From Candidatus Eremiobacter antarcticus (GTDB lineage: Bacteria; Vulcanimicrobiota; Vulcanimicrobiia; Eremiobacterales; Eremiobacteraceae), in NCBI GenBank assembly GCA_003244105.1, contig QHBK01000014.1:124001-188000 (forward strand): a stretch of DNA of 64,000 nucleotides, in the 5' to 3' direction. Made by a program: the position numbers and the translations under genes. Below, piece after piece: positions 1-64,000 of this stretch. The notes below the pieces were generated by a model that saw nothing but the letters and a program-made list of their open reading frames with translations, made no database searches and was not told the DNA's origin. Each line of letters opens with the position of its first letter. Positions within the stretch are counted from its first letter, which is position 1.

Positions 1-687
1 CAGCGCGGCAGTCACATCGCGGATGTTCGGCGACGGATCGATCCACCGCTGGCCCGTGTTGTGGTGCCAGAAGCTGCGCTGCCAGCCGCCCATCGTCACG
101 ACTTTCAGTTGGGCGTTGATGTTGCGCTCGGCGTTGAAGAGGCGCGCGAGCTCGCCGACCGTCATCCCGTGACGCAGCGGCAGTTCGTGATAGGCGACGA
201 ACGATTCGTGGTCTGAATCGCTGCAAGGGCCTTCGACGTCGAGGCCGCCGATGGGATTCGGCCTGTCCAACACATAGACCGCGACGCCGTTCTCACCGCA
301 TGCTTCCAGCAGCAGACCCAGCGTGGTGATGTAGGTGTAGAAGCGGCATCCGACGTCTTGCAGATCGTAGAGCACCGCGTCCACTTGGTGAAGCTGCTGC
401 GGCGTCGGCCGGTAACTCCCGCCGTAGAGGCTGTAGATCGGCAATCCTGTCCGTTCGTCGGTGGAATCTCCGACTGTAGCGTCGACGTTGCCCTGCGGGC
501 CGTGCTCCGGTGAGAAGATGCTGGTCAAGAACAGGTCTCGCCGCTGCGCCAAGACGTCCACGGTGCGCCGGCCGTCGAGCGTGATGCTGGAATGGTTCGC
601 GACCACGGCGACGCGCAGGTCGCGCAGGGCCCGAAAATCATCCTCCAGCAAGACGTCGATGCCGTTGAGAATTGCCTGATGTGACAC
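1..687 (-). CDS. namZ: NamZ/YbbC family (DUF1343) exo-muramidase, C-terminus missing
   Basis: The gene runs off the left edge, so only about 229 N-terminal residues are present. Family members remove terminal N-acetylmuramic acid from peptidoglycan fragments. The translation shows the family's opening pattern: a start-proximal 'VAVVANHSS' strand, 'FSPEHGPQG', 'PIYSLYGG', 'DLQDVGCRFYTYI', 'VLDRPNPIGG' and 'PLRHGMTVGELA'. I chose a GTG start at 687 because GAGGAG lies about nine bases upstream and the family homology begins soon after. No signal peptide is evident at this start. It is divergent from the small gene at 712-954, so both probably share the short gap as promoter region. Confidence 0.9.
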   Translation of the reverse strand, partial: MSHQAILNGIDVLLEDDFRALRDLRVAVVANHSSITLDGRRTVDVLAQRRDLFLTSIFSPEHGPQGNVDATVGDSTDERTGLPIYSLYGGSYRPTPQQLHQVDAVLYDLQDVGCRFYTYITTLGLLLEACGENGVAVYVLDRPNPIGGLDVEGPCSDSDHESFVAYHELPLRHGMTVGELARLFNAERNINAQLKVVTMGGWQRSFWHHNTGQRWIDPSPNIRDVTAAL

Positions 688-711
688 CTGATAACGCTCC
701 TCGGCGCAGTT

Positions 712-954
712 TTGTGCAGGGCGCCACGTCGGCCTTCCGAAGCAGACGGTGTGGAGATCGGCAAACCTGTTCGCGCGTTGCGCGCCATCGACTTGGGCTC
801 CGAGGGCAAGCTCGAGGCAGGGTCGGTCGGAGTCTTGGAGAGCATGAACAACGGCCCGTACTTGCCGTACCTCGTGCGCTTTCCGCACGGCTCCTTCGCA
901 TTTGAAGACGGCGAGATCGAGGAAGCAGAGGACGAAAGTCCTTCGCAGGCCTGA
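712..954 (+). CDS. small acidic protein of unknown function
   Basis: This encodes up to 80 residues from TTG at 712, or 67 from GTG at 751. The second start fits better, because the stretch 'VEIGKPVRALRAIDLG' reads like a beta-strand opening and the preceding residues look untranslated. The protein ends in an acidic tail (EDGEIEEAEDE). The strand-rich pattern 'GSVGVLE...LVRFPHGSFAF' suggests a small barrel fold, which is only an impression. It lies between the divergent NamZ gene and the two-component operon, with 94 bases to the regulator start. I do not recognise a family. Reading-frame composition is good, but neither start has a clear ribosome-binding site. Confidence 0.5.
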   Translation: MCRAPRRPSEADGVEIGKPVRALRAIDLGSEGKLEAGSVGVLESMNNGPYLPYLVRFPHGSFAFEDGEIEEAEDESPSQA

Positions 955-1048
955 ACCCGATACGCGAGACGGCGCATCCTGAAAAAAGCCTGAAAGACAA
1001 AGACAGCCGGCGCAGGCTGGCCGTTTGCCACTTGGCGAACCTGAATCC

Positions 1049-1723
1049 ATGAGAGTCTTGCTCGTCGAAGACGACCCCAGCCTATCTTCTTCCCTGTGCC
1101 GCGCGCTCGAGGCGCAGAAATTCGCTGTCACGGCCGTGGGCGACGGCGACAACGGCCTGACCGAGTTGTGCGGCAACGATTACCAGCTGGCTATCTTGGA
1201 CGTCTTGCTGCCCAAACGCGACGGATTGTCGGTGTGCGCCGAAGCGCGCCGCCAGGGCATCGTCACGCCGATCCTCATGCTCACCGCTCGCAATGCTGTC
1301 ACCGATCGCGTCACCGGACTCAACAGCGGCGCGGACGACTACCTTCCCAAACCGTTCGCCTTCCCCGAGCTGCTGGCGCGCATCCACGCGCTGCTGCGCC
1401 GCCCGCATTCCGAACTGCGGCCGCGCACCGTTACCGTCGGCAAGCTGGCCATCGATGTGTTGAGACACCAGACCACCTTTGAAGGCCGCGTGTTGCGCCT
1501 GACCAAGACCGAATACCGGCTGCTGTTGTACCTGATGGAAAACGCCGGCATCGTCCTGACCAAAGACGCGCTGCTGGATCGGCTCTGGGGCGGCGAGCAT
1601 GGGGGCAACAGCAATATCCTCGAGGTGTACGTCAAGATGCTCCGCCGCAAGCTGGCGGATGCGGGCGACAACGCGGTGATCCGCACGGTGCGGGGAGCCG
1701 GCTACACTATCGATAAGACATGA
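1049..1723 (+). CDS. OmpR/PhoB-family response regulator
   Basis: This is a DNA-binding two-component regulator of 224 residues. The receiver domain shows the acidic pair 'VEDDPS', the phospho-acceptor Asp in 'AILDVLLPKRDG', the Thr of 'MLTARN' and the Lys of 'LPKPFAF'. A winged-helix effector follows ('LTKTEYRLLLYLMENAG' to 'IRTVRGAGYTI'). ATG at 1049 was chosen because it begins the conserved 'MRVLLVEDD' opening; upstream in-frame codons add non-homologous residues. It is followed after 37 bases by its likely partner kinase, and two further genes appear to belong to the same transcript. Confidence 0.95.
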   Translation: MRVLLVEDDPSLSSSLCRALEAQKFAVTAVGDGDNGLTELCGNDYQLAILDVLLPKRDGLSVCAEARRQGIVTPILMLTARNAVTDRVTGLNSGADDYLPKPFAFPELLARIHALLRRPHSELRPRTVTVGKLAIDVLRHQTTFEGRVLRLTKTEYRLLLYLMENAGIVLTKDALLDRLWGGEHGGNSNILEVYVKMLRRKLADAGDNAVIRTVRGAGYTIDKT

Positions 1724-1760
1724 GCGCCGGCCTTGGCAGCCGCTGCAGCGGAGGTCGCTT

Positions 1761-2747
1761 GTGAGCAAGCGCAGTGTCGTCCTCAACATCGGTGCCCCAC
1801 GTGTTCGGCTGACGCTCGCATACGCGGGCCTGCTCTTCTTGTTGCTGGTCGCCTTCTCGATCATCGTGTATGCGCTGCTCTCCATCGTCGTGCTGCAAGA
1901 CATCGAGCCCTTCCGCGACGACCCCGGCATCACGGCAGCCGCCCACCGCATGCTCGGCACGTACGTCGTGCGACTGCTCTTCGCCAATGCCATCGGCCTG
2001 TTGCTGGTCGTCGCGGTTTCGTGGCTGCTGGCGAAGATCACGCTGCGGCCTCTCGAGCAAGCGATCTCGCTGCAGCGGCAGTTCACGAACAACGCGTCGC
2101 ACGATCTGCGCACGCCGCTCGCCGTCATCCGCACTGAGACGTCCGCGGCGCTGCACCAACATCCCGACTTGCCGCCCGAGTACGAGGAGCGCGTTCGCAT
2201 CATCGACGAGCAGGCGCAGCGCATGGAGCGGCTCATCGACCAGCTTCTGACGCTCTCGCACTTAGACGCTGACAGCGCGCTCGATCGCGAGCCGACGGAT
2301 TTGACCGTCGTTGTCAACGGCGTGGTGCGCGACTTGCGGCCGCTGGCTCAGGCGCGCAGCGTCGATCTCAAGTTCACGCGCGCCGAGAGCGCCGTCGTGA
2401 TGGGTGACGAGCTCAAGCTGTCCCAGCTCGTGAGCAATCTGCTGGACAACGCCATCAAGTTCAGCCCCGAGCAGGCGACGGTCGCGCTCGCGGTGTGGCA
2501 AGCCAAGGACAGCGCATACTTGGCGGTCAGCGACCAGGGCATGGGGATCGAACCGCAGGCGCTGCCCGAGCTCTTCTCGCGCTTTCAGCACACCAACGGG
2601 GCGCACACGAACGGGCACGCCGTCCATGGTCTGGGCCTGCCCTTATGCCGTTGGATCGCCCAGGCGCACGGCGGCGATGTGACCGTCGAAAGCCGGCAGG
2701 GGCACGGCACCGTTTTCACCGTCAGGCTGCCCGCCATCAAGGCGTGA
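1761..2747 (+). CDS. membrane sensor histidine kinase (partner of the preceding regulator)
   Basis: This 328-residue kinase has two membrane segments (about residues 15-42 and 72-92) around a loop of only some 30 residues. It probably senses within or near the membrane rather than through a large periplasmic domain. The dimerisation box 'NNASHDLRTPLAVI' holds the phospho-accepting His. N, G1 and G2 boxes of the ATPase domain are present ('NLLDNAIKFSP', 'VSDQGMGI', 'HGLGLPLC'). The GTG start at 1761 has GGAGG a few bases upstream. The regulator ends 37 bases earlier. The next gene begins 28 bases after the kinase stop, consistent with one operon. Confidence 0.94.
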   Translation: MSKRSVVLNIGAPRVRLTLAYAGLLFLLLVAFSIIVYALLSIVVLQDIEPFRDDPGITAAAHRMLGTYVVRLLFANAIGLLLVVAVSWLLAKITLRPLEQAISLQRQFTNNASHDLRTPLAVIRTETSAALHQHPDLPPEYEERVRIIDEQAQRMERLIDQLLTLSHLDADSALDREPTDLTVVVNGVVRDLRPLAQARSVDLKFTRAESAVVMGDELKLSQLVSNLLDNAIKFSPEQATVALAVWQAKDSAYLAVSDQGMGIEPQALPELFSRFQHTNGAHTNGHAVHGLGLPLCRWIAQAHGGDVTVESRQGHGTVFTVRLPAIKA

Positions 2748-2775
2748 GCGGCGCTCGCAAGGAGAGTCTCGTGTC

Positions 2776-3249
2776 ATGAAGTTTTACAAGGGCAAGGGCG
2801 CAGCAGCCACGGTGGCCGGTGCCGCGGGGTTTGGGAAAGCGGCGCTGGCGGCAGCCATACTGATCGCCGTCGTTCTCTCCGCCTTAGCGCGTGTGCAAAC
2901 GGCGGCCAAAGCCGCTCCGCCTGGGCCGCTCGAGCTCGTCGAGCGCGTGCTGGCCTCCGACGTTGCGCTCGAGGACGAAGGACCATATCGTCTCATCGAT
3001 CCCGTCGGACCGGGCGGCCTGCGCCGCGCCGACGCCATCGCTGCGGTCACGTCACCGACGATGCAGACCGCGCCGGCCGGCGGCGAGCGCACCCCCTATG
3101 GGCAGTATGCGCCCGACGAGTCACTGTTGATGATGTTGCCGCCCGGCCCCAACGTCACGCACGGCGCATACCACTCGAACACCTATCGTCACGGCGAGCA
3201 AGGCGATCGGGATCACGATCACGGATCCGGTTATGGAGGACGGCGATGA
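2776..3249 (+). CDS. membrane-anchored protein with His/Asp-rich C-terminus, unknown function
   Basis: The 157-residue product has one hydrophobic segment at about residues 21-40 and then an exported region without a recognised domain. The last 30 residues are rich in His, Asp, Gly and Tyr ('HGEQGDRDHDHGSGYGG'), the kind of composition that can bind divalent metal ions; that is inference. Its stop overlaps the start of the TPR gene by four bases (ATGA), so the two are translationally coupled. It sits directly behind a regulator-kinase pair, suggesting that it is a target or accessory component of that signalling system. I do not recognise a family. Confidence 0.7.
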   Translation: MKFYKGKGAAATVAGAAGFGKAALAAAILIAVVLSALARVQTAAKAAPPGPLELVERVLASDVALEDEGPYRLIDPVGPGGLRRADAIAAVTSPTMQTAPAGGERTPYGQYAPDESLLMMLPPGPNVTHGAYHSNTYRHGEQGDRDHDHGSGYGGRR

Positions 3250-4025
3250 TACATCGTTTTGTTTCGGCTGTGCTCAAGCGGTGGCTGCCGGCGTTTCTCG
3301 TGGCCGCGCTGGCTGTCTCGACCGCAGGCTTGGCCTCTGCAGACAGCTTCTTCCGCCACCTGCGCGTGGATTCGCTGATCAGCGACGGCATCGCCCTGTA
3401 TCACAGTGGCGACTACAGACGGTCGCTCGAAAAACTCGACGCTGCGCTCTCGCTCAACGCCGACAACGTCGAGGCCCGCTACGACCGCGGCCTCGACCTG
3501 TATGCGCTGAGCCGTTACAACGAAGCAGCCGCCGAGTTTCGCACGTGCGTGCGCCAGCAATCCGATTTCATCCCTGCGCTGTTCAACCTGGGCGTGACGG
3601 AAATCGCGTTGAACCACCTCGACGCCGCCAAGACCATCTTCCTTCAAATCATCAGCGAGCATCCGTCTTCCGTGCGCGCGCACTTCGACATGGGTCTGTC
3701 CAAGATTTTATCCGGGCAGCCGGAGCAGGCGGCCAAAGAATTCGCGGTTGCGGAGCTTTTGCACCCGCAATACGTGCAGGCTCACTACGACCGGGCGCTT
3801 GCGGAGTACCGGACCGGCAATCTCGTCGGCGCCGATCAAGAGACTGGAGAAGCGTTGCGGTTGAACAGCTCGTATGCGAAGGCGTACTTCCTGCGGGGCG
3901 CGATCCGGTTGCGGCAAGGCAATTCATCCGGCGCCAAAACGCAGTTCGAGAGCGCCGCTAAACTGGCAACCGACCCGGTCCTCAAATCGCTCTGCACGCA
4001 GATCCTCGCGCAGATCGGCGCTTGA
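3246..4025 (+). CDS. exported TPR-repeat protein
   Basis: The protein has 259 residues with a cleavable-looking signal peptide (hydrophobic 14-30, cleavage near 'GLASA-DS'). About five to six tetratricopeptide-like helical pairs follow, for example 'ISDGIALYHSGDYRRSLEKL', 'DNVEARYDRGLDLYALSRY' and 'SYAKAYFLRGAIRLRQGN'. TPR arrays mediate protein-protein contacts, so a periplasmic scaffold role is likely. It overlaps the preceding His-rich membrane protein by four bases. It ends the apparent four-gene operon and converges on the gene that ends at 4057. No enzymatic domain is visible. Confidence 0.85.
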   Translation: MIHRFVSAVLKRWLPAFLVAALAVSTAGLASADSFFRHLRVDSLISDGIALYHSGDYRRSLEKLDAALSLNADNVEARYDRGLDLYALSRYNEAAAEFRTCVRQQSDFIPALFNLGVTEIALNHLDAAKTIFLQIISEHPSSVRAHFDMGLSKILSGQPEQAAKEFAVAELLHPQYVQAHYDRALAEYRTGNLVGADQETGEALRLNSSYAKAYFLRGAIRLRQGNSSGAKTQFESAAKLATDPVLKSLCTQILAQIGA

Positions 4026-4056
4026 GAACGCTCGCGAACAGGGCGCTGGTCGCCGG

Positions 4057-4986
4057 CTACCGGTGCTTTTGGAAAGCCTTTTCGTCGAAGTACCAGTCCG
4101 GCACTGAAGTGGGAAACCCGAAATCCGAGAAATAGTATTCGTAATGGCCGCTGTCTGAGAGAAATCCGAAGCGGCCGTTGCCGTCAGCGATCACTCGCTT
4201 GACGAGCCAGAACGGACCGACCGGCGCGAAATCGACGTCAGCGACCGCCCGGCCCACCAACGGACCGACTGAACCGGCTGCATCCGCGTGCGCTTTCCAG
4301 ACCTGAAAGGTCAGCATGTCGACCCAGAGATCTTTCCAAGGATGTTTGCTTTCGTCGCGCACCGCTCGCAGCGTCAGATGGTACAACGGGTGCCCCTGCA
4401 AGTTTTCTAATCCAGCCAAGCTCACGACGTAGTAGCGGTCTCCGTGCACCCTCTCCTGACTCAACGTGGGGATGGGAGTGCTGCCGCCGGCTGGCAGACC
4501 CTGGTTGCCGACCGGTGGAGGCGGCGCGACGACCGGCGCAGGCGTCGCATACAAGAGGATGTTGTTGTCGGGCGCGGATGGGAACGGGTAGCCAAAGAAC
4601 GTCTCGTTCTTGCCGCGCCGGCCGGCACCCATGTTCTGCATCAAGCCCTGTCCGTCCGAGCGATACCACACGCGATACGTGTATTCGTGCCGAGCGCCGT
4701 GGTGGACGAAGAGCTCCCGCATGACGTAGGTGATGTACGGCGGGTTGGGATTGCGCCGCAGACTGTTCTCCGTCCGGCCCAAGATCTCGTCCGGCGTCAG
4801 GTAGCCGACGGACGGAAAGGCAAACGGCGTGGGCGAGGGCGACGGCGAGGGCGAGGCAGCAGGTGACGGCGATGCAGACACGACGGGGGACGGTGCCCGA
4901 ACGGGCGAGGGTGCGACCTCAGCCAGCGCCCTGCCGCAGTACAACGCAAGCATCAAGCCAAAGACGAGGGTATAGCGGCGACTCAT
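4057..4986 (-). CDS. exported protein with Pro-Ser linker, unknown function
   Basis: From ATG at 4986 the product is 309 residues. It has a signal peptide (cleavage near 'GRALA-EV'), then a low-complexity linker of Ser-Pro-Ala repeats to about residue 55. A globular region of roughly 250 residues follows. Its strand-rich pattern, including 'YVMRELFVHHG', 'EYTYRVWYRSDG', 'KDLWVDMLTFQVWKA' and 'VDFAPVGPFWLVKRVIADG', vaguely recalls the open-barrel fold of LolA-like lipoprotein carriers, without any decisive motif. An ATG 51 bases upstream in the same frame would spoil the signal peptide. It stands alone, convergent with the TPR gene and divergent from the lipoprotein at 5101. Confidence 0.75.
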   Translation of the reverse strand: MSRRYTLVFGLMLALYCGRALAEVAPSPVRAPSPVVSASPSPAASPSPSPSPTPFAFPSVGYLTPDEILGRTENSLRRNPNPPYITYVMRELFVHHGARHEYTYRVWYRSDGQGLMQNMGAGRRGKNETFFGYPFPSAPDNNILLYATPAPVVAPPPPVGNQGLPAGGSTPIPTLSQERVHGDRYYVVSLAGLENLQGHPLYHLTLRAVRDESKHPWKDLWVDMLTFQVWKAHADAAGSVGPLVGRAVADVDFAPVGPFWLVKRVIADGNGRFGFLSDSGHYEYYFSDFGFPTSVPDWYFDEKAFQKHR

Positions 4987-5100
4987 CACGTGGTTAAAAC
5001 GTTCGCCTGACGAATGCGGTTTTTCGGGCGCGAGCATCGCGTCTCATATGATACCTGTCGGAAGATAACCGGAGGATGATGCTCCCGCGTTGAATATTAT

Positions 5101-6507
5101 GTGCTTGACCCTTTTGGCCGGCCGACGGCTGCGCGCGCGAAAGTGGGGATCTTGAACAAGGCGGTCGCACTCGCGCTCGGCGCAACAATCGGAACGGCTG
5201 CGACCTTGACCGGCTGCGGCGGCAATTCCGGATCGACACTGCCGCTGCCCCGCCAGTCGGCGCCGGCGGCAAGCCCGTCGCCCAGCATCGCCCCCTCAGC
5301 CAGCCCGTCGCCCAGTCCTTCGGCGACGGCTTCCGCTAATCCGCATCCGGCTTCCGAAGGCGACACCTTCGCGTTCGCGGGCTCCAGCAGGCAAGTGATC
5401 CTGCGATTCCGCCCGACGCCCACGCCGCCCGCCCAAGTCATCACGGCGACCGTGACCCAAAACCAAACGGTGCATGTCAACCGGCTCTTCCACGGCATCG
5501 CCGCGACGGATTTTCAGACGGTCGAGACGAACGCAGGTCCCAACCAGACGATCACGACGAACGCCGACGAGTACTTTCTGTTCCCCTCGGGCGCGGGCCC
5601 GGTCGTGAATATCGGCTTCAGCTCGATCGACAGCAATGGCGTCTCCCTTGACGTGCAATATTTGACCGGCAACGGGATCGAGGACTTCCTGCCCGAGACT
5701 GCGGGCGCTTCGTGGACGAACACCGCTTCGGCGATCGTGCTGGAAAACGACCCGGACGGGACCACCAGCACGCAAACGGTCAATGCGGATGGTTCTTACA
5801 CGCAGACAAAGTCCGAAGTCGCGGGGCAGACGACCATCACTCAGTCGAGCGACGGCACGGGAAGCCTAATCTCGCCGACGACAGCCTTCTTCGGTACCGG
5901 AACGGGAACCAAATTTCAGATCGGCCCGAACGACGGCACGCAGATCCCGATCACGATCACCGCGGTGGGAGCGTCTCCGCCGCCGATAAGCATCGTGGTG
6001 GCGTCATGGTATCCGGCATCGCCGACGCTGGCTGCCGATCAGACAACCGATCAAGGCATGACCGCGCTTCCGGTGGCGTGTGCCGGGCCCTCCTTCGGCA
6101 CGACCGGGATGCAACTGCACAGGACGAGGAGCCGTCTCGACACCGTGCTGGGGTTCACCGAGACCGAAGCGATCGATACGTGGATCGTACCCGGAGCAGG
6201 ACCCGTCTGCGTAAACTTGAGCGATACGGTGCAGCTCTATTACGACTTCACGGGTCAAACCGCGATCAACATCTTCAGCAGCAGTCCGCATCAGACCGCC
6301 ACCTTCGTCGAGACCATCGCATTGCAGTCTGAGACGGTGCTGCACCACGCGCGCCGTCAGCTTTCGGGTTCGGCACGATTGTCCACGCAGGCGTTCGTCC
6401 AGCGAGTCGCCGTTGCCGGTCTGAGAGCGGAGCGCTTCCGTCAGGGCATCCGCATGCAGCAGTTGCGCGCCTTGCGCACGCTCTTGCAACGAGGCCAGCA
6501 GGGATGA
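5101..6507 (+). CDS. lipoprotein with Pro-Ser linker, coupled to S53 peptidase
   Basis: The product has about 468 residues. A hydrophobic segment ends in the lipobox 'ATLTGC', so it should be a lipoprotein, followed by an Ala-Ser-Pro linker. The body is Thr- and Asn-rich and looks like beta-sandwich or extracellular repeat material, with no family that I recognise. The last 60 residues are instead Arg/Gln/Leu-rich and probably helical. The start is uncertain: GTG 5101 and GTG 5143 are both possible and neither has a good ribosome-binding site. The stop overlaps the ATG of the S53 peptidase (ATGA at 6504), so the two proteins are probably made together and may act together outside the cell. 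Confidence 0.72.
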   Translation: MLDPFGRPTAARAKVGILNKAVALALGATIGTAATLTGCGGNSGSTLPLPRQSAPAASPSPSIAPSASPSPSPSATASANPHPASEGDTFAFAGSSRQVILRFRPTPTPPAQVITATVTQNQTVHVNRLFHGIAATDFQTVETNAGPNQTITTNADEYFLFPSGAGPVVNIGFSSIDSNGVSLDVQYLTGNGIEDFLPETAGASWTNTASAIVLENDPDGTTSTQTVNADGSYTQTKSEVAGQTTITQSSDGTGSLISPTTAFFGTGTGTKFQIGPNDGTQIPITITAVGASPPPISIVVASWYPASPTLAADQTTDQGMTALPVACAGPSFGTTGMQLHRTRSRLDTVLGFTETEAIDTWIVPGAGPVCVNLSDTVQLYYDFTGQTAINIFSSSPHQTATFVETIALQSETVLHHARRQLSGSARLSTQAFVQRVAVAGLRAERFRQGIRMQQLRALRTLLQRGQQG

Positions 6508-8594
6508 GGCCACCGGCGCGCGCTTCGAACGCTTGGCTGTTGGGCTGCGTTTGCAGCATCGTGCTCTTGCCATGCGCCGCAGTTGCCGGGCCGCGCTGGA
6601 CATTGCCGGTCGCGCACAAGACGCTCGCTCCGCAGAGCGGCCGAGGCACGAGCTTTGCGTACGGAGCTGAGGTTTTGCAGGGAGCTCGTTTTCTCGGTCT
6701 CGCCCGTCTGCAGACCCTGAACTTGAACGTCGGCTTGCGCATGCGCGATGAGATGGGGCTGTACAACTATGCAAGGCTCGTCAGCGATCCGCGCTCTCCT
6801 TACTTCCGCCGCTTTTTGACCCCCGAACAACTGGGGGATTATTTCGGCGCTCCCGCGCTCGATCAAGCGCGCGCCATCGGCTATTTCACTTCGCGCGGCC
6901 TGTCCGTCCGGTGGTGGAAGCAACGGCAGATGCTGCGCGTGGCCGGCAGTCAAGCGCGCATGGAGCAGGCGTTCGGAACCCGCTTCGGCGTTTTTGAAAA
7001 AAACGGGCTGGCTTTTGTGGCGCCCGTCTCGGCTCCCCACGTCCTTGCGCCGCTCGCCATCAGCGGAGTGGGCGGATTGGTGTCCTACCATCAGTTGCGC
7101 CGCCACATCGAAACCGGCATCGCGCCGCAACACTTCGGCGGCATCGGAGCGGGCTTTCTCGTGGGCAACTCGCCGTTTCAGATCGCAGCAGCATTCGATT
7201 ACACGGGCGCCTACCAGCTGAGCTCGCTGTGCTGCAAGGGAGATGGGATCACGATCGGCGTCATCGGCACGGGGCCGATCAACACCAACGATACGGGCTC
7301 GGCGGGGGATGCCGTTCTCTTCAAGGCGGTCTTCAACGTCGGCGGCACGGGCACGGTCAGACAGGTGAATGTCAGCGCGGTCGCCCCCGGCTACAGCAGC
7401 GGCGTGCAGCCTCCGCCGCCGGTCACGCCACCCTGCACGCTCCAGCCTGCCAACTACACTGTCTGCAACCCTGAGGACATCGAAGCGCAACTCGACACCG
7501 AGCAGACGAATTCGCTGGCGCCGAACGCAAACGTCCTTTTCTATCTCGCGTACAATCCCAACGAGTGTTACGCCCCCGGACAGTGCCCGCCCGGGAGCGG
7601 ACTTCCCAGGTTGGGAATCAATGAGACCGACGACGAGTGGCAGCAAGCGATCAGCGACAACGTCGCCGACGTCCTGACCGCCAGTTTCGGAATCGGCGAG
7701 CTCGACTTCGCCGGGAAGAGCGGCGGTCTGCTCAACGCCGACGGCACCGGCATCGAGCCGCGCATCTTCGCCTCGCTTTCTGCACTCGGCATCGCCGTGT
7801 TCGTGTCATCCGCCGATACGGGTGCTGAAGGCTGCCGGACGGATCGGGTGCCTGCGACCGCCGATGCGCTTTGCCTTTCTTATCCAAGCTCCGATCCAAA
7901 CGTCGTGTCGGTCGGCGGCACGACCACGCCGATCGGCTCAAATGGCCGGCTGACCGGCATCATCACCGCATGGGGCAGGCAGACGCTGAACGGCGGCAGC
8001 GGCGGCGGCTTCTCATCCGTTTTCGCCAGGCGTGCGTACCAGCCGCCTGGCCTCTTCTGCGCCGATGATGGGCGATGCGACAGTCGCCACCGGCTGACGC
8101 CCGACGTCGCGTTGAACGCAGATCCGGCGACCGGGGTCAGCGTGATCATCAACAGCAACGACGCGCGCACGGGCGCGTCGTTGGGCGGTCCGCAGATCGG
8201 TTCGTTCGGAGGTACGAGCGCCGCCGCGCCCGGCATGGCTGCGATGTGGGCACTCGTGTTGCAGGCGTGCAAGCAGACTCTCGGGTGCGGCCGGGGCACG
8301 GGGCTTCACCCGTACCGGCTGGGCAACCCGGCTCCTCTCCTCTACGCGTTACCGCCTGAAGCTGCGCAAGCCGCTCTTCTCGACATCACCTATGGCAACA
8401 ATGCCATCCCGTCGACATCCGGCACCGGCTACGACCCGGGATTTAACGCAGCGCTGGGCTACGATTTGACCACCGGATTAGGCGCGCCGTTTGCGAGAAA
8501 TCTGATCGGCGCGATCGTAGGCGCAGTCAGCCGCTCCAACATGCTGCCTGCATCCGGACAACGCCGGGCTCTCAGGGGCGCACGTTTGGATTGA
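6504..8594 (+). CDS. S53 (sedolisin/kumamolisin-type) serine-carboxyl peptidase
   Basis: This is a 696-residue secreted pro-protease. A signal peptide (about 1-30) is followed by the pro-kumamolisin activation domain (about 75-215, including 'SPYFRRFLTPEQ'). The catalytic domain shows Glu327 and Asp331 in 'DIEAQLDTEQ', the oxyanion Asp438 in 'SSADTGAEG', and Ser572 in 'GGTSAAAPGM'. A C-terminal calcium-site region contains 'ITYGNNA' and 'GYDLTTGLGAP'. All four catalytic positions of the family are intact, so an active acid protease released by self-cleavage is expected. The gene starts inside the stop of the preceding lipoprotein gene. It converges with the gene ending at 8572, overlapping it by 23 bases. 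Confidence 0.93.
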   Translation: MRPPARASNAWLLGCVCSIVLLPCAAVAGPRWTLPVAHKTLAPQSGRGTSFAYGAEVLQGARFLGLARLQTLNLNVGLRMRDEMGLYNYARLVSDPRSPYFRRFLTPEQLGDYFGAPALDQARAIGYFTSRGLSVRWWKQRQMLRVAGSQARMEQAFGTRFGVFEKNGLAFVAPVSAPHVLAPLAISGVGGLVSYHQLRRHIETGIAPQHFGGIGAGFLVGNSPFQIAAAFDYTGAYQLSSLCCKGDGITIGVIGTGPINTNDTGSAGDAVLFKAVFNVGGTGTVRQVNVSAVAPGYSSGVQPPPPVTPPCTLQPANYTVCNPEDIEAQLDTEQTNSLAPNANVLFYLAYNPNECYAPGQCPPGSGLPRLGINETDDEWQQAISDNVADVLTASFGIGELDFAGKSGGLLNADGTGIEPRIFASLSALGIAVFVSSADTGAEGCRTDRVPATADALCLSYPSSDPNVVSVGGTTTPIGSNGRLTGIITAWGRQTLNGGSGGGFSSVFARRAYQPPGLFCADDGRCDSRHRLTPDVALNADPATGVSVIINSNDARTGASLGGPQIGSFGGTSAAAPGMAAMWALVLQACKQTLGCGRGTGLHPYRLGNPAPLLYALPPEAAQAALLDITYGNNAIPSTSGTGYDPGFNAALGYDLTTGLGAPFARNLIGAIVGAVSRSNMLPASGQRRALRGARLD

Positions 8595-9294
8595 GCTCGG
8601 CGAACGCACCGCTGGGATTCGGCACGACCCAAAAGCCCAGGTCCCACGCTTTCGGATGCACGTAGGTCCACAGCAGCGTCGCGTTCGGCGGCAATAACTT
8701 CGCGGCGCGCAGCTGCTGTGCGGTGACGGTGCGCCCTTGCAGGTTCGGCAACATCCTCGCGCCGCGGCGCTTGATGATTCCGGACGGCGTCTTGTACGCG
8801 AAATGGATGTGCGGATCTATGGTGGTCCAGCGGCTGCGGCGCACGGGATAGACGTTCTTGGCGGGCGGGTTCGGCCAGGCGCTCACCTCATACTGGTAGT
8901 CGAGACCGGCTAGTCTCCCATGCTTGTCGTACCACAGAAAATTGGGCGAATACTTGCTCACGCCGCTCCACCTGTTGTTGAACCAGATCGTCGTTCCATC
9001 GGGCTCGAGCTTCGTGGTCTGATAATAGCCTGCCGCGAGCGCGGAGCGTGTATCGGGGTATTTTTGGCCGAGCCGTTCGCTCACGTCACGCACGAACGCG
9101 GCTTCAGCCGCGTCCGGTTGGAACTTGCCAGCTTGCGAACCGGCCATAGGCGCCATGGCGGCCACGCTCACGCCCAAGGCGCGAACGACTGCCGCCCCGG
9201 TGGGACTCCATTCGAGCGTCACGAACGCGAGCGCGAAAAGCATCGTGCAAAACACTCGTGCGCTCAGCGGCATCTTGCTGCCGATTTTCATCAT
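8572..9294 (-). CDS. exported protein of unknown function
   Basis: From ATG at 9294 the product is 240 residues. That start has GGAG seven bases upstream and gives a signal peptide, whereas the longer GTG start at 9315 would add an Arg-rich stretch. The mature region is strand-rich with many aromatic residues. It contains 'GTTIWFNNRWSGVSKY', 'PHIHFAYKTPSGII' and a final 'ATLLWTYVHPKAWDLGFW'. The 'PHIHF' and 'VHPKAWD' segments could be metal or ligand positions, but this is speculation. I recognise no family. The last 23 bases overlap the S53 peptidase gene tail to tail. Confidence 0.72.
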   Translation of the reverse strand: MMKIGSKMPLSARVFCTMLFALAFVTLEWSPTGAAVVRALGVSVAAMAPMAGSQAGKFQPDAAEAAFVRDVSERLGQKYPDTRSALAAGYYQTTKLEPDGTTIWFNNRWSGVSKYSPNFLWYDKHGRLAGLDYQYEVSAWPNPPAKNVYPVRRSRWTTIDPHIHFAYKTPSGIIKRRGARMLPNLQGRTVTAQQLRAAKLLPPNATLLWTYVHPKAWDLGFWVVPNPSGAFAELNPNVRP

Positions 9295-9386
9295 CTTCAC
9301 TCTCCGTCGCCGCACCCATTGACTGCCGCTGCAACCGGCGGTCGCCTCGAAGGGGGCTGTGCTCGCCGCCCCTGAATTTTACCTGC

Positions 9387-12300
9387 ATGGATCCATTTCC
9401 GCCGACGGAGCAACAGCTGGCCGTCATCCAGCATCGGGATGCCAATCTTCTCGTCTTCGCCGGCCCGGGCACGGGCAAAACGGAAACGCTTGCCCGCCGC
9501 TTCGCTTCGCTGGTAGCCGACGACGGGATACCGCCCCAGCACATCCTCGTGCTGACGTTCTCGCGCCGCGCGGCGGAAGAGATGCGAGACCGAGTTCTGC
9601 TGCGCTTGCGGCAGCGTCTTGGCACCGGTTTGGCCGTGTCCGAGCTGTTCGTCAAGACGTTCCACGGCTTTTGCGGACGGCTCTTGCAAGGACAGTCGGG
9701 CTCGCGCGAGACCATGACGCTCTTGACGCCGGTCAAGGAACGGCTGCTGTGGCGCCGCCTGATGCAGCCCGGCCGGCTTGCGCTGCCGTCGTTCGCTCCC
9801 GATATCGCAGAAAGCTCGCAGTTCGCGACTGACTGCCTCAATGTCATCGCTCACCTCAAGACCCGTGGGATTGACGCGCAACAGTTCAGCAGTTTCAGCG
9901 ACGGCGATCCGCGCCTCCGCGACGTGAGCGTGATCTTCACCGCGTTGGAAGCGGAACGGCAACGCTTGGGCTTGCAAGACTTCCGCGATTTGGTCAACGA
10001 GGCGGTGCGGTCGCTGCACGATGTCGCCGGTCCCAGCGCACGCTGGCTGCAGTCGATGGACTTCCGCCACGTCTTGGTCGACGAATTCCAAGACAGCGAC
10101 GAGATGCAATTGCGCCTGCTCGAGCGCATCGCCGCCGTCCCCAGGACCGCTGCGACGTTTTGCTTCGTCGGCGACGTCAACCAGTCGATTTACCGCTTCC
10201 GCGGCGCTACGCCGCAAAACGTTGAGCGCGCGCGGTCTCAGTTCGCCTGCCAGTCGTTGCCGCTCAAAGACAACCGGCGCTCCGCGCAGCAGATCCTCGA
10301 CGTCGCCAACGCCGATCCGACGCTGCAGACCGAATCGCTGACGCGTGCGGCCGATCAGACCAAGGCGGGCAACGTGCGGCTGGAGCGCCCGCGCACCGTC
10401 GACGACGAGATACGAGCTGTCGTGGATGCGATCTGCGCGAAGATCTCATCCGGAACGCCGCGGCGCGACATCGCGGTGCTCTTGCGCCAGACCGCACCCT
10501 ATCAGCAGCTGATCGCAAGTGAGCTGCAAAACGCCGGCATTCCTGTCGCCGCCATGCCGGCAGCCGGTTTCCATGAAGATGGGCTGATCGACGCGGTTCT
10601 GACCTCGCTGCGCCTGCTGCAAGGTCCCGAAGACGCTCAGCTATGGCGCCGGCTGCTCGTCAACCCGATCATCGGGTTTCACCCGATCGAAGTGCGCTAC
10701 GCTTTAGACACGGGGCGGCGCGAGCACGTTGGCGAAGCGCGCGCAGCGCTCAGCCGGTATCTGCGAGGCGGCCGGCAATCGATCAAGACGTTTTTACAAC
10801 GCTGGGACCGCATAGCGGAGGCAGCCGCGGCGGACGAGCCGCTCGAGTTGCTGCGCCGTATCGTCAAAGAGCTTGACCTTCTGCAGCCGGTCACAAGCGC
10901 CGGAGTGTCGGGCTTCCATCCAGTCGCGTCGCCTCTGCGTTTGAACGCGCTGCTGACGGCGGCCGCGGATTACGAGGAGACGGCCGACTCCGCCACCGCG
11001 GCGGGCGCGCCGAGCAGGGTCGCAGATTTCGTCGCCAGGCTGGATGAGACGGTGGGCCTGCTGGCAGACGCGAACGAGCCGCCTCCCAATCTGATCGACG
11101 GCGTGCGCGTAATGTCCATCCACGCGGCCAAGGGGTTGGAATTCGAGTTCGTCGTCATCCCCCAGCTGCTTGACGGCATTCTGCCGGCGCGCGAGCGCCC
11201 GAACAAGCTCATCTCAGCCGCTGCCGGAGCGCGGCTGCGCAGCCGCGGCATCGACCTGTTCGCCGACAGCGCCGGGGCCGACCAGGAAGAACACTGCCTC
11301 TTCTATGTCGCGCTGACGCGGGCGAAGTCGGCAGTGCTGGCCACCGCCACCCAGGTGGACGATGAAGGCATACCGCTGCAGGTCTCTCCCTTTTCGACGG
11401 CCATCGACCCACAGGTTTTGCACGCTGCCCGCGCGCAACCGGCGGCTCCTGCGCAAGACATCGCACCTGCTGGACTCGCCGGCAGCTGCGCGGATGAGGG
11501 CGCTGGCTCGGACGATGCTCCTTCGGTGATTTCCCCTGCGGCTTCGAACGGTTCGTGCGCGGCTGCTTCAAACGGTCCGTCCAGGCGCGCGATTTCCTTC
11601 CCGCTGTCGCGGTTGTCGCCCACAAACATCGGCCGTTTCGTGCGCTGTCCGCGGCAATTCTTCTACGCCGATGTGCTGAGACTGGAAGGCAAGGACGACG
11701 ATGCGATGCAGTACGGCAGCACGCTGCACGACATCTTGCGCCGCTTCCACGAGCGGGAGACGAATTTCGAGGACGGGGGCGATCCGGAGGAAGCGCAGGC
11801 CCGTTACGCCTCGGTCCTGCGCGAGCTCGTGGAGCAACAGCCGCATCGGGCCGCCGACGACAGTCCGCTGGAACGCTTCGAAGCGCAGGACCTCATCGAA
11901 AAACTGGCGGTGTACGCGCGGCATCTCGCAAACGAGGCATCAGTCCATCCTTTTTCAGTGCTGGCCTGCGAGCAGCCGGTCAGGTCTTCGATCGGCGAGG
12001 TCGTGCTTCAGGGAAAAGCCGACCGCATCGATCGGCTGCGCGGAGGCGGCCTCGTCATACGTGACTACAAGTCCGGACGAATGAAGACCCGTCTCTTGGA
12101 AGCCGTGCGTGCGGCCCTTGGGTACTTAGATACAGGACACGAGCTTTTCGGCAATATGCCCAAGGGCTTGAACCTGCAGACGATCCTCTACGTGACGGGC
12201 GTTGAGCAAACGTATGAGGAGCCGGTCCAGCGGTTGGACTACATCTATTTCCGCGGCGAGGACTCGGGTGACACGGACATCTTGATGGACAGCACTGCCG

Positions 12301-12497
12301 TCGTCACGGGCGAACCGGGAGACCCCAAGGGGTTGACTCGGCCCGAGATCGGCCGCGTGGAACGCGATATCGCGGCGGGCATCGTCGCGTGGTGCAGCTC
12401 GGGCGCGCAAGTCGTGTTCCCCACTGCGCACGACGACGAGCCATGTCGTTATTGCGAGTACGTACGCATCTGTCCGGGGCCTGGCGCGGTCAGATGA
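9387..12497 (+). CDS. UvrD-type helicase with C-terminal PD-(D/E)XK nuclease (AdnA/AdnB-like subunit)
   Basis: The 1036-residue protein joins a superfamily 1A DNA helicase to a RecB-type nuclease, the layout of AdnAB double-strand-break resection enzymes. Helicase motifs seen are Walker A 'AGPGTGKTET', motif II 'LVDEFQDSDE', motif III 'GDVNQSIYRFRGA', motif V 'SIHAAKGLEFEFVV' and motif VI 'ALTRAKSAVLA'. In the last 300 residues 'GKADRIDRL' and 'IRDYKSG' form the nuclease core. 'CPRQFFYA' plus a final 'CRYCEYVRIC' supply four cysteines expected for an AddB-type 4Fe-4S staple. ATG 9387 was preferred because upstream codons read through low-quality sequence. The stop overlaps the start of the next gene, a second enzyme of the same layout. 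Confidence 0.92.
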   Translation: MDPFPPTEQQLAVIQHRDANLLVFAGPGTGKTETLARRFASLVADDGIPPQHILVLTFSRRAAEEMRDRVLLRLRQRLGTGLAVSELFVKTFHGFCGRLLQGQSGSRETMTLLTPVKERLLWRRLMQPGRLALPSFAPDIAESSQFATDCLNVIAHLKTRGIDAQQFSSFSDGDPRLRDVSVIFTALEAERQRLGLQDFRDLVNEAVRSLHDVAGPSARWLQSMDFRHVLVDEFQDSDEMQLRLLERIAAVPRTAATFCFVGDVNQSIYRFRGATPQNVERARSQFACQSLPLKDNRRSAQQILDVANADPTLQTESLTRAADQTKAGNVRLERPRTVDDEIRAVVDAICAKISSGTPRRDIAVLLRQTAPYQQLIASELQNAGIPVAAMPAAGFHEDGLIDAVLTSLRLLQGPEDAQLWRRLLVNPIIGFHPIEVRYALDTGRREHVGEARAALSRYLRGGRQSIKTFLQRWDRIAEAAAADEPLELLRRIVKELDLLQPVTSAGVSGFHPVASPLRLNALLTAAADYEETADSATAAGAPSRVADFVARLDETVGLLADANEPPPNLIDGVRVMSIHAAKGLEFEFVVIPQLLDGILPARERPNKLISAAAGARLRSRGIDLFADSAGADQEEHCLFYVALTRAKSAVLATATQVDDEGIPLQVSPFSTAIDPQVLHAARAQPAAPAQDIAPAGLAGSCADEGAGSDDAPSVISPAASNGSCAAASNGPSRRAISFPLSRLSPTNIGRFVRCPRQFFYADVLRLEGKDDDAMQYGSTLHDILRRFHERETNFEDGGDPEEAQARYASVLRELVEQQPHRAADDSPLERFEAQDLIEKLAVYARHLANEASVHPFSVLACEQPVRSSIGEVVLQGKADRIDRLRGGGLVIRDYKSGRMKTRLLEAVRAALGYLDTGHELFGNMPKGLNLQTILYVTGVEQTYEEPVQRLDYIYFRGEDSGDTDILMDSTAVVTGEPGDPKGLTRPEIGRVERDIAAGIVAWCSSGAQVVFPTAHDDEPCRYCEYVRICPGPGAVR

Positions 12498-15400
12498 TGG
12501 ACCAGCGCCCTTCGACGCTATCCGGCTCACAGCAGGATATCGTCCGCCATCGGGGTCCGTCCCCCGCCGTGGTGGAGGCCGGAGCGGGCACGGGCAAGAC
12601 GTTCACTATCGTCGAGCGGGTTGCGTCGTTGCACGAGACGGGCGCCTGCCCCGTCGACAGAATTCTCGTCTTGACCTTCGCGCGCAAGGCAGCCGCCGAG
12701 TTGAAGATGCGCTTTGCGGGCCGGATGCAGACGCCTCCCGACTGTTTCACCTTCCATGCGTTTGCATGGAACGTGCTGTCCACCCACGCGTACGACGTCG
12801 GATTGTCTCCGGATGCCGTCGTCATCGATGACGTGGAGGCGCGGGTCCACTTCCACAAAGCCTTCGAGGAGTATCTGCGGGAGCCGCAGTCAGCAGCCTG
12901 CGGATTCCCGCTTCGCCCTCACAACGTCGAAGAGATCCGCACGGCGCTTTTCGGCATAGGCCAGACGTTGAAACAAGACGGGATCTCACTCACGCAGTTC
13001 CGCGAGCGCGCCGTGCGGGCGGCTGAGGAATTCAGCCGCGTGCCGTACCGTGAGCTGCGCAAGAAAACGCTCCAAGGCAAAGTCGAGGCATCGGTCAGCG
13101 ATGCCGAATTCGCCGAAGAGCTGGTGCTGGAACGGCAGCGCATCGATGCAGCCGTCCTAATCCTCGAGACGTTCAACCGGCGCATGGAGGCGTTGAACTC
13201 GCTGAGCTACGCCGATATCTTGATCTTGGCTGAACGAGCCATCCGGGAGGATCCGGTCTTGGCGGACCAGCTCCGCCAACGCTATCCGTACTGCATCGTC
13301 GACGAGTACCAAGACACCGACTTGGCGCAGCACCGGCTTTTGAAAGCTCTCTACGGGGATGACTTGCTCAACGTCATGGTCGTGGGAGACGTGCTGCAAA
13401 GCATTTACGGTTTTCGCGGCGCGCATCCGCAAAACGTCGAAGCCATCAAGAGCCTCGCGGGTGCGCACGTGTATCCACTGATCGAAAATCGCCGTTCGCG
13501 CCAGGAGATCTTGGATTTAGGCTACGCAGTGATCCGGGGGACGCATGGGGATGCGCGCCACTTGCACGCTGAGCGCGGACGGGCAGGCGAACAGAACGTG
13601 CACATCTCGAGCATGTGGTTCCCGGAGTCGGTCGAGTATCTGCCCGTCGATGAGGCGCGGGTCTTGGAAGCGTCGGTTGTGGGGCGCCGCATCTGCGGGT
13701 TGCTGACGAGCGGCACTATGGTCGAGGGAAGCGATGGAGCGCCGCGGCCGATCTCCCCGCGCGACATCGCCATTCTGTCGCGCAACAAGACCAAGGTCCA
13801 GGCCGTCACCAACGCCCTGCTGGAGATGGGCATACCCTTCCGGCTCGTTGGCGGCGTCGGCTTTTACGACGCCGGGGAGGTCCGCGACGCGCTCGCCTGG
13901 CTGCGCCTTGCCGCGGATCCGATGGACGCCCACGCGATCACGCGAGCGCTGCAGTCACCCGTCATGGGCGCGACCGACGCGGAGCTCGCGGCGGTCTCTC
14001 ACGGCCTCAAAGCCGACGAGACGGCCTTCTCGACGCGCGTCCTCGTTGAAGCGGCAGCCGAAGATGCTTCCAACTTCACGGGCGAGGGCGACGGAAACGT
14101 CATCGCGCGATTCAGGAAGTTGGCGGACGAGATAGCGCTGTGCTCCGCCCTGCCGCTCATGAGCGCGTTGCAGACCATTTTGGACAAGACAGGTCTGCGC
14201 AGCTACTGGGAAGAGAACGCGGATGCGCGAGCGCCCCAAGCCTTGGCCAATCTGCTGAAATTGGAGAGCCTAGCGCGCGGTTTTGCAAACGATCTTCCGG
14301 GCGCTCTGCCGGCCGATTTCATCATCTTCATCGACGAGCTGGAGCGGATCGAATTCGACGAGCGCGAAGCCGACGTGGTCTCCCTCGATGCGGTCACCAT
14401 CTCCACTATCCACGCAGCCAAAGGTCTCGAGTGGCCGGTTGTATTCGTGCTCGGGATCTGGCCCCAACCTGGCAAGCGCGCACGGCTCTTCGTCGATGAA
14501 GCGTCTGGCGCGCTTTTGTACGCGGAAAATCCAGACGGCTCCATTTCCTTCCACCACACCGCCGTGAAGGACCGCGCCGACGCCCAAGGTGTGCTGCACA
14601 AGCTCGACGCTGAGGAAAAGGAGATGGCGAAGGCGGAGGAGTGCAGACTCTTCTACGTCGCCATCACCCGCGCGCGCGACCTGCTGTACCTGAGCGGTTT
14701 TCGATCGAAGCGTTCACCAAGAAATCCTGACGGCAAGCCGCACGACTATTTGATCGCCGCCTATGACTGGCTGCGGGCTAAGGGTTGGAACAGCGACGAG
14801 GGCGTCCCCGCTCATCCGCCCTTGCATCTGGGCGTTGGCCCGCGCAGCAATGGCAGCGCTTCAGGTCCCAGACAGGCGGTGCGCGAGCAGATCGCGGCCG
14901 TGCCATCGGCGACTGCCGTGCCCGCGTTGTCCTATTCGTCGATCGCTTGTTACGAACAATGCCCACGACGCGTGACATATAAGACGATGTTCCGTCTGCC
15001 CGAGATCGTCGCGACGAAGGGCTGGACGCCTTCGCGAGCACCGTTTGACGCTGCCTCTAACGCTGCAGACGATGGCCCGCCTGAGGATTCGATCCTCAGC
15101 GTGGGTGAGCAGGGCCAACTGGTCCACAAGGCCTTGGAGCTGTGGGCTCTCGACCGCATGTCAGGCACGTCAAGGACGCCCACGGATTACGTCGCCGGGG
15201 CGGTTCAGGCGCTCAACTTGACACCCCCCGCGGCCAAGCTATCGGCGATGGCCGCAAGCGTGGGGCGTGTCTCAAGCTCGTTGAGCGGATGGATGCCGCT
15301 GCACGTCGAGGCGCCGTTCACGCTCGATCTCGGCGAGGAAGGTTCGCGTCTGTTGGTTTCCGGCTACATCGACCTCGTCGCCAAGGACGAGACGGGGCGA

Positions 15401-15706
15401 TCCTGCCTGCTGGACTACAAAACCGGCGACGCGCACGAAGCTTCGCATTACGCCTTGCAAGTCGCGCTCTATCAGGCGGCCGTTCGGGCGGTCTATGCGA
15501 TTCCCGACGCGCGCTGCTTCATCGGCCGCATCGGAGAGCGCGCCTTTTCGCTCGAACCGGTGACGCCGATCGCCAATGAGGAGTTGTCGGCGCGCATCCT
15601 CGCGGTGCGAAACGGATTGAGAGCGCAAAACGTCACTCCCATCCCGGGCGACTGGTGCTTCTCGTGCCCCTACCGCGGCGCGCCCTGCCAAGACTACAAG
15701 AGATAG
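12494..15706 (+). CDS. UvrD-type helicase with C-terminal PD-(D/E)XK nuclease (second AdnAB-like subunit)
   Basis: The 1070-residue protein has the same layout as its neighbour. Walker A is 'AGAGTGKTFT', motif II 'IVDEYQDTD', motif III 'GDVLQSIYGFRGAHP', motif V 'STIHAAKGLEWPVVF' and motif VI 'AITRARDLLYL'. The nuclease part shows 'GYIDLVAKD' and 'CLLDYKTGDAHE'. Cysteines in 'CYEQCPRR' and the terminal 'CFSCPYRGAPC' suggest a 4Fe-4S cluster. ATG 12494 overlaps the preceding TGA as ATGA, so the subunits should be made in equal amounts and form a heterodimer. Both ATPase sites and both nuclease cores look intact. That matches AdnAB rather than AddAB or RecBCD, where AddB or RecC lack one activity. 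Confidence 0.92.
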   Translation: MMDQRPSTLSGSQQDIVRHRGPSPAVVEAGAGTGKTFTIVERVASLHETGACPVDRILVLTFARKAAAELKMRFAGRMQTPPDCFTFHAFAWNVLSTHAYDVGLSPDAVVIDDVEARVHFHKAFEEYLREPQSAACGFPLRPHNVEEIRTALFGIGQTLKQDGISLTQFRERAVRAAEEFSRVPYRELRKKTLQGKVEASVSDAEFAEELVLERQRIDAAVLILETFNRRMEALNSLSYADILILAERAIREDPVLADQLRQRYPYCIVDEYQDTDLAQHRLLKALYGDDLLNVMVVGDVLQSIYGFRGAHPQNVEAIKSLAGAHVYPLIENRRSRQEILDLGYAVIRGTHGDARHLHAERGRAGEQNVHISSMWFPESVEYLPVDEARVLEASVVGRRICGLLTSGTMVEGSDGAPRPISPRDIAILSRNKTKVQAVTNALLEMGIPFRLVGGVGFYDAGEVRDALAWLRLAADPMDAHAITRALQSPVMGATDAELAAVSHGLKADETAFSTRVLVEAAAEDASNFTGEGDGNVIARFRKLADEIALCSALPLMSALQTILDKTGLRSYWEENADARAPQALANLLKLESLARGFANDLPGALPADFIIFIDELERIEFDEREADVVSLDAVTISTIHAAKGLEWPVVFVLGIWPQPGKRARLFVDEASGALLYAENPDGSISFHHTAVKDRADAQGVLHKLDAEEKEMAKAEECRLFYVAITRARDLLYLSGFRSKRSPRNPDGKPHDYLIAAYDWLRAKGWNSDEGVPAHPPLHLGVGPRSNGSASGPRQAVREQIAAVPSATAVPALSYSSIACYEQCPRRVTYKTMFRLPEIVATKGWTPSRAPFDAASNAADDGPPEDSILSVGEQGQLVHKALELWALDRMSGTSRTPTDYVAGAVQALNLTPPAAKLSAMAASVGRVSSSLSGWMPLHVEAPFTLDLGEEGSRLLVSGYIDLVAKDETGRSCLLDYKTGDAHEASHYALQVALYQAAVRAVYAIPDARCFIGRIGERAFSLEPVTPIANEELSARILAVRNGLRAQNVTPIPGDWCFSCPYRGAPCQDYKR

Positions 15707-15710
15707 TTCG

Positions 15711-16166
15711 CTAAGGCTTGATCTTGTCGCCGGTAGCGCGCGACTTCTTCAGCCGGTCGACCTCGGAGGCGTCCAGCGCCTGAGGCCTGTCGCGGTTCGC
15801 ATCGACCACGCACAAAAATCCGAACGGCTCCGAGCCCTCGTTCACGAACTGGTGCGCCGTATTGGGCGGGACGTAGACGTGGTCGAAGAGATCGATCGGA
15901 TGCACTTCTTCTCCGACGATTGCGTAACCGCGCCCACGCAATCCGATCACCGAATGGATGTGCTCGTGCCGCTCCAAGCTCGTGAAGCCACCCGGCGCGA
16001 CCTCGAAATAACGGACGTCGAAAGCGCCGCCTTCCTCGCGGCCCTTGATGATGTGGCGGCTCGTGCCGCGCCACGTGCGGCCGCCCGCATCCTCCTGTTG
16101 GGCCGCGTATTCCGCTTCTTCCACGCCCGACCACGAGAAAGTGGCCGCATCGAACGATCGCTTCAT
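15711..16166 (-). CDS. cupin-fold protein
   Basis: The 151-residue protein is a single small beta-barrel cupin. Motif 1 is 'TSLERHEHIHSVIGLRGRG', giving the His-x-His pair for metal binding. Motif 2 is 'VYVPPNTAHQFVNEG', with the third His. Such proteins are sugar or sugar-acid isomerases, dioxygenases or ligand sensors; the sequence does not decide between these. Its ATG overlaps the stop of the upstream zinc dehydrogenase gene by four bases. It is the last gene of the operon running leftward from about 20955, so it probably acts on a metabolite of that pathway. It ends five bases from the helicase-nuclease gene. Confidence 0.85.
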   Translation of the reverse strand: MKRSFDAATFSWSGVEEAEYAAQQEDAGGRTWRGTSRHIIKGREEGGAFDVRYFEVAPGGFTSLERHEHIHSVIGLRGRGYAIVGEEVHPIDLFDHVYVPPNTAHQFVNEGSEPFGFLCVVDANRDRPQALDASEVDRLKKSRATGDKIKP

Positions 16167-17293
16167 ACGGCCTCGCTCATGTGGGCACGCTGCGGATACA
16201 CGATGACCTTCAAACTCGTGTCCGGGTTGCGAACCGCGTCATATGCCTGTTGCACGTCGTTCAGGCCGAAGCGGTCCGTGAAGAGCTGCGCGACCGGCAG
16301 GCCTCCCAGCAACAGCGTGACGGCCTCGCGCGTGTCGTTGGGGCCGGCTGAGTAGCTCGTGACCAGGTTCAGGTCGGAGAAGAACGCCGTGTGGACATCG
16401 AGCGGCCAGAGCTCGCCCGGCGCCAGCGGCGTGAAGATGACGATGGTCCCTCCGGGGGCGACGCATGTGCAAGCGTCGTTCAGTGCGGCCGCCGAGCCGG
16501 GGGTGACGAAGACGATCTCCGCCCCTTCTCCGCCGGTCAGCTCTCGCACTTGAGAATGTAGGGCAGCTGTTCCGACGTCGATGATCGCATCAGCGCCGAA
16601 ATCCTTTGCGCGCCGCAGGCGCATAGGCACCCGATCAGCACCGAAGATAGTGCCCGCCCCGCGCTCGCGAGCCACGAGCATGTGGAGCATGCCCATCGCT
16701 CCCAGGCCGATCACAAGCACGCGGTCGCCGGAGTGCATGCGGGAGCGGCGCACCGATTTGACGACGGTCGCCAGCGGCTCGATGAGCGTGGCCGTGTCGT
16801 CGTCGATGTCCGCGGGGATGCGCAACACGTCCTGGAGCACATTGGTTTGCGGAACGAGCGCCAACTGCGACATTCCGCCCGGGCGCAGCTTCGTGGCGCG
16901 CCACGTGGCGCACTGAACGTAATCGCCACGCCGGCAACGGCGACACTGCATGCACGGCGCGTGATGATGGATGAAGACCCGCTCCCCGACCGCGAACGGG
17001 CGGCTCGCGCTCTCGCCGTCGAACGGCACAGCTCGGGCGCCGTCCCCGCAGGCCACAATCTCAGCCGCGGGTTCGTGGCCCAAGGCGAAGGGCGCTTTCG
17101 CGTCTGCGTACCATCGCAACGTCTCGCTCGCGCACAATCCGCAGGCATTGACGCGGACCAGCAGCTCGCCCGCTTGCGGCTCCGTTATCGGAACATCTTC
17201 TAGGCTGATCGTTCCGCCCGGCTGGTAAAACGCTGCTCTCGTCGCGGCGGGAAGCTCTGCTCTGTTCGCGATCGCGGACCGGTTCAAACCCAT
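16163..17293 (-). CDS. zinc-dependent medium-chain dehydrogenase (threonine/sorbitol dehydrogenase-like)
   Basis: This 376-residue MDR-superfamily enzyme should oxidise a polyol, sugar alcohol or amino alcohol with NAD(P). Catalytic zinc residues are suggested by 'NACGLCASE' and 'LGHEPAAE'. The structural zinc lobe holds four cysteines ('CMQCRRCRRGDYVQC'), and the nucleotide-binding fold shows 'VLVIGLGAMGMLH'. Its ATG lies inside the last codons of the upstream dehydrogenase gene and its stop overlaps the cupin start, so the three are tightly coupled. Having two related dehydrogenases in one operon suggests consecutive or alternative oxidation steps. The substrate cannot be read from the sequence. 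Confidence 0.9.
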   Translation of the reverse strand: MGLNRSAIANRAELPAATRAAFYQPGGTISLEDVPITEPQAGELLVRVNACGLCASETLRWYADAKAPFALGHEPAAEIVACGDGARAVPFDGESASRPFAVGERVFIHHHAPCMQCRRCRRGDYVQCATWRATKLRPGGMSQLALVPQTNVLQDVLRIPADIDDDTATLIEPLATVVKSVRRSRMHSGDRVLVIGLGAMGMLHMLVARERGAGTIFGADRVPMRLRRAKDFGADAIIDVGTAALHSQVRELTGGEGAEIVFVTPGSAAALNDACTCVAPGGTIVIFTPLAPGELWPLDVHTAFFSDLNLVTSYSAGPNDTREAVTLLLGGLPVAQLFTDRFGLNDVQQAYDAVRNPDTSLKVIVYPQRAHMSEAV

Positions 17294-18312
17294 TGCGGCT
17301 CAAACGGTTCGGGAATCAGCGCGTATTTCAAACCGTTGCGCTGCTCCAACCGCTCGAAGACGTCGGCGAGCCGATCTAACGGCACGACGGCCGAGATCAA
17401 TCTCTTCACCGGAAGCGCTCCCTCGGTCAACAGATCCCGCGCGGTTCGCACGTCATCCGGCGTGAAGTGAAAGCTGCCGCAACAGGTGAGCTCTTGATAA
17501 TGCATACGGCCTGCGTCCAAGGACACGTCGGTGTCCGCCGGCAGCCCGCTGAAGAACAAAACACGGCCGCACGGCGCGGCCAGCTCGACCGCTTCCCGCC
17601 ACGATGAGGTCGTGCCGGCGCACTCGATGACGGCGTCGAAGTTGCCCGACTGGCCGGCGGATGAAGGCAACGTCCGGTCGGCGCCGAGCTCCCTCGCGAG
17701 CGATGCTCTTTCTTCCCCGTGAGCGATGACCGTCACGGACATGCCGGCGTGCTTCGCATACAGCACGTGCAACAGACCGATGGCGCCCGCGCCGATGATC
17801 GCGAGCGAACCAGCCCGCGTTGATGCGCGACCGCCGCGCTGCAGCACGGACCACCCGTGGACGATGCAGGCGAGCGGCTCGAGAAAGGCGGCTTCGATGT
17901 AGCGAAGCGCCGCCGGCTTTGCGTAGAGATTGCGGGCCACTATTTTTGCCGGCAAGAGCACGTGGCTTGCGTAGGCGCCAAGCGCCATTTCATCCGTCAA
18001 GTGCTCGCACAAGTTCTCCATGCCGTCGCGGCACGGTGCGCAACTCCCGCAGGGCGCAGTCTGAACCCACATCACCGGATCGCCCACATTGAAGCGGTCT
18101 ACGCCGGAGCCCAGCGCGGCGATATCTCCCGACGCCTCGTGCCCAAAGGGCCCGAAGGGAATCTTGGGATGGCCGCGACGGTACGTCTTGAGATCCGTGC
18201 CGCAGGTGAGCGCCGCTCGAGTGCGCACGAGCACCTCGCCCGCCTTGGGCTGGGGCAGCTCGAGCTCGGTCCAGTTCAAGGTGCGCGGCGCGGTCAGCAG
18301 AGCTTGACGCAT
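17284..18312 (-). CDS. zinc-dependent medium-chain dehydrogenase
   Basis: This enzyme of about 342 residues belongs to the same superfamily as its downstream neighbour. The catalytic-zinc segment is 'ALTCGTDLKTYRRG' with 'FGHEASGD'. The structural zinc lobe is 'CGSCAPCRDGMENLC', and the Rossmann motif is 'LAIIGAGAIGLLH'. ATG 18312 was chosen because the typical family opening ('MRQALLTAPRTLNW') begins there. ATG codons at 18354 and 18363 would add residues and overlap the preceding gene by up to 28 bases. The 3' end overlaps the next dehydrogenase start by ten bases. The substrate is unknown. Confidence 0.9.
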   Translation of the reverse strand: MRQALLTAPRTLNWTELELPQPKAGEVLVRTRAALTCGTDLKTYRRGHPKIPFGPFGHEASGDIAALGSGVDRFNVGDPVMWVQTAPCGSCAPCRDGMENLCEHLTDEMALGAYASHVLLPAKIVARNLYAKPAALRYIEAAFLEPLACIVHGWSVLQRGGRASTRAGSLAIIGAGAIGLLHVLYAKHAGMSVTVIAHGEERASLARELGADRTLPSSAGQSGNFDAVIECAGTTSSWREAVELAAPCGRVLFFSGLPADTDVSLDAGRMHYQELTCCGSFHFTPDDVRTARDLLTEGALPVKRLISAVVPLDRLADVFERLEQRNGLKYALIPEPFEPQWV

Positions 18313-18335
18313 TCGGCTCGACGCTGCGATGGCCG

Positions 18336-19997
18336 TCAGATCTCCCACTCCCATGGATTCCAAATCGTAGAGACGGCGTGAGACGGCTTGTAGTTCTTCA
18401 GATCGCTGTTGGCCGCGCTGATGCGCCGCGTGTTCCAGACGACGATCGTCGGCACTTGGTCGGCTAGGATGCGCTGAATGGTGTCGTATGCGGCTTTGCG
18501 CTTCGCTTGATCGTATTCGCTGAGCGCCACCTTCTCAGCGGCGTCAAGCTCCCGGCTGCAGAAATGATAAATGTTCTGTCCGTCCGGGGGGAATTGGTCG
18601 CACATGTACTGAGCCGAGTCATCGGGATCGACGCCATTGGCCCATCCAACGAAGGCGACGTCGAACTTGCCGGTTTGCGTGATGCCGCCTTCTCCGTAAC
18701 TCGCGAACAGGATCGGCGGTGCGTACTCTTTGATCGATGCGTCGATACCGATGCGCCGCCAATCCTGCTGCACGATGGCCTCCACCCTGCTGACGGCGCC
18801 GCCGCCCGTGTTGGCGATCATAGCGAGCCGCAGCCTGACGCCGTTCTTGTAGCGATAGCCGTCGCCGGCCATCTTCCAGCCCGCCTCGTCCAGCAGAGCG
18901 CCTGCGCGCGAAAGGTCGAACGGATAGCGCGCCACGTTCGCGTTGTACGCCCAGGAAAATGTCGGCTGGTCGGAGTCGGTCGGCAAGGGCACTCCGTGCG
19001 CCACCTTATCGATGATCGACGTCTTGTCGGTGGCGTACGCGAGCGCACGCCGGACCCTCACGTCCGCCAGGATCGGGTTCCTGACGTTGAGCCCAAGCTG
19101 CGCGTAGGATGTGAAGGGCACGTAATACAGCTTGATGCCCGGAATCGTGCGCAGCGTGGGCGCGTGGGCCGGGTCCGCCGCGACTTCCATGTCCGCTTCG
19201 TGCGTCCGCAACTGCGTCAGGATCGTGTTCTCATCCGGAATGTAGTGGATATCGATCTCTTTGATCTTCGGAGGGCCGCGCCAGTACTGCTGGTTCGCGA
19301 GCAGCTGAATGCCAGTGCCTTTTTCATAGTGCGCGATGCGGAAGGGACCTGTTCCGATGGGAAGGTTGTTGTACGGAACGCGGTTGAGATCCACGTATTG
19401 CGCGAGCAGGTGCTTGGGCAAGATGGGCACCACCGTCGGGCCCATCGAGAAGAACGCGGCGATGAACGGCGCAAAGCGCTTCTTGAGATGGACGACGATC
19501 GTATGGTCATCGCTTTTGTCGATGCCCGTGATGAGATCGTAGGGCGATCGGCTGGCGACGTTGTTCTTGGGATTCATGAGTTGATGCCACGTGAAGATGA
19601 CGTCGTCGGCGCCGAACCGCGCTCCGTCTTGCCATTTCACGTTGGGCCGAAGATGGTAGGTGATCTCGAGGCCGTTCGGGCTGATGCCGCCGTTCTTCAG
19701 GTCTGGAACGACGGTGGCGAGCTCGGGGACGTATTGGTTCTCATCGCTCCAACGGAAGAGATACGCTGCCCAGTACATCGAGAGCTCTGCTTCCGCTTGC
19801 TGGTTGCCGACCACCGGATTGAGGTTGTCAGGCTCCGCCAAGTCGACAATGCGAAGCACGCCATGCTTGGTCCATGGATTACCCCCGGCCGACGTGGGCG
19901 CCTGAGTCGATACCTTGCTGCACCCCACAAGAGAGGCGACGATAAGCAACAAGGCGGCGATCGTCGCCTGAGTGCGCGAACCGTTGGCGGTGCGCAT
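18336..19997 (-). CDS. family 5 solute-binding lipoprotein (peptide/opine type), no adjacent permease
   Basis: From ATG 19997 the product is about 553 residues with an N-terminal lipoprotein signal ending 'ASLVGC'. The body carries hallmark DppA/OppA-type features: 'ISPNGLEITYHLRPNVKWQDG', 'FTWHQLMNP', 'PIGTGPFRIAHYEKG' and 'DVRVRRALAYATDK'. It would capture a small peptide or similar solute outside the inner membrane. No permease or ATPase genes adjoin it. It sits inside the oxidoreductase operon, so the ligand may feed those enzymes. An ATG at 20021 is an alternative start overlapping the upstream gene. Two paralogues occur in this window. Confidence 0.92.
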   Translation of the reverse strand: MRTANGSRTQATIAALLLIVASLVGCSKVSTQAPTSAGGNPWTKHGVLRIVDLAEPDNLNPVVGNQQAEAELSMYWAAYLFRWSDENQYVPELATVVPDLKNGGISPNGLEITYHLRPNVKWQDGARFGADDVIFTWHQLMNPKNNVASRSPYDLITGIDKSDDHTIVVHLKKRFAPFIAAFFSMGPTVVPILPKHLLAQYVDLNRVPYNNLPIGTGPFRIAHYEKGTGIQLLANQQYWRGPPKIKEIDIHYIPDENTILTQLRTHEADMEVAADPAHAPTLRTIPGIKLYYVPFTSYAQLGLNVRNPILADVRVRRALAYATDKTSIIDKVAHGVPLPTDSDQPTFSWAYNANVARYPFDLSRAGALLDEAGWKMAGDGYRYKNGVRLRLAMIANTGGGAVSRVEAIVQQDWRRIGIDASIKEYAPPILFASYGEGGITQTGKFDVAFVGWANGVDPDDSAQYMCDQFPPDGQNIYHFCSRELDAAEKVALSEYDQAKRKAAYDTIQRILADQVPTIVVWNTRRISAANSDLKNYKPSHAVSTIWNPWEWEI

Positions 19998-20007
19998 ACC
20001 CGCGCGC

Positions 20008-20955
20008 TCAAGCCTTGGCATGCGCGCCAATATCGGCTGTTCCTGCGGAGCTCGCACCGTCCACGACACAGACCCCGGCAGCGCGTTCGTAGAGTTGCGC
20101 GACCACGCTGTAATCTTCGGTTCCGTGGCGCTCGCCGGAGGCTGCGGTGTACAGTTGATAGGCCAACGCGGACGACATCATAGGAATGCCCATCTGGCGC
20201 GCGGCGTCGATGGCCGCGGCGAGATCCTTACGCAAGAGATCGATCGCGAAGCCGACTTTGTGCGCGTTGTCGAACCAGGCGGTCGGAATCCACTTCTCCA
20301 GCAAGTAGTTCGCCCCGGTGGCGGTCAGCAGCACGTCGCGGAGCTGCTGTATGTCCGCCCCGGACTTCTTCGCGAAGACTAGCGCTTCGACGTTTGCGAG
20401 CATGACGTTTGCGATGATGATCTGGTTTGCAAGCTTGAACGTCTCCCCCATCCCGGCCGGCCCGACGAGTGTCGCCGTGCCCATCGCTTCGAACAGCGGG
20501 AGACAACGGTCGAACGTCTCCCGCTCGCCGCCCACCATGATCGTGAGGTCGCCGCTTTGCGCCCGCGAGGGACCGCCAGAGACAGGGGCATCCAGCATGC
20601 GAATACCCAGCGGCTTCAGACGCTCCGCGATCGCTCGGGAAGCCACCGGCGAGATGGTCGACATGTCGATGACGACGCCGTCGGCGGTGAGTCCGGCGGC
20701 CACGCCGCGCTCGCCGAACAGCACGTCCTCCACTTGAGGCGCGTCCGGAACCACGGTCACGACGACCTCGCTGCGCGCCGCCACGGCAGCCGCATCTTCC
20801 ACTTCGACCGCACCCTGCGCGACCAAACGCATGACGCGCTCGCGCCTGTGGTGCACGCAGGTGTGCAGGCGAAAGCCTGCGCTGAGCAGCCGTCCGCCCA
20901 TAGGCTCGCCCATGGCGCCCACACCGACCAGGCCGACGTTTCGGAGTTTCGTCAT
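20008..20955 (-). CDS. 3-hydroxyisobutyrate dehydrogenase-family oxidoreductase
   Basis: This 315-residue beta-hydroxyacid dehydrogenase relative reduces or oxidises short hydroxyacids such as 3-hydroxyisobutyrate or tartronate semialdehyde with NAD(P). The cofactor motif is 'VGLVGVGAMGEPM'. The substrate loop is 'DAPVSGGPSRAQSGDL', and the catalytic Lys is in 'GETFKLANQII'. ATG 20955 was chosen because the nucleotide-binding strand begins there; residues encoded upstream do not match the family. It is the first gene of the leftward operon, lying 121 bases after the TonB receptor stop, and its 3' end nearly touches the solute-binding lipoprotein gene. Confidence 0.9.
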   Translation of the reverse strand: MTKLRNVGLVGVGAMGEPMGGRLLSAGFRLHTCVHHRRERVMRLVAQGAVEVEDAAAVAARSEVVVTVVPDAPQVEDVLFGERGVAAGLTADGVVIDMSTISPVASRAIAERLKPLGIRMLDAPVSGGPSRAQSGDLTIMVGGERETFDRCLPLFEAMGTATLVGPAGMGETFKLANQIIIANVMLANVEALVFAKKSGADIQQLRDVLLTATGANYLLEKWIPTAWFDNAHKVGFAIDLLRKDLAAAIDAARQMGIPMMSSALAYQLYTAASGERHGTEDYSVVAQLYERAAGVCVVDGASSAGTADIGAHAKA

Positions 20956-21076
20956 AGCAGCGTTGACTTCCAAACAGAGCAGGGACTCACCCGGTCGCAA
21001 ACAGCCTTTAGCGACCCCGAAGTTCGCCGGGACGAGGCTTTCGGTCCGGTGCTCGCGCTGCAGCGCGCTTGCGCGG

Positions 21077-23533
21077 TTAGTAGTGTTGGGTGACGGTCAG
21101 CGTGATCGCGCGCGCCGGCAGCGCGAAGGCGTCGGTGGCTACGGGGCCGCTTGCGCCGGGATAGGCAACTCCGGCGCCGAGCCGCGTGAAGCGGCTGTCG
21201 TAAAGGTTGCCGAGATTGGTGGCCGACAGGGCCACATCCGTGTGCGCCCGGCGGTAGCCTAGCCCCGCGTCGACGACGGTGTGCGGCGGCCGGCTCAACT
21301 GGTTGTTCACGCCCTCGTAGGCAGCTCTCGTCCACCAGGACAATCCTTGCGACAACCGCTGCTCGACCGACAACTCGGCTTTGTGAAGCGGTATCCCTTG
21401 GAACTGCTGGCCGGCAACGAACGTCGGCGCCGTCGGATCGAAGACGGGAAGCGGAACGCTGACCGGATAGGCACTGTTGATCCCATAGCCGGCGCGCACC
21501 AAGGTTGAATGGCCGATCGTCTTCTCAAGACGAGCTTCCACGCCTTGGTAGACGACGTTGGAGATATTCACCGGAAAGCTCAGGCACGAATTCGTCGCGG
21601 TCACGACGCACGGAATGGGCTGCGGGATGATCACGAAGACAGGGTTGCGCAGATTCGTGCGATAGGCATTGACGGTGGCTTGCAACGCCTGCGCGTCATT
21701 GCCGAAGCGGTGCTCGAGCCCAAGCTCGTACTGCATCGTACGCTCCGCAGTGAGGTTTGGGTTTCCGATGTTGATGAAACCGTTGGCGTCCGGCGGCGGC
21801 AACACCGACGGCACGAAGCGCTCTGCCAACAGCGGCGCCCGGAATGCGGTTCCGACCGAGGCGCGCACGACCGAATCCGCTGCCGGCGTCCACACGACTG
21901 CGAAGCGCGGCTCGAAGCTGTGCCCGAAGGTGTCGAACGAGTTGACGTAGCCTGCAGCCGTGAAATGAAGCTTGACGCCCGCGTCCCACTGATAGCGGCC
22001 CACGAACGAGCGCTGCGTCTGCGCGCGCACGGAGCCGTCAGGCGCGAAGACATCCGGTGCTTGCAGTCGCTCGGCGCGCACGTCCGCTGCCAGCGTCAGG
22101 CTGCCGTTGCTGAGCTGACGGTCGTACTCGATCGAATCATCGTCGAACTGATCGACATTGCTGAAAAGCCAAGGCGAGAGGTTGACGGCCGTGTTGCCTG
22201 TGGGAGCGCCCACGACCGTCTGGCTGTTGGCACTCGTCAAGTGGCGCACGATCAGGGTCGCCGGCGGCGCGGTGCCTGCGTCATGTTTGCCGCCGAGCGG
22301 CAACTGAAGGTCGACCCCGTAGGCCGGAGTGTTGCTGAAAATCGCTGACCCTGCAAAGCTCGCAAAGGGCGCGCCTTGCGTCGCCCGAGCCGGATCATCG
22401 GGTGCGCTCAAGCCGGCTGACAGATCCCGATAGGCAGAGGTGTTGCGGTAGGTCAATTCGATGAAGCCGTCGCCCGCTGCGATCGGATAGCGCAGTTTGG
22501 CCAGCATCGTGGTGGCGTTGATCGCGCTTCCCAAAACTGCCGGTTGACCGCTCGCGTCGTCGGTGACGGTGAAATCGTGAACCGCGCCGTCGGTGTTGTA
22601 ACGGTGCCAAGAAAAGGCGTAGCCGATGCTGTTCGCCGTGCCGGTCGTCTGGAATGTCTCGCCCGAAGTCCCGAAGCTGCCAGCGCTGAAGCGGAGCAGC
22701 CCGTGATCCTGTCCGGTTGGTTCGATCGTGCGGAAGTTGACGGCGCCGCCTTGCGTGTTGGCGCCGGTCAAAGACGACGGCCCGATGCCGTACACGACTT
22801 GGATGTCGGAGAATTCAGCCGGATCCAAAACCGCCAAATCGAAATCTCCGGTGTTGGAATTGTTCACCTCGTGACCGTCGATGTCGACCAGCGTTTCCGA
22901 AGGATCGGGGCCTCGCAGGCTGACCAATTGCGGCGCGCCCGGCGATGCGCCGTTGGGTTCAGAAATGGTCACTCCGATTTGCTCGCCCAGGATTTGCGCA
23001 ACATCCTCGATGCCGCGGCCGGCCAAGTCTTGCGGATCGAGATTCAGCGAGGGAGCCGATGCGGTCGATAGCGCCTCTCTGCCGTTGACCAAAACCGTGC
23101 CCAGCGTCGCAAGCGACGAGCTCTCCGTGCGCGCCAACCTGAGATCTACTCTGACAGGTCCGCCCGCGGGCGCGGCCGGGACTGAAAAAGAAAACGCCCG
23201 CAGCGGCGCAAAGCCGCCCGCGAAGGCGCTGATCTCGTAGTTGCCGGCAGGGACCTCAGCGATCGCGAAGCGGCCGTTCGCATCGCTGAGCGCCTCTCGG
23301 ATGATGCGAGCAGCGTCAAACGCGCGGCCGGCGACCTTGACCCTCGCACCCACCACGGGCCTGCCCTGGGCATCTGAAACTTTGCCCTGGATGCCTCCTG
23401 CGGTCCGCACCAAGCCGGATGCACCGGTGGGGCTCGCCGTCGCTCCTAACGCGGCGCTCCCAGGGCCCCATAACGCTGTCAGCAAGCCGAGAAGGGCGAA
23501 CGTCGAAGCTGCCGCGCGCAAGACTCTCATCAC
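21077..23533 (-). CDS. TonB-dependent outer-membrane receptor with carboxypeptidase-regulatory-like N-domain
   Basis: The 818-residue protein has a signal peptide. Residues about 48-130 form a carboxypeptidase-regulatory-like beta-sandwich ('GKVSDAQGRPVVGARVKVAG'). A plug domain at about 160-265 includes 'ISEPNGASPGAPQLVSLRG' and 'TLVDIDGHEVN'. A beta-barrel follows to a C-terminal aromatic residue. Such receptors import scarce ligands across the outer membrane. AAAGGAG sits eight bases before the GTG start at 23533. It is transcribed toward the oxidoreductase operon on the same strand, which suggests, without proof, that its ligand is the substrate of that operon. It also shows that the host has an outer membrane. 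Confidence 0.93.
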   Translation of the reverse strand: MMRVLRAAASTFALLGLLTALWGPGSAALGATASPTGASGLVRTAGGIQGKVSDAQGRPVVGARVKVAGRAFDAARIIREALSDANGRFAIAEVPAGNYEISAFAGGFAPLRAFSFSVPAAPAGGPVRVDLRLARTESSSLATLGTVLVNGREALSTASAPSLNLDPQDLAGRGIEDVAQILGEQIGVTISEPNGASPGAPQLVSLRGPDPSETLVDIDGHEVNNSNTGDFDLAVLDPAEFSDIQVVYGIGPSSLTGANTQGGAVNFRTIEPTGQDHGLLRFSAGSFGTSGETFQTTGTANSIGYAFSWHRYNTDGAVHDFTVTDDASGQPAVLGSAINATTMLAKLRYPIAAGDGFIELTYRNTSAYRDLSAGLSAPDDPARATQGAPFASFAGSAIFSNTPAYGVDLQLPLGGKHDAGTAPPATLIVRHLTSANSQTVVGAPTGNTAVNLSPWLFSNVDQFDDDSIEYDRQLSNGSLTLAADVRAERLQAPDVFAPDGSVRAQTQRSFVGRYQWDAGVKLHFTAAGYVNSFDTFGHSFEPRFAVVWTPAADSVVRASVGTAFRAPLLAERFVPSVLPPPDANGFINIGNPNLTAERTMQYELGLEHRFGNDAQALQATVNAYRTNLRNPVFVIIPQPIPCVVTATNSCLSFPVNISNVVYQGVEARLEKTIGHSTLVRAGYGINSAYPVSVPLPVFDPTAPTFVAGQQFQGIPLHKAELSVEQRLSQGLSWWTRAAYEGVNNQLSRPPHTVVDAGLGYRRAHTDVALSATNLGNLYDSRFTRLGAGVAYPGASGPVATDAFALPARAITLTVTQHY

Positions 23534-23616
23534 CGCACGGACTCCTTTACAGTTGGTTACGTCTTATACAACGAAACGCCGCGAAAACCCGTTCGCATCA
23601 CTGCACGGAAACCGGC

Positions 23617-25041
23617 CTAACTGCCGCCGGCACCCACGCGATCGGCGCTCGGTTCCACCATTAGCGCTGGGTTGAGTATCTCATCCAGTTGCGATTCTGA
23701 AAGATCGGTCTTCTCACGCGCGACGGCCCTGATGGTCCGGCCGCTTGTGGCCGCCTCTTTGGCGATCGCCGCAGCAGCATCATATCCGATGATGGGTGCG
23801 AGCGTCGTGCCGATGGCGAGCCCCTGCTCCACCATGGCCGGACCCTTCGCGGTCGCTTGGATGCCGTCGATGCACTGCGTTGCGAAGTTCTTGCACGCAT
23901 TCGACAGCAGCTCGATCGACTGTAGCAGATCGTAGGCGATCAGGGGCATGGTCAGGTTGATCTCGAAGTTGCCGCTTTGGCCTCCTACCGTGATGGCGGC
24001 ATCATTGCCAATGACTTGCGCGCAGACCATGAGGACGGACTCGCAGATCACGGGATTGACCTTGCCCGGCATGATGGACGAGCCCGGCTGCACCGCGGGC
24101 AAGTCGATCTCGCCTAGACCGGCGCGCGGCCCGGAACCTAGCCAGCGGATGTCGTTTGCTATCTTGGTGAGGGAAACGGCGACCGTCTTCAACCCGCCGC
24201 TGGCGGCGACGGCGTTATCGAGCGTCGCTTGCGCTTGGAAATGATTGGTGGTCTCGCGGATGGGCAAGCCGGTCATCGCGGAAAGACGCGCACACGCTTT
24301 CTCTGAGAACTGCGGGTGCGTGTTGATGCCGGTGCCGACAGCTGTGCCGCCCAACGCTACCTCGCAGAGCTCGTCCAGGCCTTGCCGGACGCGCGTGATG
24401 CCGCGCTCAAGCTGTCCTGCGTAGCCGAGAAATTCCTGACCGAGCCGTATGGGCGTCGCATCCTGCAGATGCGTGCGGCCGGTCTTGATGATGCTCCAAA
24501 ACTCGCCCGACTTTTTTTCCAGCGCGCCTTTCAACAACTCAAGCGCGGGCAGCAGTCCCTCTTTGATCGCGAGCGCGGCCGCGACGTGGATGGCCGTGGG
24601 GATGACGTCGTTGCTCGACTGCCCGAAGTTGACGTGATCGTTCGGATGGATCTTCTTCGCTGATGAATCGTCATCTGCAGCCCTCGCAGCATGATGCGCG
24701 ATGACCTCGTTGACGTTCATGTTCGTTGACGTGCCCGAGCCCGTTTGAAAGATGTCGAGGACGAAGTGCTCGTCCACCTTCCCGTCAGCCACTGCTTGAG
24801 CGGCGGACGCGATGCGTTCCCCAACGCCTCGCTCGACCAGTCCCAGCTCGACGTTGGTCTGCGCCGCCGCCAGCTTGACCAGGCCCAACGCACGGATGAA
24901 GCGGCGCGGAAAGCGCAAGCCGGAGATCGGGAAATTGAGAACGGCGCGCTGGGTGCTCGCGCCATACAGGGCGTGCTCCGGAACATCCATCTCGCCCATG
25001 GAGTCCCGTTCCCGCCGTGTCTTGACCTGGTCGCTCTTCAT
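23617..25041 (-). CDS. fumC: class II fumarate hydratase
   Basis: This 474-residue enzyme interconverts fumarate and malate in the citric acid cycle. Family signatures include 'QTGSGTSTNMNVNEVIA', 'KTGRTHLQDATPI' and the superfamily loop 'GSSIMPGKVNP', which carries the catalytic Ser. Length matches bacterial FumC. Aspartase is the close alternative, but 'HPNDHVNFGQSSND' and overall length favour fumarase. ATG 25041 has GGAG seven bases upstream; the GTG three bases earlier would be too close. It is a single-gene unit, divergent from the Ig-like membrane protein. Confidence 0.95.
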   Translation of the reverse strand: MKSDQVKTRRERDSMGEMDVPEHALYGASTQRAVLNFPISGLRFPRRFIRALGLVKLAAAQTNVELGLVERGVGERIASAAQAVADGKVDEHFVLDIFQTGSGTSTNMNVNEVIAHHAARAADDDSSAKKIHPNDHVNFGQSSNDVIPTAIHVAAALAIKEGLLPALELLKGALEKKSGEFWSIIKTGRTHLQDATPIRLGQEFLGYAGQLERGITRVRQGLDELCEVALGGTAVGTGINTHPQFSEKACARLSAMTGLPIRETTNHFQAQATLDNAVAASGGLKTVAVSLTKIANDIRWLGSGPRAGLGEIDLPAVQPGSSIMPGKVNPVICESVLMVCAQVIGNDAAITVGGQSGNFEINLTMPLIAYDLLQSIELLSNACKNFATQCIDGIQATAKGPAMVEQGLAIGTTLAPIIGYDAAAAIAKEAATSGRTIRAVAREKTDLSESQLDEILNPALMVEPSADRVGAGGS

Positions 25042-25241
25042 CACAAAACTCCGCTGCGCGTCAGTACGCCCCCAGATGTGTCCGAAACCTTAAGGATAGT
25101 GGCTGCAGCAATACTCATGCGCCGTTCGTCGGGGCGAGTTTGGGCCCCCTGTGGGCTGTTCGACCGAAGTCATACACTCGATGGCGCGTTGGGACGGCTC
25201 TGCGCGCGCTACAACCGAGCGTATCCCGCCGCCTGTCTCAC

Positions 25242-27008
25242 ATGAGTTCAGCTTCCCTTTTCGACTTCATCGAGCCGGACGGCAGCAAAATTTGGATTGC
25301 GACGCCGGGAATTCAAACCGCGTTCCCCATCTCCATCCGGAACAACACCCCCGACGGCCATGAAGTGGCGCTGCGCGTCGAGGAGCCGGCCAACTGGGCT
25401 TGGGCAACCCCCGAACGCATCAGCCTCGACCCCGGAGCGTCGACGACCGTTTCTGTCATCTTGTCCCCTCACCCCGACACACTGGTGGCTGCAGGCACGC
25501 ATGAGTCCGTGCTGCGGCTGCGCGATCTTGAAGGGGTCATCTTCGCTGAATGCCGCCATCCATTCGAGATCCAAGAGCGCCAAGAGCTCGCGATGACCGT
25601 AACCCTGCGCGGACCGCTGATGAGCTTCGGCCTGGCGGAAGGTGTCGTGTTGCACTGCACGCTTGCCAATCGCGGAAACGTCGACGTCGCGGTGACACCG
25701 GTGGGCGATCCTCATCCCACGCTGACGTTCAGCAAACGCACCGTGCAAGTCCCATTTCAGGGCGAAGCGTCATTTGACATCGAGGTGCGCTGGAACGCAG
25801 CGCGGCGCTTGAGCCATCCGGACATTGTCACTTTGCGGGCACCCTACCGCAACGGTGAGGCCACCGCTTCCATTGAGTGGCATTACATCGCGGAAGCACT
25901 CGAACGGTTCATGCCGATCTATTCGACTCGCGTCGAAGAAGATGAAGTGTTGTCGCTTTCGTGGATGCCGAATCCCGACGTTTCACAGTCCAAGCCGTTG
26001 CTGCAATCGGTGCCTCCGCCGATTGCTGTGCCCGAGCTTCCGGCTGCTGCGCCCCAGTCGCCAGTTGCCGCGCCCCAGCCGCCAGTTGCTGCGCCCCAGC
26101 CGCAGACTGCGCCGCTCGTGCGACCGGCTCCGGCGGCTCAAGTCCCCGCGCCCCCCAAGCCGGCGGTCCGTCCGCCCGCAGTGGCCACCGTGGTCAGTGT
26201 CGTCAAGCATCCCCCGAACGTTACGGCCATCGTCACCACGACGGCGGCTGCCGCACCGGCGGCCGTCACGCCACCACCGCAGGCTCATGTGCCGCCAACG
26301 CCCGACGCACCACGCTCGCGCGGCCGAACAACTGCGCGGCAGCCACTCGCAGGGCGCAGCGCACCCAACTGGCTTCACATAGCGCTGCCGATCTTGTTGT
26401 TGCTCATCGCCATGGAAGCGCTAGCCATCGGTTGGCAAGCGCACAATCGTTCTTCCAGCGTGCAGAACCCCGGTGCTAAAGCGTTGAGCCTAGCCGGCCA
26501 GCGAGCCCCCAACGTCGCGCACGCCGCGGTGTTGCGCGCCGCGCCGCGGCCTCATCACGCTGTCAAGGGCGCGCAGCACAAGACATCTGCAAACCCGCGT
26601 GCTGCGACGGCGGTGAGGCCGCAGCACACCGCCGCTCCATCGCCGTCTCCCACGCAACCACCCGTGCAACCCAAGGCTATCGTCAAAGCGAAAAGCCGTT
26701 CGCAAGCGGTGAAACCGGCTCAGCCCTTCTCCGCGCTGCCGGCGTCGTTGTCGGCCTTGTCGGCGTATTACGCGGAACCGCATCTGCTGATCGTCTCCTT
26801 CGTGCGCAGCAACATCCACAACGTCCGGCTCACCGTGCATGACGGCGCCAAAGTGCTCTACGATCGGCGCGGACTTGACGGTCACACAGCGACGATACAC
26901 CTGTCGCCCCACATCAAGAATTCTCTTCAGATAACGGTGGTTGGCAGCGCTCCGGCCGGATCCGTTGTCTTCCGCCAGATGTGGCTCTACCGGCCGCCTT
27001 GGCTCTAG
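25242..27008 (+). CDS. membrane protein with N-terminal Ig-like domains, Pro/Ala linker and single anchor
   Basis: The 588-residue protein has no signal peptide. Residues 1-225 form two beta-sandwich-like units ('AFPISIRNNTPDGHEVALRV', 'VVLHCTLANRGNVDVAVTP'), similar in pattern to COG1470-type Ig-like domains. A long Pro/Ala/Gln linker follows (about 240-385). One transmembrane helix, 'IALPILLLLIAMEALAIGW', lies near 390, then a basic Pro-rich stretch and a C-terminal domain of about 90 residues. This order predicts Ig-like domains in the cytoplasm and the C-terminal domain outside, which is unusual. It stands alone between divergent fumC and the convergent gene ending at 27053. Function is unknown. 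Confidence 0.78.
   Translation: MSSASLFDFIEPDGSKIWIATPGIQTAFPISIRNNTPDGHEVALRVEEPANWAWATPERISLDPGASTTVSVILSPHPDTLVAAGTHESVLRLRDLEGVIFAECRHPFEIQERQELAMTVTLRGPLMSFGLAEGVVLHCTLANRGNVDVAVTPVGDPHPTLTFSKRTVQVPFQGEASFDIEVRWNAARRLSHPDIVTLRAPYRNGEATASIEWHYIAEALERFMPIYSTRVEEDEVLSLSWMPNPDVSQSKPLLQSVPPPIAVPELPAAAPQSPVAAPQPPVAAPQPQTAPLVRPAPAAQVPAPPKPAVRPPAVATVVSVVKHPPNVTAIVTTTAAAAPAAVTPPPQAHVPPTPDAPRSRGRTTARQPLAGRSAPNWLHIALPILLLLIAMEALAIGWQAHNRSSSVQNPGAKALSLAGQRAPNVAHAAVLRAAPRPHHAVKGAQHKTSANPRAATAVRPQHTAAPSPSPTQPPVQPKAIVKAKSRSQAVKPAQPFSALPASLSALSAYYAEPHLLIVSFVRSNIHNVRLTVHDGAKVLYDRRGLDGHTATIHLSPHIKNSLQITVVGSAPAGSVVFRQMWLYRPPWL
26046..26108 (+). repeat. three 21-bp tandem units encoding an AAPQxPx heptapeptide
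   Basis: Three direct copies of a 21-base unit lie end to end inside the linker of the Ig-like membrane protein. They encode AAPQSPV, AAPQPPV and AAPQPQT. The copies differ at a few bases, mostly silent or Ser/Pro changes, so length change by slippage is possible. The reading frame is kept. Confidence 0.85.
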
Positions 27009-27052
27009 AACAACGCCAACGCGGTTGATTCGGGCGCGGCGCGCGCGACGTT

Positions 27053-27625
27053 CTAGCGAGGCAGGGGCTTGCCCGGCCGGCGAAAGGTCAGGACTTGCGT
27101 GCCGATGGGAAGCTTTGGAATGATGTCTCCCACCACCCGCAGCGATCCCGCAAGCGCTGGGGCATCCTCGCCCATCGACGCCGCGACTTCTTCGTAGTAC
27201 ACGCCGAAGTACGGGAGCGCGTGCGAGCGCACGAATTCGAGCGCGGCAGCGTCGAAATCGACATCGTGCCGTCCGCCCGCCTCGAGCGGCTGACCATCCC
27301 AGTATTTCACGAACGACCACGTGCAGGCGTCATCGCTGTACGTGAAGTGCATCGTCTCGGCGCTGAGCAACTCCGAGAGACCGTCAGCTAAGCCGCCGTC
27401 ATCGTCGCTATGCCCGTCCTCGAGGACGGCTATCCAGCCATCCTGCGCAGGCATGAGCGCGAAACTTCGCACGGGCTTTCCGGCCGTCGGATTCTCCGGC
27501 ATCGGCTCGAGACCGCGTTCTTCGGTCGGCAGATGCTCGTTTTCACGCATGAGCTGGACCAGGGCGTCGCGCACGTCGCTTTGCGAGACATCTCTGATGT
27601 AGACGGTGCCGAACTCGAACGCCAT
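27053..27625 (-). CDS. conserved-looking cytoplasmic protein, unknown function
   Basis: The product has 190 residues, no signal peptide and no membrane segment. Its composition is acidic ('VLEDGHSDDDGGLADGLSELL'). The pattern 'GWIAVLEDG', 'TMHFTYSDDACTWSFVKYWDG' and 'HALPYFGVYYEE' suggests a mixed alpha/beta fold. I recognise no family. The gene starts five bases after the proline dehydrogenase stop on the same strand, so the two are very likely co-transcribed and perhaps functionally related. The ATG at 27625 gives the natural N-terminus 'MAFEFGTVYIRDVSQSDVRD'. Confidence 0.75.
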   Translation of the reverse strand: MAFEFGTVYIRDVSQSDVRDALVQLMRENEHLPTEERGLEPMPENPTAGKPVRSFALMPAQDGWIAVLEDGHSDDDGGLADGLSELLSAETMHFTYSDDACTWSFVKYWDGQPLEAGGRHDVDFDAAALEFVRSHALPYFGVYYEEVAASMGEDAPALAGSLRVVGDIIPKLPIGTQVLTFRRPGKPLPR

Positions 27626-27630
27626 GTCCG

Positions 27631-28521
27631 TCAGCGAACGAACAAGTTGCGCAACACGAAGAAGACGTTTTCACGGCGCTCGGCCAAGCGCCGGTAGAAA
27701 TACCCCGCCCAATGCGTTCCAAACGGCACGTACACGCGCATGCGGTAGCCTTCCCGCGCGATGGCGCGTTGGGCTTCGGAGCGGATGCCGTACAGCATCT
27801 GAAACTCGAAGCGATCGCGGCCGATGGAGCGTCGCTCTACGAATGCGCGAACCGCCTCGATCAAATACTCGTCATGGGTCGCGATGCCGTGGTACACGGA
27901 GCTCTCCAGCAATTGCTCTGCAAGGTCCATATAGTTGCGGCGGATGAGCGGCATGCGCTGGATCGCTACGGCCGGCGGCTCCTTGTACGCGCCTTTGCAC
28001 AATCGGATGCGAACCCGATCCGCGAGCAAGCGCCGGACGTCGGAAGCCGCCCGGTTCAAATAGGCCTGCACCACTGGCCCGATGTTCGCGTACTCAGCCC
28101 GCGCGCGGTCCATGATGCGATAGGTGGAATCGACGGTCGCCGATCCTTCCATGTCGAGGCGCACGAACATGTCGTGGGGGCGCGCGATCTCGACGATGCG
28201 CATCAGGTTGGCCGTCCCAAGATCTTCGGAGATCGACTGGCCGATGGCGCTGAGCTTGACCGAGACGTTGGCGTCCACGTTGCCGGCGGCCATGCGCCTC
28301 ACCATGTCGCAATACACGGCGGTGTTCTCGGCCGCTTCTTGCTCGCGCAGCACATCCTCACCCAAGTAGTCGAGCGTCACGCTGAGGTTGCGGGCGTTGA
28401 GCTCAGCGACGACGCGCATCGCGTCGTCGACATTTTCTCCGGCGACGAATCGGCGGGCAAGAAAGAACAGCCTGCGCTGCAATGCTGGGTTTGCGTTGAG
28501 GACGTCGGCGATGTTGGACAT
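27631..28521 (-). CDS. proline dehydrogenase (monofunctional)
   Basis: This 296-residue flavoenzyme oxidises proline to delta-1-pyrroline-5-carboxylate, passing electrons to quinone. It is a short, stand-alone PRODH of the usual bacterial length. Barrel signatures are 'VSVKLSAIGQS', 'VRLDMEGSATVDST', 'RIRLCKGAYKEP', 'ATHDEYLI', 'FEFQMLYGIR' and the substrate-binding 'YVPFGTHWAGYFYRRLAER'. No P5C dehydrogenase domain is fused and none is encoded nearby. It is followed after five bases by a gene of unknown function. Confidence 0.94.
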   Translation of the reverse strand: MSNIADVLNANPALQRRLFFLARRFVAGENVDDAMRVVAELNARNLSVTLDYLGEDVLREQEAAENTAVYCDMVRRMAAGNVDANVSVKLSAIGQSISEDLGTANLMRIVEIARPHDMFVRLDMEGSATVDSTYRIMDRARAEYANIGPVVQAYLNRAASDVRRLLADRVRIRLCKGAYKEPPAVAIQRMPLIRRNYMDLAEQLLESSVYHGIATHDEYLIEAVRAFVERRSIGRDRFEFQMLYGIRSEAQRAIAREGYRMRVYVPFGTHWAGYFYRRLAERRENVFFVLRNLFVR

Positions 28522-28599
28522 GGCCGCACGCCTACGGCAAAGCCGGCGCCTGCGCCTGTGCGCTGACGAAGCGCTTCAGCGAGGCGAAACGACGATGGT

Positions 28600-29058
28600 C
28601 TACTTCAAATACTTGTTGCCGCTTGCGTCCGCCAACTCCGCTGCAGTGGTCCACACGCTTCGATTGCGGAACTGCCCATCCAAGATGCGGGCCCTGATCA
28701 CCAAGTCGTCGTGCTCGCGGTAGTGGAAAAAATGGACTTCTTGCACCGACGCGCGTGTGCCGTTGTCGATGACGAGACCTCGTTCGGTCACGCGTGCAAG
28801 TGGAGAGCTCCGGTCGTATGGCGCGCCGCTGAGGGCCGCATCGATCGACAGCCGCAGGAACGTCGAAAGCCATGTCTGGTCGGCATACGCCCACGCGTTC
28901 TTCTCACCGGCGGCGGCGTTCTCGAAGCGGACGGAGTCGCCGGCTTTGGGCGTGCGAGCATATGAGTCAGCAGCCGCGACAGCTGCAAGCGCCATCAACA
29001 TCAACGCGGCCGTCATCGCGATGAAAACCGCGCGAGCTGCAACGATCGTGGGTTTCAT
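28600..29058 (-). CDS. exported protein of unknown function
   Basis: The 152-residue product has a signal peptide (hydrophobic to about residue 31, cleavage near 'AVAAA-DS'). The mature domain of about 120 residues contains 'GDSVRFENAAAGEKNAWAYA' and 'EVHFFHYREHDDLVIRARI'. Its ATG overlaps the stop of the upstream exported-protein gene as ATGA, so the two are translationally coupled and probably act together in the envelope. The same frame stays open upstream, but that extension is antisense-like and lacks the signal peptide at its N-terminus. No family recognised. Confidence 0.75.
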   Translation of the reverse strand: MKPTIVAARAVFIAMTAALMLMALAAVAAADSYARTPKAGDSVRFENAAAGEKNAWAYADQTWLSTFLRLSIDAALSGAPYDRSSPLARVTERGLVIDNGTRASVQEVHFFHYREHDDLVIRARILDGQFRNRSVWTTAAELADASGNKYLK

Positions 29059-29696
29059 GGTTCTAACCTCGGCGTCACGGTGGGAGCGGCCGAACTGTAC
29101 GGCTGCGTTGTGACCACAGGGCCTGGACTCGCAGATGCGATGGGACTGGGATGCGCGGCAGGAGCTCCCGACCGCATGTTGTGCGGTCCGCCCACGGCAG
29201 GCAGGCCTCCGCACATCGTCGTCAGCGAGTTTCTCGCAGATGACAACGACGGCTGCGAGGCGAGGCGCGTGTAGGTGGCCAGAAATCCCATGTTGCCCCA
29301 CACCGTTATCATCTGCTCGAAAAGCAGGGGCTTGCCGTTGACTCGAGCGGCGTACGTCAAATACGCGGACGGATGAGAGCCGCAAACGGTGGCGTGCTGA
29401 GCTTTACCCATCTGCACGTTTCCCAGCGCCCCACGCACTTCTGAGACCGTTCTCACCGTCAAACTGTCGAGGGAGCCGGAATATGTGCGCTCGATGATGC
29501 TCAAGTTCTGATGGTACGGTTCGTTGTCGGCATGCACCCACGCCGCCCGGCCGTTGCCTGGCTTTGCCGTGAGGCGCCACCCAACCGGCGGGGTGAAGAT
29601 GTAACCTTGGGCCTGGCCTGTTTGAGCGCCGGCGCACCAGACAACCAGTGTCGCTGCCAGCAGTGCCAGTATCCACGCGCGAGAAAAATGCCTCAT
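29055..29696 (-). CDS. exported protein with Pro-Ser tail, unknown function
   Basis: The 213-residue product begins with a signal peptide ending near 'QTGQAQG'. A domain of about 130 residues follows ('YIFTPPVGWRLTAKPGNGRA', 'NLSIIERTYSGSLDS', 'ITVWGNMGFLATYTR'). Its layout is like small proteins assessed as exported stress or surface factors of the PsbP-like kind, although no signature is decisive. The last 50 residues are a low-complexity Ser/Pro/Ala tail. Two cysteines in the domain ('ATVCGSHPS', 'TTMCGGLP') could form a disulphide. It is coupled to the next gene by a four-base overlap. Confidence 0.75.
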   Translation of the reverse strand: MRHFSRAWILALLAATLVVWCAGAQTGQAQGYIFTPPVGWRLTAKPGNGRAAWVHADNEPYHQNLSIIERTYSGSLDSLTVRTVSEVRGALGNVQMGKAQHATVCGSHPSAYLTYAARVNGKPLLFEQMITVWGNMGFLATYTRLASQPSLSSARNSLTTMCGGLPAVGGPHNMRSGAPAAHPSPIASASPGPVVTTQPYSSAAPTVTPRLEP

Positions 29697-29798
29697 CTCA
29701 AGCTCCTGTCATCGAATGATATCGGCCCTTGGCGTGCAAAATTTTAGTGCTTGAATGTCGACTGTTACGGCTTGAAAGATATACGGAGCATTGCTGAC

Positions 29799-31919
29799 GT
29801 GCTAAGCCTCCGTTCGTTTCACCGCATGCGCGTGGCGGCGCTGCTGATCATCGCTTTGGTGAGCATCGCTGGGAAGGCGTCGGAGGCGGCCGTGTCGCCG
29901 ATGATACCGCCAAGCTCCACGGTCGAGATACGGTTGCCAAACGGCGCCTACATCCACATGCTGCCGCTTCCGCTCGGCCGCCTCAACGGCGCCATACGGG
30001 GCGCGGCGTCGTTTGAGCGCGGCGGATCGCGTTGCGTCTTTTTGGCTGTGTTCCCCGGCGCCACGCTCGACGGCGACTGGCGGCGCCTCGATCCCGTTCA
30101 GGCATTCATCTTGGATCCGCGCGCTCGCACGCTCGCGCAGCTCAGCGGCGACGGTGCCGTTCGCGCCGTCGCATGGACTCATACGAATACCGTTCGTTAC
30201 GTCGACTCGACCGGCGAACACGACGTCGACGTCGGAGCAAATACTGCGAGGCCGCTCCCGCCGCTGCGCTTGGCCGCGCCTGAAGGCACGCCGGCCGGGG
30301 ACACCATCGGCGAAGCAGGCAACGGCCGGCTCATCGTGAGCCGCACAGCCGGCGGGCGTTATCGTATCGAACAAATCGGCGCGCGGGCGCTTCGTTTCGA
30401 AGGCGTTGCGCCGGAGGGCGCCTACGCGCTCATCGGCAACTTTTTGGTATGGGCGGATCACGGGAAGCTCACGGGCGGCCAGGTCGCGCGCGGAGGTCCG
30501 GATGCACTGTCACCGCCGCTGTTTGCGGGATCGGCGTTTGGCGATGCTATCGTGCCGATCGTACCGCTGGGTCATGCGGTGTATCAGGGCGGCTATCGCA
30601 ACGGCGTCGTGTATTTCGCCTTCACGTACGGAGTCAAGCGCATCGTCGCTTCAACCGATGACCTCACGACCTATCGGTTTCCGGCGCTGCCTGCGGAGCC
30701 CGAGTTCACCGTCGGCGACGGCTTAGGCGGCGATAACGGCGGACATCCCTACTTCGCGCGGCCGGAGGACGGAAGGGTTGCCTACTGGCGCGCAGGGCGC
30801 TACGTGCGCGAACGCTTGCGCATGCCGGCGGGCAACGGGAAGAGCGCTGCGCTGTTCGCCGCGATGCAGCGCTTGGCTCCCGAGGATCCGCTGTGGCCAC
30901 CTCTGCGGCCGGACGAAGATGCGCTCGACAACGCCCTGCTGCAATGGCGGTTCTATCCTGTAGGGGACGCGTCCGGCGATCGCTGGCTCGCGTCGTACCT
31001 CGGACGGGTGATGCTGGCGGGTAGGGACGGAGTGTTTCGCTATGTCGTCGCGCCGCAGTTTCCGTTTGCGGTACTGGGCCGCACGGACGACGGCCGGCTC
31101 TGGGGAGCAGCGCCCGCGGCGCGCGCCTTCTTGAGCGGCCGCATCGCGCGATCGGGATCCGTCGTCTCATGGTCGAGAGACGGCGTCCATTGGCATGAAG
31201 CTGCGCGGCTGGAAGGCGATGTCGGAGCGGTAGGGCTGGACCTGCACGCGACGGTTTGGTTCGCATTGACCAAACCTTGGTTTGGCCGTGCGGCGATCTT
31301 TGCCGCGCCGTTGGGGAGCGGCGTCACGGCGGCTTTCACCGGTGGAACTTACGACGGCGAGCAGCTCTTCTTCGCATCGTTGCGCAGCGGCATGTATCTC
31401 ATCTGGGGCGCGACGCCCGGCCAACGCCTCGGCGGCGAGCAAGGAACGCTTTCGGCGTATCGCATCGATCGATCGGCGCTCTTCAGCGATGCCGGCCGCG
31501 GGTTGAACTCCTTCGCGGAGCAGGTGCTGTATCCGGCCGACGATCCGTCGTTGCCGGGCGCCGCGTTCGATGTCGAAGGCGGAAATGGCATCGTCGCACC
31601 CACACTGAGCCAGCTGCTGGCGCTGCTCGGTCCAAGCCATGGCGCGCTTGTCACCAATGCTGCAGGCGTCAGCGTGGATCCAGCGCGCGTCACGCTCTTG
31701 GGGTTCGACCAAGCGCGGGCGTTCGATATCAAATACGCTGGGCGTCCGTACCCCATCGGATCGGTGCAGATCAATCGCAGCGGCGGCGCGGCGCTCGTCA
31801 CTCGCTCCTTACGCCGCGGTCCCCTATCGTTCGACGGCACCTCAGAGCGTTGGGCGCAAAGCACCGACGGGCGCTGGCGCAGGTCGGCGATCTTGTCTCG
31901 CTGGCAATCCGACCTCTGA
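29799..31919 (+). CDS. large exported protein, probable beta-propeller, unknown function
   Basis: The product has about 706 residues. It opens with an Arg-rich n-region and a hydrophobic signal segment ('VAALLIIALVSIAG'). The rest is strand-rich with repeated aromatic and Gly-containing turns ('FILDPRARTLAQLSGDG', 'VVSWSRDGVHWHEAA', 'FASLRSGMYLIWG'), which suggests a propeller, but I could not define blades. GTG 29799 has GGAG ten bases upstream; ATG 29826 is the alternative and would shorten the n-region. No catalytic motif is apparent. It converges on the cupredoxin gene ten bases away and is divergent from the exported-protein pair at 29696. Confidence 0.72.
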   Translation: MLSLRSFHRMRVAALLIIALVSIAGKASEAAVSPMIPPSSTVEIRLPNGAYIHMLPLPLGRLNGAIRGAASFERGGSRCVFLAVFPGATLDGDWRRLDPVQAFILDPRARTLAQLSGDGAVRAVAWTHTNTVRYVDSTGEHDVDVGANTARPLPPLRLAAPEGTPAGDTIGEAGNGRLIVSRTAGGRYRIEQIGARALRFEGVAPEGAYALIGNFLVWADHGKLTGGQVARGGPDALSPPLFAGSAFGDAIVPIVPLGHAVYQGGYRNGVVYFAFTYGVKRIVASTDDLTTYRFPALPAEPEFTVGDGLGGDNGGHPYFARPEDGRVAYWRAGRYVRERLRMPAGNGKSAALFAAMQRLAPEDPLWPPLRPDEDALDNALLQWRFYPVGDASGDRWLASYLGRVMLAGRDGVFRYVVAPQFPFAVLGRTDDGRLWGAAPAARAFLSGRIARSGSVVSWSRDGVHWHEAARLEGDVGAVGLDLHATVWFALTKPWFGRAAIFAAPLGSGVTAAFTGGTYDGEQLFFASLRSGMYLIWGATPGQRLGGEQGTLSAYRIDRSALFSDAGRGLNSFAEQVLYPADDPSLPGAAFDVEGGNGIVAPTLSQLLALLGPSHGALVTNAAGVSVDPARVTLLGFDQARAFDIKYAGRPYPIGSVQINRSGGAALVTRSLRRGPLSFDGTSERWAQSTDGRWRRSAILSRWQSDL

Positions 31920-31928
31920 GTTCGGCGG

Positions 31929-32369
31929 CTAGTAGCCGCTCGGGCTCGGCGGCGCCTCGGGCGTCGCGGTCGCGGCTGCAGATGCGTTGCCGACGGTCAG
32001 CGTGCCGCGCATGTCCGGATGGTATGCGCAGACATAATGAAAGGTACCAGCGGCCTTGAAGGTGTGGGAAAAGCTTTTCCCGCCATCGAGGTTGTCCGAG
32101 TCGAAGCCATCTTTGCCCGAAGCGGCGGCCGTGTGAGCGACGTTGTCATCATTCTTCCAGACAACGGTCGTGCCGACCGGGATCGATGCCTTGTCGGGCA
32201 CAAACGCAAAGTTCTTCATGTGGATGACGAAGGGCGTGGCGGCCGGCGCTGGCTGCGCGGCCGGTTGATCGGCCGCGGCAAAGCGGGGACCCGAAACGGC
32301 GGCCAGCACCGCGAACATGGGCAGCACCAACCAAACATACTTCGATCGCGCTGGGTTTGCTGTGATCAT
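31929..32369 (-). CDS. exported cupredoxin (plastocyanin/amicyanin-like)
   Basis: The 146-residue protein has a signal peptide followed by an Ala/Pro linker. A single type I copper domain then follows, with the four expected ligands: His in 'DNVAHTAA', then Cys, His and Met in 'YVCAYHPDMRG'. Such proteins carry single electrons in the periplasm. The domain also has the usual 'NFAFVPDKASIPVGTTVVWKN' strand pair. ATG 32369 was chosen for GAGG ten bases upstream; a longer in-frame start at 32453 adds residues before the signal peptide. It ends in a Pro/Ser-rich tail. It lies downstream of the MFS gene on the same strand. Confidence 0.92.
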   Translation of the reverse strand: MITANPARSKYVWLVLPMFAVLAAVSGPRFAAADQPAAQPAPAATPFVIHMKNFAFVPDKASIPVGTTVVWKNDDNVAHTAAASGKDGFDSDNLDGGKSFSHTFKAAGTFHYVCAYHPDMRGTLTVGNASAAATATPEAPPSPSGY

Positions 32370-32439
32370 ACTGTTACATCCTCGATCTCTCACGAACGGC
32401 TTTTGATACCTAAACGTAACCGACTGTGACCAAGTTCGA

Positions 32440-32482
32440 GAAAGCGAAGACAACTGACTTGCTCCGCGTGGCCTTCGCTTTC
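32440..32482. repeat. 10-bp inverted repeat after the MFS gene, possible terminator
   Basis: GAAAGCGAAG at 32440-32449 and its perfect complement at 32473-32482 flank a 23-base spacer. The right arm touches the MFS stop codon, so the hairpin forms at the end of that transcript. There is no T-run on the minus strand after it. It may be a weak terminator or a stabilising 3' structure separating the MFS and cupredoxin genes. Confidence 0.45.
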
Positions 32483-33701
32483 AGGACTTTTTCACTTGCA
32501 GCACCAGCGGCGCAAGCACCGCGGCACCAGCCACGCAGGCAAGGGCCGATGCGCCGAAGGCCGGCACCGGGCCGAGCAGCTGCCATAGGGCACCGACGCC
32601 GGCGCTCGAGACGAGGTCGCCGATGCCGTTGACGGCTGCCAGCGCGCCGAAGCCCGTGCCTCTGCGAGCAGCGGGCAGCAACTCGGTCGCAAAGGTCCCT
32701 TCCATAGGCTCGACGATGGCGATTCCGAGTGCCGCCAGCACGAAGGCAGCGACCACCGCTGGAATCGACATCGAGGCGAATGCGATCACCGCTCCGACCC
32801 CGCTGAACAGCAGAAACGCTGCGAACAAGAGACGTCCGCTGCCCACCCGCTCGCTCCAGACGCTTGCAGGGTAGGCGAAGATCGCGAACAGCGCATTGTG
32901 AAGCAGATAGAGCACCGTGGCGAACAGCGTGCCTTTCACCGCACCGAAGTGCGGCGTGAACGCGTGCATCGCGACGAGCACGAGCAGCGTGGCGGAGAAA
33001 TTACCCAGGCCGAAGATGCCGGCCGCCAAGAGGTAATGCTGGAAATTTTTTGGCAAACCCGCGAGCGCGACATGCAGCGGCTCTCTGGGCGGAACAGTGC
33101 GCGGACGCTCGCGCACCCACAAGTACATCGCCCCCGCCAACACTCCGGGTATGAAACCGAACATGATGGCATGGCGGACGGGAACGTGCAGCGCCACCAG
33201 CGCGATCGCTGCAGCCGGACCGATGACCGCGCCGACGGTGTCCAACGCGCGCTGAAAACCGAATGCGCGGTTGACGTATTGTCTGTTGGTGCCATCGACG
33301 AGCAGCGTGTCGCGGATCGGGCTGCGGAACCCCCGGCACATCCATGCGCCGGTCCGCAGACACAGCACGCCGAACACCGACGACGCGAAGGCGATCGCGG
33401 GCATGAACAACCCCACGCCCAAATAGCAGCTCGCCGCCAGCGCCCGTCTCTTCTTCGTGCGATCGGCAAGCGCGCCGCCCCACAATTTGAAGCCCGCGGC
33501 CACGCCGTCGGCGATGCCTTCGATCAAGCCCAATGCAAGAGCGCCGCCTCCCAGCGACGCGATGAAGGCCGGCAGGAGCGGAATAATCAATTCATAGCAC
33601 GCGTCAGAAAAAAGACTCGCGAGGGCTATGGCAAGAACGGTCGTCGTGAGCCACTTGCCTTGCACGCCGGCTGACGACGGGGGCACCGGTTCCCTTTTCA
33701 T
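32481..33701 (-). CDS. major facilitator superfamily transporter
   Basis: This 406-residue membrane protein has about eleven to twelve hydrophobic segments. The loop between segments 2 and 3 holds a motif A-like pattern, 'GGALADRTKKRRALA'. Pattern 'FRSPIRDTLLVDGTN' after segment 4 is found in MFS groups annotated as drug or metabolite exporters. Substrate is not predictable. ATG 33701 was chosen; a TTG at 33731 is also open. A binding site is weak for both. It is followed by the cupredoxin gene on the same strand, with a hairpin between them, and is divergent from the gene starting at 33750. Confidence 0.88.
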   Translation of the reverse strand: MKREPVPPSSAGVQGKWLTTTVLAIALASLFSDACYELIIPLLPAFIASLGGGALALGLIEGIADGVAAGFKLWGGALADRTKKRRALAASCYLGVGLFMPAIAFASSVFGVLCLRTGAWMCRGFRSPIRDTLLVDGTNRQYVNRAFGFQRALDTVGAVIGPAAAIALVALHVPVRHAIMFGFIPGVLAGAMYLWVRERPRTVPPREPLHVALAGLPKNFQHYLLAAGIFGLGNFSATLLVLVAMHAFTPHFGAVKGTLFATVLYLLHNALFAIFAYPASVWSERVGSGRLLFAAFLLFSGVGAVIAFASMSIPAVVAAFVLAALGIAIVEPMEGTFATELLPAARRGTGFGALAAVNGIGDLVSSAGVGALWQLLGPVPAFGASALACVAGAAVLAPLVLQVKKS

Positions 33702-33749
33702 GACGGGCGCGTTTGGGCCGGCGAACTGCAATCCCTACGACTGCAGGTT

Positions 33750-34334
33750 TTGGCCAGCGTCACAAGCTTTGAGAGGTTGGCTGCCTTGTTGAGAACGGTC
33801 GCGAAGTTGGGGTTGTTGGGCGGCTCGGTCGCATGCGCGGCGGCGCTGCTGTCCGCCCCGGTTCCTACATCGGCTGACGTCGACGACGTGACCCAAGTGC
33901 TGCTGCTGGCGAATTACCTGACGACCGGCAACTACACGCTGCCGCCACAGCCCCCGGCGAAGTTTGTCTCGGTCTATCATTCCTACGCGCTGGTGTCGCT
34001 CAACGGCCTGTTGCCACAATACACGTGCGGCACCGTAGCCAACGCGCGCTGCGTGGTCGAGGCGCCACAGGCGCTTCCCGCAAACTCGCCGTCCAGCATC
34101 GTGACCCCGGCGCCTTCCCCGACTCCTCGTCCTGCGCAGACAGGGTTCGGGCCCAACTCAGGCAGCCAGTTCGTCGCGATCAAAACTCACCGCAACTGGC
34201 TCTATCTCTTCGGCAAGGCGGGAAGTTACTCGGTCGCCGATCTTGTGGCGGCTGGACTCCCCAAAGACATCGCCACGGGCTTGGTGCAGTTTTTGAAGCC
34301 TCCACCTTCGCCGCGCCCCACCGGTAGTCCATAG
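33750..34334 (+). CDS. exported small protein upstream of a peptide-binding protein, unknown function
   Basis: The product has up to 194 residues. It has a hydrophobic signal segment, then 'DVDDVTQVLLLANYLTTGNYT', a Pro-rich linker and a C-terminal segment 'HRNWLYLFGKAGSYSVADLV'. The start is uncertain: TTG 33750 is the first, and TTG 33786 or 33789, with GAGAGG upstream, would give a more usual signal peptide. The stop TAG overlaps an ATA codon that could begin the next gene's frame, so the two are very closely packed. I recognise no family. Confidence 0.65.
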   Translation: MASVTSFERLAALLRTVAKLGLLGGSVACAAALLSAPVPTSADVDDVTQVLLLANYLTTGNYTLPPQPPAKFVSVYHSYALVSLNGLLPQYTCGTVANARCVVEAPQALPANSPSSIVTPAPSPTPRPAQTGFGPNSGSQFVAIKTHRNWLYLFGKAGSYSVADLVAAGLPKDIATGLVQFLKPPPSPRPTGSP

Positions 34335-35974
34335 CCGTCTCGGCGCAGCCGCTGCGCTCGACAGCGCTGCTGTGCTTCGCACTCGCGTGCGGCCTGCAAT
34401 TTCTCTCCGCCTGCACGCGTGAAGGCACTAGCCTAAAGGCCAACCGGCCGGCCACATCGACGCTCACGTTCAATATCTCGGAAGATCCCCACAGTCTCAA
34501 CCCGGTTCTCGCCCAAAGCGATGATGAGCGCCAAGTCGGTCATCTCATGTTCGATCTGCTGTTGGACGTCGACCCGAAAGGGCGCCCGATCCCGGCCTTA
34601 GCATCGGTCGTGCCGACACTTCAAAATCACGGCATCAGCGCAGACGGGCGCACCCTCACATACCATCTGCGCCCTGGCGTGCGCTGGCAAGACGGCGAGC
34701 GCTTCAGCGCTCGCGACGTGATCTTCACATGGCATGCCATCATGGATCCGAGCAACGATGTCGCCGGCACGCGAGGTTACGACCTCATCCAGTCGATCAG
34801 CGCACCGAATCCGCTCACCGCGGTCATCCACCTGAGGTCCGGCTGGGCGCCCGCAACCGCTACGCTGTTCACCTACGGAACCAACCCCATGCCGATTCTG
34901 CCGGCGCATCTGTTGGAAGGCCACGGCTCCCTGCGCAGATCGCCATTCAACCTGCGTCCGATCGGTACGGGGCCTTATCGCTTCGTGCGGTGGGACCGGG
35001 GCAACCGCATCGTTCTGGCGGCGAATGCGCGCTATTTTCGCGGCGCTCCGAAGGTGCAGAACATCGTCGTCGAGGAGGTGCCCGACATCAATACGAGCAT
35101 GACGATGCTGCGCAGCAATCAGTTGGACTGGTCGCTGCTCTCGCCCGCCCAGCGCCTGGCGCTGGGAAAGCCGCGTGGCATGCACTTCATTTTCGCGCCT
35201 TTTTCCGGCTTCGGCGCCATCGCGTTCAATTGCCGCAAGCCGCCGTTCGATGACGTGCGCATGCGGCGCGCCATCGCCATGGCGATCGATCGCGATCGGC
35301 TGAGCAGCGGCATCACGCGCGGGCAGTACCACGTCATCGACAGCGATCAGCCGCCGTTCTCGTGGGCGTACGATCCGTCAGCTGCGCTGCCGAAGTTTGA
35401 TGCCGCCGGCGCGGACAAGCTGCTTGACAGCCTCGGCTGGCGGCGCGAAGGTGGCGGCACGCGTCGCAAAGCGGGAGAGCCGCTTGCTCTCACCTTTACT
35501 ACTTTTCCCGAGGGTGATACGGCGGTGCGCACTGCGGAATACGTCCAGCGCATGCTCGGGGAGCGCGGCATCGACGTCAGCGTCAAGAAGGTGAGCGTCG
35601 CGCAGTTCTATCTGCCGAAAGCGCAAAAAGGGCTGCTGATGTCGGGTTCTTACGACATGGCGTACATCGCGTGGCGCACCGGAGAAGATCCCGACGACTC
35701 CGATATCACGTCGTGCGCCGGCGTCTCGAACTACGCGGGCTTTTGCGATAGGGGCGTGGATCGGCTCGAGGCGCAAGCGCTCGTGAGCCCTAACCGCACG
35801 CAGCGCAAAGCGCTGTATGGACGCATCCAACAGCTGCTCGCAGCCGAAGTGCCCTACGACTTCTTATACGCTCCCACGTACGGTTTCGCGGTCAACGACG
35901 GCGTGGAAGGGTTCCGCCCGACGCCGTTCTCTCCGACGTGGAACTCCTATGAGTGGGCGCGAGTCCGGCCTTAG
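34331..35974 (+). CDS. family 5 solute-binding lipoprotein with no canonical start codon
   Basis: The body (from about 34440) is a DppA/OppA-type binding protein: 'ISADGRTLTYHLRPGVRWQDG', 'FTWHAIMDPSND', 'RPIGTGPYRFVRWDRG', 'DVRMRRAIAMAIDRD'. The first ATG at 34547 would remove the lipoprotein signal. The same frame is open back to 34328 and encodes a convincing signal and lipobox ('ALACGLQFLSAC'). In that upstream part there is no ATG, GTG or TTG. Candidates are ATA 34331, overlapping the previous stop as ATAG, or CTG 34352. An undetected sequence error is the other explanation. Full length from 34331 is 547 residues, matching its two paralogues here. No permease is adjacent. Confidence 0.88.
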   Translation: MAVSAQPLRSTALLCFALACGLQFLSACTREGTSLKANRPATSTLTFNISEDPHSLNPVLAQSDDERQVGHLMFDLLLDVDPKGRPIPALASVVPTLQNHGISADGRTLTYHLRPGVRWQDGERFSARDVIFTWHAIMDPSNDVAGTRGYDLIQSISAPNPLTAVIHLRSGWAPATATLFTYGTNPMPILPAHLLEGHGSLRRSPFNLRPIGTGPYRFVRWDRGNRIVLAANARYFRGAPKVQNIVVEEVPDINTSMTMLRSNQLDWSLLSPAQRLALGKPRGMHFIFAPFSGFGAIAFNCRKPPFDDVRMRRAIAMAIDRDRLSSGITRGQYHVIDSDQPPFSWAYDPSAALPKFDAAGADKLLDSLGWRREGGGTRRKAGEPLALTFTTFPEGDTAVRTAEYVQRMLGERGIDVSVKKVSVAQFYLPKAQKGLLMSGSYDMAYIAWRTGEDPDDSDITSCAGVSNYAGFCDRGVDRLEAQALVSPNRTQRKALYGRIQQLLAAEVPYDFLYAPTYGFAVNDGVEGFRPTPFSPTWNSYEWARVRP

Positions 35975-36252
35975 CTGGGCTGAGCCACGGGCAGCCACGT
36001 CTCCTCGTCGCCCTGCGGCCTGAGCAGCCCCGCTTCCGTCAGCGCGTCGAACAGCTGGCGCACTCGCTTGCGGTCGTGCTTGTTGGGCATTCCCATCCAC
36101 AACATGGCGATGCGCGAGACTGTGACCGGCTGCTCACCCGCGAGGACGTTGGCAGCGACGAAGTCGCCTGAAAAGCCCAGCTTCTCCATGAGCGCCGCGG
36201 TATCGGCGGCGCCGCGCTTTTGCAAGTGATCCGATAGCTCTTGGGCGGTCAT
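35971..36252 (-). CDS. small helical protein, unknown function
   Basis: The 93-residue product is mostly helical and basic in its centre. 'RIAMLWMGMPNKHDRKRVRQ' is followed by 'LFDALTEAGLLRPQGDEETW', which resembles the recognition and wing part of a winged-helix domain, so DNA binding is possible but unproven. It overlaps the last four bases of the convergent binding-protein gene. Upstream lies a 138-base gap with a hairpin and a strong ribosome-binding site on the other strand. No paralogue or family recognised. Confidence 0.6.
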   Translation of the reverse strand: MTAQELSDHLQKRGAADTAALMEKLGFSGDFVAANVLAGEQPVTVSRIAMLWMGMPNKHDRKRVRQLFDALTEAGLLRPQGDEETWLPVAQPS

Positions 36253-36362
36253 TGCAGCGTGGTTGCCGCTTTCAAAAATCTAGTCCTTTTATGGCGTGGT
36301 CTTTCACATTTCTGCAACTTTTCGAGCGAGCCTCAGTAGACAGCGATGTAACGAACATCAGC

Positions 36363-36384
36363 TATTCCGAGAGGAATAAAGGAG
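36363..36384 (+). promoter_or_regulatory. hairpin joined to a strong ribosome-binding site
   Basis: TATTCC (36363-36368) and GGAATA (36373-36378) pair perfectly around a GAGA loop. AAAGGAG (36378-36384) follows at once and lies eight bases before ATG 36393. The stem base shares an A with the ribosome-binding site, so folding could limit ribosome access. What it controls is unclear because the reading frame beyond it runs antisense into the epimerase gene. Confidence 0.4.
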
Positions 36385-36392
36385 TTGCGGTG

Positions 36393-36698
36393 ATGACGCT
36401 TTCCAGCACGGTCCAATCGCTCGTCAGTTCAGACAAACACCGTCGTGATGCCGCCCGTGGGTGCCGGCAGTTTTCAGGGGTGGGGCATCCTCATCGGTTA
36501 ACGCGGAGCAACGCCTGCATGCGGGACCGTCGAAACGCGAAGATGTCTTTCACATCGCGATCGACGAGCGGCAATGCGGCGTTGCTCAACGGCGCCAAGG
36601 GCAACGCGTATTCCACGCGGTCCCTCACAACGACGGCGCCGTTCTCTGCCTCGAACTCATGCCGGTGCTTCCACAGCGAATACGGCCCGCGCAACTGA
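36393..36698 (+). other. reading frame with strong ribosome-binding site, antisense to the epimerase 3' end
   Basis: ATG 36393 has AAAGGAG eight bases upstream, one of the best ribosome-binding sites in the window. It opens 'MTLSSTVQSLVSSDKHRRDA'. The first 33 codons are in an otherwise empty gap; the remaining frame lies opposite the 3' end of the epimerase-SRPBCC gene and looks like shadow sequence. The simplest readings are a short leader or small protein whose true stop was lost, or the stump of a truncated gene. I would not call this a confirmed protein. Confidence 0.3.
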
Positions 36699-37873
36699 AC
36701 GTCTTCGAAGCACTCTCCCGGCCGCCACTTGGTGATCAACGTCTTCCATCGTATGGGCAGGCCGTGCACTTTCAATTGATATTCGATCACGGCGCCGCGC
36801 CGCATGGCGATCGGCCCTGGCGTCAGCATGACGAAGTCCAGCGAGGGCGGGGTGAGCTGCTGCAGGTTGGAAGCGTCGGAGAAAAACGCGAACACGTCCT
36901 CGATGCCGGCATCCACCCTTTCGGAGGCCTCCAGACGCCTTAGCGCAGGTCTGCGCCTGCTGCCGGGCGACAGGATGTCGATGAGCGCTTGTTCCAGCGA
37001 TTCGTGCTTCCACACGAACCTTGCATCCTCGGCCTTAGCCGGCAGCATCAGCTGGCTGCTAAGCAGCGTTTCGGAGAATTCCCCCAAGACCGCCCGTAGC
37101 GCGATCGGCGGCGCCGGCGCAAGCGACGGCCGGCGCATCGCGTGGCCCAGCGCCTGGGAAAAGCGGGCGTTGGTGGTGATGTCCGGCGAGACCGCGTTCA
37201 GCGCGCCGGCGATGTCCTCTCGGTCGAGCGCGAACAGGTACAGCGCCACGTCGTCGTCCAGGTGAATCCAAGGCCACCATTGCCGGCCGGAACCCAGCGG
37301 CCCGCCGATGCAAAGGCGAAACGGCGGGAGCATGGAGTGAAGCGCGCCGCCGCCCGGGCCCAACACGAGCCCTTGACGCACGCAGACCACGCGCGATCCA
37401 GAACCGGCGGCAGCGTGTGCTTCGCGCTCCCATTCGATGCAAACGCCTGCTAAGAAATCATCGCCCGGCGCAGCCGATTCTTCCAAGACCTCGTCACGTC
37501 GTCCGCCATAGTATCCAGAAGCCGACGCGGAGATGAGTATGCGCGGGGGGTTAACACACGCGCGCATCGCACCGACCAGATTACGCGTGCCGACGACTCG
37601 CGAATCGCGGATCTGTCTCTTCTTCTCCGCCGTCCAACGACCAGCCACGCTTTCGCCCGCCAGGTGGACGATCGCATCGAGCCCCTCGAGCGCCGCCGAA
37701 TCGTCTTGAGGCTGCATGACGTCGAAGCGCCGCACCTCGACGCCGGGCCGGAAACTCGCAGCGTCGAGATTGCGCACGAGCGCCCGCACCTGATCGCCGC
37801 GTTTTGCGAGCGCATCGACCATTGCACGGCCGATGAATCCCGTGGCGCCCGTGATCCCTACTCTTTTCGTCAT
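36491..37873 (-). CDS. SDR39U1-type epimerase fused to an SRPBCC domain
   Basis: The 460-residue protein has two parts. Residues 1-295 form a TIGR01777-like NAD-dependent epimerase: 'GITGATGFIGRAMVDALA', 'IVHLAGESVAGRW', 'SASGYYGGR' and 'WPWIHLDDDV'. Residues about 305-455 form an SRPBCC ligand-binding domain ('DVFAFFSDASNLQQLTPP', 'EYQLKVHGLPIRWKTLITKW', 'DRVEYALPLAPL'), a helix-grip fold that holds hydrophobic ligands. In many bacteria these are separate neighbouring genes, so the fusion suggests the two act on one small molecule. Catalytic Ser and Tyr are placed as usual in 'SASGYYG'. It is divergent from the PEBP gene. Confidence 0.9.
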   Translation of the reverse strand: MTKRVGITGATGFIGRAMVDALAKRGDQVRALVRNLDAASFRPGVEVRRFDVMQPQDDSAALEGLDAIVHLAGESVAGRWTAEKKRQIRDSRVVGTRNLVGAMRACVNPPRILISASASGYYGGRRDEVLEESAAPGDDFLAGVCIEWEREAHAAAGSGSRVVCVRQGLVLGPGGGALHSMLPPFRLCIGGPLGSGRQWWPWIHLDDDVALYLFALDREDIAGALNAVSPDITTNARFSQALGHAMRRPSLAPAPPIALRAVLGEFSETLLSSQLMLPAKAEDARFVWKHESLEQALIDILSPGSRRRPALRRLEASERVDAGIEDVFAFFSDASNLQQLTPPSLDFVMLTPGPIAMRRGAVIEYQLKVHGLPIRWKTLITKWRPGECFEDVQLRGPYSLWKHRHEFEAENGAVVVRDRVEYALPLAPLSNAALPLVDRDVKDIFAFRRSRMQALLRVNR

Positions 37874-38020
37874 GCGTCTGCTTGCTGTTCTCTGTTCGCT
37901 TTTGGACCCGCCGCAGTTCGGCAGTAAATAGGGGCAACCCGTTGAATGCCCGACCTGGCCCGCGTCGGCTGCGCCGCAAGTCGCATATGGCAGGGCAAAC
38001 GTTCCCGGGAGGTGCCTTGA

Positions 38021-38596
38021 ATGATCAGTGTTGCCAAGACGTCTTTCATCGCCGTCATCGTCATGGCCGCGACCGTGACGGCCGCTTCACAGGCGTCGGC
38101 CGGCGGCTTGACGTTAACGAGCACCGCGTTTTCAAACGGCGGCACCATCGGCCATCACTTCACGTACCACGGCTACGGCTGCACGGGCGACAACGCGTCG
38201 CCGGCTCTGGGCTGGAGCGGGGCTCCGGCCGGCACGAAAAGCTTCGCGCTTACGGTCTACGATCCGGACGCGCCTCATCCCGGCGGCTGGTGGCATTGGG
38301 TGCTGTTCGATCTGCCTGCCTCAGCACGGGGGCTGGCGGAAAATGCCGGCGAAGACTCAAGCACGCATTCCTTGCCTGCGCGTGCCGTTCAAGGGCGCAC
38401 CGACTTCGGCAGCACGAGCTACGGCGGCCCATGCCCGCCGCCTGGCAAGCCGCATCACTACATTTTCACTTTATATGCGCTGGATGTCGCCGCCGTTCGG
38501 GGCGCATCGGCGAAGACCACCGGTCCTCAGCTCGACAAGCAGATGGCCGGCCACGTGCTCGCAAAGGCGAAGCTGGTGGGGCTGTACAGCCGCTGA
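38021..38596 (+). CDS. exported YbhB/YbcL-type phosphatidylethanolamine-binding (PEBP) protein
   Basis: The 191-residue protein has a signal peptide (cleavage near 'ASQASAGG') and one PEBP domain. Ligand-pocket hallmarks are 'SPALGWSGAPAGTKSFALTV', 'DPDAPHPGGWWHWVLFDLP', 'STSYGGPCPPPGKPHHYIF'. Bacterial members bind phosphate-bearing small ligands; their role is poorly defined. GGGAGG upstream of ATG 38021 supports the start. It faces the DNA ligase gene, which ends five bases from its stop. Confidence 0.93.
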   Translation: MISVAKTSFIAVIVMAATVTAASQASAGGLTLTSTAFSNGGTIGHHFTYHGYGCTGDNASPALGWSGAPAGTKSFALTVYDPDAPHPGGWWHWVLFDLPASARGLAENAGEDSSTHSLPARAVQGRTDFGSTSYGGPCPPPGKPHHYIFTLYALDVAAVRGASAKTTGPQLDKQMAGHVLAKAKLVGLYSR

Positions 38597-38600
38597 CAGC

Positions 38601-40247
38601 CTAGTGTTGAGCGAGCGCGCGCACTTCGTCTAACGTCGACGCCTCCGTGGGGCTTTTGTCCGGACGCAGCCGCACGATGCGCGGAAACCTCAGCGCGAAG
38701 CCCGACTCGTGGAGCGAGCTCGGCTGCACGATGTCGAACGCGATCTCCACGACGATCTCCGGTTCGACGATTAAGCGGCGGCCGCGCCGGCTGACCGTGT
38801 GCTGCAGGAACCACTGCGTCTTCTCCGCGATCTCAACATCAGTCAAGCCCGAGTACGCTTTGCCGACCGTCAAGAGCTTGTCGTCGTTGCGCACCGCGAA
38901 GGTGTAGTCTGACAGCACGCTGTTTCTTTTGCCGTGCCCGTACTCCACGGCCACCACGACGCAGTCCAAGGTCGCAAGCTCGCGCTTCAGCTTGAACCAC
39001 TGCCGGCCGCGCCGCCCAGGCAGATAGCCGGACGCTGCTGCCTTGATCATCAGCCCTTCGTTGCCGCGCGCCCGGGCCGCGCTGAACCGGCTCTCCAAGT
39101 CACTGCGCTGCAGGTCGTCCACAGGCGCGTTGACCCGCAGCCATGTTCCAGGCGATAGGACGAACTGGTCACTGAACGCGGGCAGCCGCTCCAGCCGTCT
39201 GCGTCGCTCGGCAAGCGGATGATCGATCAAGAATTCGTCTTGCTCAGCGAGCAGGTCGAATGCCATGAACGAAAGCGGCACGCTTGCGAGCAACTCGGCA
39301 TCCGGCGCGACCCGCGAGAGCCGCGTCTGCAGGGACTTGAACGGGAGCGCTCGCCCGTCGCGCCAAGCCAAAAGCTCGCCGTCGGCGATGAAGTTCGTGC
39401 TGCAGCCGCGCAACGCTGCGGCGACTTCCGGATACGAGATGGTGACGTCGTTGAGACGCCGCGAGAACAAGAACGGCTGCCCGTCCTTGACCTGCGCTTG
39501 CGCGCGGATGCCGTCGAACTTGTCCTCGACAAAATACTCGCCGTCTTCCAGCTCCGCATAGCGGCCGCCGAACGTGATCGGCGATGCGAGCATAAAACCC
39601 ACCGGTTTTCCGTAGGCGATGGTGGCGGACGGAAGCCGGTCGTCGCGCGCCAGCTCTGCGACTTCACCAATGTCGCCGCTGGCCATGAGCGCGCGGCGTA
39701 CGTCTTTGGCCGGACGATCGAAGGCCGCGGCCAACGCATCGACGACGAGCGCTTCTTTGAACCCCATGCGCAGCTCGCCCGTCACGAGCTTCACAAGGTA
39801 TTTCGCTTCCAGCGGGGTCGCGTCGGCTAGCAATCCAGCGAACAATGCTTCGCGCGCGCGGGTGGCACCGGAGCCAGAGCAACGAGCGGCTTGCGCGAAC
39901 GTGCTCGCGACCTTCGCGATCGTCAGCGGCGCATGGAAGAGGCTTCGTTGCGGCCCGGCCTCCATGAGGTCGGCCAAGGCGCCGCCAAAATCGCCGTGCC
40001 GGTCGTAGGCTTTGGCGACATCGCTGTCGTCGAATGCGACAACGCGCGCGGCGGCCGCCAGCATCTGGCTGCCGCCGATGCGCAAGGCGCCGGCTGACAC
40101 GGGCAGCGGGCGGCCGCTGCAAAACGTGGCCGCGATGGCAAGCTCGCTCGGGGCGTGCGATTTGAGATAGCCGGCCACGAGCCTGACCTTCTGGGTGCGC
40201 GAGGCGGTGTTCGCGACCGCCTCACACAGCTCGCCGAACTCTCGCAC
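38601..40247 (-). CDS. ATP-dependent DNA ligase (LigB/archaeal type)
   Basis: This 548-residue enzyme seals DNA nicks with ATP. It has the N-terminal helical DNA-binding domain, then the nucleotidyltransferase with Lys243 in 'VEDKFDGIRAQ', 'ADGELLAWRDGRALPF', 'NEGLMIKA' and 'WFKLKRE', and a C-terminal OB fold ending with 'ALRFPRIVRLRPDK'. Length and domain order are those of archaeal/eukaryal-type ligase I. In bacteria it usually supplements the NAD-dependent ligase in repair. It begins seven bases after the stop of the MBL-fold gene, a pairing known from ligase-associated repair operons. Confidence 0.95.
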   Translation of the reverse strand: MREFGELCEAVANTASRTQKVRLVAGYLKSHAPSELAIAATFCSGRPLPVSAGALRIGGSQMLAAAARVVAFDDSDVAKAYDRHGDFGGALADLMEAGPQRSLFHAPLTIAKVASTFAQAARCSGSGATRAREALFAGLLADATPLEAKYLVKLVTGELRMGFKEALVVDALAAAFDRPAKDVRRALMASGDIGEVAELARDDRLPSATIAYGKPVGFMLASPITFGGRYAELEDGEYFVEDKFDGIRAQAQVKDGQPFLFSRRLNDVTISYPEVAAALRGCSTNFIADGELLAWRDGRALPFKSLQTRLSRVAPDAELLASVPLSFMAFDLLAEQDEFLIDHPLAERRRRLERLPAFSDQFVLSPGTWLRVNAPVDDLQRSDLESRFSAARARGNEGLMIKAAASGYLPGRRGRQWFKLKRELATLDCVVVAVEYGHGKRNSVLSDYTFAVRNDDKLLTVGKAYSGLTDVEIAEKTQWFLQHTVSRRGRRLIVEPEIVVEIAFDIVQPSSLHESGFALRFPRIVRLRPDKSPTEASTLDEVRALAQH

Positions 40248-40254
40248 CCTAAAC

Positions 40255-41226
40255 CTAGCGGAAAAGTTCCAGCTGTTCCGTCGCGCTGAGCCACGACGCG
40301 TTCACGCCTTCTCGGCGAAGGTAGTGGACGAAATCCGGGAACCCGTGCGTGCAGTACACGCGGCCAGGCTCCGTTCGCTCCACGTATTCCATGAGTTCGG
40401 GAAAGTCCGCATGATCGGAATACGGCAATGCCAGATCGACACCCATTCGGAACTTCGTGCCGGCGTCGATGGCCCAGCCCGTGACTGCGATGTCGAAGCG
40501 CGGAAACAAGCCTTGGATCATCGGCGTTCGCCGGGCGTCCGGCGGCACGATCAGCACGTGGCCGTGCGTCGTGCCCCGCTCGTACCGCTTCCAAGGGCCG
40601 AGGTCGATGCCGAGACGCTCGTATGCCTCGCAGATGCGCGCGATGATCGCGTGCAACTGCAATGCCAAGCCGGCACGATTGAGCGCTGCGATGATCTCTT
40701 GCGCCTTGCCGAGCGCGTACGCATACACGACGGGCGTCTTTCCTTGCTCAAGCGCGGCCGCGCAGCGCGCGATGAGTTCAGACTCCACCGCCGCTCGGTC
40801 CGGAAAGCGATAGCGCGGCCGGCCGTAGGTGCACTCCATCACGAGGATGTCGCACTTGCGCGTTTCGCATCGAGGATGAGTACGGCCGCTGCGCAGCTTG
40901 AAGTCGCCGGTGTAGAGCAGCGACTGCCCGTCGTGGTTCAAGAAGAGCTGCGACGACCCTAAGATATGGCCGGCGGACAAAAGCTCGCAGGTCGCGTCGC
41001 CGACGCTGAACGTCTCGCCGAGGTCGTGCACTTCGTAATCGACGTCAGCCTTAGATGAGAAGCGCTCGCGGCACAACTCCGCCGTCTCGTGCGTTACGAT
41101 AGCCCGTGCGTGCGAGCCCACATGATCGCTGTGCGCGTGGCTGATGAACGAAAGATCCCTGGGGCGCCGCGCGTCGAGCCACAGCCCAAGCGCGGGGATC
41201 TGCAGCTCATCTTGCGTGGTGATCAT
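40255..41226 (-). CDS. ligase-associated MBL-fold/beta-CASP exonuclease-like protein
   Basis: The 323-residue protein has the metallo-beta-lactamase metal motif 'FISHAHSDHVGSH', a second ligand region 'LSAGHILGSSQLFL', 'LYTGDFKLRSG' and the late His motif 'LPYSDHADFPELMEY'. This fits the family annotated as ligase-associated DNA exonuclease, whose biochemical role is based on context and homology. It is directly upstream of the ATP-dependent ligase in the same direction. The ligase-associated DEXH helicase (Lhr-like) and phosphoesterase often found with it are not in this window. The ATG at 41226 opens the domain without extra residues. Confidence 0.9.
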   Translation of the reverse strand: MITTQDELQIPALGLWLDARRPRDLSFISHAHSDHVGSHARAIVTHETAELCRERFSSKADVDYEVHDLGETFSVGDATCELLSAGHILGSSQLFLNHDGQSLLYTGDFKLRSGRTHPRCETRKCDILVMECTYGRPRYRFPDRAAVESELIARCAAALEQGKTPVVYAYALGKAQEIIAALNRAGLALQLHAIIARICEAYERLGIDLGPWKRYERGTTHGHVLIVPPDARRTPMIQGLFPRFDIAVTGWAIDAGTKFRMGVDLALPYSDHADFPELMEYVERTEPGRVYCTHGFPDFVHYLRREGVNASWLSATEQLELFR

Positions 41227-41328
41227 CGAATTCCGTCGTCATCGTGCAACTTGTCATGGTTTCTCTGGGCGCGTGGGCGACCCATTCGACGGGTGAGGCC
41301 TGAGCCGTTCCCTAAATCCTCAAGCGCG

Positions 41329-42042
41329 ATGTCATCCACAGGTTTGACCGTCGAGCATCTCACGCGCCGTTACGGGAAGCTGACCGCGGTGGACGATCTT
41401 TCGTTTGAGGCAGCCGGCGGCGCCATCCTCGGCCTGCTCGGTCCCAACGGCGCCGGCAAGACGACGACACTCCTGTGCTTGGCAGGCTTGTTGCGGCCCA
41501 ACGCGGGCTCGATGATGCTCGGCGATCGGCAACTCGGCGCGGACCGCGGCCGCTTCGTCGCGCTCATTCCTGAGACGCCCGAAGTCTATGCCATGCTGAC
41601 CGTTTGGGAGCATCTGGTGTTCGTCGCGAAGAGCTGTCGTCTTGGACCCGAATGGGAATCACGCGGGCGCGATTTGCTGCGCCGCCTCGACATCACCGAC
41701 AAGGCCAACACGCTCGGTGAAGCGCTGTCTAAAGGCATGCGCCAGAAGACGCTCATCGCGTGCACGGTTTTGGCCGGCGCCCCAGTGCTGTTGCTGGACG
41801 AGCCGATGATCGGCCTTGACCCCAAAGGCCAGCGCGAACTGCGCAGCATCCTGGAAGAGTTGCGCGCCGAAGGCACGGCTATCATCCTGAGCACACATCT
41901 GCTGGAATCGGCGGAGGCGATGTGCGATAACGTGCTCGTTATGAACAAAGGCCGCGCCGTTATCAGCGCGCCCATATCCGAGCTGCGCTTCGGCGAGCTC
42001 GGCCGAAGCTTAGAAGACGTCTTCTTGGAAGCCACCAAATAG
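41329..42042 (+). CDS. ABC transporter ATP-binding protein
   Basis: The 237-residue ATPase has Walker A 'GPNGAGKTTT', signature 'LSKGMRQKTLI' (degenerate relative to LSGGQ, as often seen in ABC-2 exporters), Walker B 'VLLLDEPMIGLDP' and the switch His in 'ILSTHLLESA'. ATG 41329 begins the conserved N-terminus 'MSSTGLTVEHLTRRYGK'; longer in-frame starts read across the divergent gene's promoter region. It is 25 bases from the permease gene, with which it should form an exporter. Confidence 0.93.
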   Translation: MSSTGLTVEHLTRRYGKLTAVDDLSFEAAGGAILGLLGPNGAGKTTTLLCLAGLLRPNAGSMMLGDRQLGADRGRFVALIPETPEVYAMLTVWEHLVFVAKSCRLGPEWESRGRDLLRRLDITDKANTLGEALSKGMRQKTLIACTVLAGAPVLLLDEPMIGLDPKGQRELRSILEELRAEGTAIILSTHLLESAEAMCDNVLVMNKGRAVISAPISELRFGELGRSLEDVFLEATK

Positions 42043-42067
42043 CTCGGTCGAGCAGAACCACACTGAG

Positions 42068-43705
42068 ATGACTGACCTCAACGCTTTGCTGTATCTCGAC
42101 GCACGCATCCTCATCAACAGGGTGCGGCAGACCATGCACCAGCCCGGCCGCTTGATCATGTGGATCCTCTTCACGCTCTGGCTGGTCGCAGTCATGAGCA
42201 GCCGTTTCCACCGGCTCTCCGGCGCCAACCGCTACGGCGACCCGCAGCACCCTCTGCTCGTGATATTTTCCATCGTACCCGCGCTGTACGCCATGGTGCT
42301 CGGCGCTCAAATCGCTACGGCGTGCAAGCGCGCTCCCGGCGCCTTCGCCTATCCCGCCGACGCTCGCTTCTTGTTCGGATCGCGCATGTCGCACCGAATC
42401 GTCGTCTTCTGGCTGCAATTGCGCGAGCTGTTTTTCTCCGGCATCCGTTTCATGATATTCATGTTTGCGATGTCGTTCACGTTCGTGCGCAGCAACGCCG
42501 AACTTCTTGTCGCGGCAGTCAGCCTGCTCGCGGGCTATCTGATAGCCATGGGCGTACGGCTCCCAGCATTTCTGCTGGCGCGCCGTTATCCGCGCGTGCC
42601 TTGGAGCTTCTTGGGCTACGCTTTGATCGCGCTTGGGGGCGCGAGCATCGCGTACCCGCTCTGGCTTGCGTACCTGAGCGGACACACGACCGTCGCGTTT
42701 GTGTCTGCGCACGTGCCCCGTTATCCGCCTGGAAGCTGGCTGGTGGGAGCGTTCAATGGATCACTTCGCGCGCTTTTCTTGATGTGCTCGCTGGCGGCGC
42801 TCATGATCGTCGTAGGGTCTGTCGCTGCGTCCGACGCCTATCCCGAACTGTGGGAGGCGTCCGTGCGTCTCTACGCGCTGCGCGTTGCCGCCGCGGCCGG
42901 GCGGGCACGGCGTTCGCTGTTGAGCCGCGCCGCCGGCGTTGGTTATGCTGATCCGCAAGCAGCCGCCAAAAGGCAGGCGCAGCGTTCCGACATCGTCTCC
43001 GCAAGCGGCTTCGGTGCGCCCTCGGGCGCGCTCATCCTTTTGTGGAAGCAGTGGCTCACGATAAGGCGTGTGCCCGGTGGTCTCCGCTGGCCCGTGCTGT
43101 GGATTGTGATTGCTGCCGCGGCCGGATATGGAGGCGCTGTGATCGCCAAAGGCTCCTCACCACTGATGCTGCTCGCCCCGGCAATGCTGGTTTCAAACTT
43201 GATCGTAGGGATGGGAGCGCAGAGCACGATCAGCTTGGCCGGTGAACTGCGCAAGCCTATATGGTGGCTTGCGGAGTCTGAGGTGCGCGACCGCCTGGCG
43301 GCGTGGGCGCTTGCGTCGCTCCTACGTTTAGGAGCGCCGATCGCCGTGGTCGGGATCGCTTTGGGCGTGGGGATGCATGCCCCGCTGCTCGCATTCGGCG
43401 CCGTGCCGCTTGTCGTCGCCGTGCTGTTGCTGATCCAGGCGACGGGGATCGCCCTGTATACCATCTTGCCGGGCCGCAACGATTTGCGCGGGCCTGGTTT
43501 TATCTTGCGCTATTTTGCGACGATATTTCTGCTGTCGCCCCCGGCCGTCATGTGGGCTATCGCTCAATTCGCGAGCCACAGCCTGCTCGCGGGCGGCGTC
43601 ACCGGACTGCTTTTTGCCGGCCTCGAGTCATGGCTGCTGGTCGCTTTCGCCGCTGCGCGCCTCGAGGGCAACGGTATGGCTTATGCGGCAGCGGAGGACC
43701 GCTAG
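42068..43705 (+). CDS. ABC exporter permease
   Basis: The 545-residue membrane protein has about twelve hydrophobic segments in two groups. A cytoplasmic basic stretch separates them (about residues 275-320, containing 'AAAKRQAQRSDI'). It has no visible periplasmic domain. Together with the preceding ATPase it should form an ABC-2-type exporter. The substrate is unknown: neither lipid-, antibiotic- nor polysaccharide-specific signatures are visible. It ends 11 bases before the convergent zinc-ribbon gene. Confidence 0.85.
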   Translation: MTDLNALLYLDARILINRVRQTMHQPGRLIMWILFTLWLVAVMSSRFHRLSGANRYGDPQHPLLVIFSIVPALYAMVLGAQIATACKRAPGAFAYPADARFLFGSRMSHRIVVFWLQLRELFFSGIRFMIFMFAMSFTFVRSNAELLVAAVSLLAGYLIAMGVRLPAFLLARRYPRVPWSFLGYALIALGGASIAYPLWLAYLSGHTTVAFVSAHVPRYPPGSWLVGAFNGSLRALFLMCSLAALMIVVGSVAASDAYPELWEASVRLYALRVAAAAGRARRSLLSRAAGVGYADPQAAAKRQAQRSDIVSASGFGAPSGALILLWKQWLTIRRVPGGLRWPVLWIVIAAAAGYGGAVIAKGSSPLMLLAPAMLVSNLIVGMGAQSTISLAGELRKPIWWLAESEVRDRLAAWALASLLRLGAPIAVVGIALGVGMHAPLLAFGAVPLVVAVLLLIQATGIALYTILPGRNDLRGPGFILRYFATIFLLSPPAVMWAIAQFASHSLLAGGVTGLLFAGLESWLLVAFAAARLEGNGMAYAAAEDR

Positions 43706-43716
43706 CGCTTAACCGG

Positions 43717-44016
43717 TTAGCCGCGAGCTCGGCGGGATTTGCGCAAGACCTTCACCGCTTTGCCGACGTGCTGTTTCACGACGCCGCGCACGATCGATTC
43801 GACTTCGCGCTTCTGCGGGATGCGGTTCATCTGCGGCACGACGCCGATGACCACTTGGCAGGAGGTGCAGGCGACCGTCCAGATCGTCAGCTCGCCGCCG
43901 GCACGCTCAGCGCGCGCGCGAAACGGCACCGCTTTGAGACAGTGCGGGCACTTGCGCTTGAAGATGCCGGGCGTTTCCGGTTCGGGGCGAGCTGGCCGCC
44001 TTCTCTTACGCGCCAT
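43717..44016 (-). CDS. small basic zinc-ribbon protein
   Basis: The 99-residue product starts with a Lys/Arg-rich segment ('MARKRRRPARPEPE'). It contains two Cys pairs, 'CPHC' and 'CTSC', about 32 residues apart, a likely structural zinc site. A basic tail follows ('KQHVGKAVKVLRKSRRARG'). Nucleic acid or ribosome binding is plausible from charge alone. ATG 44016 was preferred because the longer frame to 44112 overlaps the transporter gene. It follows the amino-acid transporter ATPase by 26 bases and may be co-transcribed, although a functional tie is not obvious. Confidence 0.72.
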   Translation of the reverse strand: MARKRRRPARPEPETPGIFKRKCPHCLKAVPFRARAERAGGELTIWTVACTSCQVVIGVVPQMNRIPQKREVESIVRGVVKQHVGKAVKVLRKSRRARG

Positions 44017-44042
44017 GTGGCATTCCCGGCGTAAGCGCTGCC

Positions 44043-44807
44043 TTAATGCGCATGACTGATGAAGCGCTCCAAAAACTGACGAGTGCGCGGATCCTTGGGA
44101 TTGACCAAACACTCATGCGGCGGCCCTTCTTCTATAAACGAACCGCCGTCCATGAAGACGACGCGGTCCGCGACTTCGCGCGCAAACCCTAGCTCGTGGG
44201 TGACCACGAGCATCGTCATGCCCTCGCGCGCGAGGTCGCGCATGACGGTCAGCACCTCGCCCGTCAGTTCGGGATCCAGGGCCGACGTCGGCTCGTCGAA
44301 CAGCATCACTTGCGGCTCCATCGCGAGCGCGCGGGCAATGGCTACCCGCTGCGCTTGGCCGCCTGACAACGTGCTCGGATAGACGTCGCGCTTATCGGAC
44401 AAGCCCACTTTGGCCAGCAGCACTTCGGCCATCTCGATCGCCCGCGGCCGGCTCTGCTTGCGCACGACGATGGGAGCTTCGATCAAATTCTCGAGCACCG
44501 TTTTATGCGGGAACAGATTGAACGTCTGGAACACCATCCCTACCCGCTTGCGCAGCTCGATCAGCGCGCGGCCATGTTCCCGCGTCCGCTCTCCCGCGGG
44601 CAGCGTTATGCCGGCAACCGTGATCTCGCCTGCATCCGGCTCTTCCAAGAAATTGATGCAGCGCAGCAGCGTGCTCTTGCCAGACCCGGACCGGCCGATG
44701 ATGCACACCACTTCGTTCTGCTCGACCTGGAAGTTCAAGCCGCTCAAGACGACGACGCGCCCGAACGACTTGTGCAGATTGCTGATCGCGACCACGGTCG
44801 GGCGCAC
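44043..44807 (-). CDS. polar amino-acid ABC importer, ATP-binding subunit
   Basis: This GlnQ/HisP-like ATPase of 254 residues has Walker A '[10 protein letters not shown]', Q-loop '[17 protein letters not shown]', signature '[13 protein letters not shown]', Walker B '[15 protein letters not shown]' and '[11 protein letters not shown]'. GTG 44807 was chosen: GGAG lies ten bases upstream within the last codons of the permease gene. The longer frame to 44888 would overlap the permease by 79 bases. It is the third gene of the binding protein-permease-ATPase operon. Confidence 0.93.
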
Positions 44808-44809
44808 GC

Positions 44810-45625
44810 TCAGCGATCTCCCTGCGCCATGCTGTGCTCCAGGCGCCCTTGGAAGTACGAGAACACGATGGTCAAGAGCCAGTACCATGCCGCCGCGATG
44901 ACCAGCGCTTCGAAGAAGTTGTTGCGCGGCAGGCCGGCTTGGCGCGCGCGGCCGGTGAGCTCTTCCAAAGCGATGGCGCTCGCAAGCGCCGTATCCTTTT
45001 GCATGGCGATGAACTGGTTGCCGATGTCAGGCGTCACGATGCGCAGCGCTTGCGGCAAGACGATGCGGTACATGGTCTGCCACGGCGTCATTCCAAGCGC
45101 GGAGGCCGCTTCTGTTTGTCCGCGGCTCACCGCTTGGATGCCGGCGCGGAACACTTCGCTCATATAGGCGCCGTAGTTGAGGCTGAGCGCCGCAGCCGCC
45201 GAGATGAACGAGCTCAAGATGATGTGGAACTGAGCCAAGCCCTGATAGATGAAGTAGAACTGCAGAAAAAGCGGCGTGCCGCGGATCAGCGAGATATACA
45301 GGCCGGCAAAACTGTTGAGCGGCGCCACGCGCGAGATGCGCGCGAGCGCTGACAGAAAGGCGATGACGCTGGCGCAGGCGATGGAAATGACCGACAGCTC
45401 CAGCGTAATGATGACGCCCGCCGAGATGAAGAGCCACCAGCCGCGCATGAAGCCCACATCCAGCGTGATCGTGTGGACGTGGACCGGCCCGAACGCGAAC
45501 TGCAGGCCGCTGAACAGCGCGACCAGACACGCAAGCCATACGAGAGTCCACAACGCGAGCCACGTGCGAAACGGAAGACGAAGTCGGGTGGCGGGCCTCG
45601 GCTGCGACGGCGAGGCGGCGATCAC
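44810..45625 (-). CDS. polar amino-acid ABC importer, permease subunit
   Basis: The 271-residue HisM/GlnP-like permease has an N-terminal hydrophobic segment plus about five core helices. The ATPase-contact EAA loop is '[20 protein letters not shown]' followed by 'VLPQALR'. '[19 protein letters not shown]' is the usual family segment in the third helix. The ATG overlaps the stop of the binding-protein gene as ATGA. Only one permease gene is present, so the transporter probably uses a homodimer. Confidence 0.93.
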
Positions 45626-46551
45626 TGCTTGCGGCTGAGATCGATGCCGTAGTACTTCTTCGAAAGAGCGCTCAGCATGCCGTCTTTGTGCATCCCCCGG
45701 ATGGCGCTCTGCACCGCCGCGAAGAGCGATGCGGGATCGTTGGGGCTGCTCTTGTCGATCGCGACCGCCGAGGCGTCGTAAAAGACAGGCTTGTCCAAAA
45801 CTTTATACGCTTGGCCGCTGCGGATCTGATACATCGCAAACGGCAGCGCGGTGAGCACGGCGTCCAAACGCACGCCGTCCCCCAAGGCCAAATCTTGCAG
45901 CGCCAGGAGGTCGGTGTCGTAGGGCACGACGCGGGTCTGCGGCGGGGGCCGCAAGATCTTCTCGCCGATCAGCGAGAGATGGTTCTCCAGATAGGCTTGG
46001 TACGTGGTCGCCGTGCCGACGCCGACGCGCTTGCCGGTCAGGTCGTTGATGGATGCCGCCTTGCTGTCGCGGTTCACGACGAACGACGCCGGCACGTAGT
46101 AGTATGGGTCGCTCAAGTAGAGCACGCGTTGGCGGTCGTGGGTGATGCTCATCGAGCCGACGTCCACATCCCAGCGGCCGCTCCAATGGCCGCCAGTGAT
46201 GACGTCGAAGCTGATGTCCAGGTACTGAGGCTGCACGCCGATGCGCCGGGCGATCTCGCGGCCGACGTCGACGTCAAAACCGTGCCAGACGCCGTCGGCC
46301 GTCCGATAGCTCTGCGGCTCGTATTTGGCGTCGGTGGCGATGAGCAGTTTCCCGCGGCGCTTCACGACCGCCAGCAGATCGGCGCCGCCGGCGCTCGAAG
46401 TGGCCGTCGCGCCGCCAACCGGTTGATCGGTGGTCCTCGTTCCCGAACTGCACGCGCTCGCAGCGGCGATGAACGCGAGCGCGAAGAGCAGGCACAGCAC
46501 GGCCGGGACCAGCCTTGCGGTCGACCGAATAGCAGCTTGGCTTGAACCCAT
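45622..46551 (-). CDS. polar amino-acid ABC importer, substrate-binding lipoprotein
   Basis: The 309-residue protein has a lipoprotein signal ending near 'AAASACSSG' and a family 3 binding domain. Recognisable parts are 'KLLIATDAKYEPQSYRTAD', 'GFDVDVGREIARRIG', 'DVDVGSMSITHDRQRVLYLS' and 'LTGKRVGVGTATTYQAYLE'. Ligand is probably a polar amino acid; charged or amide types cannot be separated by eye. ATG 46551 lies 84 bases from the divergent response-regulator start; upstream frame beyond it is antisense to that gene. No clear ribosome-binding site precedes it. Confidence 0.92.
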   Translation of the reverse strand: MGSSQAAIRSTARLVPAVLCLLFALAFIAAASACSSGTRTTDQPVGGATATSSAGGADLLAVVKRRGKLLIATDAKYEPQSYRTADGVWHGFDVDVGREIARRIGVQPQYLDISFDVITGGHWSGRWDVDVGSMSITHDRQRVLYLSDPYYYVPASFVVNRDSKAASINDLTGKRVGVGTATTYQAYLENHLSLIGEKILRPPPQTRVVPYDTDLLALQDLALGDGVRLDAVLTALPFAMYQIRSGQAYKVLDKPVFYDASAVAIDKSSPNDPASLFAAVQSAIRGMHKDGMLSALSKKYYGIDLSRKQ

Positions 46552-46635
46552 GCCAAAGAGAATTTTCAGCAAAGACGTGGCGTCTACATTGAGAGGTCTT
46601 CCGTCACCGTCCTGCAAGCGGCGCGAGCCCATCCG

Positions 46636-47328
46636 ATGACGCCGAGCGCCAAAGTGTTGGTCATCGACGACGAGCAGCGCATCCGCGAGATGCTCGAGCT
46701 CGGCTTGAGCCGCGAGGGGTTTTCGGTGCAGTCTGCGCGGGATGCACGCCAGGCGCTTGCGGTCGTCTCGTCGTGGGCTCCCGACGTCATCATCCTCGAT
46801 GTGATGATGCCACAGATCGACGGCTTCGCGCTGCTGCCCATGCTGCGCAAACAGACCCACGCACCGGTAGTGATGCTGAGCGCCAAGGGCGACATCCCCG
46901 ACAAAGTCACCGGCCTGACTCTGGGCGCAGATGATTACTTGGCCAAACCGTTCGCGCTCGAGGAGCTGGTCGCGCGCCTCTCCGCCGCGCTGCGCCGGCC
47001 GCAGCTCGTAACGCCGGACACGCTGCAATTCGGCGATTTGCACGTGCAAGTGTCGTCACGAGAAGTGCGACGCGGCGAGACCAAGATCGGTCTGACCAAC
47101 CGGGAGTTCACGCTGCTGCTCACGTTCTTGCGCTCGCCTGGACGGATCTTCAGCAAGGAGCAGCTGTTGGACTTGGTGTGGGGCTACGACTTCGAAGGCG
47201 ATACCGGCGTGGTCGAGACCTACATGTCCTACCTGCGCGCCAAAGTGGACGTCGTGCCCGATCGCAAGCTTTTGCACACGGTGCGCGGCGCCGGTTATTG
47301 CCTCAAGGATCCGTCGGCTTCGCCCTGA
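46636..47328 (+). CDS. OmpR/PhoB-family response regulator
   Basis: The 230-residue regulator has receiver residues 'VIDDEQR', the phospho-Asp in 'IILDVMMPQIDG', 'MLSAKG' and 'YLAKPFALEEL'. A winged-helix output domain ends in 'HTVRGAGYCLKD'. It is divergent from the amino-acid importer operon across an 84-base gap, so it may act on that promoter. Its 3' end overlaps the last 34 bases of a histidine kinase on the opposite strand, an unusual arrangement for a cognate pair. Confidence 0.95.
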   Translation: MTPSAKVLVIDDEQRIREMLELGLSREGFSVQSARDARQALAVVSSWAPDVIILDVMMPQIDGFALLPMLRKQTHAPVVMLSAKGDIPDKVTGLTLGADDYLAKPFALEELVARLSAALRRPQLVTPDTLQFGDLHVQVSSREVRRGETKIGLTNREFTLLLTFLRSPGRIFSKEQLLDLVWGYDFEGDTGVVETYMSYLRAKVDVVPDRKLLHTVRGAGYCLKDPSASP

Positions 47329-48848
47329 CCAGGCGCGGCGGTCTCAGCGGCTAACGGCAGGCGCATGGTCACGGTCGTCCCCTTATGGCGGCGGCTGTCT
47401 AGGGAGATGGTTCCATGCGCGCGCTCGACGCTGCGCTTGGCGATCGCAAGGCCCAATCCCGAGCCAGGCACGTCGCGGCGCGCGCCGCCGCGGAAGAAGC
47501 GCTCGAAGGCGTGCGCGCGATCTTCTTCGCTCATCCCGGGCCCATCGTCTTCCACCCGGATCACGGCCGCGCCGTCGTCGCCTTGCACCGACGTCCGAAT
47601 GTTCGCGCCGGGCGCGTACTTGATCGCGTTGTCGACGATGTTGTGCAGCGCTTCCCGGACCTCGTCCTCATCCGCCATCGCGTAACAAGCTCCGTTGCTG
47701 TTGAAGGTCAGCGTCGATCCGTTCGCGAGCGGCTTTTCAGTCTCGACGACCTTGCGCGCGAGCGCCGTGAGGTCGACCAGCTCTTCGTCGTATGAATCCG
47801 GGCTCTCTAAGCGCGCCAGCAGCAGCAGCTTGCCGATGAGCACGCGCATGTGTTCCCCTTCCGAGCGCATGGTCTCCAAGATCTGGCGCGCCAAATTTTG
47901 CTCGGCGATCGCGCCGCGGTGCAGCACGTCGATGTATCCCATGATCACAGTCAAGGGCGTGCGCAGCTCGTGACCGGCGTCGGCGACGAACTGGCGCATG
48001 TTCGCTTCCAGACGCTGGCGCTCCGATACAGCGGCGGAGGCCATCGCCGCAGCGGCGTTATAGGCGCGGAACAAGTCGCCGCTGCCTTTCTCTTCTTCGG
48101 CCGCTGGCGTGAAGCGGCTGAAGTCGCCGCTGGTGAAGCGCTGCAAAGCGTTGGTCACCGAATAGACCGGAGAAAGGGCCTGACTGGCAGTGCGCCGAGT
48201 CGCGTAATAGCTTGCGAACATGGCAAGCGTCGTGAGCAACACCACAAAACCGATATAGCGCCAGATGGAGGGGGTCAACATCGAGGCGTCGCCGACGATC
48301 AGCGCATAGCCGCCCGGAAACCGCGTGAAGCTATCCGCGTGATGCGGCATGCCGGTGAAGCGCATGAGCAAGGGCGGCTCCGCTGCAACGCGCAGCTCGA
48401 CATTCCGGATGACTTTGCGCTCGGTGCGGCCACCTGTGCCGAGCGGCGGCCGAGACGTGTTGGATGGCGTCCTCGATTCGCGGCCCGGCCCGGGTGGAAA
48501 TTCCAGCGGCGCGACCTTCACCATGGCAGCGGCCGATTGCCCCTGATCCTTCAGTTCCGGTGCGCCCGCAAGCAGCTTGCCCTTGTCGTCGAAAAAGGCG
48601 AAGCGGATCTGGGGATCCGCGTCGATCTCCCGGGCGATAGCCATGGCGGCTTGCGGCAACGGAACGCCCCGCTCGCGGTAGCGGTTCATCAGCGTCTCGA
48701 TGGAAACGCGAGTAGCGATGACGGCGCGCGCCGTCAGATGCGCGTTCTCTATCGCCAATGCGAAGCCAGAGACCAACAAGAGCACAAGGCCGAACAGTGC
48801 GATGATGATCAGGTTGGAGCGCGTCAGGCGCGAGGCTAGCGCGGACAT
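47295..48848 (-). CDS. membrane sensor histidine kinase, convergent with its probable regulator
   Basis: The 517-residue kinase has an N-terminal membrane segment (about 13-34) and a periplasmic domain of some 160 residues with a Pro-rich insert. A second membrane segment follows (about 197-218), then a HAMP-like linker, the His box 'ADAGHELRTPLTVI' and ATPase boxes 'NIVDNAIKYAPG', 'VEDDGPGM' and 'GSGLGLAIAK'. No other kinase lies near the regulator ending at 47328, so the two are likely partners despite opposite orientation. A 31-base hairpin lies upstream, between it and the Spy-like gene. Confidence 0.93.
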   Translation of the reverse strand: MSALASRLTRSNLIIIALFGLVLLLVSGFALAIENAHLTARAVIATRVSIETLMNRYRERGVPLPQAAMAIAREIDADPQIRFAFFDDKGKLLAGAPELKDQGQSAAAMVKVAPLEFPPGPGRESRTPSNTSRPPLGTGGRTERKVIRNVELRVAAEPPLLMRFTGMPHHADSFTRFPGGYALIVGDASMLTPSIWRYIGFVVLLTTLAMFASYYATRRTASQALSPVYSVTNALQRFTSGDFSRFTPAAEEEKGSGDLFRAYNAAAAMASAAVSERQRLEANMRQFVADAGHELRTPLTVIMGYIDVLHRGAIAEQNLARQILETMRSEGEHMRVLIGKLLLLARLESPDSYDEELVDLTALARKVVETEKPLANGSTLTFNSNGACYAMADEDEVREALHNIVDNAIKYAPGANIRTSVQGDDGAAVIRVEDDGPGMSEEDRAHAFERFFRGGARRDVPGSGLGLAIAKRSVERAHGTISLDSRRHKGTTVTMRLPLAAETAAPGQGEADGSLRQ

Positions 48849-48869
48849 CGGCTTGTCATCTTCGCTGAA

Positions 48870-48900
48870 AGGCCACGCCGGTCATTGACCGGCATGGCCT
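48870..48900. terminator. strong hairpin between Spy-like and kinase genes, terminator or attenuator
   Basis: A 15-bp near-perfect inverted repeat (one C/T difference) spans 31 bases with almost no spacer. On the minus strand it is followed by TTTC, a short U-tract. It lies 21 bases upstream of the kinase start and 50 bases after the Spy-like stop. Read from the left-going transcript it could end most messages before the kinase, giving much more Spy-like protein than kinase. Confidence 0.6.
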
Positions 48901-48950
48901 CGCTTTCGCTCCTTTCCTGCTGATAAGGGACTTTGGGGCCCGTATCGTTC

Positions 48951-49616
48951 TTATTGGTGATTGATGACGCGTACTTTCGTGAACATCTCCATCTCGAAGC
49001 CGTGCAAGGCGACCGCGAGAACCGTTCGTGCCGCGGCCGTTTGCGGATTTCCCATGGACTGCATTCCATGGCCCATCATGCCGTGATCCATCATGCCATG
49101 CTCCATACCGCCCATGTGCTCGGGACCGCCGGGATGACCCGCGCCGAAACGGACGTCCATACTGGTTTGAACCTTCTGGCGCTGTTGCGGTGTGAGGTAG
49201 CTGTCGGCCTGAGTTTTTGCGGATTGCATGAGGCCGGCGGCCTGCTGCATCAGCGCGCTGTGCGTGCTCAAGATCCGTTGGGACTGAGCGGATGACAGAG
49301 CGTTCTGCAATTGCTGCGCGGCAGCGTCGAGGCTGGGATTCGGCGCGATCGCCAAATTGCCGGCGATTTGAGCCAGCCGCGTTCGCTGCTGGGGGGTGAG
49401 GATGCCGAGGATTTGGGAGCGCCCTTGGACGTGCAGTTGGCCTAGACGCTGGTGAACAGACGACCAGACCTGGCCGATCTGCTGTTGCTGTTGGGGGGTG
49501 AGTTGCAGCTCTTGAGCCTCGTGCGGCCCAAGATATGGAGCGGGCAGCTCGCCTGCGAGCGCTCCGGCGGATAGGGATAATGCGACGGCGAGCATCGCAG
49601 GAATGATTTTCTTCAT
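48951..49616 (-). CDS. Spy/CpxP-like exported protein with Met/His-rich tail
   Basis: From ATG 49616 the protein has 221 residues. A signal peptide ends near 'GALAGEL'. Three copies of the LTPQQ motif that marks the Spy/CpxP family follow, in long helices. Near the C-terminus a segment rich in His, Met and Gly ('GGMEHGMMDHGMMGHGMQ') looks like a copper- or silver-binding sequence. Spy-type proteins are periplasmic chaperones or stress sensors that can bind the sensor of a kinase. That makes the nearby kinase at 47295-48848 a good candidate partner. A TTG at 49637 is an alternative start but spoils the signal peptide. Confidence 0.85.
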   Translation of the reverse strand: MKKIIPAMLAVALSLSAGALAGELPAPYLGPHEAQELQLTPQQQQQIGQVWSSVHQRLGQLHVQGRSQILGILTPQQRTRLAQIAGNLAIAPNPSLDAAAQQLQNALSSAQSQRILSTHSALMQQAAGLMQSAKTQADSYLTPQQRQKVQTSMDVRFGAGHPGGPEHMGGMEHGMMDHGMMGHGMQSMGNPQTAAARTVLAVALHGFEMEMFTKVRVINHQ

Positions 49617-49651
49617 GCCCTTCAGTCTAGGGCCCAATGCTTAGAAGATGT

Positions 49652-51403
49652 TTAGAAAACCGCCCGGTCTTTGTCCACGCGCAGCGTCAAGACCGCGACG
49701 TCGTCTTTGTGCTCGACACCCCGCAGCGTGCGCCGCATGAGGGCCTTGGCATGATTGCTGGAAGCCGAGGTCCGTTCGAGTGCCGCGGCCTGCAGCAAGA
49801 GAGTTTCGGCGGCGATGAGATCGCGGGAATGCTCTAGGATGCCGTCGGTGTACAGCACCAGCAGCGAGCCGGGCTGCAGCCCCATCTCCCACTCACAAGG
49901 GGTTCCGCTTTGCGGCGCGCCGAGCATGACCCCGCCATGGGGGCAGACAACAGCCGCCCCGTCGGGCCCTGCCAGGACCGGCGGGGGATGACCGGCGGTC
50001 GCATACGTGAGCGCCAGCGTTTTCGGATCGATGACGCCGAAAATGGCCGCCGCCATGGGCTCGTCGCTGTGCAGGGCCATCACTTCGTTGGCGCGTGTCA
50101 GCACGCGTGCAGGGGTTGCGCCCTGCTCCAAGGCGGCTACCCGAAAGGTATGCCGTATTTCGCCCATGATGATCGCCGCCGCGAGGCCGTGACCAACGAC
50201 ATCGCCGATGGAGAAAGCTATCCGGCCGTCAGGCAGCGGGAATGCGTCATACCAGTCGCCGCCGACGGCGGTCTCCTGTGTGCTGGGGAGGTAGGCAGCG
50301 TCGAACCGCAAGCCCGCCATCTGCGGCAGCTCGCTCGGAAGAAGAGCTTGCTGAAGCTCATCCGCCACCCGGTGCTGGCGCTCGTACAAGAGCGCGTTGT
50401 CGTATGCCAGAGCGGCGCGAAGCGCGAGTTCTTCCGCAAGCACGACATCCTTCTCGTCGTAGCGCCGCCCCGACTCTGCCGAGATAAACGTCATGGCGCC
50501 GAACGACCGGCCTCGGGCGCGCAGCGCGACGACCATCGCCGAAGTGAAACCCACGGAGGTGAGCAGCTTGAGATGGCGCTCGTCCACCGCGGATTCAGCC
50601 AGCATCGCTTCGCTGATCTCCGGATATAGCTCCGAAGCACCCGTGCGAGTGACCTGAGGCGCGCCGCGTTCCTGGTCAGGGTCCGTCGGATACGCGCGCA
50701 GTTCGCGGGCCAGCTCCGTCTTGTTGGGGTCGCTGTGCAAGACCACTTCGGACCGTAGGGATCCGTCGGGCTGGATCAGATCCACCGCACACCAATCCGC
50801 CAGGCGGGGCACCGTGATCTGAGCAATGCGCTCGAGCGCCGTATGGGAGTCGAGCGAAAGGAACACGACTTTGCCGGCGTCGGTGATGAACCTCAGCGCC
50901 TCCGTCTCCCGGCTGCGTTCGGTTATGTCCACGAACGCGCCCACTGCTCCCCGCGGCTTTTGATTCTCATCGAAGAGCGGGCCCGCAAACATGAGCCATT
51001 TGCACAGCCTGCCGCTTTGCAGGCGCACGTCCAACTCGACATCGCTGACCGTCGTGCCTTCGGCTGCCGCTACCCGCATCGGCAGTTCATGAAATGGAAT
51101 TTCACGGCCGTTGCGCAGAAAGCGAACGCGCAGCTCCATATCGGCTTGTGTGAGCACCAGCGAACCGTCGATCCCCGGCGCAAGTCCCAAGGCTTCGCAG
51201 GCTTTGCGATTTGCGACGAAACGCGTGCACTCTGCGTCGTCTGCGATGAGCGTCGCGAAAGGAAGCGCGTCGAACGGCGAGCGCAATCCGCTGTTCGCGG
51301 TCTGGCCCTGCTCAAACACTTGGCGGATTTCGATATCGTCGGCTTCTTGCAGTTGGACGATGGAGGCGGCATGCGTCGGGAGCGGGGAGACCTCGTGGCG
51401 CAT
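49652..51403 (-). CDS. PP2C-type (SpoIIE) phosphatase with PAS and GAF sensory regions
   Basis: The 583-residue protein has a PAS-like region (about 45-165, ending 'GAVGAFVDITERS') and a GAF domain (about 175-345). A SpoIIE-type serine phosphatase domain follows (about 375-580). Metal-binding patterns of the phosphatase are visible: 'VGGDWYDAFPLPDG', 'IGDVVGHGLAAAI', 'LYTDGILEHSR' and 'KDDVAVLTLR'. Such proteins control anti-sigma antagonists, but no anti-sigma pair is in this window. The start codon ATG 51403 has no ribosome-binding site. TATATT lies seven bases upstream, so a leaderless message is possible. The Spy-like gene follows 35 bases after its stop. Confidence 0.93.
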   Translation of the reverse strand: MRHEVSPLPTHAASIVQLQEADDIEIRQVFEQGQTANSGLRSPFDALPFATLIADDAECTRFVANRKACEALGLAPGIDGSLVLTQADMELRVRFLRNGREIPFHELPMRVAAAEGTTVSDVELDVRLQSGRLCKWLMFAGPLFDENQKPRGAVGAFVDITERSRETEALRFITDAGKVVFLSLDSHTALERIAQITVPRLADWCAVDLIQPDGSLRSEVVLHSDPNKTELARELRAYPTDPDQERGAPQVTRTGASELYPEISEAMLAESAVDERHLKLLTSVGFTSAMVVALRARGRSFGAMTFISAESGRRYDEKDVVLAEELALRAALAYDNALLYERQHRVADELQQALLPSELPQMAGLRFDAAYLPSTQETAVGGDWYDAFPLPDGRIAFSIGDVVGHGLAAAIIMGEIRHTFRVAALEQGATPARVLTRANEVMALHSDEPMAAAIFGVIDPKTLALTYATAGHPPPVLAGPDGAAVVCPHGGVMLGAPQSGTPCEWEMGLQPGSLLVLYTDGILEHSRDLIAAETLLLQAAALERTSASSNHAKALMRRTLRGVEHKDDVAVLTLRVDKDRAVF

Positions 51404-51510
51404 ATAAGAATATAACCGTCATTCTAAAGCAACTGAGTGCTTAGTTGTTGTGAAGTAAGCCGGCAAGGTCCTGCCTGATGCAACGATTTCCCGGCCCAGC
51501 TGCTCGCGTG

Positions 51511-51530
51511 CGTGTGGTTGACGTCACACG
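51511..51530. promoter_or_regulatory. 20-bp inverted repeat, possible operator
   Basis: CGTGTG and CACACG form perfect 6-bp arms around an 8-base spacer. The site lies in the 169-base gap upstream of the SpoIIE-type phosphatase gene, 108 bases before its start. Spacing and symmetry suit a dimeric regulator. No second copy was noticed in this window. Confidence 0.35.
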
Positions 51531-51572
51531 AGCTTGACCTCAGGACTGAAGCCCGGGAACTCGGAGCAGGTT

Positions 51573-52145
51573 TTAGAGCCGGCGATCCGGCGCCGCGGAG
51601 CGCCCATCGCGCGCGAAGAAGTACAGTTTCGGAATGATTTGCCCGTTCTTCACCTCCAGCATGCCGTATGAGTATAACGGGTTGCGGCGCTTGTCTGTCG
51701 GCGAGCCTGGATTGACCAGCCAGACGCCCTCCCGCTGCTCGCAATACGGGATGTGACTGTGTCCGAACAGCACGGCGTGCACCTTTTCATTGCTGAACGA
51801 CCTCCACGCCCGTTCCACGGTGGTCTTGGCGGAGCCGTCGCCGTGGACCATGCCGATGCGCACGTCGCCGACTTCAAGGATCTTGCGTCGGCCGAAGATG
51901 CGGACGATGTCCGGACCGTCGTTGTTGCCCGCGATCGCTTCGACCGGCGCGAACCGTTCGAGCATGTCGCGCACCTCAAGAGACGTGAAATCTCCCATAT
52001 GGGCGATGATGTCGGGCCGTTGCTCTCTGAAGGCGCGCACGAGCTGGTCTGGCAGCCGTCTGGCGCTGTGCGGCATGTGGGTGTCGGAGACCAAACCGAT
52101 CTTCACGATCTCATGCTTCTGTCGAGGGCACGGGGTGACATCCAT
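51573..52145 (-). CDS. YfcE-type metallophosphoesterase
   Basis: This 190-residue protein has all metal-binding blocks of the MJ0936/YfcE phosphodiesterase group: 'GLVSDTHMP', 'IAHMGDFTS', 'IAGNNDGPDI', 'GMVHGDG' and 'LFGHSHIPY', plus 'LVNPGSPTDKR'. Natural substrates are usually unknown; small phosphodiesters are typical in vitro. ATG 52145 was chosen because GGGAG sits close upstream; ATG 52169 is the alternative. It is divergent from the DUF882 protein by a gap of about 40 bases. Confidence 0.92.
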   Translation of the reverse strand: MDVTPCPRQKHEIVKIGLVSDTHMPHSARRLPDQLVRAFREQRPDIIAHMGDFTSLEVRDMLERFAPVEAIAGNNDGPDIVRIFGRRKILEVGDVRIGMVHGDGSAKTTVERAWRSFSNEKVHAVLFGHSHIPYCEQREGVWLVNPGSPTDKRRNPLYSYGMLEVKNGQIIPKLYFFARDGRSAAPDRRL

Positions 52146-52183
52146 CACTGCTCCCGTGCGTCTCGGCATGCCTTCATGCCGAT

Positions 52184-52774
52184 ATGTATGAGACCATGTG
52201 CCAATTAGATCGCGGCGCCTTTATAGCCGGGGCAGCTTCTGCGCTGGTCACGTCGGCGCTGCTGACGCCACTGTGGCGTGCGAACGCGAGCGGCCTCGTC
52301 AAGCCGCAGCACAGCTCGCGTTACGTGTTGTGGCTGCAGCGCATGCAGACGGGCGAATCGGCTGCGGAGCCGTTCTCGGTCGATGGCCGATCGGTCTACA
52401 TGCCCGGCTACGAAAGGTTATGCGGAGTGCTGCGCGATCTGCACGTGCCGTTGCAAGAAGGCGACGTGCAGATGTCCATGCGCACGATCGAAGCGCTCTG
52501 GTCCGTTCAACAATACTTGGCGCGAGCCGGCATTCAAGAGCCGATCGTCGTGCACAGCGGTTACCGCACGCCGCGGACAAACGCGAACACGGAAGGCGCC
52601 GCGCGGCAGTCGTACCACATGTGGGCGATGGCGGTCGATTTCCATGTGCCCAACGTCGCAATGGATTACTTAGCCGCCATCTGCATGGCGTGCCCCGCGC
52701 GCGGCGGCGTGGGCTACTATCCCGGCGGCTGGGTTCACTTGGACACGGGACCGCAGCGATATTGGTCGGGTTGA
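52184..52774 (+). CDS. DUF882/M15-like exported peptidase, probable murein-related
   Basis: The 196-residue protein has a short N-terminal hydrophobic segment (about 13-32). A domain follows with 'IVVHSGYRTPRTNANTEGAA', 'SYHMWAMAVDFHVP' and 'GGVGYYPGGWVHLDTG'. The two His and one Asp in the last two motifs are the zinc ligands expected of M15-type D-Ala-D-Ala peptidase relatives such as YcbK. It probably acts on peptidoglycan outside the inner membrane. ATG 52184 or 52196 can start it. It lies 61 bases before nadA. Confidence 0.88.
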   Translation: MYETMCQLDRGAFIAGAASALVTSALLTPLWRANASGLVKPQHSSRYVLWLQRMQTGESAAEPFSVDGRSVYMPGYERLCGVLRDLHVPLQEGDVQMSMRTIEALWSVQQYLARAGIQEPIVVHSGYRTPRTNANTEGAARQSYHMWAMAVDFHVPNVAMDYLAAICMACPARGGVGYYPGGWVHLDTGPQRYWSG

Positions 52775-52819
52775 ACGCCTTGAAGCGAGACCGCCGCTAG
52801 GCGGGTCCGGCTGTACGCC

Positions 52820-52836
52820 TACCGAAACATACGGTA
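52820..52836. promoter_or_regulatory. inverted repeat overlapping the nadA start, possible operator
   Basis: TACCG and CGGTA are perfect 5-bp arms around seven A/T-rich bases, and the final A is the first base of the nadA ATG. A regulator bound here would block transcription or translation of the NAD operon. The arms are short, so chance occurrence is possible. Confidence 0.25.
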
Positions 52837-53801
52837 TGGCAGCATTGGCGATGCCGGTCGACGACGGAACGACCCCGCGCCCGCACACTCCCCAAATCGA
52901 AGACCTGCAGCGGCACATTCGCGCTCTCGCCAAGCGCAAAAATGCCGTCATCATCTCGCATATCTACCAGCGCATGGAAGTCCAGGAAGTCTCCGACTTC
53001 ATCGGCGACAGCCTGAACTTGAGCAAAGAGGCGGCCAGCACGTCGGCCGACATCATCGTCTTCTGCGGCGTCCACTTCATGGCGGAGACTGCCAAGCTGC
53101 TCAGCCCCAACAAGCTCGTCCTGTTGCCCGACATGAAGGCCGGCTGCGGCATGGCCGACATGATCACGGCCGATCAGGCGCGCGCATTCAAGGCGGAATA
53201 TCCGGGCCGCCCGTTGGTCTCGTACGTGAACACCTACGCCGAGGTCAAAGCGGAATCAGATATCTGCTGCACGTCGACGAACGCAGCCACCATCGTGCGC
53301 TCCTTGCCCGACACCGAGATCCTGTTCGCACCCGACAAGTTTTTGGGCGGATGGGTGCAAAAACGCGTTCCTGAAAAGAGGATCATCTGCTGGAACGGCT
53401 ACTGCCCGACGCATTTTGTGATCAAAGCTGAGACCGTGTTGGCGCGCAAGCAAAAGCTGCCCAACGCGCTCGTGCTCGCTCATCCCGAATGCTCGCCCGA
53501 GGTTCTCGCGCTCGCCGACTATGTCGGCAGCACGCAGGGCATCATGGATTTCGCTGGCAAGAGCGACCGTCGCGAGTTCATCATACTCACGGAAGCCGGA
53601 CTGCTGCTCCGGCTCAAAGCGCTGCATCCGGACAAGCGGTTTCACTCGATTGCACCCTGCCCCCACTGCCCGTACATGAAGTTCGTCGAGCTCGAAAAGG
53701 TGGCGGCGTGTTTGGAAGACGAGCGCAACCCGATAGAAATCCCCACCGGCATCATGATCCGCGCGCGGCGCAGCATCGAACGGATGCTGGCCGTCTCATA
53801 G
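52836..53801 (+). CDS. nadA: quinolinate synthase
   Basis: The 321-residue 4Fe-4S enzyme condenses iminoaspartate with dihydroxyacetone phosphate to give quinolinate. Cluster cysteines are in 'MKAGCGMAD', 'NGYCPTH' and 'PCPHCPYMK'. Substrate motifs 'ISHIYQRMEVQ', 'GDSLNLSKEA', 'VFCGVHFMAETAKLLSP', 'YVNTYAEVKAESD' and 'AHPECSPEV' are intact. ATG 52836 or 52851 can start it; neither has a ribosome-binding site. It is first of the nadA-nadB-nadC cluster, giving this organism the aspartate route to NAD. Confidence 0.96.
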   Translation: MAALAMPVDDGTTPRPHTPQIEDLQRHIRALAKRKNAVIISHIYQRMEVQEVSDFIGDSLNLSKEAASTSADIIVFCGVHFMAETAKLLSPNKLVLLPDMKAGCGMADMITADQARAFKAEYPGRPLVSYVNTYAEVKAESDICCTSTNAATIVRSLPDTEILFAPDKFLGGWVQKRVPEKRIICWNGYCPTHFVIKAETVLARKQKLPNALVLAHPECSPEVLALADYVGSTQGIMDFAGKSDRREFIILTEAGLLLRLKALHPDKRFHSIAPCPHCPYMKFVELEKVAACLEDERNPIEIPTGIMIRARRSIERMLAVS

Positions 53802-53861
53802 GCTTAAGTCCGCGCGTCGTGCGATGCCCCCTTCTGCTCTTGCGCTGAGACCGCGCGCACG

Positions 53862-55445
53862 ATGATGCGTTCCGACGTTCTGGTCGTGGGCTCGGGCGCC
53901 GCAGGCTTGCTTTTGGCGTTGCACTGCGCCGAACAAGGGCTTGCGGTCACGATCGCAACCAAAGGCACGATCGAGGAGTCGAACACGGCGTGGGCGCAAG
54001 GCGGCGTCGCGGCCTCGCTCGATCTCGAAGAAGATTCCGCGGCTGCGCATCTGGCAGACACGTTGGCTGCAGGCGCCGGCTTATGCAATGAGGCGGCAGC
54101 CGCGCTCGTCGCCGCCGAAGCGCCGCAACGCATCGAAGAACTGCGCGGCATGGGCGTCGCCTTCAACATCGCCGTTGGGGGCGCGTTGGCGTTGACGCGG
54201 GAAGCCGCTCACAGCCACGCTCGCACGGTTTTTTCGGGCGACGCCACCGGCCGAGCTATCTCGACCACGCTCGCGCAGAAGGCGTTGCACCATCCCAACG
54301 TGCGCGTCATCGAACGATCGAGCGCGGTGAGCCTGATCGTGCGCGAAGGCCGTTGTTGCGGCGCGTGGTTGCTGGCGGACGAGGAAATGCTGGCGCAGTT
54401 CGCCGGTGCGACGGCTCTTGCGACCGGCGGCATCGGTCAAGCCTACGCGCGCACAACGAATCCGGCCGGCGCGACCGGAGACGGTTTGCTGCTGGCGCTC
54501 GACGCCGGTGCGGCGCTCGCAGACGTCGAGTTCGTGCAGTTCCACCCCACGGCGCTTGCCATTGAGGGAGCGCCGGCGCTTTTGGTCTCCGAGGCGGCCC
54601 GCGGAGAAGGCGGCATCCTCGTCAACGATGCGGGCGAGCGCTTCTGCTTCGCCGTCGATCCGCGCGGGGAGCTGGCACCGCGCGACGTCGTCGCGCGGGC
54701 GATCTTCCACGAGCTTGCGCGCAAGCCGCAGGATCACGTGTGGCTCGATTTGCGGCCGGTGGCCGCGCCCTCGAACGTGCGCAGACGTTTCCCCAACATC
54801 GCAGCCGCTTGTGCGCGCTTCGGCGTGGACATCGGCAGCGAGCTGATCCCGGTTGCGCCGGCTGCTCACTATCACATGGGCGGCATCGCCACGGATCTCC
54901 ACGGACGGACATCGCTATCGGGATTATACGCGGTGGGCGAATGCGCGTGCACGGGCTTGCACGGCGCTAACCGCCTCGCCGGCAACTCCTTGGCCGAGTG
55001 CCTGGTCATGGCGGGCCGCGCGGCGGACGATATCGCTGCGGCTCCGCACCTTGAGGGCCGATCCGGCGCTGCCAACGGCGGAGCAGGGACGCACGCAAAG
55101 CCGCCCGCCCGCATCGACGCGATGAGCGAGGTCGACCGGCTGCGCGCCTGCATGTGGCAAGGCGTCAGCGTCGAGCGCGATGGGCCCAGCTTGATTTCGC
55201 TCGCCCGACAACTGGACGAGTGGCCACGTGCGACGCAACCTGTTTCGCGCAGCGTGCTCGAATCGGCCGCGTTGCTGAACGTCGCGCGTTATATCACCGA
55301 TGCGGCTCTCATCCGGGAAGAAAGTCGGGGCGCGCACTTCCGGGTTGATTTCCCGCAGCGAGACGACCAGCACTGGCGGGCGCGAGTGGTGTGGACGTCG
55401 AGCGGCCACGCGATGGAGCCGATCAATGCGACGGTCGCCCGGTGA
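53862..55445 (+). CDS. nadB: L-aspartate oxidase
   Basis: The 527-residue FAD enzyme oxidises L-aspartate to iminoaspartate, which NadA uses. The FAD site is 'VLVVGSGAAGLLLAL'. Others are 'SNTAWAQGGVAASL', 'REAAHSHARTVFSGDATGR', 'QFHPTAL', 'YHMGGIATDLHGRTSLSG' and 'LYAVGECACTGLHGANRLAG'. Length is normal. It starts 60 bases after nadA and stops 11 bases before nadC. Since iminoaspartate is unstable, tight linkage with NadA makes biochemical sense. Confidence 0.96.
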   Translation: MMRSDVLVVGSGAAGLLLALHCAEQGLAVTIATKGTIEESNTAWAQGGVAASLDLEEDSAAAHLADTLAAGAGLCNEAAAALVAAEAPQRIEELRGMGVAFNIAVGGALALTREAAHSHARTVFSGDATGRAISTTLAQKALHHPNVRVIERSSAVSLIVREGRCCGAWLLADEEMLAQFAGATALATGGIGQAYARTTNPAGATGDGLLLALDAGAALADVEFVQFHPTALAIEGAPALLVSEAARGEGGILVNDAGERFCFAVDPRGELAPRDVVARAIFHELARKPQDHVWLDLRPVAAPSNVRRRFPNIAAACARFGVDIGSELIPVAPAAHYHMGGIATDLHGRTSLSGLYAVGECACTGLHGANRLAGNSLAECLVMAGRAADDIAAAPHLEGRSGAANGGAGTHAKPPARIDAMSEVDRLRACMWQGVSVERDGPSLISLARQLDEWPRATQPVSRSVLESAALLNVARYITDAALIREESRGAHFRVDFPQRDDQHWRARVVWTSSGHAMEPINATVAR

Positions 55446-55456
55446 GGCATCCCGCG

Positions 55457-56368
55457 ATGGAGCAGGCCGCCTTTGCTCCCATGACCGCCGAACAAGCCGC
55501 TGTCTTCCGTCCGCTCATCGATGCGGCCCTGGCAGAGGACATTGGCAGCGGCGACATCACAACCACCGCGACAGTCGATGAGAATCAGATCGCTGATGCA
55601 GATCTTGTGTTTCGCAGCGGCGGTGTCGTCGCCGGCTTAGAAGTTGTCGCCTCGATATTCCATGCGCTGGATGCCGGCGTGGACGTCAAGCCTGCGGTAG
55701 TCGACGGCGAGCGTGTCTCAGCAGGCGCAGTTGTGGCAACCGTTCATGGTTCCGCACGCGCGATCCTGAGCGGGGAACGCACCGCGTTGAACCTGCTCGC
55801 GCGCTTGAGCGGCATCGCGACACTGACGCGAGCGTACGTTGATGCGGTGGCAGATCCGGCGGTGAGAATCACCGACACGCGCAAGACGACGCCCGGCTTG
55901 CGCGCGCTCGAGCGTTACGCCGTGCGGGCTGGCGGCGGTTACAATCACCGCTTCGGCTTGGCGGATGCGGTGCTCATCAAGGACAACCATTTGGCGGCAT
56001 CGGGCGGCATCGCGGAAGCCGTGATCGCAGCACGCCGCGGCGCGCCGGAGAGCACCATCATTGAAGTCGAATGCGACTCTTTGGAGCAGGTCCGCCAGGC
56101 CCTCGAAAGCGGCGCCGACGCCGTCTTGCTGGACAACATGAGCGTGCCGGACGTGCGTAAAGCCGTTGCGCTGGCCGCCGATTCCAGCGTGGTGGAAGCC
56201 TCGGGCGGCATCACGCTCGCCAACGTAAAGGAAGTGGCTTCGACTGGGGTCGATATCATCTCCGTCGGCGCGCTCACGCACGGCGCAAGCTCGCTCGACG
56301 TCGGATTGGACTTTTCTGCCCGGCCCGCTCCCGCCGTCGTCAAGGAGACGGCTTCGACACATGCCTGA
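55457..56368 (+). CDS. nadC: nicotinate-nucleotide diphosphorylase (carboxylating)
   Basis: This 303-residue enzyme turns quinolinate and PRPP into nicotinate mononucleotide, releasing carbon dioxide. Diagnostic segments are 'ALAEDIGSGDITT', 'LNLLARLSGIAT', 'ITDTRKTTPGLR', 'GGGYNHRFGLADAVLIKDNH', 'IEVECDSLEQV', 'LLDNMSVPDV' and 'EASGGITLANV'. ATG 55457 was chosen 11 bases after the nadB stop; ATG 55481 is possible. Its 3' end overlaps the next gene by eight bases. Confidence 0.96.
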   Translation: MEQAAFAPMTAEQAAVFRPLIDAALAEDIGSGDITTTATVDENQIADADLVFRSGGVVAGLEVVASIFHALDAGVDVKPAVVDGERVSAGAVVATVHGSARAILSGERTALNLLARLSGIATLTRAYVDAVADPAVRITDTRKTTPGLRALERYAVRAGGGYNHRFGLADAVLIKDNHLAASGGIAEAVIAARRGAPESTIIEVECDSLEQVRQALESGADAVLLDNMSVPDVRKAVALAADSSVVEASGGITLANVKEVASTGVDIISVGALTHGASSLDVGLDFSARPAPAVVKETASTHA

Positions 56369-56762
56369 CGACGATGACATTCTGAAGAAAGATCCGCCTG
56401 TCGCCGACTGGGTCAACCTGCATATGGGCAAGACGTCGAAAGAGACGACTGCCCGCCTTCTGTCTTCGCCTCAGCCCCGGCCGCCGGAAGACGCGCCTAT
56501 CTTGCATCTGCAAGCCGTCAGCGGGCGCTGCGTTGCCGGCGGAGCTTCGAATTTTTGGATCACAGGCTCGCCCGCGGCGGAACCCGTGTTAACGGGTGAC
56601 TATCCGCTCACCGGCATCTCCCCCACGGCCTACTTCATCCAAGCGCCGGAGTACAACTGGCTGCCCTACGCGATCGCGCGGGCGAACCTCAATGCCGGCA
56701 ATCACTCGATCGAAGGAGACACGGCGATGCTCGAGCGGCAGATGCACGAGGTCTACGGCTAA
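56361..56762 (+). CDS. small protein coupled to nadC, unknown function
   Basis: The 133-residue protein starts inside nadC (eight-base overlap), so it is translated with the NAD operon. The N-terminal 45 residues are polar, then a compact region follows ('HLQAVSGRCVAGGASNFWI', 'LTGDYPLTGISPTAYFIQAP', 'NLNAGNHSIEGDTAMLERQM'). No signal peptide, membrane segment or known motif is visible. A role linked to NAD synthesis is suggested only by position. Codon use resembles its neighbours. Confidence 0.7.
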   Translation: MPDDDDILKKDPPVADWVNLHMGKTSKETTARLLSSPQPRPPEDAPILHLQAVSGRCVAGGASNFWITGSPAAEPVLTGDYPLTGISPTAYFIQAPEYNWLPYAIARANLNAGNHSIEGDTAMLERQMHEVYG

Positions 56763-56819
56763 AGCCTCAGCCGCCCGAGCTTCTCCTTCTCCTTCTATAC
56801 CCGGCCCGCACGCTCGGCT

Positions 56820-57380
56820 TCAACGCCCCATCTTGCGAGTCCAGGCGATCATGGCAGTCCAAAACGTCCCGAGCTGCTTCTTCAGATCCTCGTCCGTGAG
56901 CTCGCCTGCTTCGTTGAACTTCTTCTGCGCGAAGGAAACGCGAATCTCAGGGTCTTGCAAAAATAAGAGGCCGGTTTCCGGCGCCGTTTGACGCACGTTG
57001 GCCTGCGCGCGCACGGTGCCGAAGCCGCCGGTCGCCGCTCCCATGACCGCCGCGGGCTTCAGATCCAAGCTTGGGTCTTCGGGCGGCCGCGACGCCCATT
57101 CGATGACGGTCTTGGTCACGCCGGACATCGCATAGTTATGCTCCGGCGTGACAATGATCAGCCCGTTCGCCGCCTTGATGCGCTCGCGCAGCCGCTTGAC
57201 CGGCTCGGGTGATTTGTCGCCGTCGATGTCCATGTTATACAGCGGTACGTCATGGACGTCGATCACGTCGATGCGCACGTCGGAAGGCGCGGCCTTGACG
57301 ACCGCGTTGAGCAGCATCCGGTTATACGAACCGGCGCGCAAGCTGCCGGCGAACGCTGCGAACGTGAGCTGGTCTGCCAT
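56820..57380 (-). CDS. NADPH-dependent FMN reductase (flavodoxin fold)
   Basis: The 186-residue flavoprotein has the FMN phosphate loop 'AGSLRAGSYNRMLLNAV', the sheet-end motif 'IIVTPEHNYAMSGVTKTVIE' and 'AAVMGAATGGFGTVRAQ'. These match the azoreductase/chromate reductase-like group (YieF, ArsH relatives). It would reduce quinones, azo dyes, chromate or free FMN with NAD(P)H. A good ribosome-binding site (AAGGAG) precedes ATG 57380. It converges with the NAD operon and is followed in divergent sense by nothing else; YceI lies upstream on the same strand. Confidence 0.93.
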   Translation of the reverse strand: MADQLTFAAFAGSLRAGSYNRMLLNAVVKAAPSDVRIDVIDVHDVPLYNMDIDGDKSPEPVKRLRERIKAANGLIIVTPEHNYAMSGVTKTVIEWASRPPEDPSLDLKPAAVMGAATGGFGTVRAQANVRQTAPETGLLFLQDPEIRVSFAQKKFNEAGELTDEDLKKQLGTFWTAMIAWTRKMGR

Positions 57381-57415
57381 GCCCTAGCTCCTTTCCTAGA
57401 CTTGTGTGTGGCTGA

Positions 57416-57985
57416 TTAGCGGGCGGCCATCGCAGGCTCGCTCTCCAACACGGCTTCCGCCTCGACCGTGATGAAAATTTCCTTGCTCACGACGATGCCG
57501 CCTTTGGCGACCTTGTCATTCCAATTGACGCCGAAGTCGTAGCGGTTGATCATCGTCTGGCCACTGAAACCCGCGCGTTTCTTGGGGCCTTTATCGACCC
57601 CGTCTTCCCACCAGGGCGTATCCCACGTGCCGAGATAGCGGACGTCCAAGCACACTTCCTTGGTTGTGCCGCGGATGGTCAGATCACCGTAGACGCGGTA
57701 GTCGCCTTCGCCGAAGAGCTCCACGCGATTGCTCACAAACGTGATCTTGGGGTGGTGCTCGACGTCGAGAAAGTCTGCGCTGCGCAGGTGAGCGTCGCGC
57801 TGTGGTTGGCCGGTCCAGACGTTGGCAGCGTCGATCTCCACCTCGACGGAAAGCTTGGTCGGATCTTGCGAATCGAAGTCCAAGCTGCCGTGCACATCTT
57901 TGAAGTGCCCGTGGACCCAGGTGACCATCATGTGGCGCGCCTTGAAGCCCGCGTCCGTGTGACCGGGCTCAAAGAACCGTTTCAT
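57416..57985 (-). CDS. YceI-family lipid-binding-like protein
   Basis: The 189-residue protein has a YceI lipocalin-like barrel: 'DAGFKARHMMVTWVHGHFKD', 'VEIDAANVWTG', 'DAHLRSADFLDVEHHPKITF' and 'IRGTTKEVCLDVRY'. Members bind long isoprenoid or amide ligands. There is no signal peptide, so it is predicted to be cytoplasmic. ATG 57985 has GGAAGG upstream. It may share a transcript with the FMN reductase gene 35 bases downstream, and is divergent from the propeller gene at 58123. Confidence 0.93.
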   Translation of the reverse strand: MKRFFEPGHTDAGFKARHMMVTWVHGHFKDVHGSLDFDSQDPTKLSVEVEIDAANVWTGQPQRDAHLRSADFLDVEHHPKITFVSNRVELFGEGDYRVYGDLTIRGTTKEVCLDVRYLGTWDTPWWEDGVDKGPKKRAGFSGQTMINRYDFGVNWNDKVAKGGIVVSKEIFITVEAEAVLESEPAMAAR

Positions 57986-58122
57986 AGTTGAGCCTTCCTT
58001 GTTGTGTTTAGAATAGGCGTTGGTTTGCTCCGGCCCGCCTGGCTTTAGTATTCGCCCTCGTACCTGCAAGCTAGCTGCTGGAGCTGAAAATTCCGATACT
58101 ATAAAGGAAAGGAGTTGGAACT

Positions 58123-59193
58123 ATGAGGCGTTTAGCGCCTGCTTATGCTTGCTCCGTCGTGCTCTGCGTCGGCTTCACCGTGGCACTGGCCGATCCGACT
58201 CCGGCCCCAACGGTCACACCATTCACTTATATCACGCCGGCTCCGCTGCCGGGGGTTTCTCCCACTCCGAGTCCCTCGCCGACGCAAGCTCCTCCCGCGA
58301 CGCCAAACCCGCGTGCCTTTCATTCTTTCGCGATTCAAACCGTCGACAGCAAGGCCCAGTACATCGCCCGTGGGTCCGACGGCGCGATGTGGTTCACCGA
58401 GAGCACCGGCAACAGCGTGGCGCGCCTCGGTATGGACGGCGTTCTTTCTGAGTTCCGGCTCGCGACTGAGAAAGCCTTACCGAACGTCATCACCTCGGGC
58501 CCGGACGGCAACTTGTGGTTTGCCGAGACGCAGGCCAACCGCATCGCCACCATCACGCGCAAGGGCATAATCACGGAGTTCAAGATCCCGACCGCGGACA
58601 GCGCCCCGGTCGGCATCGTGACCGGCCCCGACAGCAATCTGTGGTTCACGGAGTACGTCGGCGACCGCATCGGGCGCATCACGGCGAAGGGAAAGATCAG
58701 CGAGTTCGTCATCTCGCCAAAAAGTGGCGCCACCGAAATCGCACTTGGCCCCGATTATGGCCTCTGGTTTGCTGAGCAAAACGGCAACAAGATAGGCCGC
58801 GCGGGCGCGGACGGCAGAGTTACTGAGTTCCCGCTTGTGGGAAGCGACAACTATCCCAACAGCATCGTCGCAGGCCCCGACGGCAACATCTGGTTCACGC
58901 AAGTGGGCAGCGGTCAGATCGGCCGCATGACCCTCACCGGAGCCGTCAACAATTTCCTGATTCCGACGCGTCACAGCGGCCCCGGCGGCATCGCCGTGGG
59001 AGCGGATGGAAACATCTGGTTCACGGAGACGAACGTCGGCCAGCTCGGCATGGTCAACCCAAAGACGGGCGACATTTTGGAGTTCAAAGTGCTCAATGTT
59101 GACAGCGGTCCGTTCGGGATCGCCAAGGGCCCCGACAACAACATCTGGTTCGTGGAGTCGCGCCTCAACAAGATTACGCGCTACTCTCCGTAG
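58123..59193 (+). CDS. exported virginiamycin B lyase-like seven-bladed propeller
   Basis: The 356-residue protein has a signal peptide, then a Thr/Pro/Ser linker to about residue 65. Seven repeats follow, each built around a 'GPDGNLWFTE'-like strand with 'NRIGRI'-like turn (for example 'GPDSNLWFTEYVGDRIGRI'). That is the Vgb/SMP-30-type propeller. True Vgb opens streptogramin B antibiotics using two His and a Glu. I cannot confirm these residues by eye, and many relatives are not lyases. AAGGAG is eight bases before ATG 58123. The MOSC gene begins 15 bases after its stop. Confidence 0.88.
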   Translation: MRRLAPAYACSVVLCVGFTVALADPTPAPTVTPFTYITPAPLPGVSPTPSPSPTQAPPATPNPRAFHSFAIQTVDSKAQYIARGSDGAMWFTESTGNSVARLGMDGVLSEFRLATEKALPNVITSGPDGNLWFAETQANRIATITRKGIITEFKIPTADSAPVGIVTGPDSNLWFTEYVGDRIGRITAKGKISEFVISPKSGATEIALGPDYGLWFAEQNGNKIGRAGADGRVTEFPLVGSDNYPNSIVAGPDGNIWFTQVGSGQIGRMTLTGAVNNFLIPTRHSGPGGIAVGADGNIWFTETNVGQLGMVNPKTGDILEFKVLNVDSGPFGIAKGPDNNIWFVESRLNKITRYSP

Positions 59194-59208
59194 AACGTCG
59201 ACTCCATC

Positions 59209-59856
59209 GTGGGACTCGTAGTTTCCGTCAATGTCGGTGTGCCCAAAGAGACGCTGTGGCAAGGCCGCACGGTGAGAAGCGCCATTTGGAAATATCCGGT
59301 CGATGGATCGGTCGCGATTCGCGGCGTCAATGCTGACGGCGACGACCAAGCGGATCGCAAAGTCCACGGCGGCGTGGATAAATCTCTCTACGCCTATGGC
59401 GCCGAGGATTACGAGTGGTGGAGCAGCCGGTTAGGCCGGACGTTGCCGCCCGGTCAGTTCGGCGACAATCTCACGGTGCGCGGCATCGACGTGAGCGCCG
59501 CGCTCATCGGCGAGCGCTGGACCGCCGGCTCAGCGACGCTTGAAGTGACCGAACCGCGCATTCCCTGCTACAAGCTTGCCATGAGGATGCAAGATCCCAA
59601 GTTCCCGCGCGCGTTCACCGCTGCGCTGCGGCCGGGCGCATACATGAGGATCGTTGCGGAAGGCTCCGCGAGATCGGGCGACGCTGTCTCAGTCGCCCAC
59701 CGGCCCTCTCACGGCTTGAGCATCCGGAAAATGTTCGACATCTATTCCTTTCACCGCGAGCGCCTGGGCGAATTCTTGGAGGTCGCGGAGCTGAGCGACG
59801 GTTGGAAAGAGTGGGCCGCCAAGAACGTGCGGCCTCTTCAGATCGACCACTCGTAA
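59209..59856 (+). CDS. MOSC-domain protein (YiiM-like)
   Basis: The 215-residue protein has a MOSC domain ('DRKVHGGVDKSLYAYGAEDY', 'PPGQFGDNLTVRGID', 'EVTEPRIPCYKLAMRM') with the conserved Cys that interacts with molybdenum cofactor or sulphur. A C-terminal three-helix extension follows, as in YiiM, which acts on N-hydroxylated bases and similar compounds. The start is GTG 59209. Its last 19 bases overlap the convergent binding-protein gene. Confidence 0.9.
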   Translation: MGLVVSVNVGVPKETLWQGRTVRSAIWKYPVDGSVAIRGVNADGDDQADRKVHGGVDKSLYAYGAEDYEWWSSRLGRTLPPGQFGDNLTVRGIDVSAALIGERWTAGSATLEVTEPRIPCYKLAMRMQDPKFPRAFTAALRPGAYMRIVAEGSARSGDAVSVAHRPSHGLSIRKMFDIYSFHRERLGEFLEVAELSDGWKEWAAKNVRPLQIDHS

Positions 59857-61499
59857 GCGTTCCAGAAATCGGTCGTCGGCGCGCCGGGCTTGAAGTTCTG
59901 CAGGTCGGAGTTGATCGCGTTGAGCGTCGGTCGCCACACGATGCCGTGGATCGGGAGCGCATCGTGGATGCGCTGTTGGATCAGCCAATAATATTTCCGG
60001 CGCTGGGCGATGTCATAATGAAGTCTGCCCGCCGCTTCCCACTTCCCGACGTCGGGATCGACATAGAAGGAGCGGTTCTGACCGACAGGCGGCAGCTGAT
60101 CGGGGCTGAAGTTGATGCTGTTGTCGGGGTCGGGGCTTAAGTCCATGGTGACGAGGGCCATGTCGTAGCGCCCGCGCGTGAGGATGCCGTTGCCCGCGTA
60201 CGTCGCAAAGACCAGATTCGCCGGATAGTTGCGGATGGTGACGTCGATGCCGACCGCGCGCAGCTCCTGTTGCACGAGCTCTTCTGCCTTCAGCCGCGTG
60301 CTGATGCCGATCACGGTCACCATGGTCAGCTTCAGCGGCTGACCGTTCTTTTGGAAGATGCCTTGCGGTCCGCGCGTGAAGCCCGCACTCGTCAGCAGCG
60401 CCATCGCCTTTCGGGGGTCGTGCGGGTACGGCTTGACCGCGGGGTTGTAGGCCCACGATCGCGGCGGCACGTCCGCCATGGCTGGAACACCAAGATTGAG
60501 ATACACATCCCTGGCCAAGCGGCCCCAGTCGATGCCGTACGCGACCGCGCGTCGCACGTTGACGTCGCGCAGCCACGGACTGCGGCAGTTCATCTTGATG
60601 TGCTCGATCGACAGGCTGGGGGCATTGGTCACGCGCACGCCCGCAACGCTCTTCAGCGGACCGTACTGCGTCTCAGCGGCGTCGAAGTAAAAATCGACTT
60701 CGTGCGTGCGCAGCGCGGTCAGCAGGCTGTTCTGATTGGGGATGATGCGCAGCTGTATCTCTTTGAGCTTGGGGGGCCCGCGCCAATAGAGCGGGTTTGC
60801 TTCCAACACCAGCACGCTGCCCGGCTCCCACCGGTTCACCGTGAACGGGCCGCTCCCGACCGGGTGCGTGTTGAAGCTGATTTTATTGAGATCCCTATAT
60901 TTGTCCAGGAGATGCTTGGGGAGTATGGCGCCGCTGGGCGTCGAGCCGTTGAGGATGAACGTGCTGACGAACGGCGCGGAAGGCTGCTTGAGGTGTACGA
61001 CCACGGTATAGGGGTCGGGCGTCTCGATGCTCTCGACTTGATCGCCCGGCACGCGGTTCGGCGTGTTATTGGCCGGGTTCATGATCTGCTGCCACGTGTA
61101 TTTCACGTCGGCCGACGTCAACGGCGCGCCATCCGAGAACTTCAGATTGTGGCGCAGATGGTAGGTGATCGTGCGACCGTCTTTGCTGATGCCGCCGTTC
61201 GCTTGCGTCGGAACTTCGCTAGCCGCATCCGGCTGCAGTCCGTACGTGTCAGTGTACTGCACGAGACCGGAGAACACCAAGGCCTCGACATTGTTGACGA
61301 AGCTCTGCAGCGTGAGCACCGGGTTGAGCGTGTCCATGTCCTCGTAGAAACCCACGCGCAAGACTCCAGGCACCGTCCAGTCGTTGTGACGCGCCGCGCC
61401 CGTGCCGCCGCCGCCCTGCGTCGCGACTTTGGTGCAACCGACCGTGCATATGGCCGCAAGCGCGCACACTGCAGTTAAGCACCGCCAACGTGGACTCAT
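59838..61499 (-). CDS. family 5 solute-binding lipoprotein, coupled to cyanophycinase-like gene
   Basis: The 553-residue binding protein has a signal with lipobox 'AICTVGC' and a DppA/OppA-type body. Features include 'ISKDGRTITYHLRHNLKFSDG', 'YTWQQIMNPANN', 'PVGSGPFTVNRWEPG' and 'DVNVRRAVAYGID'. It resembles the proteins at 18336 and 34331, even in the Cys-Thr-Lys-Val region after the lipobox of the first. No permease genes adjoin. The ATG overlaps the stop of the cyanophycinase-like gene as ATGA, which argues that it binds dipeptides or peptides released by that enzyme. Confidence 0.93.
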   Translation of the reverse strand: MSPRWRCLTAVCALAAICTVGCTKVATQGGGGTGAARHNDWTVPGVLRVGFYEDMDTLNPVLTLQSFVNNVEALVFSGLVQYTDTYGLQPDAASEVPTQANGGISKDGRTITYHLRHNLKFSDGAPLTSADVKYTWQQIMNPANNTPNRVPGDQVESIETPDPYTVVVHLKQPSAPFVSTFILNGSTPSGAILPKHLLDKYRDLNKISFNTHPVGSGPFTVNRWEPGSVLVLEANPLYWRGPPKLKEIQLRIIPNQNSLLTALRTHEVDFYFDAAETQYGPLKSVAGVRVTNAPSLSIEHIKMNCRSPWLRDVNVRRAVAYGIDWGRLARDVYLNLGVPAMADVPPRSWAYNPAVKPYPHDPRKAMALLTSAGFTRGPQGIFQKNGQPLKLTMVTVIGISTRLKAEELVQQELRAVGIDVTIRNYPANLVFATYAGNGILTRGRYDMALVTMDLSPDPDNSINFSPDQLPPVGQNRSFYVDPDVGKWEAAGRLHYDIAQRRKYYWLIQQRIHDALPIHGIVWRPTLNAINSDLQNFKPGAPTTDFWNAYEWSI

Positions 61500-62644
61500 G
61501 GGCAGCGCTGCATCACCGCGCCCGCCGGCGCCTTATAGGGATTGGGCGGCTGATAGATGGGCTTGCGGTTGCCGTCGATGTTCACGGTGTAGGTAGGCGC
61601 CCCATTCGCGCACCATCTGTTGAAGTCGTATGTCTGTCCGTCGCGGTTGAGCAGCGTCATCTTTATGCCGTTGGCGACGAACGGCTTGCCGGGCACGACG
61701 CGCGTCGCCTTGCTCACCTGCACAAAGAGCGCGGAGCCGCCTTTGCCTTGCAGCTTGAGCGTGCCGATCCCGTGCTTGTCGATGACGATGGCGGTCGCTT
61801 CGTCCACCCCCACGCCCATGAGCTGCCGGCGCGCCGGATCCGCTGCCTGCAGGCGCGCCAAATACACCGCGAGCCTGCCGAAACGGTTGCGCGTGACGAA
61901 ATGCGTGTCGGTGATGACGCGCCGCAGCGGCGCAAAGACGAGCAAATCGTGCGTGAAACTGATGATGGATTCGGAGGGATTCGGAATTGCGTTCTTGGTC
62001 GTCACTTCGACAGTGTCCGTGGGGCTGGCGGCATCCGCCGCCACTGAATCGTAGACGTACTCGCCGAGAATGGCCAGGCCTGCGCTCGTGCCGCCTATGA
62101 CGCCGCCCCGGTCGTACACGCGCTGTACGGCGGCGCTGAGTGACGTGTCCTTCCAGCGCGCATAATTGGCTTGGTCTCCGCCTGCGAAGAAGACGCCTTG
62201 CGCCTTGTCGACCTCTGCTGCCACCCGCGCGAGATCGGGAGCCGTTGCATTGCGCTCGATCTTGATCGTGCGCACGGAATTGAAGTGCGCCAATTTGATC
62301 AGGTAGTCGTCGTACGCCTCTGTCCCCGACGCGCGCAGAACGGTGATGTCGCCGCCGTTGCCTGCACGTGAGCCCGCGATGACGTCGTGCATCCACAGAA
62401 ATGACGAGTCGACCGTCGTTCCGCCGCCCATCAGCAGCAAACCAGGTCCACGCGGCTTTACGCCGCTGGCGCGTGGCGAGCCCAGCCGTGGGTAAAGAGT
62501 CACGGCGGGCGTGTGCACCAGAGCGTGCAAAACCGGAGGCCTGACCGCGCGGTGGACCGGTGGTCTGAGCGCGCAACCCCCCATGCTCGCGAATAAGCCG
62601 ACAATCGCCGACACGAAAAAAAGAAGGTGCCAAAAACGCGCCAT
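61496..62644 (-). CDS. cyanophycinase-like S51 peptidase lipoprotein
   Basis: The 382-residue protein has a signal with lipobox 'ASMGGC', then an S51 peptidase domain. The nucleophile Ser is in 'IGGTSAGLAILGEY'. The His motif is 'DTHFVTRNRFGRL', and 'GVGVDEATAIVID' and 'VFFAGGDQANYARW' are also present. Cyanophycinase cleaves multi-L-arginyl-poly-aspartate to beta-Asp-Arg; related enzymes release other aspartyl dipeptides. Being exported, it would act on material outside the cell. ATG 62644 was chosen for the signal peptide; ATG 62710 adds an unlikely polar stretch. Confidence 0.9.
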   Translation of the reverse strand: MARFWHLLFFVSAIVGLFASMGGCALRPPVHRAVRPPVLHALVHTPAVTLYPRLGSPRASGVKPRGPGLLLMGGGTTVDSSFLWMHDVIAGSRAGNGGDITVLRASGTEAYDDYLIKLAHFNSVRTIKIERNATAPDLARVAAEVDKAQGVFFAGGDQANYARWKDTSLSAAVQRVYDRGGVIGGTSAGLAILGEYVYDSVAADAASPTDTVEVTTKNAIPNPSESIISFTHDLLVFAPLRRVITDTHFVTRNRFGRLAVYLARLQAADPARRQLMGVGVDEATAIVIDKHGIGTLKLQGKGGSALFVQVSKATRVVPGKPFVANGIKMTLLNRDGQTYDFNRWCANGAPTYTVNIDGNRKPIYQPPNPYKAPAGAVMQRCP

Positions 62645-62800
62645 GTGAGACTCGCTATCTGAGCGTCCGCACAGTGATCGCGACCTGGTATCCTCTGTAG
62701 TCGCTCGCACAGTCGTTCGCTGATTCCAACCTCCGCCCTGCGCAGCGAACTTCGCCAGCGGCGGCTACCGCATCGGCTGTCGAACGTCGATACACTTATA

Positions 62801-62837
62801 GGTCGTTTGGTTGAGCCAAAGACGACCGTGCGCGCAC
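62801..62837. promoter_or_regulatory. hairpin plus GTGCGCGCAC palindrome in divergent promoter gap
   Basis: GGTCGT and ACGACC with inner TTGG/CCAA form a stem at 62801-62827. A perfect 10-bp palindrome, GTGCGCGCAC, follows at 62828-62837. They lie in the 228-base gap between the cyanophycinase-like gene and the broken gene at 62873, so they could be operators for either promoter. Confidence 0.35.
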
Positions 62838-62872
62838 TTTGTTTTCATTTAATCAGCCGGAGGATTGTGTAT

Positions 62873-63507
62873 ATGGAGAGCAACGGCATCGACTGGGAAC
62901 GAATCGAAAATTTCGTTGGTTTTGGACGAATCGATTGAGCTTCGCCTGCGATCAACGTACAGCGATGTGATGGATTTGCGAGATTCATTCGGTGCCGAGG
63001 GCGGCGATTCGACCGTTCCGGCAGGTCTAAACGGGAGACAACCCACTTGGCGGGTCATGTCTGATGTGATGCTTCGGCGGTCGGGCGAAACGCCGACAAG
63101 GGAGCGGCGTACGGAGTACAAACAGACAAAACTCGGGAGCTCGCACGGCGATTCCCTGTTGATGGAACTTGCCGTACCCAAGCCCAAGCACGGGTGACTG
63201 GAACTATGAATCGTATGGGCGGTATGCAACGCGCGAGCAATATGACGCGAAAATGCGTCCGAAACGATTAGAACTCCTGAGCAAGCAACTTGCTGCTGCC
63301 CCGCGCACACTCGTCGTCTGCTACGGCAAGGGTGACTGGCCGTATTTCAAGCAGCTGTTTGGCGCAATCGACTGGGCGCCTAAGGGTCACTACGAAACGG
63401 CCCAATGGAGAGGCAGCCGAGTGGTCCTGAGTCATCACTTTGCCGGCCATGACTTCAACACCGATGCGCAGTTGGCCGAACTATCGCAAGTGGCGTTCTC
63501 GCCCTAG
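62873..63507 (+). pseudogene. gene of unknown function broken into three frames
   Basis: GGAGG precedes ATG 62873, which opens 'MESNGIDWERIENFVGFGRI' and stops after 21 residues (TGA 62936). A second frame then carries 'ESIELRLRSTYSDVMDLRDS' to 'GDSLLMEL' and stops at 63195. A third frame takes over near 63169 with 'PYPSPSTGDWNYESYGRY' to 'NTDAQLAELSQVAFSP' and the stop at 63505. The pieces read as one protein of roughly 205 residues with a probable deletion plus frameshift near 62935 and a one-base loss near 63168. I do not recognise a named family. Sequencing error is possible but two separate lesions favour true decay. Confidence 0.72.
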
Positions 63508-63733
63508 TTGTAGATTCGCGCCGCGACCAGGGTTCTGCTGACGCGGACGAGAGAAATCTTCGCCAAATTGCATTTTGAGTAACAATCCTGGTGCATTTCA
63601 GTCTTTTATATGCGCGTCGACAAAACGAAGCGGGGATCGCTCCTCAATAAAACCGCTTCCGCGTCCCAGCTTTCGCCCGACTCGGGTCGGCTGTGACGCT
63701 AGACGCGCCCAAGCCTAACTCGAGCCAACAATG

Positions 63734-64000
63734 CTATTTCAGGTACTTGTCGAGCCAGTCGAGCCATATGCGATACATGTCCTCGATGTGAACCGGGCCA
63801 TAGACCTCGTGCCCCGATTCCGGGAAGACAATGAACTTCACCGGCACGTGGTTGTCGCGTAGCGCGTGGAATATCTCAAACGACTGCGTGTTGGGTACCC
63901 GGATGTCACCGGTGTTTGATAAGATGAGCGTCGGCGTTTTGATGCGAGCGGCGTACGTCATGGGCGACTGTTCGATGTATGCTTGCATGAACCGCCGGTC
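63734..64000 (-). CDS. S9-type serine peptidase/hydrolase, C-terminal end only
   Basis: Only the last 88 residues are in the window. They show the end of an alpha/beta-hydrolase domain: 'RIKTPTLILSNTGDIRVPN' with the catalytic Asp, and 'FPESGHEVYGPVH' with the catalytic His, then 'WLDWLDKYLK'. This pattern is typical of prolyl oligopeptidase-family (S9C-like) peptidases. The catalytic Ser lies outside the window. The 226-base gap between this stop and the broken gene holds only a GAAGCGG/CCGCTTC inverted repeat and nothing coding that I can support. Confidence 0.88.
   Translation of the reverse strand, partial: DRRFMQAYIEQSPMTYAARIKTPTLILSNTGDIRVPNTQSFEIFHALRDNHVPVKFIVFPESGHEVYGPVHIEDMYRIWLDWLDKYLK

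Follow-up and report, generated by a model that had tools for sequence, protein, structure and literature searches.

Layout and conserved sites of the gene pair

Two adjoining genes, here called geneA and geneB, lie on the plus strand of the window, the whole stretch of 64,000 nucleotides that was analysed (C14:124001-188000 of a 2.64 Mb assembly, 95.8% complete). GeneA runs from an ATG at 9387 to a stop at 12495-12497, and geneB from an ATG at 12494 to a stop ending at 15706; the ATGA shared by stop and start suggests that translation of the two genes is coupled. The features of the pair are listed below.

9387..12497 (+): geneA (AdnA-like), UvrD-type motor, PD-(D/E)XK nuclease and Cys tetrad, 1036 aa (sequence, Pfam, motor trees)
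9408..11345 (+): geneA motor domain, residues 8-653 (Pfam PF00580/PF13361)
9459..9482 (+): geneA Walker A, AGPGTGKT, residues 25-32
10077..10094 (+): geneA motif II, VDEFQD, residues 231-236
11610..12476 (+): geneA PD-(D/E)XK nuclease, residues 742-1030 (PF12705, E=6.9e-31)
11646..11648 (+): first Cys of the geneA tetrad (C754)
12063..12071 (+): geneA nuclease catalytic D-Y-K (D893, K895)
12444..12473 (+): geneA C-x2-C-x5-C (C1020, C1023, C1029)
12494..12497 (+): ATGA stop/start overlap of geneA and geneB
12494..15706 (+): geneB (AdnB/AddA-like), UvrD-type motor, PD-(D/E)XK nuclease and Cys tetrad, 1070 aa (sequence, Pfam, motor trees)
12524..14698 (+): geneB motor domain, residues 11-735 (Pfam PF00580/PF13361)
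12578..12601 (+): geneB Walker A, AGAGTGKT, residues 29-36
13298..13315 (+): geneB motif II, VDEYQD, residues 269-274
14927..15679 (+): geneB PD-(D/E)XK nuclease, residues 812-1062 (PF12705, E=8.1e-19)
14960..14962 (+): first Cys of the geneB tetrad (C823)
15413..15421 (+): geneB nuclease catalytic D-Y-K (D974, K976; alignment)
15656..15688 (+): geneB C-x2-C-x6-C (C1055, C1058, C1065)

The initial annotation had described two adjoining genes with an ATGA overlap, each with a full UvrD-type motor, a PD-(D/E)XK nuclease and four cysteines; its coordinates were exact, and the domain content was borne out by Pfam and the conserved residues. Both proteins matched the N- and C-terminal domains of UvrD as well as PDDEXK_1, in every case far over the curated cut-offs. 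Both had intact SF1 motifs (Walker A, II, III, IV, V and VI; among the sequences GxGKT, VDExQD, GDxxQSIYxFRG, KGLE and YVAxTRA) as well as the nuclease series H...D...DYK...Q...Y, and the aspartate of the geneB DYK aligned with the one changed in the nuclease-dead AdnB D1014A. Both motor motifs and nuclease residues were conserved in alignments of 21 geneA and 18 geneB relatives, and the four cysteines of each protein were invariant, a degree of conservation far above chance. The hallmark of AdnAB, a motor and a nuclease in both subunits, was present with the catalytic residues intact in geneA and geneB.

AlphaFold2 single-chain models were of moderate confidence (mean pLDDT 74.6 for geneB and 71.2 for geneA), and the underlying alignments were shallow over the nuclease part. 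Motors and a good part of the nuclease cores were modelled with confidence, unlike the linkers and some stretches of the C-terminal Cys regions. In Foldseek searches the geneB model matched AddA first, with RecB also above AdnB and UvrD matched too, while the geneA model ranked UvrD and AddA over AdnA and AdnB. At the level of predicted fold, these matches confirm motor-nuclease proteins and do not separate AddA from AdnB.

Family placement and the Cys tetrads

Motor-domain trees were built from geneA, geneB, the AdnA and AdnB of seven Actinobacteria, AddA, RecB, UvrD and single-chain enzymes of the CPR. The AdnA, AdnB and AddA references were taken from the genomes behind the matches of a scan with the geneB alignment, which itself returned mostly UvrD. 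GeneA, geneB, AdnA and AdnB formed one group, with SH-aLRT values of 98 and 97 in two trees and UFBoot/SH-aLRT of 100/97 in a third (simpler model, two long rows omitted), apart from AddA/RecB, UvrD and the CPR enzymes. Support for joining geneA to AdnA was 65 in one tree, 89 in the SH-aLRT-97 tree and 99/96 in the 100/97 tree, and geneA is likely the sister of AdnA. GeneB branched outside AdnB+(AdnA+geneA); a group of geneB and AdnB was not recovered in the motor trees, and enforcing one cost little (AU p=0.37, not rejected). Joining geneB to AddA/RecB was not rejected either (AU p=0.195, 52-row set). AddA/RecB was monophyletic to the exclusion of geneB in a motor tree (98), as was AddA alone in the simpler-model tree (100/97); the geneB motor lay outside the AddA clade in the motor trees, and a sister relation to AddA/RecB is compatible with the AU value.

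The nuclease domains gave trees of few columns and weak support, in which the geneB nuclease fell beside AddA/RecB (SH-aLRT 88) and that of geneA grouped with P0003, a protein encoded on contig C13, and loosely with AdnA. The geneB nuclease also carries the AddA motif GxIDL, not the GRIDA of AdnB. Both proteins thus stayed out of AddA/RecB in the motor trees, the AU test leaving geneB+AddA/RecB standing, and the geneB nuclease did not.

Identity of geneA and geneB to AdnA and AdnB was 20-25%, no higher than to AddA (overall 20-26% to either family); geneB scored 194 bits against a planctomycete AddA vs 134 bits against AdnB, and geneA scored slightly better against the CPR enzymes than against AdnA. 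In PDB profile searches, the geneB family matched AdnB best (379 bits, vs 277 for AddA and 176 for RecB), and the geneA family matched AdnA almost full length (209-215 bits, positions 21-876); over the motor alone, UvrD scored higher. An AdnAB-type architecture in a separate lineage is supported and strict AdnAB orthology is not; the most cautious interpretation is a lineage of its own, branching deeply, with motors that would belong with AdnAB. The initial designation of an AdnAB-like pair was supported in part, by the two full motors, the two full nucleases, the grouping of the motors and the lack of RecC or another intact AddA/RecB-type enzyme in the genome; the placement of geneB is the less certain part, given both AU values and the nuclease beside AddA.

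Each Cys tetrad, judged by its spacing, is a putative 4Fe-4S site. The initial annotation had singled out the tetrads in both subunits as deserving attention, an Fe-S staple being the mark of AddB-type nucleases; on comparison, tetrads in both subunits were no special mark of this pair. Thermoflavimicrobium, a planctomycete and a relative from the same phylum each have an AddA with a tetrad, and the AdnB-sister of an Actinomycetota genome carries one as well, so that the tetrad is a variable trait and not a defining one for AdnAB. AdnA carried it in the actinobacterial pairs compared, one AdnA being without the plain C-terminal motif, and none was seen in the seven actinobacterial AdnB proteins, one of them truncated. 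GeneB, having a tetrad, departs from the AdnAB pattern of a tetrad in AdnA and none in AdnB. The simplest reading is that the tetrad is an old trait, probably lost from actinobacterial AdnB and many AddA.

Host genome, distribution and a reduced sibling pair

A TonB-dependent receptor at 21080-23533 of the window and an Omp85 protein at C3:153960-155120 make a diderm envelope likely, in agreement with the initial description of the host. Further UvrD-type genes in the genome were a PcrA/UvrD on C2 and a weak match on C13, and PDDEXK_1 nucleases besides those of the pair were P0003 and a solo protein of 328 aa. RecC, the mark of RecBCD, was not found in the genome, nor was any intact AddA/RecB-type helicase-nuclease besides geneA and geneB. 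The initial expectation that recBCD and addAB would be absent elsewhere in the genome held to that extent, qualified by a reduced, related pair on contig C13:

C13:42965-47297: reduced pair P0003 + P0004

In P0003 (694 aa), an Fe-S-type (A-type) nuclease stands without a motor that could be recognised; P0004 (783 aa) has a UvrD-like (B-type) motor with Walker A kept, motif II as D-D-A-E, motif III lost and no nuclease. Canonical addAB at this locus was rejected, as the two proteins hold one nuclease and one degenerate motor in total. Relatives of P0004 occurred in 109/120 genomes, with a nuclease gene adjoining in all 17 of the 17 examined, and their motor motifs varied from partial retention, as in G024 and G050, to heavy erosion. 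In the trees, P0004 motors joined geneB (93) and P0003 nucleases joined the A/AdnA group (83), and we infer a paralogous pair comprising an A subunit minus its motor and a B subunit minus its nuclease. Such a reduced pair represents a natural experiment in the extent to which a machine of this kind can be pared down.

Counting the genome that holds the window, 23/117 genomes of the class had relatives of geneA, geneB or both: 12/14 in its own family, 4/4 in a second family and 7/~99 in the largest. Among these 23 genomes, a few loci lay on contig ends or in pieces, and one had geneB only. Across the class, relatives of the two genes were kept together. The search, over 149 genomes in all, turned up no geneA relative of this type in the phylum's other classes, where the best matches were single-chain UvrD-nuclease proteins; two genomes there had AddA-like proteins, one with an AddB-like neighbour. 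Genes upstream or downstream of the pair recurred in several family members, a pattern that speaks against contamination and against very recent acquisition as mobile DNA. A contaminating contig was ruled out by the presence of geneB in 12/14 family members.

Proposed function and relation to known systems

We propose that geneA and geneB are probably the genes for an AdnAB-type helicase-nuclease of two subunits, which would resect double-strand breaks in DNA for repair through RecA; by descent it is a separate deep lineage of the AdnAB group and no close orthologue of actinobacterial AdnAB. The AdnAB-type reading is based on domain content, conserved catalytic residues of both SF1A (UvrD)-type motors and both nucleases, PDB profile matches, motor trees, the adnA-adnB gene order, the retention of the pair in relatives and the recurrence of its flanking genes. 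Low identity, the AddA-nearer pairwise score, the AU p=0.195, the AddA-like geneB nuclease and the Foldseek ranks were observations pointing away from it.

A rival reading is an enzyme of the AddAB lineage, in which geneB is a deep AddA whose partner is AdnA-like with a working motor, not a motor-dead AddB, the two-motor form having arisen independently of AdnAB. The geneB nuclease grouped with AddA/RecB and had the GxIDL of AddA in place of GRIDA, pairwise scores lay nearer AddA, AU p=0.195 allowed the grouping and AddA was the first Foldseek match; however, geneB stood apart from AddA/RecB in all motor trees and the PDB profile search favoured AdnB, and we regard this origin as unlikely. It is very improbable that the two proteins are single-chain helicase-nucleases acting separately, like those of the CPR: geneA did score slightly higher against them than against AdnA, but the overlapping genes stay together across the class and the CPR enzymes were separate in the trees.

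An accessory role, degrading phage or other foreign DNA beside a housekeeping repair system formed by the class-wide C13 pair, would account for the patchy occurrence outside the own family (7/~99 genomes in the largest) and for the near universality of the reduced pair. Against this, 12/14 genomes in its own family had the pair and its flanking genes recurred there, the scanned neighbours included no genes for phage or defence functions, and the PADLOC matches were due to the generic UvrD motor (GajB), making such a role quite unlikely. Gabija or another defence system was rejected, as the generic motor alone gave the match.

In AdnAB, the B motor acts on the 3' strand, the A nuclease on the 5' strand and the B nuclease on the 3' strand. 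For the AdnAB-type enzyme proposed here, we infer every step past the domain content. The geneA and geneB proteins would form a heterodimer that loads on a broken DNA end, unwinds it and trims it. By analogy with AdnB, the geneB motor would move along the 3'-ended strand; cutting of the 5'-ended strand would fall to the geneA nuclease and cutting of the 3'-ended strand to that of geneB, with a 3' tail left for RecA. Each Cys tetrad may hold an Fe-S cluster pinning both ends of its nuclease domain. More tentatively, and as an idea that we hold to be plausible rather than probable, the pair could represent a third two-motor, two-nuclease break-resecting lineage, in a diderm phylum and with Fe-S clusters in both subunits, that was the source of the near-universal reduced sibling with its A-type nuclease only and B-type motor with altered catalytic motifs.

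Among known systems, RecBCD resembles the pair in that RecB joins a motor to a nuclease, but this genome is without RecC. AddAB likewise has two subunits and two nucleases, with a Cys tetrad in the B-type subunit and in some AddA; in contrast, AddB has lost its motor motifs, whereas geneA kept all of them, and the geneA and geneB motors fell outside AddA/RecB. The CPR single-chain UvrD-PD-(D/E)XK proteins, also present in the phylum's other classes, share the domain order and give profile scores like those of AdnA, but each is a single protein in a separate clade, with no overlapping partner of the same architecture. The AdnAB of mycobacteria and other Actinobacteria has two subunits, each with a UvrD-type motor and a RecB-like nuclease, and shares with the pair a tandem A-B gene order, the Cys tetrad in A, the nuclease residues and motors in one clade. 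It differs in its identity of 20-25%, in the absence from actinobacterial AdnB of a tetrad such as that of geneB and in the AddA-like look of the geneB nuclease, and also in that the geneA motor is intact, whereas motor motifs have been lost in the AdnA of Mycolicibacterium, Corynebacterium and Cellulomonas.

A survey of complete genomes found AdnAB in Actinobacteria only, with profiles built from homologues >40% identical (PMC6452273). As geneA and geneB are 20-25% identical to AdnA and AdnB, that survey was probably blind to them. The occurrence in a diderm group of a pair with two motors and two nucleases suggests a form that is older or wider spread than thought. The pair could also serve as an outgroup for timing the loss of the AdnA motor, intact in Streptomyces and degenerate in Mycolicibacterium, and the loss of the tetrad from AdnB. 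We conclude that geneA and geneB represent an AdnAB-type architecture outside Actinobacteria that has features of its own and a separate deep descent, and is not a simple copy of AdnAB.

Neighbours of geneA and geneB

The AdnA-like geneA and AdnB/AddA-like geneB are flanked by:
6504-8594, subtilase-like protease, Pro-kumamolisin-type, shortly upstream
8572-9315, minus strand, conserved unknown protein, upstream
15711-16166, cupin protein, downstream

The unknown protein and the cupin protein again adjoined relatives of geneA and geneB in several family members.

Reduced, solo and single-chain forms

Helicase- or nuclease-type proteins were encoded at two further loci:
L013:6966-11298 (contig C13 of the same genome, G000:C13:42965-47297), second helicase-nuclease-like pair, P0003 and P0004
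L014:4148-5134, standalone PD-(D/E)XK nuclease, 328 aa

P0003 was a nuclease of the Fe-S type without a motor, and P0004, carried by 109 of the 120 relatives, was UvrD-like with degenerate motifs and no nuclease. The solo nuclease had no helicase part, and its cysteines were arranged as CPR...CxxC...C. UvrD and PD-(D/E)XK were joined in single-chain proteins in CPR genomes (loci L097, L102, L139 and L140), and the search returned comparable single-chain-type matches in other classes of the window’s phylum (G175, G176, G178, G180-G183 and G186).

Comparison with actinobacterial AdnAB

The subunits compared included:
L192:7532-10663, L197:7381-10752 and L200:1810-5034, AdnA with degenerate motor motifs (Mycolicibacterium, Corynebacterium, Cellulomonas)
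L196:4231-7761, AdnB-sister, Actinomycetota genome

Degeneration in these three AdnA genera is exemplified by VDDAQHLD; the motor motifs of Streptomyces AdnA were intact. The AdnB-sister retained the C-terminal Cys tetrad, whereas the remaining actinobacterial AdnB proteins fetched lacked it.
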